Below, piece by piece: positions 1 through 32,670 of a DNA stretch of 32,670 nt. The first letter of the stretch is position 1, and every line of letters begins with the position of its first letter. The stretch lies in assembly GCA_031082285.1 (NCBI GenBank), contig JAVHLK010000049.1, positions 3,820 through 36,489 on the forward strand, in the 5' to 3' direction. Made by a program: the position numbers and the translations under genes. The stretch is from Desulfomonilaceae bacterium (GTDB taxonomy: Bacteria > Desulfobacterota > Desulfomonilia > Desulfomonilales > Desulfomonilaceae). The notes under the pieces are model-generated. The model had not been told where the DNA came from, did not search any database, and worked only from the letters and a program-made list of their open reading frames with translations.

Positions 1-418
1 CTTCTATGTCGTTACGGGGCCTGAACCGGGCGTCCACGCCCAGGCAAGATATCGCGGAGGCTGCGATAGTGCATATCCTGTTGAGAATAGCCTCATACGA
101 TCCCATGAAAGGCTCTTGGCCGGGGACGCCGAAGATCTCCCACCCCAGCGCGGATTCCTGAAAGTATATGCTTCCGCCGCCCGTGTGCCTGCGGTTTATG
201 TCGATGCCGTTGGCCCGGCAAAACTCCGGCCTCAGCTCAAGATTCACGTCCTGATGAAACCCCACAAGCGCCGCGGCAGGCTTGAATTGGAGAAATCTGA
301 ACGTGGGAGGCGATGAACCCTTCGCGGTTTCTTCGAGGATGATCTTGTCCAACGCCATATTGGCTGCAGCCGAGAGCCGGCCGGTATCCAAGAATCGGAA
401 ACTATTCAATCCCTTCAC
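1..418 (-). CDS. lplA: Lipoate-protein ligase A family protein (partial, N-terminal part)
   Basis: The gene runs off the left edge, so about 139 N-terminal codons are visible. The family attaches lipoate, through a lipoyl-AMP intermediate, to E2 and GcvH proteins in the cytoplasm. The reading begins VKGLNSFRFLDTG, has an NMALDK segment near residue 20, and carries the lipoate/biotin ligase signature RRHTGGG at residues 76-82. The last visible residues, FRPRNDIE, match the conserved RND stretch. The catalytic lysine lies outside the window. A GTG at 418 is the furthest in-frame start after a TGA; a TTG at 409 is an alternative. It lies 68 bp downstream of dihydrolipoyl dehydrogenase on the same strand, a lipoate-metabolism pairing that supports the call. 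The frame was read by hand from the reverse complement. Confidence 0.82.
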   Translation of the reverse strand, partial: MKGLNSFRFLDTGRLSAAANMALDKIILEETAKGSSPPTFRFLQFKPAAALVGFHQDVNLELRPEFCRANGIDINRRHTGGGSIYFQESALGWEIFGVPGQEPFMGSYEAILNRICTIAASAISCLGVDARFRPRNDIE

Positions 419-486
419 CCACGATCAAAATCGATCAAAGTAAAACAGCCACGTACAGCAATGCTCTCGAGGAAATTACCTTTCGA

Positions 487-1890
487 TCACGAAAAAGTTT
501 TGATTCTCCGCGCGGCATGAATCGGTTCGCCAAGGAAACCAAGGGCGCACTCACGCACTGATTCGGAGATGGTAGGATGTGCATGGATGGTATCCGTGAC
601 ATCCGACGCGGACATGCCTTTCCGAACGGCAAGGGTCAACTCGCCCACCAGTTCGGACACCTGCGGTCCCATGAAATGAGCGCCGACCAGTCTCCCCGTT
701 CGCGCGTCCTCAATCAGCTTGAGCAAGCCTTTCGGTTCTCCCATGGCTTGGGCCTTTCCCGACGCGGCCAGAGGAAACACGCTGGTGCGAAACGCATTCC
801 CGCTTTCCTTGGCTTGTTCTTCGGTAAGTCCTACCCAGGCGATTTGAGGGATCGTGAACACGCATGCGGGCACCACGTCATCCCGCGCGGGTACGACGCT
901 TCCCGCTATGTTCTCAGCCGCGATTTCGCCGTGGTATGCTGCGACGTGAGCCAGCATCTTGCGGTTTACCACATCGCCCACCGCATAGATTCCCGCTACC
1001 GACGTGGAGAGGTACGGATCCACTTCGACGGCCCCGTTGGTCACCCGGATTCCGAGTTCTTCAATTCCCAGTCCCCGAAAATCGGGCCTCCGTCCCGTCG
1101 CGATAAGGATTCCGTCGCATGAGACGACGTTCTCTTTCGTCTTTTTCTCATAGATTACCCGCAGGCCGTTCGCGGACCGTTCAATTCGGTGGATGCGTAC
1201 GCCCAGCTGCGTGACGACGCCTCGTCCCGGCAGTAGGCTTGCGTACCTGCGAGCAATTTCTCCGTCGACCTCGGGCAAGATCCTATCGAGTATTTCCAGG
1301 ACCGTGACTCTGCATCCCAGGGCCGCGTACAGTGCGGCAAACTCCTGCCCGATTACGCCTCCGCCAATGATGACCAGTTCGGCGGGAACCTCCTCGATCT
1401 CAAGCATCTGTCGGGTGCCAAGGACTCCCGGAAGGTCTGTGCCTTCAATGGGGGGAATCCACGGACGTGATCCCGTGGCGATTACTATGCTTCCGGTCTT
1501 AAGCGTCTTTCCCGACGCGGTAGCCACCACCCCGGGTTCCGTTATGGTCGCAGTGTCGTGAAGGAGAGTCATGCCCGTGCCCGTCAGCAGCTTATCGAGG
1601 TTGGACACGATCTTCCCCACCACATCGGCCTTGCGCCTCTGCATGCCGGCGAAATTGGCTGAAGGAGCTCGGTCTATGATGTCGTCCCGTGCGGCACGTT
1701 GCACCCATAAGAGACCTTCGGCATCAGCCAGTAGGGCCTTGGTGGGAATGCAGCCCCTGTTGAGGCAAACGCCCCCAATGGTCTCCTTTTCCACCAGTGC
1801 GACGCGGAGCCCCAGTTGGCGCCCTTTCAGAGCCGCGGTGTACCCTCCGGGACCCGCACCGATCACCACCATGTCATACGATTCCGCCAT
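487..1890 (-). CDS. lpdA: Dihydrolipoyl dehydrogenase
   Basis: Flavoprotein E3 component that reoxidises dihydrolipoamide with NAD+, serving 2-oxoacid dehydrogenases or the glycine cleavage system. It is 467 aa, the usual length. It shows the N-terminal FAD motif VVIGAGPGGYTAAL (residues 8-21) and the redox-active disulfide GGVCLNRGCIPTK (Cys42/Cys47). A second GGGVIGQEFA motif near residue 175 marks the NAD domain, and AVGDV precedes the dimerisation domain. The C-terminal catalytic His-Glu pair is in HPTISE (His438, Glu443). The ATG at 1890 gives the standard N terminus. It lies 35 bp downstream of the OmpH-like gene and upstream of the lipoate ligase. No E2 or GcvH gene is in view, so the partner complex is unknown. 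Confidence 0.95.
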   Translation of the reverse strand: MAESYDMVVIGAGPGGYTAALKGRQLGLRVALVEKETIGGVCLNRGCIPTKALLADAEGLLWVQRAARDDIIDRAPSANFAGMQRRKADVVGKIVSNLDKLLTGTGMTLLHDTATITEPGVVATASGKTLKTGSIVIATGSRPWIPPIEGTDLPGVLGTRQMLEIEEVPAELVIIGGGVIGQEFAALYAALGCRVTVLEILDRILPEVDGEIARRYASLLPGRGVVTQLGVRIHRIERSANGLRVIYEKKTKENVVSCDGILIATGRRPDFRGLGIEELGIRVTNGAVEVDPYLSTSVAGIYAVGDVVNRKMLAHVAAYHGEIAAENIAGSVVPARDDVVPACVFTIPQIAWVGLTEEQAKESGNAFRTSVFPLAASGKAQAMGEPKGLLKLIEDARTGRLVGAHFMGPQVSELVGELTLAVRKGMSASDVTDTIHAHPTISESVRECALGFLGEPIHAARRIKTFS

Positions 1891-1925
1891 GGTCTCGACT
1901 TCGGCCGTATCAAGGCCCGTGCGGC

Positions 1926-2477
1926 CTATTGCGGTCCCTTTTCCGGGGCGGGCATTTTGTCCAGTTCCTGGGCCACGTCGGCAGAGATGTCCGGGAGGCC
2001 TCTAGAGTAGGCCAGCGATCGCTCCCAGAACACCATGGTAATGCCTTTCTCTTTGGCGATCTTGTCCACCGCTTCCGGCAGCTGCGTCTTGAGCACGTTT
2101 TCAACCGACTTCTGTTTGAAGCCTATTTTCACCCTGAGATCCTGTTCCTCGTTCTCGAATTCCGCCCGCTTTACCTCGAGATCTTCCTCAAGTTTCGTCT
2201 TCTCTTCCGGTTTGAGCGTGCCGGCTTCCTTCTCGAGCCTGTCCTGGATCATTTTCGCAGCGGCCGCCATGGTGCTCATTTTGCCGGCGGATTCCATGCG
2301 TAACTTGTTCACTTCTTCCACAGCGGCTTTGAGCCGAGAGGATGTACCATAAATCTTCTCAATGCTTATCGTCGCGGTCTGTCCACCCTCTCCAAAAGAT
2401 GGGGCGGCACCGAAATGAAAAAACGCGGAGCAGAGGGCGAGGGACAAGATCACCGTCAGGAACCGGTGTATCGTCAT
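1926..2477 (-). CDS. OmpH/Skp-like periplasmic chaperone
   Basis: 183 aa. The N terminus is a signal peptide (MTIHRFLTVILSLALCSAFF followed by a small-residue region to about residue 29). A short beta segment (ATISIEKIYG) leads into a long charged helical region (about residues 45-130) rich in Glu, Lys and Met. It closes with GITMVFWERSLAYSRGLPDIS, which resembles the end of the OmpH/Skp fold where a strand and an aspartate follow the coiled tentacles. Skp proteins hold unfolded outer-membrane proteins in the periplasm. The start is backed by the Shine-Dalgarno sequence AAGGA seven bases before the ATG. It sits between the HEAT-repeat gene and lpdA rather than next to bamA or lpxD, so its client is unclear. 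Confidence 0.75.
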   Translation of the reverse strand: MTIHRFLTVILSLALCSAFFHFGAAPSFGEGGQTATISIEKIYGTSSRLKAAVEEVNKLRMESAGKMSTMAAAAKMIQDRLEKEAGTLKPEEKTKLEEDLEVKRAEFENEEQDLRVKIGFKQKSVENVLKTQLPEAVDKIAKEKGITMVFWERSLAYSRGLPDISADVAQELDKMPAPEKGPQ

Positions 2478-2555
2478 AAGTTATTCCTTTCCGTCAAATA
2501 GTTGCGGGACCGGTATGGAAACCAGGTTCCCTGTCGCAGGATCGGCAGCCGGGGT

Positions 2556-2606
2556 ATCCCGCGCCCGGGATTGCCTCTCATGTCCCCTTTCCGGGTCACA
2601 ACCCGG
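2556..2606. repeat. Two adjacent GC-rich palindromes between the HEAT and OmpH-like genes
   Basis: The 172-bp gap between the HEAT-repeat gene and the OmpH-like gene holds two perfect 6-bp stems with 4-nt loops: ATCCCG/CGGGAT at 2556-2571 and CCGGGT/ACCCGG at 2591-2606. Neither is followed by a T run on either strand, so they are not classical terminators. They could stabilise the mRNA 3' end of the HEAT gene or be REP-like elements. No further function is visible. Confidence 0.5.
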
Positions 2607-2649
2607 ACACGAGGGAGAAATGTGTGATCGAACCGGTCGAGCAAGACAC

Positions 2650-3978
2650 TCAGCGAGGTTGCGTCGTCACGTCTTGCACGTTCTTGTCCCGTGCTGCAGA
2701 CTCTTTGTCGGGCGGCGACTCGGCCTGTTTCTTGAGGATGGATTCGATTCGCGCCCTTACCTGGGGTTGCTTCTCCGACTCCAAAGCGTCCTGGAGGGCC
2801 TTGGCGGCCTCTTGGGGATAGGATCTTGCCAGTCGACCCAGGGCCTCCGCCGCGGCAATCCTGATCCCTATATTCTCGTCCTGCAGACACTTCTCAAGGG
2901 CGGGAATCATTTCTTTCGGAGGCGTCTTCAGAGATTCAAACGCACGAATTGCACCCCGCCGAACGCGAACGTCGGAGTCTCGTGCGGCCTCGATCAGGGC
3001 CGGCGCGGCTTTCGCCGCCTTATCACCGAGTCCTCTTATCACTCCTACCGCCAGCAGCCTATTCTCGGCAGCCTCGTCCTTCACGGCCGCGATGAGATGG
3101 TCCATGAACAGATCGGCCTTGTCTCGGTAGCGCATCAGCCCGAGCAAAGCTTCTTTGCGATCGAGGGGATCGTCGGACCCGAGACTCTTGACCAGAACCG
3201 GAACGGCGAATTCGCCGCTCTGATCGATTAACGTAACGGCATCGATGATATCAAAACGGGTCTCGGGATCGGCATCGTCGTACAGAGCCACGAGCTTGGG
3301 CAAGGCAGGTGCCGCAGCCGGCCTCATGGACCTCAACACTTGCACCGCGTAGCCCGAAACCGGCTCCTGTTTGGTTTCGAGGATTTCCATCAAACCCGGA
3401 AGCACCTTCTCGGGAGTCTTTCTCCCCACCTGGCCGAGCACCCGTCCGGCCAGCCTTGCCGTGTCCTTTTCCTTGCCCGCCAGGGCCTTCAAGAGTACCG
3501 GTATAACCGAGTCATCCGCCTTGTCTATGCCGGCAAGCGCCACGGTGGCATTGAGCTTCGTCTGAGGATCCGGGTCCTCCGAGGATTTTCTCAACGCCTG
3601 CTCAACCTCCGTGTTCCCTTTTCCTATCCGCCCCAGTGCCAAGATCGCGGCTCTGCGGACTTCGACTGTTTCATCGTTGAGAGACTCGAGCAGCGGCGGT
3701 ATCGACCTGGCGGCCGTCTTGGGGAAAAAACCGAGTGATTCCGCAGCAGAAATACGGACCTTGGGTGCCGGATCCCTCAATGCTTCGATGAGAGGCGGAA
3801 CCGCCCTCGCCGGTCTGTTTCAGGCACAACCAAGTTCGTAGGCGGCTTTGGCCCGAACTTCGGGATCCTTGTCCTTCAGATTCCGTATGTGAGTATCAAT
3901 CGCCGATGCAAAAGCGAGCAGAACGGCAAACGTTGACAGGACCGTTACCAAAACGACCTGCAAGAGAAACCGTCTCAT
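2650..3978 (-). CDS. Exported HEAT-repeat protein with in-frame TGA at codon 53
   Basis: Reading from the ATG at 3978, which overlaps the YkgJ stop as TGATG, gives a signal peptide (MRRFLLQVVLVTVLSTFAVL, cleavage near ASA-I) and then continuous HEAT repeats to the end, 442 codons in all. The repeats of about 30-38 residues have the pattern D-P-x-V-R-x-x-A-A-x-x-L-G. The C-terminal 25 residues are charged and disordered. Codon 53 is TGA (3820-3822) in the loop between the two helices of the first repeat (YELGCA-stop-NRPARAVPPL), with the HEAT pattern intact on both sides. Either the UGA is recoded (selenocysteine would make a Cys-x-Sec motif), or this is a nonsense mutation or base error. A fallback start at 3780 gives 376 aa without signal peptide. 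HEAT arrays bind proteins; the partner is unknown. Confidence 0.75.
3792..3822 (-). promoter_or_regulatory. In-frame TGA plus downstream hairpin (possible SECIS)
   Basis: Read on the minus strand, the TGA at 3822-3820 is followed after 11 bases by the hairpin GAGGGCG-GUUC-CGCCUC (3808-3792). It has six pairs, one bulged G and a GUUC tetraloop that begins 18 bases after the TGA. Bacterial SECIS elements lie within the coding region just 3' of UGA with a small G-containing apical loop at roughly this distance. The fit is loose and GC-rich hairpins are common here, so this is only a candidate. Confidence 0.25.
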
Positions 3979-4772
3979 CACTCAGTCTCCTTCTTGGTCA
4001 GTACCTCTCGTTTCTTTCGTTCAAGATAGTCGCGGTCGATCTTCAGAAACCCTTTTTTGCCGAACAATGCAAAACGAAGCCACTGACTTCCGAAATACAA
4101 CAATGCCGTGTCGTCGTCACGGATTTTTTCCAGGATGTCTTCATCCACCTGGAATTTATTCAGGAAGCTGCTGGTGAAGATGAATTCTCGAAAGCGATCC
4201 GGGTCGTACAGAACCATCAGGATCATGTCCTGCATCCGAGGGTCGGCGATCTTCTCCTCCCAGAGCAGATCGGCCTGCATCACGTCCTTGAGATTGTGAT
4301 CGAGATCGTCGTAATCCGGAAGTCCTTGCTCCTGCCGCCACCTCTCTACGGTCCATTCTTCCGGCTCGTCGAGTCCTTTGCATTTTGCGGGGTCGACCAT
4401 GAGTCGATACTCGATTCCCTGGTCGCTATCCAGAGGATAAAGCCGACAGGAAAAGGGGCGACTCTGGTATACGGAACATCCCTCTTCCCGCACGAAGGGG
4501 CACGTCTTATGCTCATCCTCATTCATTCTCAGCACCACGGCCGGAAGGCCGGTTACCGAGGAAACGATCCTGTGGGTGTATCTGTTGAGGAATTCCGAGG
4601 AAGTCATGGCAAGACTCTTTCGCAGCCTGCTCACGTCCAAAGGCGTGAGAAAAATCGTCACGTCTCTGCAGCACGTGTTGTAACAGCCCGTACCGGGATG
4701 ACATTTGAAGTGGAACGTGTCGTCCCAGGTCATCAAACGATCGGGTCCGTCCGGTTGATCTCTTAACTTCAT
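3978..4772 (-). CDS. YkgJ-family cysteine-cluster (putative Fe or Zn binding) protein
   Basis: 264 aa from the ATG at 4772. This start has AAAGGA seven bases upstream; the TTG at 4787 lies upstream of that ribosome site and is less likely. Two cysteine groups define the family: CHPGTGCYNTCC (Cys24, 30, 34, 35) and, near residue 105, CPFVREEGCSVYQSRPFSCRLYPL. These are the CxxxxxCC and CPFL...C...Y..RP..CR.YP patterns of YkgJ (UPF0153) proteins, thought to bind a metal or zinc ion. The C-terminal 130 residues are helical and specific to this subgroup. The stop overlaps the HEAT gene start as TGATG, suggesting coupled translation. The biochemical function is unknown. Confidence 0.85.
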   Translation of the reverse strand: MKLRDQPDGPDRLMTWDDTFHFKCHPGTGCYNTCCRDVTIFLTPLDVSRLRKSLAMTSSEFLNRYTHRIVSSVTGLPAVVLRMNEDEHKTCPFVREEGCSVYQSRPFSCRLYPLDSDQGIEYRLMVDPAKCKGLDEPEEWTVERWRQEQGLPDYDDLDHNLKDVMQADLLWEEKIADPRMQDMILMVLYDPDRFREFIFTSSFLNKFQVDEDILEKIRDDDTALLYFGSQWLRFALFGKKGFLKIDRDYLERKKREVLTKKETE

Positions 4773-4809
4773 GCAAGGTCCTTTCAATGGATCGAGTCGG
4801 GTACGGGCC

Positions 4810-5763
4810 TTAGACTGAGCCGCCCATACGCTCTATATTTTCCCGAGCCTGTTTGTTTTTCGGATCGAGTTCGAGTGTTCTCCGCCAGCACTCGACCGCC
4901 TTTTGTTTGTCGCCGACCATTTCGTACGCCACGCCCCGTTGATGGTGCGCTCCGATATAGTCGGGGCGTATCGAAGCCGCTCGATCGAAGTAGTTGAGTG
5001 CCTGCGAGAAATCTCTCTTCTTGATGAGGTAAATCTGGCCTAGATTGTAGTAGGCCTCGACGTATTCGGGACTGAGTTCCACGGCCTTCTCGAAATACGC
5101 GATCGCCTCGTCCTCTCTATTTAAAAATGTATAGACAACTCCCAGGTTATAAAAGATCGCGGAATTCTCGGGATCGATTGCAAGGAGTTGCTCCAATCTG
5201 GCCGCCGCATTCTCGTACCGATCGCCATCCATGTCCGAAAAAACTCGTTGAAGTTGCACATGGACTCGAAAAAGTTTGGGGTCCGCATTCCCTGCCACGG
5301 TCTCGTCCAGTTGCCGGATGATGCGTCGAATATGCTCTTCGTTCTGTGTATCGGCAGAGAATTCCAGACACTTACGGAACGCGTCGGAAGCCTTTTCCAT
5401 GCGCTCCGCACATGCCCGTGCAACTCCCAGGCGATAGTACGTACTGTACAGTCGTGATTCGGGACAAACGGTCAACGCCTTTTCATAGTATTCCGCTGCG
5501 GCCGGGTAGTTTTCCAATCCGTCATAACACGACGCGATCGCTTCGAGAATTGTGTGGGGATCGCGGACATCGGAGAGAATTTCCTTGAAGCCTTCAATAG
5601 CGGAAAACCAATTCTCTTCGGACATATCCTTGAATGCTTTGGCACGGATAGGAGCGGTGCGACCGTCATCGGCATCATTTTCAGTATTTTTGTTGGCACA
5701 ACATTTCTTATACTTGAACCCGCTCCCACAGGGGCACGGGTCGTTTCTTCCCGGCAGAGTCAT
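4810..5763 (-). CDS. SEC-C motif and TPR-repeat protein
   Basis: 317 aa. The N terminus is a SEC-C zinc motif, GRNDPCPCGSGFKYKKCC (Cys10, 12, 21, 22), like that at the end of SecA and on many unrelated bacterial proteins. After an acidic linker come about six tetratricopeptide repeats (residues 45-310), for example AIFYNLGVVYTFLNREDEAI and YVEAYYNLGQIYLIKKRDF. TPR arrays are protein-binding scaffolds. No signal peptide is seen, so it is probably cytoplasmic. It is the first gene of the minus-strand run and diverges from the apr leader; its own promoter must lie in 5764-5900, but I could not identify it clearly. Confidence 0.9.
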   Translation of the reverse strand: MTLPGRNDPCPCGSGFKYKKCCANKNTENDADDGRTAPIRAKAFKDMSEENWFSAIEGFKEILSDVRDPHTILEAIASCYDGLENYPAAAEYYEKALTVCPESRLYSTYYRLGVARACAERMEKASDAFRKCLEFSADTQNEEHIRRIIRQLDETVAGNADPKLFRVHVQLQRVFSDMDGDRYENAAARLEQLLAIDPENSAIFYNLGVVYTFLNREDEAIAYFEKAVELSPEYVEAYYNLGQIYLIKKRDFSQALNYFDRAASIRPDYIGAHHQRGVAYEMVGDKQKAVECWRRTLELDPKNKQARENIERMGGSV

Positions 5764-5886
5764 TCGTCAGGCTCCTCTTGGCTGGACGCACTTAAATAAA
5801 AAGAATTAGCATATTGGACCGTACGGGACAAGGGAATTCTCCCGTGTTTTTCCTGGAAAATTCCACCGGAAACTCCGAAAAATCTC

Positions 5887-5915
5887 TTGACAATAAGCGA
5901 ACGATTTGATTCAAT
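5887..5915 (+). promoter_or_regulatory. Sigma70-like promoter for aprBA
   Basis: A perfect -35 box TTGACA (5887-5892) is followed by a 17-bp spacer and TTCAAT (5910-5915, four of six matches to TATAAT). It points at aprB and is the best promoter-like pair in the gap. It would start transcripts near 5922, about 370 nt before aprB. No Rex-like or HcpR-like palindrome was recognised nearby. Confidence 0.45.
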
Positions 5916-6041
5916 TTGGCATTCCTTGTACCGCTTGGCCCGTAACGTGGTCGAGGTGGATACCCACTCAAATATTGCAGAGACCGTCAAGCATCCAGTA
6001 TGGGCTTGGATCAAGAAGATTTTCTCACGAGGTGTATGCGA

Positions 6042-6176
6042 TTGCAGCCCCTTGGTGTTGTTTCATTTCTCGCCGGCGTCGTTCCGCAACAAGGGGGGAC
6101 GACACTTCGATGAGGCCCATCTCAGGGCTGGGGAGACGCCGAGCCGATGACCGAAAGATCTGGATTGGGGCTGCAA
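6042..6176 (+). promoter_or_regulatory. Long-range 10-bp inverted repeat in the apr leader
   Basis: TTGCAGCCCC at 6042-6051 and GGGGCTGCAA at 6167-6176 are perfect reverse complements separated by 115 nt. In an mRNA started at the promoter above they would close a large domain ending about 115 nt before aprB, as in structured regulatory leaders. No known riboswitch class was recognised in the enclosed sequence. Confidence 0.4.
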
Positions 6177-6215
6177 GACGAGCACACAAAAGAAAGGAGG
6201 AGGTCACAACGACTC

Positions 6216-6232
6216 TGCGTCGATACGACGCA
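6216..6232 (+). promoter_or_regulatory. Perfect hairpin in the aprB leader
   Basis: TGCGTCG-ATA-CGACGCA forms a perfect 7-bp stem with a 3-nt loop. It sits between a strong AAGGAGGAGG ribosome-binding-like stretch (about 6193-6202) and the ATG of a short leader ORF (6235). Folding it shortens the effective distance from that stretch to the ATG from about 32 to about 15 nt. There is no T run, so it is not a terminator. Confidence 0.5.
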
Positions 6233-6234
6233 CG

Positions 6235-6279
6235 ATGACAACTGAGTTTCATGACTCTAACAAAACTCAAACCTATTAG
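6235..6279 (+). CDS. Possible 14-aa leader peptide upstream of aprB
   Basis: ATG at 6235 opens MTTEFHDSNKTQTY and stops with TAG at 6277-6279. The stop overlaps the first bases of the aprB Shine-Dalgarno AGGAGG (6278-6283). A ribosome finishing this ORF would sit on the aprB initiation region, so translation could be coupled or occluded. The only ribosome site for it is the purine stretch on the far side of the 6216-6232 hairpin. A 14-codon ORF can occur by chance. Confidence 0.25.
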   Translation: MTTEFHDSNKTQTY

Positions 6280-6290
6280 GAGGCTGGTTC

Positions 6291-6731
6291 ATGCCAAGTT
6301 TCGTGATTATGGAAAAATGTGATGGCTGCAAGGGTCAAGACAAGACCGCTTGCATGTACATTTGTCCCAATGATTTGATGGTGTTGGACAAAGAGACGAT
6401 GAAAGCTTGGAATAGGGCTCCCGAAATGTGCTGGGAGTGCTACAACTGCGTAAAAATCTGTCCTCAGCAGGCCGTTGACGTGAGAGGCTATGCGGACTTC
6501 GTTCCCATGGGCGCATCCGTTGTGCCTCTGAGAGGTTCCGAAGACATCATGTGGACCGTTAAGTTCCGCAGCGGCCAGGTCAAACGGTTCAAGTTCCCCA
6601 TCCGGACCACGATTGAAGGGTCTGCAGTGCCTGACGGCGGGTACGGAGAAGTGACCACCGATCTGGCGAGCCAGTGTCTGTACAACGAGCCCGCGGCCCT
6701 GAAGCTCGACGCGCTGCCCACAACCAAGTAG
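6291..6731 (+). CDS. aprB: Adenylylsulfate reductase, beta subunit
   Basis: 146 aa, the normal AprB length. AprB carries electrons to the FAD of AprA, which reduces adenosine 5'-phosphosulfate to sulfite and AMP in the cytoplasm. Two [4Fe-4S] clusters are encoded: Cys10-x2-Cys13-x7-Cys21-x3-Cys25-Pro with the insertion typical of AprB, and Cys47-x2-Cys50-x2-Cys53-x3-Cys57-Pro. Trp48, directly after Cys47, corresponds to the tryptophan proposed to bridge cluster and flavin in Archaeoglobus AprB. The C-terminal tail (residues 100-146) is the arm that wraps AprA. The ATG follows AGGAGG by seven bases. It is the first gene of aprBA-qmoABC. Codon choice is strongly biased, as expected for an abundant enzyme. 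Confidence 0.97.
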   Translation: MPSFVIMEKCDGCKGQDKTACMYICPNDLMVLDKETMKAWNRAPEMCWECYNCVKICPQQAVDVRGYADFVPMGASVVPLRGSEDIMWTVKFRSGQVKRFKFPIRTTIEGSAVPDGGYGEVTTDLASQCLYNEPAALKLDALPTTK

Positions 6732-6751
6732 ACCCTCTGGAGGTAGAAGAT

Positions 6752-8629
6752 ATGGCGAATTTCGAGACTGTCGAAGTAACCACTGACATATTGTTGTGCG
6801 GCGGCGGCATGGCGGCATGCGGCGCTGCTGTTGAGGCTGCCTATTGGGCCAACAAGAACGGTCTCAAGGTGACCCTGGTCGACAAGGCGGCCATGGACCG
6901 TTCCGGCGCAGTAGCCATGGGCCTCTCGGCCATCAACCAGTACGTGGACATCAACAGCGGCAACAACACCGTTGAAGACTACGTCCGTTACGTGCGCAAC
7001 GACCTCATGGGCATCGCGCGTGAAGACCTGGTCTATGACATAGCCCGTCACGTCGACTCGTCGGTTCACCTGTTCGAAAAATGGGGACTTCCGATCTGGT
7101 TGGACGCGGAAGGCAAGTACGTCCACGAAGGTCGCTGGCAGCTCATGATCAACGGCGAGTCCTACAAGGTCATCGTGGCCGAAGCCGCGAAGAATGCTCT
7201 GACCCAGCAGGGCGGCGAGTATTTTGAGCGTGTTTTCATCACGACTCCGCTGCTCGACGGCGATCGGATCGCCGGTGCGGTGGGATTCAGCACACGTGAA
7301 GACAAGTTCTACGTGTTCAAGGCCAAGGCCGTGCTGGCAGCCATGGGTGGTGCGGTTCACGTGTTCAAGCCCAGAAGCTCCGGTGAAGGTCTCGGTCGTG
7401 CATGGTATCCGCCCTGGAACTCCGGTTCCAGCCTGGCTTTCACCCTGCTGGCCGGTGCCGAGCAGACCTGCCAGGAAGTCCGCTTCATCCCCGTCCGCTT
7501 CAAGGACGCGTATGGACCGGTCGGTGCATGGTTCCTCCTGTTCAAATCCCGTGCGACCAATGCGTTCGGCGGCGAGTACATGGTCGAGCGTAAGGACGAA
7601 CTGGCAAAATGGGGATCCTACGGCGCGGTGAAACCCATTCCCGCGAACCTGCGTAACTACCTGGGCATGCTCGACGAGTTCGAGGGTCTCGGCCCGATCT
7701 ACATGAGGACGGAAGAGGCCATCCAGAAGATCGCGGATCAGTACAAGGACGATCCCAAGGCCTACAAGAAGAAGATGAAGGAACTCGAGGCCGAAGCTTG
7801 GGAAGACTTCCTCGACATGACGATTTCCCAGGCCATTCTCTGGGCCGGAACAAACGTTCAGCCCGAAGAGAAGTCCTCTGAGATCGCGGCCGCGGAGCCC
7901 TACTTCATCGGTTCGCACTCCGGTGCATCCGGCGCCTGGGTCAGCGGTCCCAAGGATCTGGCTCCTGCGGATTACTTCTGGGGCTACGAGTACATGTCGA
8001 CCGTAAAGGGCCTGTTCTGTGCGGGTGACGCGTCCGGTGCATCCAGCCACAAGTTCTCCTCCGGCTCCCACGCGGAGGGTCGTGCGGCCGCCAAGGCCAT
8101 GGTGCGGTTCGTGCTGGACAACAACACGCAGCCCAATGTGGACGCGGGCGCGGTCGAGGAACTGAAGAAGCAGATCCTGAAACCTCTGGATCTCTTTGCC
8201 GAGCACGCGGCCAAGTCGAGCGATCCCGACATCAACCCCGAGTTCTGCAAGCCCAAGATGTTCATGTTCCGGCTGCAGAAGATCATGGACGAGTACGCGG
8301 CAGGCGTCTCCGCCGGCTTCAAGACCAACAGGCCGAAACTGGAGAGGGCTCTCGAACTGATCGGTTGGCTCAAGGAAGACTCCGAGAAGCTGGCTGCCGA
8401 GGATCTCCATGAGCTGATGCGCTGCCACGAGAACATCCAGAGAATGTGGCAGGCCGAGACCCATGTCAGGACGGTTCTGTTCCGTGAAGAGACCCGTTGG
8501 CCGGGATACTACTTCCGGAACGACTTCCCGACTCTCGACGAAGCCAACTGGAAGGTGTTCGTCAACGCCACGTATAAGAACGGCGAATGGGAAATGAAGA
8601 AAGTTCCCGTCCTTTCCATCGTCGACTAA
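6752..8629 (+). CDS. aprA: Adenylylsulfate reductase, alpha subunit
   Basis: 625 aa, catalytic flavoprotein of dissimilatory sulfate reduction (APS + 2 e- to sulfite + AMP; reversible). It belongs to the fumarate reductase/succinate dehydrogenase flavoprotein superfamily. The FAD motif ILLCGGGMAACGAAVEA is at about residues 13-29, followed by DRSGAVAMGLSAINQY. FCAGDASGASSHKFSSGSHAEGR near residue 425 is the second flavin-contact region. The ATG at 6752 is preceded by GGAGG (6740-6744); the longer in-frame reading from 6674 overlaps aprB and lacks a ribosome site. It is 20 bp after aprB. Codon use is very biased (nearly all AAG, CTG, GGT/GGC), pointing to high expression. A strong intrinsic terminator follows before qmoA. 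Confidence 0.97.
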   Translation: MANFETVEVTTDILLCGGGMAACGAAVEAAYWANKNGLKVTLVDKAAMDRSGAVAMGLSAINQYVDINSGNNTVEDYVRYVRNDLMGIAREDLVYDIARHVDSSVHLFEKWGLPIWLDAEGKYVHEGRWQLMINGESYKVIVAEAAKNALTQQGGEYFERVFITTPLLDGDRIAGAVGFSTREDKFYVFKAKAVLAAMGGAVHVFKPRSSGEGLGRAWYPPWNSGSSLAFTLLAGAEQTCQEVRFIPVRFKDAYGPVGAWFLLFKSRATNAFGGEYMVERKDELAKWGSYGAVKPIPANLRNYLGMLDEFEGLGPIYMRTEEAIQKIADQYKDDPKAYKKKMKELEAEAWEDFLDMTISQAILWAGTNVQPEEKSSEIAAAEPYFIGSHSGASGAWVSGPKDLAPADYFWGYEYMSTVKGLFCAGDASGASSHKFSSGSHAEGRAAAKAMVRFVLDNNTQPNVDAGAVEELKKQILKPLDLFAEHAAKSSDPDINPEFCKPKMFMFRLQKIMDEYAAGVSAGFKTNRPKLERALELIGWLKEDSEKLAAEDLHELMRCHENIQRMWQAETHVRTVLFREETRWPGYYFRNDFPTLDEANWKVFVNATYKNGEWEMKKVPVLSIVD

Positions 8630-8647
8630 CTCTTAACTTCACATACG

Positions 8648-8688
8648 AAACTCCGGGTGCCCTTCTGGGGGGTGCCCGGAGTTTTCTT
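8648..8688 (+). terminator. Intrinsic terminator between aprA and qmoA
   Basis: The arms AAACTCCGGG (8648-8657) and CCCGGAGTTT (8675-8684) pair perfectly. The stem can extend inward by about five pairs (two of them G-T), and it is followed by a TTTTCTT tract. It lies 18 bp after the aprA stop in the middle of the apr-qmo cluster. Partial readthrough here would make aprBA mRNA exceed qmoABC mRNA. Confidence 0.85.
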
Positions 8689-8707
8689 CCGGAATGAGGA
8701 AAGATTT

Positions 8708-8747
8708 GAGGGAGCTTCATGCTCCCTCATAGCCCTTCTGAGGGAGG
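8708..8747 (+). promoter_or_regulatory. Mutually exclusive hairpins at the qmoA ribosome site
   Basis: GAGGGAGC (8708-8715) pairs perfectly with GCTCCCTC (8721-8728) around a 5-nt loop. The core CTCCCTC (8722-8728) can instead pair with a second GAGGGAG (8740-8746), which is the qmoA Shine-Dalgarno. Two identical arms thus compete for one complement: one fold frees the ribosome site, the other hides it. This is a two-state arrangement by sequence only; no ligand or regulator is evident. Confidence 0.45.
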
Positions 8748-8751
8748 AAGC

Positions 8752-10017
8752 ATGGCTGGAGAGAAGACCGTATTGGTCGTCGGGGGCGGTATTAGCGGGA
8801 TCACGGCAGCGCTGGAAGCTGCGGAAGCAGGATGCAAGGCCGTCCTGGTGGAGAAGGAGCCTTATCTTGGGGGCCGCGTAGCCCGGATGAACAAGTATTT
8901 TCCGAAGTTGTGTCCTCCCACATGCGGCCTGGAAATCAATTTCAGAAGACTGCGAAGAAATCCCGACATTACCGTGCACACCCTCGCTACCGTCGAGACC
9001 ATAACCGGGAGCCCCGGTTCCTATACGGCAACGATCAAGATGTTGCCTCGCTACGTGGAGGACCGGGCGGCTACGAGCAAGTGCGTAGATGATTGCCCGG
9101 TTGAAATACCGAATGACTTCAATTACGGCATGGACAAGGTTCAGGCAGTGCGGCTGCCCTATGCCATGGCCTACCCGATGCATCTAGTCGCGGACGGAGA
9201 TGCATTGAAAAAGGCTCAGGGATCGCCTGAATTCAACGCGTTCGTTGAGTCCTGCGCGTCCAAGGGCATTCAGATCAATCTGGATGCCAAGCCGGAGACC
9301 TTTCAGGTAACCGCGGCCTCGGTCGTATGGGCAACCGGATGGAGACCGTACGACGCAACCAAGCTGGATAAGCTGGGATTCGGAAAATATCCCAACGTCA
9401 TCACGAATGTTATGATGGAAAGACTGGCTTCCGCGAACGGGCCGACCAAGGGAGCGATCCTTCGTCCTTCCGACGGCAGGAAGGTGAACAATCTCGCATT
9501 CGTCCAGTGCGCAGGTTCGAGGGACGAGAATCATCTGCCCTATTGCTCCTCGATATGCTGTTTGGCCTCTCTGAAGCAGGCCACCTATCTGCGAGACTAC
9601 AACCCGGACGCGCAGGCTCATATCTTCTATATAGATCTGAGGGCTCACGGTCGGTTCGAGTTCTTCTACGACCGGGTAAGAAACGACGAGAAGATTCTTC
9701 TCACAAAAGGGAAGATCGTACACATAACCGAAGATCCCGTTACCAAAGACGTGATTTTGGAAGGAGAGGACATACTCTCCGGTAGCAAGATTCGCCGCAC
9801 CTTCGACATGGCTGTCCTCGCCACCGGTATGCAACCGAACACGAGCCTGGAAAAAGTTCCGGCTCCGGGGGTAAGTTACGACGAGTTCGGCTTTGTGGTT
9901 TCGGATGAAGGGATTCACGCCACGGGTGTCACCAAGCGGCCCATGGATGTGGGCACCTGTTTGCAGGATGCTACGGGAGCGGCTTTGAAAGCCCTTCAGG
10001 ATACGGTGGGGAGGTAA
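8752..10017 (+). CDS. qmoA: Quinone-interacting membrane-bound oxidoreductase, QmoA
   Basis: 421 aa. QmoA is an HdrA-like flavoprotein of the QmoABC complex, which passes electrons from menaquinol to AprBA on the cytoplasmic side of the membrane. The FAD-binding motif TVLVVGGGISGITAALEAAEAG is at about residues 6-27, followed by VEKEPYLGGRVA. Cysteine-bearing segments CPPTCGLEI (about residue 55) and CAGSRDENHLPYCSSICC (about residue 250) are typical of HdrA/QmoA. It lacks the ferredoxin clusters of QmoB. The ATG at 8752 follows GAGGGAGG; an ATG at 8719 lies in the loop of the upstream hairpin and is not a credible start. It overlaps the Shine-Dalgarno region of qmoB at its end. Confidence 0.95.
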   Translation: MAGEKTVLVVGGGISGITAALEAAEAGCKAVLVEKEPYLGGRVARMNKYFPKLCPPTCGLEINFRRLRRNPDITVHTLATVETITGSPGSYTATIKMLPRYVEDRAATSKCVDDCPVEIPNDFNYGMDKVQAVRLPYAMAYPMHLVADGDALKKAQGSPEFNAFVESCASKGIQINLDAKPETFQVTAASVVWATGWRPYDATKLDKLGFGKYPNVITNVMMERLASANGPTKGAILRPSDGRKVNNLAFVQCAGSRDENHLPYCSSICCLASLKQATYLRDYNPDAQAHIFYIDLRAHGRFEFFYDRVRNDEKILLTKGKIVHITEDPVTKDVILEGEDILSGSKIRRTFDMAVLATGMQPNTSLEKVPAPGVSYDEFGFVVSDEGIHATGVTKRPMDVGTCLQDATGAALKALQDTVGR

Positions 10018-10021
10018 GTCC

Positions 10022-12313
10022 ATGGATCATAAGATAGGAGTCTATATCGAGACCGGCTACGGCATCGGCGACGCCCTGGACATCGAGGCCCTTTCCGCCG
10101 TTGCTACGGATGAGTTCGGCGTGGCGGTATGCAGAGCCGATGCATACTGGAACGACCCGGAGAAGCTCGCGATTATTCGCAACGACATTTCCGGTGAGGG
10201 ACTCACGGCCGTGATCATCGCGGGACCGTCCCCTCGGGTGTTCCAGGAGGAGTTTGCCTTTGAAGGCGCCTTTACCGAACGGATTAATCTTCGAGAGCAT
10301 GTCATCTGGTCGCACCCGGCGAACGATGAAGACACGCAGATGCTTGCAGAAGACTACATCAGGATGGGAATCACCAAGGCGTCGAAATACCAGGACAGGC
10401 CTCCTTTCATGGAAGAGGTCGAAAAGTCGATTCTGGTCATCGGCGGCGGCATGACCGGGTTGACCGCGGCTCTGGATGCCGCGGCGGCAAATTACCAGGT
10501 ATACCTTGTGGAAAAAGAGGCCCGGCTTGGCGGATGGGCAAACAATTTTCATAAGGTCTTTACCGGAAAGCCTCCGTACGGTCGAATCGTGGATTCGCCG
10601 ATTCAGGAAAAAATAAAAGCGGTGAACGCCAGTGACAAGATAAAGGTCTTCACCGGACAAAGAGTCTTCAGCATTTCCGGAGCGCCGGGAATGTTCGATG
10701 TGGTCATCAGACCGGACGGCGATTGGATCAAGAAGCTCGACAAGGAACAGAACGAGTGGCTGGCGGCCAAGAAGGCCAAGGAAGCCTCGGGAACGGAAGA
10801 GGAAGAGACCCCCAAGCCGCCTGCGCCGGAGGAGGCGGAGGCTGTGGGGGAAGAGCAGGAAGAGTCCATTGACTTTGCTCATGAAAAGGTTCGTGTCGGT
10901 GCGGTCGTTCTCGCAGCGGGCTGGCGACCGGAGAATCTTTCGGGCCATGAGAATCTTGGCTACGGGAAATATCCGGATGTGGTCACCAGCGTCCAATTGG
11001 AGGAACTGGCGACCAAAGGAAAGATCACGAGACCTTCCGACGGGAAAGAAGTCAATTCCATAGCCTTCATCGAGTGCAACGACGGCAAGACCAAACACCC
11101 GTTGCTGTACGCATCTTTCGTAAACAGCCTTGTGACTCTGAAACAGGCCCATTATCTCCGCACGACGAACCCGGAAGGGAAAGCCTACATCTTCTATGAG
11201 AACATGCGGACTCCGGGTCAATATGAGAAATACTATCAAGATCTCCAGAACGATCCAGGGATCTTTCTCTCCAAGGGAACTCCGGTGAGCGTTTCCAACG
11301 GCGCGTCGTCGTTGACCGTCGAGCTCAAGGACACGCTGTTGGGCGAGAAGGTGAAGGTCAATGTAGACATGGTGGTGCTTTCCACCGGAATGGTGCCCAT
11401 GACCAAGGATTCGGCCATAGTGAATCTAAAGTATCGTCAGGGTCCCTTTCTCCCGGAGAACCTCTACGGATTCAATGATTCTCATTTCATCTGCTTTCCC
11501 TACGAGACTCAGAGAACCGGCATCTATACTGCGGGATGCGTCCGAGGACCCATGGACTTTCAGAGCTGCGAACTCGACGCGACCGGTGCGGCGCTGAAGG
11601 CCATCCAATGCGTTGAGCTCACCGCTCAAGGAAAGGGGGTTCACCCCAGGGCGGGCGATGAGTCCTTCCCCGAAATCTTCATCACACGGTGCACGCAGTG
11701 CAAACGGTGCACTGAGGAATGCCCCTTCGGCGCGTACGACGAGAAGCCCGACGGGACGCCGCTCCCGAATCCGACTCGATGCCGGCGATGTGCAATCTGC
11801 ATGGGATCGTGCCCTGAGCGAATCATTTCCTTTAGAGACCATTCCGTGGACATGATCGGGTCCATGGTGAAATCGGTTCATGTTCCCGACGAGTACGCGG
11901 AAAAGCCTCGCGTGATCGTCTTCATTTGCGAGAACGACGCATTGCCGGCCGTGGACATGGCGGGCATCGAGAGACTGCAGTACAGTGCGTACGTGAGGTT
12001 TATACCCCTCAGGTGTCTGGGGAACATCAATCTGGTTTGGATAGCCGATTCCCTCTCCAAGGGAATCGACGGTATACTGTTGATCGGATGCAAGTACGGC
12101 GACGACTATCAGTGCCATTTCGTCAAGGGGAGTGAGCTCGCGGAGTATCGCATGGGTAAGATCTCCGAAACCCTTCAGCGGCTCGTTCTGGAACCTGATC
12201 GTATCCAGGTGGAACAGCTTGCCATCGACGAGTACGGTAAGATCCCGGAATTGATAGACGGTTTCATCGAAACGCTGTCCGAGTTCGATCCCAACCCGTA
12301 CAAAGGCTTCTAA
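10022..12313 (+). CDS. qmoB: Quinone-interacting membrane-bound oxidoreductase, QmoB
   Basis: 763 aa. HdrA-like flavoprotein with a C-terminal MvhD-like domain. An N-terminal region of about 130 residues precedes the FAD motif ILVIGGGMTGLTAALDAAA (about 138-156). Two [4Fe-4S] ferredoxin motifs follow: Cys557, 560, 563, 567 and Cys587, 590, 593, 597. The last 150 residues (VIVFICENDA..., RCLGNINLVWIADSLSKGIDG, IGCKYGDDYQCHF) resemble MvhD, the electron-entry subunit of methanogen hydrogenase/Hdr. Residues about 250-283 form an acidic, Pro/Glu-rich insertion, probably an exposed loop. The ATG is four bases after the qmoA stop with GGGGAGG overlapping the qmoA end. QmoB is proposed to mediate contact with AprBA. 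Confidence 0.95.
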   Translation: MDHKIGVYIETGYGIGDALDIEALSAVATDEFGVAVCRADAYWNDPEKLAIIRNDISGEGLTAVIIAGPSPRVFQEEFAFEGAFTERINLREHVIWSHPANDEDTQMLAEDYIRMGITKASKYQDRPPFMEEVEKSILVIGGGMTGLTAALDAAAANYQVYLVEKEARLGGWANNFHKVFTGKPPYGRIVDSPIQEKIKAVNASDKIKVFTGQRVFSISGAPGMFDVVIRPDGDWIKKLDKEQNEWLAAKKAKEASGTEEEETPKPPAPEEAEAVGEEQEESIDFAHEKVRVGAVVLAAGWRPENLSGHENLGYGKYPDVVTSVQLEELATKGKITRPSDGKEVNSIAFIECNDGKTKHPLLYASFVNSLVTLKQAHYLRTTNPEGKAYIFYENMRTPGQYEKYYQDLQNDPGIFLSKGTPVSVSNGASSLTVELKDTLLGEKVKVNVDMVVLSTGMVPMTKDSAIVNLKYRQGPFLPENLYGFNDSHFICFPYETQRTGIYTAGCVRGPMDFQSCELDATGAALKAIQCVELTAQGKGVHPRAGDESFPEIFITRCTQCKRCTEECPFGAYDEKPDGTPLPNPTRCRRCAICMGSCPERIISFRDHSVDMIGSMVKSVHVPDEYAEKPRVIVFICENDALPAVDMAGIERLQYSAYVRFIPLRCLGNINLVWIADSLSKGIDGILLIGCKYGDDYQCHFVKGSELAEYRMGKISETLQRLVLEPDRIQVEQLAIDEYGKIPELIDGFIETLSEFDPNPYKGF

Positions 12314-12325
12314 GGAGGTTCTTCC

Positions 12326-13534
12326 ATGTCGAAGGAATTTGTTGCCGAACCCGATCTTCAGTTCACCAAGGACCTCATCGCGGCCGGCGCCGGAGACTTG
12401 AAGAAGTGTTATCAGTGTGCGACCTGTTCGGTTGCCTGCAGGATAGCTCCGGACAACAGACCGTACCCCCGCAAGGAGATGATCTGGGGTCAGTGGGGCT
12501 TGAAGGATCGTCTACTGAACGATCCCGACGTGTGGTTGTGTCATCAGTGTAACGACTGCTCCACTCAGTGCCCCAGAGGCGCAAAACCCGGGGACGTTCT
12601 CAAGGCCGTCCGAAAGATGAACATCCAGAAGCATTCATGGCCGCGGTTTCTCGGGACCCTGGTCGGCGAGCCGTCTCTGTTCGTGGCGGCCATAGGAATC
12701 CCGATCGTGGTGGTTCTGCTTCTGGTGTACATCAGCGGCTGGACTTTTCCGGAAGGGCCGATAACCTACTCCGGCCATCACCTTGGGGAAGGATTCATAT
12801 GGGTGAGATTGATTCAAGTGGTCTTCACCGCGGCCCTGGTCTTTGCCGTGGTATCCATGGTCATCAGCCTGAAGAGCTACTGGAACAGTTTGGAAACGAA
12901 TAATCCGGTCCTCGAGGGAGGGCCTCGACGAGACTTCATTCCCAGCCTGATCGAGGCTCTCAAGGAGATTCTGCCCCACACCACGTTCAAGGAATGCGAG
13001 GCGAACAACATCCGGTACGCCGCGCACCTTATGGCCTTTTGGGGTATGATCGGGCTGTTGGTCACGACGGCTATCGTGGCCTTCAATTTCGACATACTGG
13101 GGCTCAAACCGCCCTCGCTGTCGGGACCGGGCACCGTACCCATCAAGATTTTGGGCAACGTAAGTGCAATTGCATTCATAGTCGGGCTGGGAATCATGCT
13201 GGTCAGGCGCATGACCGCTCCGGACCAGGCAGGAAACAGCTCCTACTTTGATTGGCTGTTTCTCTTCTTCATTTTCGGCACCGGCGTGACTGGCCTTCTC
13301 ACCCAGCTGGTGCGTTGGGCCGGGTCTGCTCCGGGAGCGTACTCCCTGTACACGATCCATCTCATGTTCGTACTGGCGCTGTTGCTTTATTTGCCTTTCT
13401 CCAAGTTCGCGCACATCGGGTACCGAACCGTTGCCATTGCATGGTCAAAGTCCGCGGGGAGAGACATCAAGCTGGGCGTCGAACCCAACTACGCGCCGCC
13501 CGCGGCGGTGGAACAGGCCGAGCCTCAGGGGTGA
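12326..13534 (+). CDS. qmoC: Quinone-interacting membrane-bound oxidoreductase, QmoC
   Basis: 402 aa. A fusion of an HdrC-like iron-sulfur domain and a cytochrome b domain that oxidises menaquinol in the membrane and hands electrons to QmoAB. The N-terminal part has two CxxCxxCxxxC motifs (Cys28, 31, 34, 38 and Cys72, 75, 78, 82). About six hydrophobic segments follow between residues 115 and 380 (for example VAAIGIPIVVVLLLVYISGW and LMFVLALLLYLPF), resembling the NarI/HdrE heme-b subunit. His residues in the helices (for example THLMF-like IHLMF near the last helix) are candidate heme ligands. The start follows TAAGGAGG by seven bases and the gene is 12 bp after qmoB. The long terminator at 13583 ends the unit. 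Confidence 0.95.
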   Translation: MSKEFVAEPDLQFTKDLIAAGAGDLKKCYQCATCSVACRIAPDNRPYPRKEMIWGQWGLKDRLLNDPDVWLCHQCNDCSTQCPRGAKPGDVLKAVRKMNIQKHSWPRFLGTLVGEPSLFVAAIGIPIVVVLLLVYISGWTFPEGPITYSGHHLGEGFIWVRLIQVVFTAALVFAVVSMVISLKSYWNSLETNNPVLEGGPRRDFIPSLIEALKEILPHTTFKECEANNIRYAAHLMAFWGMIGLLVTTAIVAFNFDILGLKPPSLSGPGTVPIKILGNVSAIAFIVGLGIMLVRRMTAPDQAGNSSYFDWLFLFFIFGTGVTGLLTQLVRWAGSAPGAYSLYTIHLMFVLALLLYLPFSKFAHIGYRTVAIAWSKSAGRDIKLGVEPNYAPPAAVEQAEPQG

Positions 13535-13582
13535 GTGTGCGCTCAATGAGCCGCGACCGGATCGAGGAGGCCGCGTAAAATT

Positions 13583-13630
13583 ATGCAATAGGCCGTCGGA
13601 GATCAATCTCCGGCGGCCTATTGCATTTCG
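13583..13630 (+). terminator. Strong terminator after qmoC
   Basis: A nearly perfect hairpin of about 20 pairs (13583-13626): ATGCAATAGGCCG pairs with CGGCCTATTGCAT, then a single T-G pair, then CGGAGAT with ATCTCCG, with a 2-4 nt loop. It is followed by a short T run (TTT) on the plus strand; on the minus strand the 5' side gives AATTTT, so it may work in both directions. It ends the aprBA-qmoABC unit. Confidence 0.85.
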
Positions 13631-13818
13631 CCTGCCTCCGTTCGGTCTGTGCAAAGCGAAACGCGCGGGGGACTCGCGGAAGTGTCGAGCGTACAGGAAT
13701 ACGTCACCTTATATGGGAATACGTGAACTCCTTGTATGAATGATATGAGTGCGCATCGGTCTTTCGGTGTCAAGCTCGAGCCTGCGGCTTTTGGGTTCTC
13801 AAAAGGTTCGGGAACGAG

Positions 13819-14052
13819 TCAGCACGATATTCTCTGTTCGAATCTTTCCCATAGCAATCCGGCAATCTCCTCGCCGACATCGGCCCAATCTTCGTGAGCA
13901 TCACTCAAGTATCCGGAAAGATCCTTCGACCATCGGGACTTATCCGAGCGCATGTAACTTCTCAAGAAACTCCCGTACAACCCCTCATACATATACGGGG
14001 TAATCCTCTCCATGTCGTTGACTATCTTCTGAGCCTTATATGTTGTGTTCAT
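13819..14052 (-). CDS. Small hypothetical protein, 77 aa
   Basis: An unrecognised protein with an aromatic, charged composition (MNTTYKAQKIVNDMERITPY... ending FEQRISC). It has no signal peptide, membrane segment or cysteine pair, only one Cys at the C terminus. The prediction is helical and soluble, rich in Trp, Tyr, Asp and Glu. A good Shine-Dalgarno, AGGGAGGAACAGG-ATG, supports it as a real gene. It is alone on the minus strand between the qmoC terminator and divergent purB. No function can be inferred. Confidence 0.6.
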   Translation of the reverse strand: MNTTYKAQKIVNDMERITPYMYEGLYGSFLRSYMRSDKSRWSKDLSGYLSDAHEDWADVGEEIAGLLWERFEQRISC

Positions 14053-14189
14053 CCTGTTCCTCCCTGTCCGTAACGAAGCCGGCCGGAGATCCGCGTGTGT
14101 TTCGTCGTGTACTATATTAGATGCTCAAGCGGCCGGACGGTTTCAAGAGGGGGGGTATCCGGAAGTGAACGCGAAGGATAATTCAGGCG

Positions 14190-14219
14190 TTTACAAAGGT
14201 GAGGGAGACGTGATATGCT
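14190..14219 (+). promoter_or_regulatory. Possible promoter of purB
   Basis: TTTACA (14190-14195), an 18-bp spacer and TATGCT (14214-14219, four of six matches) lie 73 bp before the purB start. It is a moderate sigma70 match and the best I found in the purB upstream region. Confidence 0.33.
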
Positions 14220-14291
14220 TGAACGGTCACGTTTGCTGGGGCTGTAGTACGCGTATTTCATGTCTTTGTTGGGTAATGAAAGGACGGTCTG

Positions 14292-15584
14292 TTGATTCCA
14301 CGGTACACGCTTGAAAAAATGGGGAAAATATGGAGACCCGAAAACCGCTACCGCAAGTGGCTCGATATAGAGCTGGCCGTGTGCGAGGCCTGGGCCGAAC
14401 GAGGAGTCATTCCGCGTGAGAGCATGGAGAATATCCGTCGACGGGCGGACTTTGATGTGGAACGCATCGATGAGATCGAGAAGGTCACACGCCATGACGT
14501 GATCGCGTTTACCACCAGTGTTGCCGAGTATGTGGGAGAGGATTCGCGGTATATCCACAGAGGGCTCACGTCGTACGATGTCGTGGACACCGCGCTGTCC
14601 ATGCTGCTCAAAGAGGCCGGGCTCATTATCCGACAAGACTTGCTTGATCTGCTCGATGCCCTGAAATCACGGGCCGTGGAACACCGTTATACGCCCATGG
14701 TGGGCAGATCGCACGGAATCCACGCCGAACCCATTACGTTCGGTCTTAAGCTGGCAATATTTTACGGAGAAATATCGAGACACCTGAACCGCTGGGAAGC
14801 GGAGTTGGATACCATCTCGGTGGGTAAGATCTCCGGAGCGGTGGGGACGTTTGCCCACCTCGATCCCGCCATGGAAACGGAGGTGCTCGAAAGGTTGGGA
14901 CTCAAGTCCGCACCGGCATCCAACCAGATCATCCAGAGGGACCGCCACGCCGCGTACTTTTCCGCCTTGGCCCTCATTGCTTCAAGCGTGGAGAAGATAG
15001 CCGTAGAGATCAGACACTTGCAGCGTTCAGAGGTGGCCGAGGTGGAGGAGTTTTTCCACAAAGGGCAGAAGGGATCGTCCGCCATGCCTCACAAGCGCAA
15101 CCCGGTGCTCACCGAGAATCTCAGCGGCCTGGCTCGAATCGTACGGGCCAACGCAATAGCCGCGATGGAGAACGTCCCCTTGTGGCACGAGCGCGACATT
15201 TCTCATTCGTCCGTCGAGAGGATCATTGCCCCGGACTCAACCATCCTCGCGGACTTCATGCTTTGCCGCCTCACATCGGTCGTGCGCGACATGACGGTCT
15301 ATCCGGAAAAAATGCTGGCCAACCTTCACCGAAGCCATGGGCTCATATTCTCGGAATCGATACTCATTCGACTTGTCGACCGGGGACTGACCAGAGAAGA
15401 CGCGTACGCCCTGGTGCAACGAAATGCCATGAAGGCGTGGGAAGAAGGATCTGATTTCAAGGAAACGCTCTTGCGGGATGAAGATATTTTCGAGCATCTG
15501 ACTCAGGAAGAACTGGATGCCGCGTTTGATCTGAAGCACTGCCTGCGCTGGGTGGACGCTATTTTCGAGCGCGTCTTTTCGTAA
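14292..15584 (+). CDS. purB: Adenylosuccinate lyase
   Basis: 430 aa. Catalyses two fumarate-releasing steps of purine synthesis: SAICAR to AICAR, and adenylosuccinate to AMP. The N terminus MIPRYTLEKMGKIW is the family standard and requires the TTG start at 14292, which has AAAGGA seven bases upstream. The fumarase/aspartase superfamily signature SSAMPHKRNP is present near residue 260, with the substrate-binding RSHGIHAEP (about residues 138-146) and TSYDVVDTA earlier. It is transcribed alone as far as can be seen and is followed 80 bp later by the cell-wall cluster. Confidence 0.97.
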   Translation: MIPRYTLEKMGKIWRPENRYRKWLDIELAVCEAWAERGVIPRESMENIRRRADFDVERIDEIEKVTRHDVIAFTTSVAEYVGEDSRYIHRGLTSYDVVDTALSMLLKEAGLIIRQDLLDLLDALKSRAVEHRYTPMVGRSHGIHAEPITFGLKLAIFYGEISRHLNRWEAELDTISVGKISGAVGTFAHLDPAMETEVLERLGLKSAPASNQIIQRDRHAAYFSALALIASSVEKIAVEIRHLQRSEVAEVEEFFHKGQKGSSAMPHKRNPVLTENLSGLARIVRANAIAAMENVPLWHERDISHSSVERIIAPDSTILADFMLCRLTSVVRDMTVYPEKMLANLHRSHGLIFSESILIRLVDRGLTREDAYALVQRNAMKAWEEGSDFKETLLRDEDIFEHLTQEELDAAFDLKHCLRWVDAIFERVFS

Positions 15585-15627
15585 TATGTTTCAACGAGTT
15601 GGGAACAAAACATAAAGTGAAACTGTC

Positions 15628-15656
15628 TTGACTTTTGAGACAAGTACTTGTAAAGA
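15628..15656 (+). promoter_or_regulatory. Promoter with embedded 12-bp palindrome before the L,D-peptidase gene
   Basis: TTGACT (15628-15633), a 17-bp spacer and TAAAGA (15651-15656) form a weak sigma70-like pair just before the ATG at 15664. The spacer holds the perfect palindrome ACAAGTACTTGT (15640-15651), a likely operator geometry for a dimeric repressor. If this promoter is used, the 5' leader would be almost absent. The -10 match is poor. Confidence 0.35.
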
Positions 15657-15663
15657 AAAGCGT

Positions 15664-17499
15664 ATGTTGACCGCAACACTCCACAGACTGTGGTTCGGCC
15701 GCCTTCACCTGTCAAGCAGGAAGGCTCTCCCACTCGTCGTTTTTCTCAACATCGCCTTGACCGGAATCGTGTCCGCTGCAGAGCGTCAATATCCGGTTGC
15801 GCTCATGAACTGGATGGTCGAGGGGACTTTCCATGCGCTGATCGTGGACAAGTCTCAGCAACGATTGACGGTATGGGAAATACGGGAAGGCGAGCCGTCG
15901 ATGATCGAATCGTATCGATGTTCGACGGGTGAGAACGAGGGAGATAAGTGGGTAAGGGGGGACATGAGGACGCCCGAGGGCGTGTATTTCTTCTGTTCGG
16001 TGATCGACGGACGCTCGCTCCCGCCTAAGTACGGCTTGTGGGCCTTTACAACGAACTACCCGAACTTCGTGGATCGCCGTCATGGGAAGAGCGGCGACGG
16101 CATATGGCTTCACGGCAGGGACAAGCCCCTCGGTCCCAAGCCCGATTCCAACGGATGCATCGCGCTTGAGAATCAAGATCTCATCAAAGTGTCACGGTTC
16201 ATCAAACTCCAACATACTCCTCTGATTGTCGTGAAGAAACTCAAGTTGGCGCCTCGATCCGCGGTGGTGGAGCAGGAACGAGAACTGCGGGATTTCATAG
16301 AGAATTGGCGTCAATCATGGGAGTCGCAGGATCTTGATTCGTACATGGGGCACTACTCCCTGAACTTTCAGAGTTGCCGGCTGGACTACAAGGCTTGGAA
16401 AGACAAGAAGCGGAAACTGAACGAGCGATACAGGAAGATCCGAGTCAGGCTGAGCAACGTCAACCTTTATCGGCAGAACGGCCTGGTGACTGCAATCTTC
16501 TCGCAAGACTATAACTCGGACAGTTACCGAAGCTCGGGTGTAAAGGTCCTGTACCTCGTGAATGACGGCACGTACCGCATCTATGCGGAGGATTATCACA
16601 GACCGGTGGATGATCCGTTTCCCGTGGGCTCCCTGTTGGCGGGAATCAACCAATTTCCTTCGGATCGTTACCGGCCGAGGCAAGATCTTGGAATTCGGCT
16701 GGTATCGACTGACGAGCCGGAAAACGGTGTTGAAGCGGAGTTGGAGTCCCCTCGGCCGTCGGCCCCCTCGCGCGGGGTGGTTCTGAAAACGATCGCCGCC
16801 GTGGCAGATGTTGCAGCGCCGGCGTTAGAGAGCAACGAGAAGTTCGTACATGAGACCTCCCCGGACAGGCTCATCGTTGCTCGGATAGTGCCCGCATACT
16901 CGCCCTCTCAAGATCTCAACAGTCCCTTCGGCCTTGCAGACAAGCAAGTCAAGGCTCGCGAGCCGCTGGAGTCGGATGTCGGGGATACGGGGGTCGTACC
17001 CGGCCCGGCAGCGGTAGCCGCGGCGGGGAAACCAAGGGAATATGAGGATTCCGGCCGCGCTTCTTCACGGCTTCAAACCCGTTCGGAGAAATTGCCGCGT
17101 GCAGAGACCAGAGACACAAAGGACGACGAGAGCCCTGACGAGACTCACCGTGCGGAAGTACGAGACTCCGTCGCGAAGTTCCTTGCGCAGTGGAAAAGAG
17201 CATGGGAACAAAAGGACCTTGACGGGTACCTTAGTATGTATCATCCCGAATTTGGGGGCGACGCGTTTGATTTCAAGAAACTGGCCCAGACCAGGAAACG
17301 GTACTTCCGGAAGTACGGAATGATCCGAGTAAAAATGGAAAGGCTGCAAATCAGGAAGGTCGAGAAGCAATTGCACGTGAAGTTTCTCCAGATCTTCCGA
17401 GGAGATGAGTACAGTGATAAAGGTTGGAAAAGCATGGTCCTGGTTCGTGGAAAAGATAAGGGGCTCCGAATCCTCTCAGAAGAGTGGTCCGCCTTATAG
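15664..17499 (+). CDS. L,D-carboxypeptidase/transpeptidase, Csd6/Pgp2-like, with two NTF2-like domains
   Basis: 611 aa from ATG 15664; a TTG at 15628 would add 12 residues but lacks a ribosome site. An N-terminal signal sequence or anchor (about residues 20-40, ALPLVVFLNIALTGIVSA) places it in the periplasm. The YkuD catalytic domain (about 50-200) has His150 in WLHGRDKPLG and Cys165 in DSNGCIAL, the catalytic pair of L,D-transpeptidases. Two related domains of about 115 residues follow (about 200-317 and 497-611), both starting F-x3-W-x2-W-E-x-D-L-D-x-Y and reading as NTF2-like folds. They are separated by about 180 disordered residues. YkuD plus NTF2-like is the layout of Helicobacter Csd6 and Campylobacter Pgp2, which trim tetrapeptides to tripeptides; those have one such domain. 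Its 3' end overlaps the next gene. Confidence 0.82.
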   Translation: MLTATLHRLWFGRLHLSSRKALPLVVFLNIALTGIVSAAERQYPVALMNWMVEGTFHALIVDKSQQRLTVWEIREGEPSMIESYRCSTGENEGDKWVRGDMRTPEGVYFFCSVIDGRSLPPKYGLWAFTTNYPNFVDRRHGKSGDGIWLHGRDKPLGPKPDSNGCIALENQDLIKVSRFIKLQHTPLIVVKKLKLAPRSAVVEQERELRDFIENWRQSWESQDLDSYMGHYSLNFQSCRLDYKAWKDKKRKLNERYRKIRVRLSNVNLYRQNGLVTAIFSQDYNSDSYRSSGVKVLYLVNDGTYRIYAEDYHRPVDDPFPVGSLLAGINQFPSDRYRPRQDLGIRLVSTDEPENGVEAELESPRPSAPSRGVVLKTIAAVADVAAPALESNEKFVHETSPDRLIVARIVPAYSPSQDLNSPFGLADKQVKAREPLESDVGDTGVVPGPAAVAAAGKPREYEDSGRASSRLQTRSEKLPRAETRDTKDDESPDETHRAEVRDSVAKFLAQWKRAWEQKDLDGYLSMYHPEFGGDAFDFKKLAQTRKRYFRKYGMIRVKMERLQIRKVEKQLHVKFLQIFRGDEYSDKGWKSMVLVRGKDKGLRILSEEWSAL

Positions 17500-18556
17500 A
17501 CCCCTGCCCGAGATTCCGGAACCCAAACCTCGTAGCAAAGCCCGCTATTCGGTGGTGCTGATAAACGAGGCCGGCAGATCGCGCCAAATCGAGGTCTCAC
17601 CCGTGAGACTGGGGTTGGGCGTTGCAGCCGTCTGTGGAGTCTTTCTTCTGATGATTGTGGCGGCCGGCACGATCGGCGGATTCTTGCGGGGCGGTCCGGA
17701 GTCGACGGGTGACCGGGAAGCTCTGACTGCCAAGTTGGCGGCTCTGGAGGAAGACCTCCGGCAGAAGGAACTGGCACTCGCCGTCCAGGAAAAGCGACTC
17801 AAGGAGATGCAGGAATTGCCGCGAATGGATGCGGCCCTTTCCCGTGAATCGGAAGCGGCGCGAAGCGAGGAGATGAGATCTCCCGGGAGCATTCCTCGTG
17901 AGTCCGATCACGGGCCGCTTACGGCAATGAAGCCTGCTGAGAGAGGAAGTGGGATCGACCGGGACGACTTGCAAGCCGTCTTACCCGGTTCCGAATCTGA
18001 AGATGCGCAGCCCGGAGGAGAGCCGGGATCTCCCGGGTATACGGAACGGGAGATCGCCGAGTCGGCCGGCGATACGCCTTCCGAAGTGAGCCGATCGGAT
18101 CGGACCCGGGAAATAATTGAGTTCAACGCGGAAGAGGTCGTCGCGATCGCTAAGGGTCCAAATAGCGGGAGGCTTCGCTTCAAGCTCGTCAAGAATCGAC
18201 ACGGTACGAGGTTTTCCGGGTACCTTTTTGTGTACGTCGAGATGGAGGATCAGCGGGGAGTCAGCAGACTCTATGCGTATCCCAAAGAGGCTCGCAGAGG
18301 AGAGGAGGATCTGCCGACCGATTTTCGAGAGGGCAAGAGCGTTGCGTTCAATAAGAACTCCCTCGTTGAACTCCCGTACGATGACAACCGCCCGGGGGCG
18401 TCGCTGTCCGGGGTATCGATTCTCATTTACGATCCGGATGGAAAGATTGTCTTTCAACGCCGGTTCGATGACAAGGATCTCAAGGTGGTCGATTCTCGGT
18501 CCCATGATGGGAACGAGGTGACGCCGGTCAGGGGTGATGGGAGACGACCTCTGTGA
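17405..18556 (+). CDS. Membrane-anchored coiled-coil protein with a conserved-looking C-terminal domain
   Basis: 383 aa, not recognised. The cytoplasmic N terminus (about 65 residues, containing ARYSVVLINEAGRSRQIEVS) precedes one membrane helix at about 72-95 (LGLGVAAVCGVFLLMIVAAG). Next are a Glu/Lys coiled coil (about 100-145) and an acidic, Pro/Ser-rich disordered stretch to about 245. A compact beta-rich C-terminal domain (about 250-370) contains GYLFVYVEMED and ISILIYDPDGK-like strands. The N-terminal part resembles the membrane-proximal region of M23 peptidases but no peptidase domain follows. The start overlaps the L,D-peptidase gene by 95 bp, with GAGGAG touching the ATG; GTG codons near 17550 are alternatives. 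Lying between two peptidoglycan carboxypeptidases, it may scaffold them. Confidence 0.75.
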   Translation: MSTVIKVGKAWSWFVEKIRGSESSQKSGPPYRPLPEIPEPKPRSKARYSVVLINEAGRSRQIEVSPVRLGLGVAAVCGVFLLMIVAAGTIGGFLRGGPESTGDREALTAKLAALEEDLRQKELALAVQEKRLKEMQELPRMDAALSRESEAARSEEMRSPGSIPRESDHGPLTAMKPAERGSGIDRDDLQAVLPGSESEDAQPGGEPGSPGYTEREIAESAGDTPSEVSRSDRTREIIEFNAEEVVAIAKGPNSGRLRFKLVKNRHGTRFSGYLFVYVEMEDQRGVSRLYAYPKEARRGEEDLPTDFREGKSVAFNKNSLVELPYDDNRPGASLSGVSILIYDPDGKIVFQRRFDDKDLKVVDSRSHDGNEVTPVRGDGRRPL

Positions 18557-18627
18557 GACCTTCATCGGTTTGAGGCTCCCGCGGTATCCACAGCGAAGGC
18601 CGAATGGGCCTGGAAACATGAAATCCA

Positions 18628-20619
18628 TTGACGCAAACGAAAAGATCGGCGTTATGTCCAATGCCCGTGGTTATGGGATTTGACCTTGAGGGGCACCCGG
18701 TAGGCAGTCGGGTTGCCGGGGATGCGGAAACAGCCGATCGCGTCTCGGTCCGACCCGATCCATGGGACCGACGGACAAGCCGGACGCTCTGGGCCTTGAG
18801 GCGCGGGTGGTGGAGAACCGCGTTCCTGGTTGTCCTCCTTGCTCTGCCATTCTCCGCATGGGCGGAAACCCACCGCACGGTCCATTTCAGAGGCACGGAT
18901 GCGGAACTCGACGTCATCACCATAAAGGGACTCCATTCCGGACCGACTCTTCTCATTCTCGGCGGCATACAAGGCGATGAACCCGGAGGGTACCTTGCAG
19001 CGGATCTGTACGCGGATTTGACGCTCAAGAAGGGAAATCTCATCGTCGTGCCGAGAGCGAATTTCCTGTCCATAGTTGAGAACAGCAGGGGAGTCGAGGG
19101 GGACATGAACCGCAAATTCGCGGGAAGGACCAAACCCTCGGACCGGGATGCGGCAATTGTTTCAATCTTAAAGAGTCTTATGAAGCAGAGCGACTTCTTT
19201 CTCAATCTCCATGACGGGTCCGGATTCTACGCCTCCCGGTGGGAGTCTCCAGATCGAAATCCCATGCGATATGGGCAATCCATCATCATCGACGCGGACC
19301 GGTTCATCGGCCCGGACGGAAAAGTAATTGAGATGGGAAACATGGTTCGCCGGGTACTGGAAACGGTCAATCCCCAGATTCCCGATCCCGACCACCATTT
19401 TCACCTCAATAATCATCGCACACTTCAAGAAGACACCAAGCACCGTGAACAGAGGCTGTCGGCAACGTTCCACGCGGTGACCAGAGTGGGCATTCCCGCG
19501 TTCGGCATTGAGACGTCAAAGAATCTTTCCGACTACCGTCTGAGGGTCAGATACCAGACCATGGTCGTGAATGCCTTTCTGGAAGAGGTCGGCATCGTTC
19601 CGGACAATCCCAGGATGTACCTGGAGAATCCTCAACTGAAATACGTAATTCTGTCCGTTAACGGGAATACTCCGATTGTGGTGACCGGGAGGGACAGGGT
19701 CGAGGTTCAGAAGGGAGATACGATCAAAATCGTCCACATCGAGTCGAACTACTCGCGGGGCCTTACCGCGCGTCTCCGTAGGGTCCCTCGCAGACTCAAC
19801 GATATGGGCAAAGAGATTATCGTACGCGCGAATTCAATCATTGAGGTCCGGAAAGACCGTTTCCTCATGGCCGAAATACCGGTGGACGTGATCGAGGGAC
19901 GCTCACAGGCCCGGACCGGACTGCATTTCGAGCCGCGCGTTCGATTCTTCTCCATTCGGGTCAATGACCGAACGATGCTCATTGAGCCGGGCGAGGAACT
20001 GAGAGTAATGAGAGGAGACACCCTCACGATTCTCGATCCCCTTACCAACATGGCCGAGGAAGACGAGAAGTCGGTCAGAGTTGATTTGAGGGGCTTTCAG
20101 GCGTCTTCGTCTCCCTATCCGGTGGAGGATCGCGGCCACCACATCAATACGGCCGGCGATCTCCAAGAAAAGTATGCCGCCAAACGAGGAACCCTGTCCG
20201 TCTTTTCACTGCAGGCCAAGCTCGGTAACCGCGCATTCGACGAGTGCTTTATCGCGGTGGAAGAACCGCGTATGCACTACGTCGTGTTGAGTGATGCTCA
20301 GTCGAGGAGCTTTATCGTCCATCCGGACGATCGAGTTGAACTGCCGGCACACGCGGTGGTGAAAATCATGGACATCAGGACCAACATTGAGATGCCGGGG
20401 GCGCTGTTCATTACCATGTCCGGAAAGACGTTGAGGTGGAGTGAGGCCGGATCTGCAGGGATTGACGCGTCCAAGCTTTCGCCGAGTGACACCGCTCTGG
20501 ACATAACCCGCGGAGGCAGGAGTCTCGGAAGAATATGGCTGAAGCGAGGAAAGGAACTGAGGCTCACCTCCGACCGTAACAGGATTCACGCCCCACTCCT
20601 GCCCGTCGGCTATCAGTAG
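18628..20619 (+). CDS. D,L-carboxypeptidase of the M99 (Csd4/Pgp1-like) family
   Basis: 663 aa as read from TTG 18628; the true start is uncertain (ATG 18661, ATG 18673 or TTG 18796 are in frame). A signal peptide RRGWWRTAFLVVLLALPFSAWA indicates export. The M14-like catalytic domain has GGIQGDEPGG (Gln115, Glu118), GDMNRKF and NLHDGSGF (His195), then FGIETSK (Glu295). Gln replaces the usual first His zinc ligand, exactly the noncanonical feature of Helicobacter Csd4 (Gln46, Glu49, His128), with similar spacing. Csd4 cleaves the mDAP-D-iso-Glu bond of peptidoglycan tripeptides. The C-terminal half holds three tandem beta repeats (from about 335, 434 and 545). It is third in a cassette with a Csd6-like enzyme, whose tripeptide product would be its substrate. 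Confidence 0.85.
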   Translation: MTQTKRSALCPMPVVMGFDLEGHPVGSRVAGDAETADRVSVRPDPWDRRTSRTLWALRRGWWRTAFLVVLLALPFSAWAETHRTVHFRGTDAELDVITIKGLHSGPTLLILGGIQGDEPGGYLAADLYADLTLKKGNLIVVPRANFLSIVENSRGVEGDMNRKFAGRTKPSDRDAAIVSILKSLMKQSDFFLNLHDGSGFYASRWESPDRNPMRYGQSIIIDADRFIGPDGKVIEMGNMVRRVLETVNPQIPDPDHHFHLNNHRTLQEDTKHREQRLSATFHAVTRVGIPAFGIETSKNLSDYRLRVRYQTMVVNAFLEEVGIVPDNPRMYLENPQLKYVILSVNGNTPIVVTGRDRVEVQKGDTIKIVHIESNYSRGLTARLRRVPRRLNDMGKEIIVRANSIIEVRKDRFLMAEIPVDVIEGRSQARTGLHFEPRVRFFSIRVNDRTMLIEPGEELRVMRGDTLTILDPLTNMAEEDEKSVRVDLRGFQASSSPYPVEDRGHHINTAGDLQEKYAAKRGTLSVFSLQAKLGNRAFDECFIAVEEPRMHYVVLSDAQSRSFIVHPDDRVELPAHAVVKIMDIRTNIEMPGALFITMSGKTLRWSEAGSAGIDASKLSPSDTALDITRGGRSLGRIWLKRGKELRLTSDRNRIHAPLLPVGYQ

Positions 20620-20622
20620 CAC

Positions 20623-20714
20623 CGGTACGTTTTCGGTACCACCGGCATCTCCGTCGGTACGTTTTCGGTACCACCAGCATCTCCGCCGGTACGTTTTCGG
20701 TACCACCGGCGTCC
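20623..20714. repeat. Three tandem 32-bp repeats
   Basis: Units start at 20623, 20655 and 20687; the third is shortened. Each begins CGGTACGTTTTCGGTACC followed by ACCRGCATCTCCG and contains the inverted pair GGTAC/GTACC. Differences are limited to a few bases. There are no spacers, so this is not a CRISPR array. It fills the gap between the convergent Csd4-like and panD genes. Confidence 0.85.
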
Positions 20715-20726
20715 TGCCCCGAAGAT

Positions 20727-20745
20727 GACCGGCAGGATGCCGGTC
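20727..20745. repeat. Perfect palindromic hairpin beside the tandem repeats
   Basis: GACCGGCA (20727-20734), loop GGA, TGCCGGTC (20738-20745): an 8-bp perfect stem. It has the look of a dispersed REP-like intergenic element and may also end transcription or block exonucleases between the convergent genes. There is no T run on either side. Confidence 0.6.
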
Positions 20746-20770
20746 CTACTGAATCCTGCGTTCCCTTTCG

Positions 20771-20800
20771 ATTATAACGGAATCGTGTGGCGTATGACAA
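20771..20800 (-). promoter_or_regulatory. Strong promoter-like pair pointing into the tandem repeats
   Basis: On the minus strand TTGTCA (20800-20795), an 18-bp spacer and a perfect TATAAT (20776-20771). It lies just downstream of panD and would transcribe leftward across the palindrome and the 32-bp repeats, antisense to the 3' end of the Csd4-like gene. No protein gene lies directly downstream. Confidence 0.4.
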
Positions 20801-20813
20801 AACACGGACGGAA

Positions 20814-21170
20814 TCACGCGATCCTGTTGATCTGGTTGGCGTCGTCAACGAAAACGTTGATTGCCATGTGGATCCCGCAATCCGCGTCATCCACGCCGAC
20901 GTACGAGCAAATGATCACCAAATCCTTGACGGCGACCATCCTTGCCGCTGCTCCGTTGAGGCACACCACGCCCGAGCCGGGTTCGCCCTTTATCACGTAC
21001 GTGGTGAACCGTGCACCGTTGTTGATATTGTAAACGTCAACCTGCTCGTATTCTATGAGATTCGCCGCTTCCAGAAGACTTGCGTCGACGGTGATGCTGC
21101 CTTCGTAGTCGAGGCAGGCTTCGGTCACTTTGACTCTGTGGATCTTGGATTTGAGCATCGTTCGAATCAT
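20814..21170 (-). CDS. panD: Aspartate 1-decarboxylase
   Basis: 118 aa. Pyruvoyl enzyme making beta-alanine from L-aspartate for pantothenate and coenzyme A. The N terminus MIRTMLKSKIHR matches the Escherichia coli enzyme and places the self-cleavage site at Gly24-Ser25 in DYEGSITVD, where Ser25 becomes the pyruvoyl group. NNGARFTTYVI and LNGAAAR are the conserved active-site segments. The ATG at 21170 has GGAGGA five bases upstream; a longer upstream reading has no family similarity. It follows panC by 40 bp in the same operon. Confidence 0.96.
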   Translation of the reverse strand: MIRTMLKSKIHRVKVTEACLDYEGSITVDASLLEAANLIEYEQVDVYNINNGARFTTYVIKGEPGSGVVCLNGAAARMVAVKDLVIICSYVGVDDADCGIHMAINVFVDDANQINRIA

Positions 21171-21210
21171 GTACGTCCTCCGGTAGGAGAAAATTGTCCC
21201 AAGGGATTTC

Positions 21211-22056
21211 CTATTCGTGCAGGAGCATGTTGTCGATAAGCCGCGTGCTCCCGATTCGTACGGCCAGTATAGCCAGGGCCTTGTCGCCCACTTCCGCCAG
21301 ATCTTCGAGGGTATCGGGGTGCACGATGCTGATGTAGTCCACTTCGGTGTCAGGCTCCGCATTCACTCGTGTTCGCATGGCCGCAAGGTAATGCTCTGCA
21401 TTGTTCGCGCCGTTCTTGAAAAAGCCTTTGGCTTCCATCAGCGCCTCGTACAGGCAGACTGCCTGCCGTCTCCGATCCGGCGACAGATACGCGTTGCGTG
21501 AACTCATGGCGAGGCCGTCGTCTTCCCGGATCGTGTCACATTCCACGATCCGTACATCGAGGTTCAAATCGCGAGCCATGGTCTTGATAACCTGGACCTG
21601 TTGATAGTCTTTTCCGCCAAAATACGCGTCGGTGGGTTGCACCATGTTGAAGAGCTTCAGCACCACTGTAGCCACCCCCCGGAAGTGCCCGGGTCTCGAT
21701 GCTCCGCATAACGGAGCGGAAACTCTTTCCACCGTGACGTATGTCTGAAACTGGGGGCCGTAGACTTCTCCCGGTTCGGGAACGAACAGGATGTCGACAC
21801 CCGCTGATCGGCACTTCTCAGCATCTCCCTCCGGGTCTCTCGGGTATTTGTCCAAGTCCTCGTTGGGGCCGAACTGAGTCGGATTGACGAAGATGGTGGC
21901 AACCAGCACGTCGTTCTCGGACCGACCTCTCCTCATGAGGCTCAAGTGTCCCTCGTGCAGGTATCCCATCGTGGGAACGAGGCCTATGCTCCTCCCTTCC
22001 TGCCGGTGGGGTCGCAGGCGATCTCTGAGGTCGTGTACTGTGGTCAGGATGTCCAT
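21211..22056 (-). CDS. panC: Pantothenate synthetase
   Basis: 281 aa from ATG 22056 (MDILTTVHDLRD); a GTG at 22065 would add three residues. It condenses pantoate and beta-alanine with ATP to form pantothenate. Class I nucleotidyl-transferase motifs are clear: LVPTMGYLHEGHLSLM (the HIGH-type motif) near residue 27 and MSSRNAYLS (KMSKS-like) near residue 180. FVNPTQFGPNEDLDKYPR and YFGGKDYQQVQVI are family signatures. It is upstream of panD, so the two enzymes that make and use beta-alanine are co-transcribed. The 5' region holds a promoter, a terminator hairpin and another hairpin. Confidence 0.97.
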   Translation of the reverse strand: MDILTTVHDLRDRLRPHRQEGRSIGLVPTMGYLHEGHLSLMRRGRSENDVLVATIFVNPTQFGPNEDLDKYPRDPEGDAEKCRSAGVDILFVPEPGEVYGPQFQTYVTVERVSAPLCGASRPGHFRGVATVVLKLFNMVQPTDAYFGGKDYQQVQVIKTMARDLNLDVRIVECDTIREDDGLAMSSRNAYLSPDRRRQAVCLYEALMEAKGFFKNGANNAEHYLAAMRTRVNAEPDTEVDYISIVHPDTLEDLAEVGDKALAILAVRIGSTRLIDNMLLHE

Positions 22057-22084
22057 TGGTTGCACATTCCCGTACGGAAGGGCC

Positions 22085-22123
22085 GACCTTTGCGCGTGCC
22101 GTGCGGGGCCGACGGCAAAGGTC
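22085..22123 (-). promoter_or_regulatory. Inverted repeat directly upstream of panC
   Basis: GACCTTTGC and GCAAAGGTC (22085-22093 and 22115-22123) pair over 9 bp with GC-rich inner sequence that can pair further. The base of the stem lies about 29 nt before the panC ATG, in the same leader as the terminator at 22196-22228. It could influence panC translation. Confidence 0.4.
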
Positions 22124-22195
22124 CTACGGAATCATGGTTACGCCGGTTTTTGGGTGTTTGGCGATTATTTTGCCAACCGCCGAGTCGTGTCGGCC

Positions 22196-22228
22196 AAAAA
22201 CAAAAAACGCCTTCCGGCGGGAAGGCGT
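22196..22228 (-). terminator. Intrinsic terminator in the panCD leader
   Basis: On the minus strand ACGCCTTCC-CGCC-GGAAGGCGT (22228-22207) is a perfect 9-bp stem with a tetraloop, followed by TTTTTTGTTTTT. It is a textbook rho-independent terminator. It lies about 140 nt upstream of panC and about 105 nt downstream of a strong promoter, so it ends either a small RNA or an attenuated pan transcript. Confidence 0.88.
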
Positions 22229-22335
22229 ACGATGCTTCTTTCTTATCCTTCCGTCCCGGTCGTTCGGATCCAGGCGGTATGTGACTCAGAAATGCCTCTC
22301 TGAGTGTTCCGGGTTCGTGAGAACTCCAGACACTA
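22196..22335 (-). ncRNA. Candidate small RNA or attenuator leader upstream of panC
   Basis: A transcript starting near 22335 (from the promoter at 22342-22369) and ending at the terminator would be about 140 nt with no protein ORF of note. Visible structure includes a 7-bp stem ACTCAGA/TCTGAGT with an 8-nt loop, flanked by CCCGG and CCGGG that can close a multibranch domain, then a purine-rich single-stranded stretch (GGACGGAAGGATAAGAAAG) before the terminator. It fits none of the riboswitch consensus sequences I know, nor SRP RNA. Either a metabolite-sensing leader for panCD or an independent sRNA. Confidence 0.45.
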
Positions 22336-22341
22336 TATGTC

Positions 22342-22369
22342 ACTATAGCGATATTGAGGGAATCGTCAA
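22342..22369 (-). promoter_or_regulatory. Promoter of the panC leader/sRNA
   Basis: On the minus strand TTGACG (22369-22364), a 16-bp spacer and TATAGT (22347-22342): five of six matches in each box. It points toward panC. Its start site would be near 22335. Confidence 0.6.
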
Positions 22370-22420
22370 GAAGAAAAATCCACATTTGCCGCAAAGGTTG
22401 GCCGGCTCTAATGAAGCAGA

Positions 22421-22469
22421 CTTTCCAGCCTGCCGGATCGAATGCTACGTAGTCCCGCAGGCTGGAAAG
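22421..22469. repeat. Long inverted repeat on the panC side of the toxin-antitoxin genes
   Basis: CTTTCCAGCCTGC (22421-22433) and GCAGGCTGGAAAG (22457-22469) pair perfectly over 13 bp with a 23-nt loop; one mismatch later CAG/CTG extends it. It is followed by CCTGTTCCAC. The core TTCCAGCC/GGCTGGAA recurs on the other side of vapBC at 23570-23603, so this looks like a dispersed intergenic repeat family. Confidence 0.7.
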
Positions 22470-22515
22470 CCTGTTCCACAGTTGGCTGAATCAACGGGGA
22501 TTGCGGTGCTCAGGC

Positions 22516-22974
22516 TCACGATGGCTGCGTGATGTCCAGCCACAAGGCCGCTGGGACGAAGCGCGACAAATGGCCAACATTCGTAGTAGCGATGACAACG
22601 TTCGCGACGTCGAGCGTCCTAGCTTGCGCTGCAAGAATCACATCTCCATCAAGAGCCTTGTCATCCGCTGTTGGCTCACCCTGCTGACGAGCCTGCGCCC
22701 AAAGGGCAGCTGCCATCCGCATTGCGGCCGTTGTGAGGGGGAGATACTCCAAGTGACCAACGAGATCATCGAGGCGCCTCAACCCTTTTACCTTGTTGGC
22801 TCGCAGTAGTTCACGGCGCACTTCGTAATCCGAGATTTCGGGTACGATGGTGCGGGCACCGTGGGTCACCAGAGCTTGCAGCCATTTCGCACATGCGACA
22901 CTTGCCGGTGAACGCCTCGGATTGGTCACGAGACCGAGTGGTCCCGCATCGAGCATTACGATGAGGCTCACCAC
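22516..22974 (-). CDS. PIN-domain toxin, VapC-type
   Basis: 152 aa from GTG 22974. PIN-domain proteins are Mg2+-dependent ribonucleases; as VapC toxins they cleave tRNA or rRNA when not bound by antitoxin. Acidic positions fit the fold: Asp9 in VMLDAGPLG, Glu46 in IVPEISDYEVRREL, Asp109/Asp111 in ALDGDVILAAQA. The fourth position is Asn132 in ATTNVGHLSRF, as in many active members. The start overlaps the antitoxin stop by seven bases (GTGGTGA), typical of a two-gene toxin-antitoxin operon. It is bordered by inverted repeats, suggesting the module was gained. Confidence 0.88.
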   Translation of the reverse strand: MVSLIVMLDAGPLGLVTNPRRSPASVACAKWLQALVTHGARTIVPEISDYEVRRELLRANKVKGLRRLDDLVGHLEYLPLTTAAMRMAAALWAQARQQGEPTADDKALDGDVILAAQARTLDVANVVIATTNVGHLSRFVPAALWLDITQPS

Positions 22975-23252
22975 GTCACACCCTGCAGCTCTGGGGTGAA
23001 GAGCCGGCGATTCGATAACCGGTGGTCGTCAAGTGCCTGAATGAGATACTCCCCAGTATCCTGCTGGTCTTGAGAGTCTGTTTCATCAAGCCACGACTGT
23101 AACAAATTTACCACTTCGGTGGTTCTATGCTTTGGCGGCACACACTGCTCCAGAACTCGTACAGTATACGCGTCAACAGGAACGCCGTGGCGCGTGGCCT
23201 CCTCAGTCAGACGTTTCTCAAGGTCCGGTGGCAAGTGAAGCGTGAGTGTCAC
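22968..23252 (-). CDS. VapB-like antitoxin
   Basis: 94 aa from GTG 23252, which follows GGAGA by about six bases. It opens MTLTLHLPPDLEKRLTEEA, a ribbon-helix-helix style DNA-binding N terminus (a strand, then two helices to about residue 40). A C-terminal tail (about 50-94) probably wraps the PIN toxin. RHH antitoxins repress their own operon by binding a palindrome at the promoter; candidates such as TTCCT/AGGAA lie just upstream but no operator is certain. It is translationally coupled to the toxin gene. Confidence 0.83.
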   Translation of the reverse strand: MTLTLHLPPDLEKRLTEEATRHGVPVDAYTVRVLEQCVPPKHRTTEVVNLLQSWLDETDSQDQQDTGEYLIQALDDHRLSNRRLFTPELQGVTW

Positions 23253-23645
23253 AGAACTTCTCCTTCAGGGCTCCTAACTGAGTTCATTGCTTTCGCGGGT
23301 AGGGGATATTCTTCCTTTCAGGAATGGCCTCCTGCCAATCATTCGAGGTGCGTATTCACCCCTCTTTGTCAGAATGGTACTCCGGCTCTTCCGGGCAGTC
23401 AAGAACAAGGACTGAATTGGTTTAACGATTGGATCAGATACGCATACGGTCTGGTGCGTGACTACCAGTTGCCGCGTAAGCCCCCGCAAAACGCGGGGAA
23501 AGGAGGCATTGCCGGACAGAAGCCCGGGAACGAGAGAAGAACCCTTTGTGGGAAAGGTTTTCCAGCCCACCGTTCTTTTAGGCAATTGAATCAAAGGCTG
23601 GAATCCCGCGTTTCGCGGGACTGTCCCACGTCGGTGTCGAGGAAT
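23253..23645. other. 393-bp non-coding stretch upstream of vapBC
   Basis: No credible gene is seen; the open frames here have no recognisable composition and no ribosome sites. It contains a CCCCGC/GCGGGG stem (23482-23498, 5-nt loop), an inverted repeat TTCCAGCC/GGCTGGAA (23570-23603) and the perfect hairpin TCCCGCG-TTT-CGCGGGA (23604-23620). It should hold the vapBC promoter, which I could not identify. The end abuts the stop of the MarR reading frame. Confidence 0.55.
23570..23620. repeat. Inverted repeat on the MarR side of vapBC, related to 22421-22469
   Basis: TTCCAGCC (23570-23577) and GGCTGGAA (23596-23603) repeat the core of the element on the other flank. They are followed by the hairpin TCCCGCG-TTT-CGCGGGA and CTGTCCCAC, comparable to CCTGTTCCAC after the first copy. 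The two copies bracket the toxin-antitoxin pair at a distance of about 1.1 kb. Confidence 0.55.
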
Positions 23646-24095
23646 TCAGCTGCCGACTCGATTCGCTCTGTCGAAGATACCTTGGAGCAGGTTGGTGGTA
23701 CGAGCGATTTCGTCGTCGGGGATTCCCTCGAGCACTTCCGCGAGAAGCCGTTCAACCTCTTGGATCACTGGGGCTTTCACGCGTCTCCCTTCGTCGGTGA
23801 GGTTTATCCTGAGCACTCTCCTGTCCGAAGGATCCGGAACACGGGTGACAAGTCCGTCCCGTCCCATGCGGTCCAGCAGACCGGACATAGTTGAGGCTTC
23901 CAAACCTGATCTTTTGCCTAGATCCACGACTTTGAGTCCATCCTCGTTCCAAAGGTGGATGAGGGATCACAAATAGGCGGGCTTCACATGGGGATCTTCG
24001 GCCTCCGCGAGACGCTTCTTCAAGGCCGATGTCACCACCAGTGTGACTCTTGAAACAAGGTAATACGGGCAAGCTCGAGGATCGTTCCAAAACAT
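23646..24095 (-). pseudogene. MarR-family regulator interrupted by an in-frame TGA (codon 43)
   Basis: Read from ATG 24095 (GGAGG about 12 bases upstream) the frame gives 149 codons, the normal MarR length, with one TGA at 23967-23969. Before it: an N-terminal dimerisation helix, YLVSRVTLVVTSALKKRLAEA. After it, in the same frame: SLIHLWNEDGLKVVDLGKR, then GLEASTMSGLLDRMGRDGL (winged-helix recognition region) and VPDPSDRRVLRINLTDEGR (wing). Family members normally have Gly or a hydrophobic residue at the TGA position, so a one-base change (GGA to TGA) is the simplest cause. A hairpin follows the TGA, leaving recoding possible. If not read through, the regulator is dead. Its targets are unknown. 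Confidence 0.7.
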
Positions 24096-24211
24096 ATCAA
24101 ATGCTTCCTCCAGTAATAAGCCCGTATCCCACGAAACGGAAGCGCAGGATCTCGGTCCTCGGTGTAAAGGCCGGCTGTCCTGCCGCACCGGCCTTCCGGG
24201 TCCGAACGGGG

Positions 24212-25567
24212 TTACATCCTTCCGAAGTCGTCTTCGATCCTCTCGATGTCGTCTTCGCCGAAATAGTCGCCCACCTGTACTTCAATGAACACCACTGGAG
24301 CGTCTCCAGGGTTAAATATGCGATGCTCCGCGCCTCGGGGAATTTCAATTGACTGTCCCGGCGACAGCTGAATCTCTTCTTCGAAGCGAGTAACTATGGG
24401 GGTGCCGTTGACGATGGTCCAACGCTCCGCTCGCCGTCTGTGACGTTGTAGGCTGAGCCTCTTGCCGGGATAGACCACGATGCGCTTGATCTTGTGATCC
24501 GCGCGGTCGGAGAGCACCTCATAGTACCCCCAGGGCCGATGATCTTCTCGCGTGTTCAAGTCCGGAATCCGTGAATATACCTTGATGTAGTCAACGGCCA
24601 TGCGATCGACGGAGAACCGTTCCTCCGCGATCTTTCTGCAGGCTGCCCGCGATATGCTCTCAATACGATTTACCGCCTGCACGGCCCGGGAAACCCCATT
24701 CACAAGATACCCGTTCACTCCGTCGGCTATTATCTCCGGCAAGGAGCCTCTTCGCGTTGCGATGACGGGGGTGCCGCACGCGTTGGCTTCAACCGCGGTG
24801 ATCGCGAACGGTTCGTCCACTCTGACGGGGTAGAGCAAGGCCAGGGCGTTTCTGAGAATCCGAATTCGAATCTCGGGACCGACCTCCCCCTCGTATTTCA
24901 CTCGACTTCCGTCCAGGAGCGGTCTGATCTGCGCCTCAAAGTACGGTTCATCGTCGACGGTTCCTGCAATGAGCAACGGTCTGTCCGCCCGTTCTGCAGT
25001 CTCAATGGCTTCCCTTGTCCCATGAGCTTCATCGATCGGTCCCAAATATACGAGGTAGTCCGCACACGTTTCCCTGAACGGAAACGACGCCGGATCGACC
25101 CCGGGGTACACGGTGGCCACGTACGTGAGACCGGGAGTACGATGCGAGTCGCTGACCGACGCGTAGTAGGTCTTCCCGTTGTACTTCTTGTACACGGGTA
25201 GAGTCGTTTCCGATATGGGATCGTATATGGTGGTCAGTACGGGTGTGGAGATCAGGCCGGCATAGCTGAGCGGCACGTGATCGGAGTGATTGTGAATCAG
25301 GTCGAACTCGCCGGCCCTCTCAAAAAGCTCCCCAAGGTGAAGGCATTGAGAAACCGCCGACTCCTCCCGATCGCAATAGTCCTCGTCGAGGCCGCGACGC
25401 GCCGTGTCAAGCCTTCGCGATGTGCCCGAATCCTCTGAAGCGAAGAGAGTGACGTCCACGCCGTGATCCGCGAGCCGTTGAGTCAGGGAAACAACGAGCT
25501 CCTCCCTTGAACCGCCGTTTCTCCGAGGAATTCGCCGCGCCGGCGGGGACAGGATTGCAATGCGCAT
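24212..25567 (-). CDS. Glycosyltransferase (GT4) fused to a type II phosphomannose-isomerase cupin
   Basis: 451 aa. Residues 1 to about 330 are a GT-B glycosyltransferase: N-terminal MRIAILSPP with a GGS loop, FDLIHNHSDH, and the GT4 nucleotide-sugar site EPFAITAVEANACGTPVIA. Residues about 340-451 are a cupin of the type II mannose-6-phosphate isomerase kind: RPWGYYEVL, LSLQRHRRRAERW, VNGTP, IPRGAEHRI and the terminal GDYFGEDDIERIEDDFGR. That domain usually forms the C-terminal half of bifunctional ManC/AlgA enzymes; here the guanylyltransferase is a separate gene upstream. The expected metal-binding His set is only partly visible (QRHRRRAERW where QxHxxRxEHW is usual), so isomerase activity is doubtful. 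ATG follows GGAGGAGG. Acceptor unknown. Confidence 0.85.
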   Translation of the reverse strand: MRIAILSPPARRIPRRNGGSREELVVSLTQRLADHGVDVTLFASEDSGTSRRLDTARRGLDEDYCDREESAVSQCLHLGELFERAGEFDLIHNHSDHVPLSYAGLISTPVLTTIYDPISETTLPVYKKYNGKTYYASVSDSHRTPGLTYVATVYPGVDPASFPFRETCADYLVYLGPIDEAHGTREAIETAERADRPLLIAGTVDDEPYFEAQIRPLLDGSRVKYEGEVGPEIRIRILRNALALLYPVRVDEPFAITAVEANACGTPVIATRRGSLPEIIADGVNGYLVNGVSRAVQAVNRIESISRAACRKIAEERFSVDRMAVDYIKVYSRIPDLNTREDHRPWGYYEVLSDRADHKIKRIVVYPGKRLSLQRHRRRAERWTIVNGTPIVTRFEEEIQLSPGQSIEIPRGAEHRIFNPGDAPVVFIEVQVGDYFGEDDIERIEDDFGRM

Positions 25568-25634
25568 AGTGAAATCCTCCTCCAGCTGATCTCATGCGCT
25601 CAATGCCCGGATCGCTCTTACCGGCCTCGGACGG

Positions 25635-25648
25635 GGCGACAAGTCGCC
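25635..25648. repeat. Short palindrome between manC and the GT4-PMI gene
   Basis: GGCGAC-AA-GTCGCC is a 6-bp inverted repeat in the 172-bp gap between the two genes. With so small a loop it is more likely a DNA palindrome than an RNA hairpin. Nothing else notable is in the gap. Confidence 0.35.
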
Positions 25649-25739
25649 GGCCGGCTGCATCCCGATCGCCGGGTGCTACACGGGGGCGTGGTCCGGTAAT
25701 CACGTCCCTTGAATCCTTGCCGCTTGCTCACCCGGATTC

Positions 25740-26813
25740 CTAAAGCAAGTGACCGTAACCTCTTGCCTTGAGGGCTTCTTGGAGTGTCTTCACGTCTTGT
25801 GCCCTGTCCTTTCGGCATATCAGCAGGGCGTCCGGAGTATCCACCACGATCAAGTCCTCCACTCCGATCAGTGCGGCGACTTTATGCGGCGACGAGACGA
25901 TACAATTGCTCGTCTCCAGATTGAGTACATCGCCCGTGGACGCGTTGCCTCGGTCGTCTCGGCCCCAGACTTCTTCGAGAGCGACCCAGCTGCCGATGTC
26001 GTTCCAGCCCACGTCCACCGGGATACAGAGAACATTTTGGGCCTTCTCCATGACGCCGTAGTCTATGGAGACCGAGTCGACCGTTTCATATGCGTGTCTT
26101 ACGGCGTCGGCCTCTTCGGGAGTGTTGAGTGACGGTACGATTTCCTCCATTGCGCGTGCCGGACCGGGCAAATGCGTTTCAAGGGCATGAATGATTTGCG
26201 ATACTTTCCACACAAACATCCCACTGTTCCATACGTAATCCCCGGAGGTAACGTATTTCTCGGCCGTCTCGGCATCGGGCTTTTCAACGAATCCCGCAAC
26301 CGTAAAGACCCCCGTGGAGTCAATACGCAACTCTCGCGGACCCAACTTGATATAGCCGTACGCGGTTTCGGGCCGACTCGGGAAGATGCCGAAGGTGAGC
26401 AGATAATCTCCTTGAACGGCCGCGTCCGCCCCTTTCATCAAGTTCTGCAGAAACTCTTGTTCTTTCGCGATAAGGTGGTCGGCGGGAAGGACAACCATCA
26501 CGGCATCAGGATCTATTTTACGAAGTTTGTACGCGGCGAGGGCAATACATGGGGCCGTGTTTCGTGCACACGGTTCGGCCACGATCATGTCCCCGGTCAG
26601 ACACGGTACCTGTTTCGCAATTTCACCGACATGAGACGCGCCCGCGACCACCATGACCCGGTCGTACGGGATCAGGGGCAGTACGCGGTCAATGGTGGCT
26701 CGAATCATGGTCTTTTCGCCGCTGATGGTGAGTAGCTGCTTCGGCCTGTTGCTTCTGCTCCGAGGCCAGAAGCGAGTTCCGCTTCCCCCTGCCATAATCA
26801 CTGCATAGATCAT
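25740..26813 (-). CDS. manC: Mannose-1-phosphate guanylyltransferase
   Basis: 357 aa, the length of the single-domain enzyme. It makes GDP-mannose from mannose-1-phosphate and GTP. The nucleotidyltransferase signature GGSGTRFWPRSRSNRPKQLL is at residues 9-28. VVLPADHLI marks the metal-binding Asp region, and GFVEKPDAETAEKY and WNSGMFVWK are family motifs. The C-terminal isomerase half found in bifunctional ManC/AlgA proteins is absent; a related cupin is fused to the glycosyltransferase encoded 172 bp downstream. The 270-bp gap before this gene holds only short unconvincing frames. Confidence 0.95.
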   Translation of the reverse strand: MIYAVIMAGGSGTRFWPRSRSNRPKQLLTISGEKTMIRATIDRVLPLIPYDRVMVVAGASHVGEIAKQVPCLTGDMIVAEPCARNTAPCIALAAYKLRKIDPDAVMVVLPADHLIAKEQEFLQNLMKGADAAVQGDYLLTFGIFPSRPETAYGYIKLGPRELRIDSTGVFTVAGFVEKPDAETAEKYVTSGDYVWNSGMFVWKVSQIIHALETHLPGPARAMEEIVPSLNTPEEADAVRHAYETVDSVSIDYGVMEKAQNVLCIPVDVGWNDIGSWVALEEVWGRDDRGNASTGDVLNLETSNCIVSSPHKVAALIGVEDLIVVDTPDALLICRKDRAQDVKTLQEALKARGYGHLL

Positions 26814-27083
26814 CGCGGCTCACTCTCGTGGTCGTGCCCCCTCACGCGCCGGCGCCCGTGGTCCTGTCTCCCCTCGGGTTCGCGAAAGCGTGAGGTTTTC
26901 ACAGGGTATGTTCCTCCATTTCAACTCGAGGCACATAATCCTCCACCGGGGGGAACTGGTCAAGAGGAGCTTTTCGGGATTCACGCCCATCCTTTCCCCC
27001 TCGGCCTGCAGGCGTTTCAGGATCCGGATCCGGTCGAGTTCGCCGAACGGAACGCGATGAATCAAGATCGGATCGTCCTCGTC

Positions 27084-28337
27084 TCAACGATTGACATGCA
27101 TCTCCACCTTGATCCGTTCCTCATCCCCGTAAATGAGTGCGACCATGAGGCTGAGGTACTCTCTGAGGTGCCTGGTGATCAGGAAGTTTTCCCGAACGAA
27201 CTCCTTGGCCTTGTGGCCCATCTCTTGAACTTTGTCGGGATGTTGGAGCAGATACCTGGTCCTAAGTGCCGCACCCTCAGGGCTGCTTACCAGAAAACCC
27301 GTGTGGTGGTTCACCACCTGAAGTCGAATACCGCCCGTGTCTCCTCCAATAACAGGCTTTCCCTTCCACATGGCCTCGGTAACGGTGAGCCCGAACCCCT
27401 CCTTCACGGATTTCTGCAAGACGATGTCTGCCCTGCGCTGAAGCGCGTTGATGGTCAGGTCCGCGTCGGGCGGCAGGAGGAGAATGTGGACATCCGGATC
27501 CGCGTCGGCTTCGAAGCGAACCTCTTCCAGCACCGCCTCGCCTTCGGGATCGTCCGTTGCCGCGCCGCCGGCCAGCACGAGCTGAACACCGGGAGCAAAG
27601 GCCTTCACCAGTCGGTATGCTCGCAGCACTCCACAGGGATCCTTGAATCGATCGAATCGTGATACCTGGAGCATTACGGGCCGTTGCGCGTCGAGCTTGA
27701 ATGGGGCGCAGAGCTCCTCGACCCGCTCGCTCGACAGGTCCATGTTCTTTTCGTTGAGGGGATCGATGCTGGGCGGAACCAGAAACTGGGTGTGCGGCAG
27801 AGACTGCGAGAAGTCGGCAAGAGAAAAGATGCTCGCCTCATAGTCCAGCGTGAATTTCCGAAGATATTTCCACACCGGCCTGTATGGCCGGCTCAAGTCG
27901 ATGTGACAGCGCCAGATCCATTTGCCTTTCCTGTTGGGCATCGACTGGAGAAGAAGCAATGGCTGCGGGTCGTGGATAAACACGATGTCCGCTTCTTCAA
28001 GCACGGAGCGCAATTCCTCTGCATTGGACGCGTTGGTTTCCTCGTATGTGCGCAAGAGATGTTCCGACATGGGTACCGGAGTCCCTTGAAGTCCATTGTG
28101 GAAGTTCTTGGTGCACTGATAGAAGGCCTCTTCACCCTTTACCACTTCCCATCGGGCGTCAATGCCGAGATCGTTCTTGAGTGGAACCAGTTCGCGGAGA
28201 ATCTCCGCCACTCCACCGCCCAGGCGCGTAGAATTGACGTGCACGATTCTGACCCCCTGGAGCAGCGCGGCCAACTGGCGAAGGTGTTCCACAACGTCTT
28301 GTCCGGCAACCGAGGCATAGTCTTGAACGGATCTCAT
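27084..28337 (-). CDS. treT: Trehalose synthase, glycosyltransferring (TreT-type, GT4)
   Basis: 417 aa from ATG 28337, which overlaps the upstream stop as ATGA; a longer reading from 28439 runs inside the previous gene. TreT makes trehalose from NDP-glucose and glucose. The N-terminal VRIVHVNSTRLGGGVAEIL with the following VPLKNDLGIDARWEVVKGE is characteristic of the TreT/trehalose phosphorylase group. FIHDPQPL, MLQVSRFDRFKDP and the GT4 motif EGFGLTVTEAMWKGKPVIGG complete the fold. The donor and the direction in this organism are inferred from family only. Trehalose would serve as a compatible solute or reserve. Confidence 0.87.
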   Translation of the reverse strand: MRSVQDYASVAGQDVVEHLRQLAALLQGVRIVHVNSTRLGGGVAEILRELVPLKNDLGIDARWEVVKGEEAFYQCTKNFHNGLQGTPVPMSEHLLRTYEETNASNAEELRSVLEEADIVFIHDPQPLLLLQSMPNRKGKWIWRCHIDLSRPYRPVWKYLRKFTLDYEASIFSLADFSQSLPHTQFLVPPSIDPLNEKNMDLSSERVEELCAPFKLDAQRPVMLQVSRFDRFKDPCGVLRAYRLVKAFAPGVQLVLAGGAATDDPEGEAVLEEVRFEADADPDVHILLLPPDADLTINALQRRADIVLQKSVKEGFGLTVTEAMWKGKPVIGGDTGGIRLQVVNHHTGFLVSSPEGAALRTRYLLQHPDKVQEMGHKAKEFVRENFLITRHLREYLSLMVALIYGDEERIKVEMHVNR

Positions 28338-29005
28338 GAGGTCGCTCTCCCGAAGTATTCGCTGAACACGCGGCCCAGATTTGTCCGAAGCTCGCTGAGT
28401 GTGGCAAAATAGGGGTCTATGGACGCAATCTGCACGCAAAGATCGCGATAGGTGTCGCCGAACCCGTCCAGCCAGGTGTAGAAGTCGTTCCGGCCACTCT
28501 GTAGTCTGTGCCGAGCGTCAATGAAGTGGTAGAAGACGCTTCCCAGAGACATACGAGGTACCGTTTCGGCCAGGTCTTCGGGAGACTCCACAACGCGGCC
28601 GGTATCAAAGACCACGATCTGCGATCGAATGAAGTGGAATTGACGGTCCGAAGGCACCACGGTAGGCCATTGGATCTCATCGAGTCGTTGCTCGACTATC
28701 TCAATGAGTTCATGTCGTAACGATTCCAGGTCTTGAAACTCCTTGGGATCTACGATGGCCAGACGTTCGGCCAGCATCTCATCGTGAACCTGGTAGTGGG
28801 TCCAGGTTGCAAAATCGTTGACGTATTGGGGATCGTCGAACCTGGGCCTCAGTCTGCCCCCCCAGAAGTGGTAGTAGATACTGCCCGGAGATATGACATG
28901 AAGTTTATCTCTCAGTTCTCTGAGATCCTGCGCCTTTTGCCCTGTCGCAATGGCAACCAACGCGCAGTCCTTGACCGCGAAAGGAGTTCTTGCATTGCTG
29001 TTCAC
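28334..29005 (-). CDS. DUF5752-like protein with internal duplication
   Basis: 223 aa from GTG 29005. I recall this protein as DUF5752, often next to trehalose synthase genes. It consists of two copies of a module of about 100 residues (about 8-108 and 122-219): compare SPGSIYYHFWGGR with SLGSVFYHFIDAR, DFATW with DFYTW, and LESLRHELIEI with LSELRTNLGRV. Both carry a central YHF. There is no signal peptide or membrane segment. Its stop overlaps the treT start (ATGA), so the two are translated together and may interact. The function is unknown. Confidence 0.78.
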   Translation of the reverse strand: MNSNARTPFAVKDCALVAIATGQKAQDLRELRDKLHVISPGSIYYHFWGGRLRPRFDDPQYVNDFATWTHYQVHDEMLAERLAIVDPKEFQDLESLRHELIEIVEQRLDEIQWPTVVPSDRQFHFIRSQIVVFDTGRVVESPEDLAETVPRMSLGSVFYHFIDARHRLQSGRNDFYTWLDGFGDTYRDLCVQIASIDPYFATLSELRTNLGRVFSEYFGRATS

Positions 29006-29174
29006 CGTCCTGTGCTCCCTGATTCGTCGATTTGACCGGCCGCCTGCTCAATGGTCAATGCCGTAGGCTATACATTACGTATTAAAGCAGAAATTGCAAT
29101 GCACAAGGTCAGGCGCACTTGTGTGCACGATGAACGGAATAGTATACTTGAGCAGTACAAGGGCGACCGCAACC

Positions 29175-29687
29175 ATGATCTTAGATCCCGGACTCAGAAG
29201 AGATTCTTTCCGCCGGCATATCCATTGGAGTACCCTCGTGCCCCCGGCGATATTGGGGGTGCTTTTGGCCCCGGGCCGTGTATGGGCCTTGCAAGTTCAT
29301 CCCGAACCCGAGGGACTTATAGCCCACCAATTGGCGCACCTCTTTTTTGCGACTACGATGGCGGTGCTGGCCTACTGGCTTCATGTCAACCGGTTCGTCC
29401 GGGAGCGAGGCTGGCGGCTGATCCAGATATCGTGTCTGCTCTTCCTCTTGTGGAATATCGGCGCGTTCGCCGGTCACTGGGCTGCCGCACACCTGCCCGA
29501 CGATATCTTTGTAGGCGAGCCCGGTTCGCTGTCTCGAAAGGTACTTTCAGGGCAGTCCGTCTGGGTTCTGCCGTACCTGATATTTCACCTCGACCACCTG
29601 ATCTGTGTTCCCGCGATCCTCTGTCTGTTGTTGGGTATCCGCTCTCTCTACGTCAAGGTGTTGGACGAGGACGGGGCGGGGTTCTGA
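29175..29687 (+). CDS. Small membrane protein upstream of a histidine kinase
   Basis: 170 aa from ATG 29175; an earlier ATG (29130) and TTG (29094) are in frame, and the start is uncertain. The N terminus looks like a signal peptide (RRDSFRRHIHWSTLVPPAIL to VWALQ). About three membrane helices follow: HQLAHLFFATTMAVLAYWLH, LIQISCLLFLLWNIGAFAG and LPYLIFHLDHLICVPAILCLLLGI. Several His residues sit at membrane boundaries (HQLAH, GHWAAAH, FHLDH) and could bind heme or metal. The stop overlaps the kinase start as TGATG, so it is co-translated and probably part of the sensor. No family is recognised. Confidence 0.72.
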   Translation: MILDPGLRRDSFRRHIHWSTLVPPAILGVLLAPGRVWALQVHPEPEGLIAHQLAHLFFATTMAVLAYWLHVNRFVRERGWRLIQISCLLFLLWNIGAFAGHWAAAHLPDDIFVGEPGSLSRKVLSGQSVWVLPYLIFHLDHLICVPAILCLLLGIRSLYVKVLDEDGAGF

Positions 29688-31207
29688 TGGAAGCGTACCC
29701 GTTAGCTCCCGTGGTGCTTACCGATTTCATCGGATCGGCCCTCATGATTGTGCTCTCCTGCGCGTGTGTGCGCTACGCGTTCCTGTTGCGGCGCGCCCGA
29801 CCGGCGAACGTTCTGTGGACATATCTTCTTGCGTTCTCACTGGCGCTCGCCGCGTTTTCGGTCTCTCGCGGAGTGGGGCACCTTGTGGGCCAACTGCTGT
29901 CTTTCGCGGGGAAAGGTGACGTGTGGAAGGCACTGCTTCCGTATAGCGGAGCGGTAAACACGTTGATGTTCGTCGTGGTGGGATCGATTACCCTCTTTTT
30001 TCAACGTGTTCAAATTATCAACAGGGAAATCCTAAACGATAAGAGGGATCTGGAGAAAGCATCAAGCGAAGTGATACGCCTCAACCGCGATCTCCAGTCG
30101 CTGGTGGAGGCCCGTACGCGCCAGCTCAGCGCATCGGAAGTCAGGTATCGCGCTCTGTTCGAAGGCTCCATAGATGTAGTCTTCATCGTTGACGACACCG
30201 GAAGGTTCGAGGACCTCAATCAGGCCGGCGTCCGGACACTCGGCTATGAGTCGCCGGAGGAGTTGATCGGCGTTCTGTCGCTGAAAGACGTTTTTGTCAA
30301 AGAACGAGACTACGACGCGCTTGCATACCAGCTGCGAACTCATGGGTTTGTGCGGGATCGCGAGTGTTTGTTGATGTCTCGCAACGGAGACGAAATTCTC
30401 GTTCTGTTGGGCATGAGTGCAAAAGCCCCCGACGCGCATGTGAAGGGCGGGTACCATGGTATTGCGAAAGACATTACGGCAAGGAAAAGAATGGAGCGAC
30501 AATTGCAGCGTGCGGACAGGTTGGCCTCACTCGGTCAAATTTCGGCAGGCATCGCGCATGAAATCAACAACCCTTTGGGGATCATACTCGGGTACGCTCA
30601 ATTGATTATGCGGGGGTGCGACAAAGGCACTCAGGGTTATGAAGACGTCCGAACGATCGAGAGGCAGGCCCAGAATTGCAGACGGATCGTGGGAGATCTG
30701 CTGAAATTCGCTCGAGCAGCGGATACCCGAAAGACCGTCGTCAATGTGAACCAATGCCTCCGTGATCTGCTGGCCCTGCTGGCACGCCAGTTTGAGTCAG
30801 CCGGAATCATGGTGGAAGCTCGTCTCGACCCGGAGTTGCCGGCGGTCGTAGGAGACACGGACAAAATCAAGCAGGTTTTCATGAATTTGTTGGTAAACGC
30901 CAAGCAGGCCATCACGGGAAGCGGCCGGATCGGCATTGAGACCGCTCATGACGTGGAGTCCGGGCAGATATGCGTGATCATCTCCGACACCGGCGTGGGA
31001 ATTCCCGAGGACCTGGCCGACAAGGTGTTCGATCCGTTTTTTACCACGAAGCCCGTGGGAGAGGGCACCGGCCTGGGATTGTCGGTAAGTTACGGTATAA
31101 TTCACGACCACGGTGGAACCATTGAGTTGAACAGTGAAGTCGGCAAGGGGACCGTGTTTACCATTCAACTCCCCGCGCGGGTCGACGAGTCCGCGAAGAA
31201 CGGCTGA
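29687..31207 (+). CDS. PAS-domain sensor histidine kinase
   Basis: 506 aa. Three membrane segments lie in the first 105 residues (about 10-33, 45-65, 85-105), then a coiled coil to about 145. A PAS domain follows (about 150-265: RYRALFEGSIDVVFIVDDTG, ending GIAKDITARKRMERQLQ). The HisKA domain has the phosphoacceptor His291 in GIAHEINNPLGIILGYAQL. The HATPase domain has the N box MNLLVNAKQAI, the G1 box DTGVGIPEDLADKVFDPFFTTK and the G2 box EGTGLGLSVSYGII. The start overlaps the upstream membrane-protein stop (TGATG); a longer open frame from 29051 is a shadow of that gene. It probably phosphorylates the regulator encoded six bases downstream. Confidence 0.94.
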   Translation: MEAYPLAPVVLTDFIGSALMIVLSCACVRYAFLLRRARPANVLWTYLLAFSLALAAFSVSRGVGHLVGQLLSFAGKGDVWKALLPYSGAVNTLMFVVVGSITLFFQRVQIINREILNDKRDLEKASSEVIRLNRDLQSLVEARTRQLSASEVRYRALFEGSIDVVFIVDDTGRFEDLNQAGVRTLGYESPEELIGVLSLKDVFVKERDYDALAYQLRTHGFVRDRECLLMSRNGDEILVLLGMSAKAPDAHVKGGYHGIAKDITARKRMERQLQRADRLASLGQISAGIAHEINNPLGIILGYAQLIMRGCDKGTQGYEDVRTIERQAQNCRRIVGDLLKFARAADTRKTVVNVNQCLRDLLALLARQFESAGIMVEARLDPELPAVVGDTDKIKQVFMNLLVNAKQAITGSGRIGIETAHDVESGQICVIISDTGVGIPEDLADKVFDPFFTTKPVGEGTGLGLSVSYGIIHDHGGTIELNSEVGKGTVFTIQLPARVDESAKNG

Positions 31208-31212
31208 AGCAC

Positions 31213-32616
31213 ATGGGTGAATCCTTCCTTTCAAAGCTCCTCATCGTCGATGACGAGCAGGACATGCTCAATCTCCTTGCACGGACCGTGTCAAGCGAGC
31301 TTCCCTGTACCGTGGCGACCGCAACCAGTGCGTACCAGGCGCAAACTTTTCTTGAGTCGGACTCCTATGACCTGATCCTCCTCGACATTCGAATGCCCGG
31401 AATGGACGGCATGGAATTTCTGGGAAAGTTGCGAAAGGAGCGTCCGGATACCACGGTCCTCATGATGACGGCCTACGGAACCATCGACATGGCCGTCGAA
31501 GCCATCAAGAAAGGGGCATACGATTTTCTGACGAAACCCTTCGATCTGGACAACGTTGTTCACCTTATATCAAAGGCTCTGGAGAGAAGCACGCTGATCA
31601 AGGAAAACAGACAGCTCCAGAGAAGGCTTCGTGAGCATGAGGGACTTGAAGAGATCGTGGGGACCGGGCCCAGAATCATGAAGGTTCTAGAGACCATCCG
31701 GCTCGTGGCAAACACGGACGCAACCGTGCTTATTACGGGCGAGTCCGGCACGGGGAAGGACCTTGTCGCCAGGGCCTTGCACCGGACGAGTCATCGGTCG
31801 GACCACGCCTTTGTGCCGGTCAATTGCCCGAATCTGCCTGAAGAAATTCTCGAGAGCGAACTGTTCGGTTACCGCAAGGGGGCCTTCACACACGCGGTAA
31901 GGGATAAGAAGGGCCTCTTCCTCGAAGCGGAGGGAGGGACCATCTATCTGGATGAAATCGGCGACATTTCAGGAACTTTGCAAACAAAGCTCCTCAGAGT
32001 CATACAAGAGAAGGAAATTCGTCCCCTGGGGGAGACCAAGAGTATCAAGGTCGATGCCCGCATCGTTGCGTCCACGAACCGCAACCTTAAAGAGAAAATT
32101 GAGCAGGGCCTTTTTCGAGAGGACCTGTTCTATCGGCTCAACGTAATCTCTCTGCAAATGCCTCCCCTTAGGGAGAGACCCGAGGACATCCCGAGCCTGG
32201 CCCGACACTTCCTCCAAAGGTGCGCGGAAGAGTCGGGAAAAGAGGGAATGCGAATTTCTCCTGAACTCGCCGAATCTCTCGTGAAATACTCGTGGCCGGG
32301 CAACGTGAGGGAACTGGAGAATTTGATTCGGAGAGCGGTGATTCTCTGTGCCGGCCCGGAAATCCGTAACGAAGATGTGGAACTGGAAAGAGACCTGCCG
32401 GAGAAGTGCCTTGTCACGGAAGAAGTCAAGAGACTGCCGTATAAGGAGGCCAAGCGCCTGGTTCTGGAAAGATTCCACCGCGAATATGTTTCCGAAGGGC
32501 TTGCACGAAGTCGAGGCAACGTGACGCAGGCCGCACGAGCATGCGGGTTGGAACGTCAAGCCCTCCAGCAGGTGATGCGAAAATACGGTATCAAGTCCAA
32601 AGATTTCCAGCCTTAG
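31213..32616 (+). CDS. NtrC-family response regulator with GAFTHA loop
   Basis: 467 aa with three domains. Receiver (about 5-120): DDE acidic pocket, phosphoacceptor Asp58 in LILLDIRMPGMDG, and LTKPFD. AAA+ sigma54-activation domain (about 145-375): Walker A GESGTGKD (176-183), Walker B-like GGTIYLDEIGD and the arginine-finger region REDLFYRLNVI. Fis-type helix-turn-helix (about 425-460): GNVTQAARACGLERQALQQVM. The loop that contacts sigma54 reads GAFTHA (223-228) instead of GAFTGA; the codon for the fifth residue is CAC. This could weaken or retarget sigma54 contact. The gene starts five bases after the kinase stop with no strong ribosome site, suggesting coupling. Confidence 0.94.
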   Translation: MGESFLSKLLIVDDEQDMLNLLARTVSSELPCTVATATSAYQAQTFLESDSYDLILLDIRMPGMDGMEFLGKLRKERPDTTVLMMTAYGTIDMAVEAIKKGAYDFLTKPFDLDNVVHLISKALERSTLIKENRQLQRRLREHEGLEEIVGTGPRIMKVLETIRLVANTDATVLITGESGTGKDLVARALHRTSHRSDHAFVPVNCPNLPEEILESELFGYRKGAFTHAVRDKKGLFLEAEGGTIYLDEIGDISGTLQTKLLRVIQEKEIRPLGETKSIKVDARIVASTNRNLKEKIEQGLFREDLFYRLNVISLQMPPLRERPEDIPSLARHFLQRCAEESGKEGMRISPELAESLVKYSWPGNVRELENLIRRAVILCAGPEIRNEDVELERDLPEKCLVTEEVKRLPYKEAKRLVLERFHREYVSEGLARSRGNVTQAARACGLERQALQQVMRKYGIKSKDFQP

Positions 32617-32670
32617 AAAGTGTCTCAAAACCCCGGCATGGAGACAAATCGTAGCACGATGCGGATTCAT

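Follow-up and report, generated by a model that had tools for sequence, protein, structure and literature searches.

In the window, i.e., the whole stretch of 32,670 nucleotides of Desulfomonilaceae DNA that was analysed, three open reading frames on the + strand form a cassette which probably encodes two sequential cell-wall-peptide-shortening enzymes and a membrane protein, here called X. We consider it moderately probable (roughly 0.6) that the cassette represents a peptidoglycan-trimming pair together with a membrane adaptor that positions this pair. X itself is probably an adaptor between bactofilin and the enzymes rather than a scaffold for these two enzymes only, given the likeness of its hairpin and transmembrane (TM) helix to those of a known bactofilin-binding protein, the bactofilin genes neighbouring the cassette in relatives, and the occurrence of X outside the pair. 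The cassette coordinates agree with those of the original prediction:

15664..17499, + strand: gene 1, predicted LD-carboxypeptidase similar to Csd6/Pgp2/Bd1075, 611 amino acids, YkuD plus two NTF2-like domains
15835..16230, + strand: YkuD catalytic domain of gene 1 (PF03734), residues 58-189
16111-16113, + strand: catalytic His150 of gene 1
16156-16158, + strand: catalytic Cys165 of gene 1
16285..16590, + strand: first NTF2-like (Cds6_C) domain of gene 1 (PF24125)
17170..17484, + strand: second NTF2-like (Cds6_C) domain of gene 1 (PF24125)
17405..17499, + strand: overlap of genes 1 and 2, 95 bp, different frames
17405..18556, + strand: gene 2 (X), bitopic membrane protein, 383 amino acids, no Pfam or NCBIfam family
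17546..17596, + strand: predicted cytoplasmic beta-hairpin of X, residues 48-64, resembling the N terminus of LmdC-like M23 proteins
17600..17689, + strand: transmembrane helix of X, residues 66-95
17699..17872, + strand: coiled coil of X, residues 99-156, ahead of a disordered linker
18122..18493, + strand: C-terminal Ig-like beta-sandwich of X, residues 240-363
18796..20619, + strand: gene 3, Peptidase_M99, predicted Csd4/Pgp1-like DL-carboxypeptidase (ORF 18628-20619)
18865..19596, + strand: M99 catalytic domain
19597..20601, + strand: C-terminal beta domains of M99, matching Csd4 domains 2-3 in their first part

The genome of the window contains one copy of each gene. The predicted overlap of the first two genes was confirmed, and csd6/X overlaps also occur among relatives, most commonly with a length of 34 bp. 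A promoter and terminator scan revealed nothing exceeding chance.

The gene 1 product matches Cds6_C (PF24125) in two copies with an E value of 1.4e-34 and 119 bits (cut-off 27), and YkuD (PF03734) with an E value of 2e-16. His150 and Cys165 are kept in all 77 aligned homologues and align with the corresponding residues of Csd6 (Helicobacter), Pgp2 (Campylobacter) and Bd1075 (Bdellovibrio, PDB 7O21), all of which likewise combine a YkuD domain carrying the His/Cys pair with a downstream NTF2-like domain. Bd1075 is the nearest solved relative (E = 1e-50), followed by Csd6 (5e-27) and Pgp2 (8e-24). Judged by its sequence, the protein thus appears to be of the Csd6/Pgp2 type, with the His/Cys pair and an NTF2-like domain downstream of the catalytic domain, which is the layout predicted originally. 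It differs from the three characterized enzymes, which have one Cds6_C domain each, by two such domains (the number also seen in 70 of 78 relatives), separated by a long linker, and by the location of its gene next to those for X and the M99 protein. YkuD domains are mostly LD-transpeptidases, and there is a weak, sub-threshold match of gene 1 to the NCBIfam LdtF/DpaA model; both would fit an enzyme making 3-3 cross-links or attaching proteins, in a cassette devoted to envelope attachment and not to trimming. This is very improbable, however, because every one of the top solved relatives is an LD-carboxypeptidase sharing this NTF2 layout and because the neighbouring M99 DL-carboxypeptidase requires tripeptides. 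The predicted activity of gene 1 is that of an LD-carboxypeptidase acting on tetrapeptides.

One detail departs from the original prediction: the reading frame of gene 3 is open from a TTG at 18628, with a second TTG at 18796, which gives a signal peptide, being the probable start. Its product matches Peptidase_M99 (PF17033) with an E value of 2e-39 and 136 bits (cut-off 27), so that both enzymes exceed the cut-offs of the Peptidase_M99, YkuD and Cds6_C models. The Gln-Glu-His zinc site of the original prediction was recovered as Gln58, Glu61 (motif from 18961) and His138, complemented by Glu238 (numbering from the codon at 18799); among 38 homologues no substitution occurs at Glu61, His138 or Glu238, and Gln58 is almost invariant. 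These four residues are aligned in the comparison with Csd4 (E = 4e-31), and the model of residues 36-488 superimposes on residues 19-438 of Csd4 over three domains (VIA Z = 32.7, 369 aligned residues, rmsd 7.6), while the best unrelated structure after Csd4 reached Z = 20.6. Gene 3 therefore has the QxxE...H metal site, catalytic Glu and three-domain fold in common with Csd4 and Pgp1 of Helicobacter and Campylobacter, from which it is distinguished by an extra C-terminal beta domain beyond residue 488 and by its clustering with csd6. In an M99 tree built without Helicobacter and Campylobacter sequences, where canonical refers to the high-scoring M99 proteins of Desulfobacterota, the canonical rows formed a 100/100 clade apart from a 32-row cassette clade that includes the window. 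Two genomes (G243 and G324) contain both the cassette type and the canonical Csd4/Pgp1 type. Since gene 3 lies outside the canonical Desulfobacterota clade, we call it Csd4-like and not an orthologue; the earlier Csd4-like assignment holds, amended by this separation from the phylum's canonical Csd4/Pgp1-type proteins. Many M99 proteins of this phylum are probably not orthologues of Csd4/Pgp1. For gene 3, a DL-carboxypeptidase activity converting tripeptides to dipeptides is predicted.

The contiguous arrangement with a membrane-anchored coiled-coil protein in the middle, first noticed in the window, is conserved in relatives. At the 63 M99 loci with sufficient upstream sequence, a csd6-like gene is located immediately upstream of M99 in 56 cases, and X, separate or fused, is found upstream in 55. 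A sample of the phylum yielded a Cds6_C gene at most 6 kb upstream in 48 of 54 cassette-class M99 loci; clustering with csd6 was seen for none of 17 high-scoring M99 genes of Desulfobacterota. Adjacency as such is not new: homologues of pgp1 and pgp2 no more than 300 bp apart were reported in 2014 for Nitratiruptor, Nautilia, a Desulfococcus and Persephonella, in a paper whose accessible part mentions neither X nor a bactofilin nor two M99 classes (PMC3961634). Literature searches retrieved no paper joining Csd6, Csd4 and Desulfovibrio, and none joining bactofilin and Desulfobacterota. New here are the architecture of X, its bactofilin neighbour, its occurrence outside the pair, and the separate M99 clade.

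X has no match exceeding the cut-offs in Pfam and NCBIfam. From N to C terminus, its predicted architecture consists of a cytoplasmic beta-hairpin, a TM helix, a coiled coil and an Ig-like periplasmic domain; AlphaFold2 placed strands at residues 48-53 and 59-64 and helices at 66-95 and 99-156. The structure matches listed for the Ig-like domain are generic folds (Ig-like or other sandwiches). Hairpin, TM helix and coiled coil are shared with LmdC of the LmdC-bactofilin module in Hyphomonas and Rhodospirillum, whose cytoplasmic hairpin binds the bactofilin BacA (PMC10945521). Aligned by hhalign with six M23 N termini, the N terminus of X scored a probability of 78%; reversed and family decoys reached 0.3-0.9%, and none of 104 single decoys exceeded 17.8%. 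The similarity spans about 40 residues, half of them TM, and several individual M23 sequences scored no higher than the top decoys. HMMER with the N-terminal X profile matched M23 proteins weakly (best E value 6e-4 in a small set), largely through the TM part. A sequence search of solved structures with the X alignment gave coiled-coil and TM noise only, and an M23 regex search likewise gave noise only; a search for M23 seeded from a locus with the gene order M23-bactofilin-X (L173) was successful. Where LmdC has its M23 peptidase, X carries the Ig-like sandwich (Pfam detected no M23 domain), and here the enzymes are Csd6-like and M99 proteins, whether separate or fused. Csd5 and Csd7 of Helicobacter resemble X as non-enzymatic transmembrane proteins that connect the bactofilin CcmA with the wall or its enzymes (PMC9507126). 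The C terminus of Csd5 is an SH3 domain, that of X the Ig-like sandwich; SH3 did not appear among the listed structure matches of the X C terminus, an absence which is no proof. Homology of X to Csd5 was rejected for want of sequence or SH3 support.

A bactofilin gene adjoins the cassette in 46 of 75 testable loci, 40 times directly downstream of M99 and six times upstream, and 39 of the 40 downstream genes overlap M99 or lie within 230 bp of it. The remaining 29 loci, and the window itself, have no bactofilin gene adjoining the cassette; the single bactofilin gene in the genome of the window belongs to the mre/rod operon, located on a different contig. PF04519 confirmed bactofilin identity in sampled loci. 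In L051/L065, L074, L102 and L128, an M23-bactofilin pair belongs to the same cluster. Bactofilin was present in 63 of 65 genomes with X and in 182 of 330 without (Fisher p = 1e-12, uncorrected for phylogeny), and the two X genomes without a detected bactofilin are both less than 80% complete. The loci and genomes without bactofilin, like the shortness of the hairpin similarity and the generic matches of the Ig-like domain, count against the adaptor reading. This partner, bactofilin, which adjoins the cassette in roughly half the relatives, had been overlooked in the original prediction.

That X is dedicated to the two enzymes, as proposed originally, with bactofilin proximity reflecting chance clustering of wall genes, would be in line with the csd6-X-M99 order in the majority of M99 loci and with the fusion of its Ig-like domain to the C terminus of a Csd6-like protein, after a single Cds6_C domain, in three loci (L064, L067, L075). 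We regard this as unlikely because 16 of the 65 X-bearing genomes lack a Cds6_C gene, because X is paired with bactofilin alone, without Csd6, in L164-L170, and because two genomes of the same family (G004 and G011) have X without the enzymes at the site syntenic to the window. The fusions, which retain the Ig-like domain and drop hairpin and TM helix, together with Csd6-X pairs lacking an adjacent M99 gene (L149, L178, L179), could also indicate that the Ig-like domain anchors the Csd6-like enzyme to membrane or peptidoglycan, the hairpin being a topology signal only and no cytoskeleton being involved. Such a role is improbable, too, in view of the hairpin similarity to LmdC-like M23 N termini above decoy level and the frequent bactofilin neighbours. 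Domain identities, catalytic residues, gene order, fusions, bactofilin neighbours and hairpin/TM similarity were all computed here.

Given the bactofilin genes beside the cassette in many relatives, X, as an adaptor, probably tells wall enzymes where to cut. We propose that X crosses the inner membrane, that its short cytoplasmic hairpin would bind bactofilin filaments, in the window organism those formed by the mre/rod bactofilin, and that coiled coil and Ig-like domain would project into the periplasm, where they would dock the Csd6-like enzyme, in keeping with the three fusions of the Ig-like domain to Csd6-like proteins; both interactions are predicted. In the periplasm, gene 1, guided by its NTF2 domains, would convert tetrapeptide stems into tripeptides, which gene 3 would then shorten to dipeptides. 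Trimming that follows the bactofilin pattern would change the wall locally and thereby shape the cell. A helical shape is not implied because the cells of Desulfomonile are rod-shaped and non-motile and carry a collar (PMC7773648); a machine specific to helical cells was rejected as unproven.

To our knowledge, the positioning of Csd6/Pgp2 and Csd4/Pgp1 at the wall in Helicobacter and Campylobacter is a missing link, and the NTF2 domain is the sole part of Bd1075 known to matter in this respect. Both enzymes, a hairpin-TM-coiled-coil protein and a bactofilin together offer a concrete candidate for a link from cytoskeleton to peptide trimming, and our data point to the LmdC hairpin as a portable module for docking to bactofilin. 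It is tempting to speculate, at somewhat less than even odds, that X is the founding member of a new family of bitopic adaptors for bactofilin, combining an LmdC-type hairpin with an Ig-like docking domain, by which bactofilin filaments place an LD-/DL-carboxypeptidase pair, and that in Desulfomonile this system might build the genus-specific wall collar.

The three genes of the original prediction are real and lie where it had placed them:

15664-17499, forward strand, csd6-like gene (gene 1)
17405-18556, forward strand, gene X (gene 2), encoding a membrane protein without a family name
18628-20619, forward strand, M99 gene (gene 3)
upstream of this cassette, adenylosuccinate-lyase-type gene (Pfam) and open reading frames read by eye as Qmo subunits
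downstream of the cassette, opposite strand, panD and panC (Pfam)

Each of the three is present in one copy in the 5.6-Mb genome. X begins as an overprint on the 3' end of gene 1, with which it shares 95 bp (17405-17499). In the Desulfomonile relatives this shared stretch encodes an additional N-terminal segment of X (TVxKVGKAWSWL..). The nearest named loci by M99 protein belong to Desulfomonile MAGs (about 57-64% identity), which argues that the window comes from a Desulfomonile relative. A 32-bp repeat (CGGTACGTTTTCGGTACCACC...) is present in three tandem copies at 20623-20718, between the 3' side of the M99 gene and the convergent panD, and two small minus-strand open reading frames at 22516-23252 resemble a putative PIN-domain toxin and its antitoxin.

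Homology gives good support to the view that the two outer genes encode a trimming pair. Profile searches confirmed the Csd6-type layout of gene 1, a YkuD domain with two NTF2-like Cds6_C domains, of which two are likewise found in 70 of 78 relatives. Among solved structures Bd1075 of Bdellovibrio is closest (E=1e-50), followed by Csd6 (5e-27) and Pgp2 (8e-24); the catalytic His and Cys of gene 1 align with those of all three and are kept in 77/77 aligned relatives. The NTF2 domain targets Bd1075 to the convex cell face (PMC8938487), and that of Pgp2 binds peptidoglycan (PMC8038945). Proteins of about 800-940 amino acids with a Cds6_C-type region occur at L153, L154 and L156, with the M99 gene elsewhere in those genomes. 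With 136 bits, gene 3 clears the Peptidase_M99 cut-off of 27 and, as predicted, carries the Gln/Glu/His metal site of Csd4, together with its catalytic Glu (residues according to PMC4220969). Its predicted structure matches all three domains of Csd4 (Z 32.7) but adds a C-terminal beta domain after them.

M99 loci of 395 Desulfobacterota genomes fall into two score classes. A Cds6_C gene lies within 6 kb upstream in at least 48 of the 54 loci of 90-200 bits, versus none of the 17 above 200 bits among the Cds6_C matches listed; two genomes (G243, G324) have both kinds. In the M99 tree a canonical clade (100/100) stands apart from a 32-row cassette clade that includes the window (90/86), with a few rows outside both. 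A search with the M99 alignment yielded 80 named loci, and the 63 with sufficient upstream sequence were counted: 5' of M99 a csd6-like gene is present in 56, X in 55 and both in 50, including three loci where Csd6 and the X domain form one fused protein. The loci derive mainly from Desulfobacterota, with others in some MAGs filed as Nitrospirota, Myxococcota, Latescibacterota, Gemmatimonadota and Fidelibacterota. Frirdich et al. (2014; PMC3961634) report the two enzymes' genes to be adjacent in four organisms; adjacency as such is prior knowledge. New is the bactofilin link, which is also the most testable part.

X has no match in Pfam or NCBIfam. Its AlphaFold2 model (mean pLDDT 77; above 90 for most of the transmembrane, coiled-coil and C-terminal blocks) comprises the following residues:

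48-64, hairpin
66-95, transmembrane helix
99-156, coiled coil, then a disordered linker
240-363, beta-sandwich

The sandwich resembles generic Ig-like domains (top match a GH2 enzyme, Z 8.8, rmsd 2.4, 93 residues). At L064, L067 and L075 it is joined, without hairpin and transmembrane helix, to the C-terminus of the Csd6-like protein behind its single Cds6_C domain, a fusion that connects X specifically with the Csd6-like enzyme. That X is a dedicated scaffold of the pair, as had been proposed, is not supported. A search with its C-terminal domain found X in 65 of the 395 genomes, with a Cds6_C gene in 49 and M99 in 39 of them; ten have X and Cds6_C without M99. In two genomes of the window's family (L160, L161) X occurs without either enzyme beside the same lyase gene as in the window, at L160 also flanked by panD and panC. 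At L162, L163 and L177, too, neither enzyme adjoins X, and an adenylosuccinate-lyase-like gene is adjacent or close by, which points to a syntenic position of long standing.

The layout of X is that of LmdC, a bitopic M23 peptidase whose gene adjoins a bactofilin gene and which consists of a cytoplasmic hairpin, the bactofilin-binding part, a transmembrane helix and a coiled coil (PMC10945521); in X, however, an Ig-like domain replaces the peptidase. A profile of the X hairpin and transmembrane helix matched six M23 N-termini from the loci examined here in register with 78% probability, versus below 1% for a reversed alignment and two family decoys and 17.8% for the best of 104 single decoys; single M23 sequences reached 8.6-56.6%, partly within the range of the best decoys. 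Precedents in role, with no homology to X detected, are Csd5 and Csd7 of Helicobacter, two membrane proteins that are not enzymes and that bind the bactofilin CcmA (PMC9507126).

Of the 75 cassette loci that were testable, 40 have a bactofilin gene directly 3' of M99 (39 of them at a distance of no more than 230 bp or with an overlap) and six have one upstream; Pfam confirmed the sampled genes. An M23 peptidase gene belongs to the same cluster at L051/L065, L074, L102 and L128. In one family lacking Cds6_C (L164-L170) bactofilin directly adjoins X, and G172 has the order M23, bactofilin, X, with Csd6 elsewhere. Bactofilin is present in 63 of 65 genomes with X versus 182 of 330 others, counts that ignore kinship among genomes.

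By analogy with LmdC, we propose X as a bactofilin adaptor: bactofilin filaments would gather X via its hairpin, and its Ig-like domain, presented in the periplasm, would hold the Csd6-like enzyme. The latter would convert tetrapeptides to tripeptides and the M99 enzyme tripeptides to dipeptides, such that local trimming would track the cytoskeleton and possibly affect cell shape. The rod-shaped cells of Desulfomonile are non-motile, and their wall invaginates in the manner of a collar (PMC7773648); a role of the cassette in this collar is speculation. The sole bactofilin gene of the window genome (L140, 8069-8584) is located, with neighbors read by eye, 3' of mreC, mreD, PBP2 and rodA and 5' of ATP synthase genes. 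If the model holds in this genome, X would couple trimming with the rod complex's own bactofilin.

Follow-up and report, generated by a model that had tools for sequence, protein, structure and literature searches.

The analysed stretch of DNA, 32,670 nt in length and referred to here as the window, carries on its reverse strand a promoter, a structured RNA leader and an intrinsic terminator ahead of the pantothenate genes panC and panD. The coordinates given for this leader in an earlier note, made from the letters alone, proved correct, and the features are listed below in the order of transcription.

22342..22369, reverse strand: sigma-70-type promoter (-35 TTGACG, 16-nt spacer, -10 TATAGT), conserved in the leaders of the taxonomic family
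22304..22333, reverse strand: pan hairpin 1, with GUGU/ACAC, a bulged A, CUGG/CCGG, a bulged A and GUUC/GAAC (RF01749 alignment)
22278..22303, reverse strand: variable linker containing a hairpin specific to the window's sequence (folding and family alignment)
22251..22277, reverse strand: pan hairpin 2, with basal helix CCG/CGG, a bulged A, CCUGG/CCGGG, a bulged A and UC/GA (RF01749 alignment)
22247..22252, reverse strand: GGAAGG, the motif's 3' strand and the putative antiterminator strand, overlapping the base of hairpin 2
22220..22225, reverse strand: CCUUCC, 5' arm of the terminator, able to pair with 22247-22252
22207..22228, reverse strand: intrinsic terminator hairpin, with a T run from 22206 downwards and a counterpart in 84 of 89 loci of the phylum
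22066..22206, reverse strand: additional spacer separating the terminator from panC, with a 9-bp hairpin (22085-22123), missing ahead of panC in the other 17 leaders of the family
21211..22065, reverse strand: panC, pantoate--beta-alanine ligase, starting at GTG 22065 (ATG 22056 also possible; TIGR00018, 332 bits)
20814..21170, reverse strand: panD, aspartate 1-decarboxylase (TIGR00223, 140 bits)

Both gene matches, TIGR00018 for panC and TIGR00223 for panD, exceed their cut-offs, the latter beginning at residue 65 of a 182-aa open reading frame (20814-21362). The near-consensus promoter TTGACG-16-TATAGT seen by the earlier note was confirmed at 22369-22342 (-) with 10 of 12 matches, and it recurs among relatives: across 20 family leaders the best promoter score was at least 10 in 15 and at least 9 in 18, with a mean of 9.8 against 7.3 for shuffles, and the -10 box lies 8-13 nt upstream of hairpin 1. 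The terminator was likewise borne out (22228-22207, nine pairs, followed by TTTTTGTTTT), and the leader folds at -51.8 kcal/mol, compared with -37.2 ± 3.7 kcal/mol for shuffled sequences (z -3.9; 0/200). The 7-bp stem described in the same note exists as a linker hairpin at about 22303-22283, but it falls where the family alignment has its variable linker and is not conserved. A closing helix CCCGG/CCGGG, which had been thought possible, was rejected, as both strands already pair inside their own, separate hairpins and the pairing of hairpin 1 is kept through two-sided changes.

The 140 nt between terminator and panC, including the 9-bp hairpin (22085-22093 pairing with 22115-22123), are present as described. 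The distance from the motif to the panC start is 182 nt in the window as against 47-59 nt in the family's other panC leaders, 17 in number, the spacer behind the terminator being about 130 nt longer in the window than in those leaders. This 140-nt spacer with its hairpin occurs as a single copy in the genome and was therefore rejected as a dispersed repeat; a weak additional promoter could conceivably lie inside it.

An Rfam scan of the whole window returned a sole match above cut-off, the pan motif (RF01749) at 22247-22333 (-), which covers the full model (1-92) and scores 37.2 bits against a gathering cut-off of 36.2. The supposition that the leader matches no known class was thus wrong, the RNA family having been published in 2010, and a new RNA class is rejected. 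The margin over the cut-off is only 1 bit, other members of the taxonomic family reaching 48.2 bits, and the narrow score is backed by the matches in relatives. Cis90_sRNA and BsrG also gave weaker matches in the region, far under their cut-offs and on the opposite strand, and were discarded.

The published description of the pan motif gives hairpins in tandem, each carrying two bulged A, ahead of panC-panD, and counts delta-proteobacteria among its occurrences (Weinberg et al., 2010, PMC2864571). Set against that description, the window's element is itself no different, its lineage having formerly been filed under delta-proteobacteria. The model alignment and the 20-leader alignment both display tandem stems with two bulged A each, the bulged A columns being invariant or almost so; panC and panD follow downstream; and an intrinsic terminator stands between leader and gene, with an exclusive alternative pairing indicated by covariation and folding. 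In Bacillus methanolicus, the pan-panB-panC-panD arrangement listed in PMC4342826 places the same RNA family ahead of the same pathway, differing in gene order (panBCD there, panCD in the window), and the motif is listed there merely as cis-regulatory. The window's element is therefore a further copy of a described family and in itself ordinary. The passages on the pan motif consulted in PMC2864571 make no mention of a terminator or an antiterminator.

Conservation ahead of panC elsewhere, on which the earlier interpretation had hinged, was upheld by covariance searches, which matched all 17 other genomes of the family and none of 24 from a second family of the class. Among 60 near genomes, the window's own included, 24 gave a match at E 0.1 or better and nine exceeded the RF01749 cut-off, and in a draw of 395 genomes across the phylum 69 gave a match at E 0.01, 31 of them over the cut-off. 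The phylum counts that follow refer to 89 loci, comprising the matches from the near-genome search and from the 395-genome draw; a further 117 stretches found by a pattern scan served solely for gene context and names and were excluded from all counts because the pattern itself fixes the tail, and about 10 of them, having no pan gene or terminator, look like chance. In a pattern search of the family's panB loci, the motif was found in 2 of 15, which makes panC the usual target in this family.

A panB or panC start lies downstream within 1500 nt in 87 of the 89 loci and within 500 nt in 86, the first pan gene being panB in 53 and panC in 34 of the 87. A terminator occurs in the 150 nt after the motif in 84 of 89 loci, and in 83 it stands upstream of the first pan gene; at a score of at least 18 the scan detects these 84 and 0 of 89 shuffled stretches, although without a score threshold 16 of 89 shuffles are picked up as well. 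The scan gave no terminator in five of the 89 loci, one of which, L204, could not be parsed as a pan motif. Most genes begin within a few tens of nucleotides of the terminator, leaving no room for a separate promoter.

Covariation supports the individual hairpins. In the family alignment (20 leaders from 18 genomes, two genomes contributing two each) both hairpin cores are nearly invariant, and 95.1% of the cells assigned to the hairpins and terminator are paired, with nine pairs showing two-sided changes, seven in hairpin 1 and two in the terminator; none of 500 shuffles reached as high, and sliding the partners by one column lowers pairing to at most 58%. Hairpin 2 varies too little inside the family for a covariation test, and its base was therefore followed across the phylum, where all three basal pairs are kept in 86 of 88 parsed loci (89 in total), as CCG/CGG in 75, UCG/CGA in 4, CUG/CAG in 2, UGG/CCA in 2, CUG/CGG in 2 and UCG/CGG in 1.

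The central observation concerns the tail of the motif. This conserved 3' tail, GACGGAAGG (CGGAAGG), is complementary to the 5' arm of the terminator, which typically reads GCCUUCC, GCCUUCUG or GCCUUUCG. In a permutation test each family contributed a single locus (n=28) and terminator arms were dealt out among families, which are not independent of one another; the true tail:arm duplexes averaged -11.75 kcal/mol compared with -10.11 ± 0.41 kcal/mol for permuted ones (0/5000), and the result persisted among tails differing from GACGGAAGG, again one per family (n=20; -11.26 vs -9.32 ± 0.49; 0/10000). In 22 of 28 cases the arm pairs better with the tail than with any upstream 12-mer of the leader. 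Run length in place of energy gives a weaker result (7/5000 permutations), and a 17-nt instead of a 12-nt tail weakens the test to 12/3000 in the window's phylum and 3/3000 in Firmicutes.

Concerted changes illustrate the same relationship: family f39 combines a UGG/CCA base with CCAGAA:UUCUGG, f32 a UCG/CGA base with CGAAAGG:CCUUUCG, and f18 a CUG/CAG base with CAGAGGG:CCUUCUG. The antiterminator columns hardly vary within the window's own family, and the family alignment is uninformative for this pairing. At the foot of hairpin 2, at least two of the three closing nucleotides are also engaged by the longest unbroken tail:arm pairing in 83 of 84 loci, so that the two folds, sharing these bases, are mutually exclusive; the run is shorter than five pairs in 7 of 84 loci. 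Folding of the window's RNA agrees with such an exchange: cut before the 3' arm of the terminator and folded without constraint, the RNA adopts the antiterminator form, hairpin 2 being open at its base (-38.8), and at full length the terminator form reaches -52.6 against -45.4 with the antiterminator forced, an advantage of about 7 kcal/mol.

Beyond the window's phylum, pan motif matches were obtained in 124 of 299 genomes of Firmicutes, the phylum of Desulfosporosinus, and in 23 of 251 genomes of Chloroflexota, the phylum of Dehalococcoidia; the loci analysed in these two sets may include several per family. A laboratory strain of Bacillus subtilis also carries the RNA family. Among the best 30 Firmicutes loci a pan gene lies within 1500 nt in 29 and a terminator follows in 28, and the tail:arm pairing of these 28 is stronger than chance (-9.84 vs -8.17 ± 0.37; 0/2000). 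Of the 23 Chloroflexota matches, 18 have a pan gene and 18 a terminator, and the pairing there is not significant (97/2000, with 162/3000 and 193/3000 in further permutation runs). The sequence comparisons thus support a putative antiterminator in two of the three phyla, the window's own and Firmicutes.

Some of these loci show other arrangements. At L128/L228 (Chloroflexota) the tail GGAGGG lies 2 nt upstream of the panB ATG and the terminator scan is negative; control at the level of translation may apply at this locus. The first gene after the motif at L253 encodes a Rossmann protein of about 290 aa (PF10727/PF10728, DUF2520), and a similar first gene was recognised by eye at L257, L258, L268, L271, L279, L231, L236, L244, L090 and L189; this protein, found in other lineages, is a candidate ketopantoate reductase. 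In addition, pan motifs at L123, L060, L136, L235 and L238 precede genes other than panBCD, namely those for a PanS-like transporter, BioY-family proteins and S58 peptidases, one of each having been tested and L136 and L238 assigned by eye; the PanS-like transporter match (296 bits) is below its cut-off of 400.

The window's leader is probably a transcription attenuator of panC-panD built on the pan motif (RF01749) and switched through its tail. The earlier note had left the choice between an attenuator and a small RNA open; synteny, terminators and covariation favour an attenuator of pantothenate genes, and the stand-alone small RNA is disfavoured because nearly all relatives' genes start right after the terminator. 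We infer the direction and signal of the switch, together with mutual exclusion of its two folds in the cell, as follows. Transcription would start near hairpin 1 and proceed through the tandem pair of hairpins, with their two bulged A residues apiece, to the terminator. As long as the terminator's 3' arm has not been made, the tail CGGAAGG could detach from the base of hairpin 2 and capture CCUUCC, the 5' arm, forming an antiterminator and allowing panC to be read. A factor reporting sufficient pantothenate or CoA would bind and lock the hairpins, keeping the base of hairpin 2 closed; the tail would then be too short for the arm, the terminator would form and panCD would be off. Folded hairpin 2 should accordingly favour termination, and opened hairpin 2 read-through.

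The predicted binding factor would most likely be an RNA-binding protein acting as a dimer, which the authors of the original description also suggested (PMC2864571), a partner favoured by the small symmetrical motif and its tandem copies. In PyrR-type attenuation, a protein that binds a hairpin in the leader of a biosynthetic operon tips the balance from antiterminator to terminator. The pan leader would work alike if the proposal is right, with a different RNA motif and operon, and with a putative partner where PyrR-type attenuation has its protein. CsrA-type dimers recognise GGA motifs, and such a dimer was set aside as partner since the GG is paired in the pan leader.

Direct binding of pantothenate, pantoate, beta-alanine, CoA or a precursor by the tandem hairpins, with the same terminator switch, is an unlikely reading to which several observations nevertheless lend some weight: the terminator-linked leader precedes pathway genes in three phyla, and first genes elsewhere include the PanS-like transporter (under its cut-off), a BioY/ECF transporter protein and an S58 peptidase. 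Against such a riboswitch, the conserved core is small, consisting of two hairpins with two bulged A each and no junction or pseudoknot seen, and reviews of 2022 list CoA among the ligands for which no riboswitch is known (PMC10043782, PMC9971707). The fuller claim, that the pan motif is the natural RNA sensor of the CoA pathway, its hairpins binding pantothenate, CoA or a precursor and feeding the conserved switch strand into the terminator, appears more doubtful still; direct metabolite binding, if true, would make the pan motif the long-missing CoA-pathway riboswitch.

The notion that the terminated RNA of 135-140 nt is an independent small RNA, with panC served by its own promoter in the 140-nt spacer, is very unlikely. 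It draws on the unusual length of that spacer and on a weak promoter-like site at 22193-22164 (9/12), yet chance alone predicts 0.8 ± 1.0 such sites for the region scanned, the 47-59 nt between motif and panC in the other family leaders offer no promoter room, and conservation is tied to the pan genes. Slimmer again is the chance that the tail serves mainly as a ribosome-binding site or other means of translation control, its match to the terminator arm being a side effect. The one Chloroflexota locus (L128/L228) with GGAGGG just before panB and no terminator by scan fits this idea, but the window's tail lies 182 nt from panC, a terminator follows the motif in 84 of 89 loci, and tails unlike a Shine-Dalgarno sequence (CCAGAAA, CUCAACA) nevertheless fit the arm of the terminator in their own leader.

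With the tail-switched attenuator as the preferred reading, the orphan pan family would gain a concrete, testable switch, in which the conserved tail, both in Firmicutes and in the window's phylum, serves as antiterminator strand. The RNA family was already known; the new part is the probable tail/terminator switch mechanism, no description of the tail-terminator pairing having been found in the literature searched, to which this statement is limited. The proposed switch sets an expected direction (locked motif, genes off) and names the bases to mutate, and a simple termination assay could thus serve the hunt for the binding partner of the pan motif.

Two further features of the locus and its genome deserve mention. 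No match to panB (PF02548) was obtained in the window's assembly, rated 99.9% complete, in which panC and panD are present; panB was found in 15 of 18 family genomes, G002 and G016 also being without a match, and its absence from the window's assembly may reflect either an assembly gap or another route to pantoate. Upstream of the leader, 22516-23252 (-) holds two overlapping small open reading frames, the downstream one encoding a PIN domain protein (PF01850, 24.3 bits), and this pair is probably a toxin-antitoxin pair.
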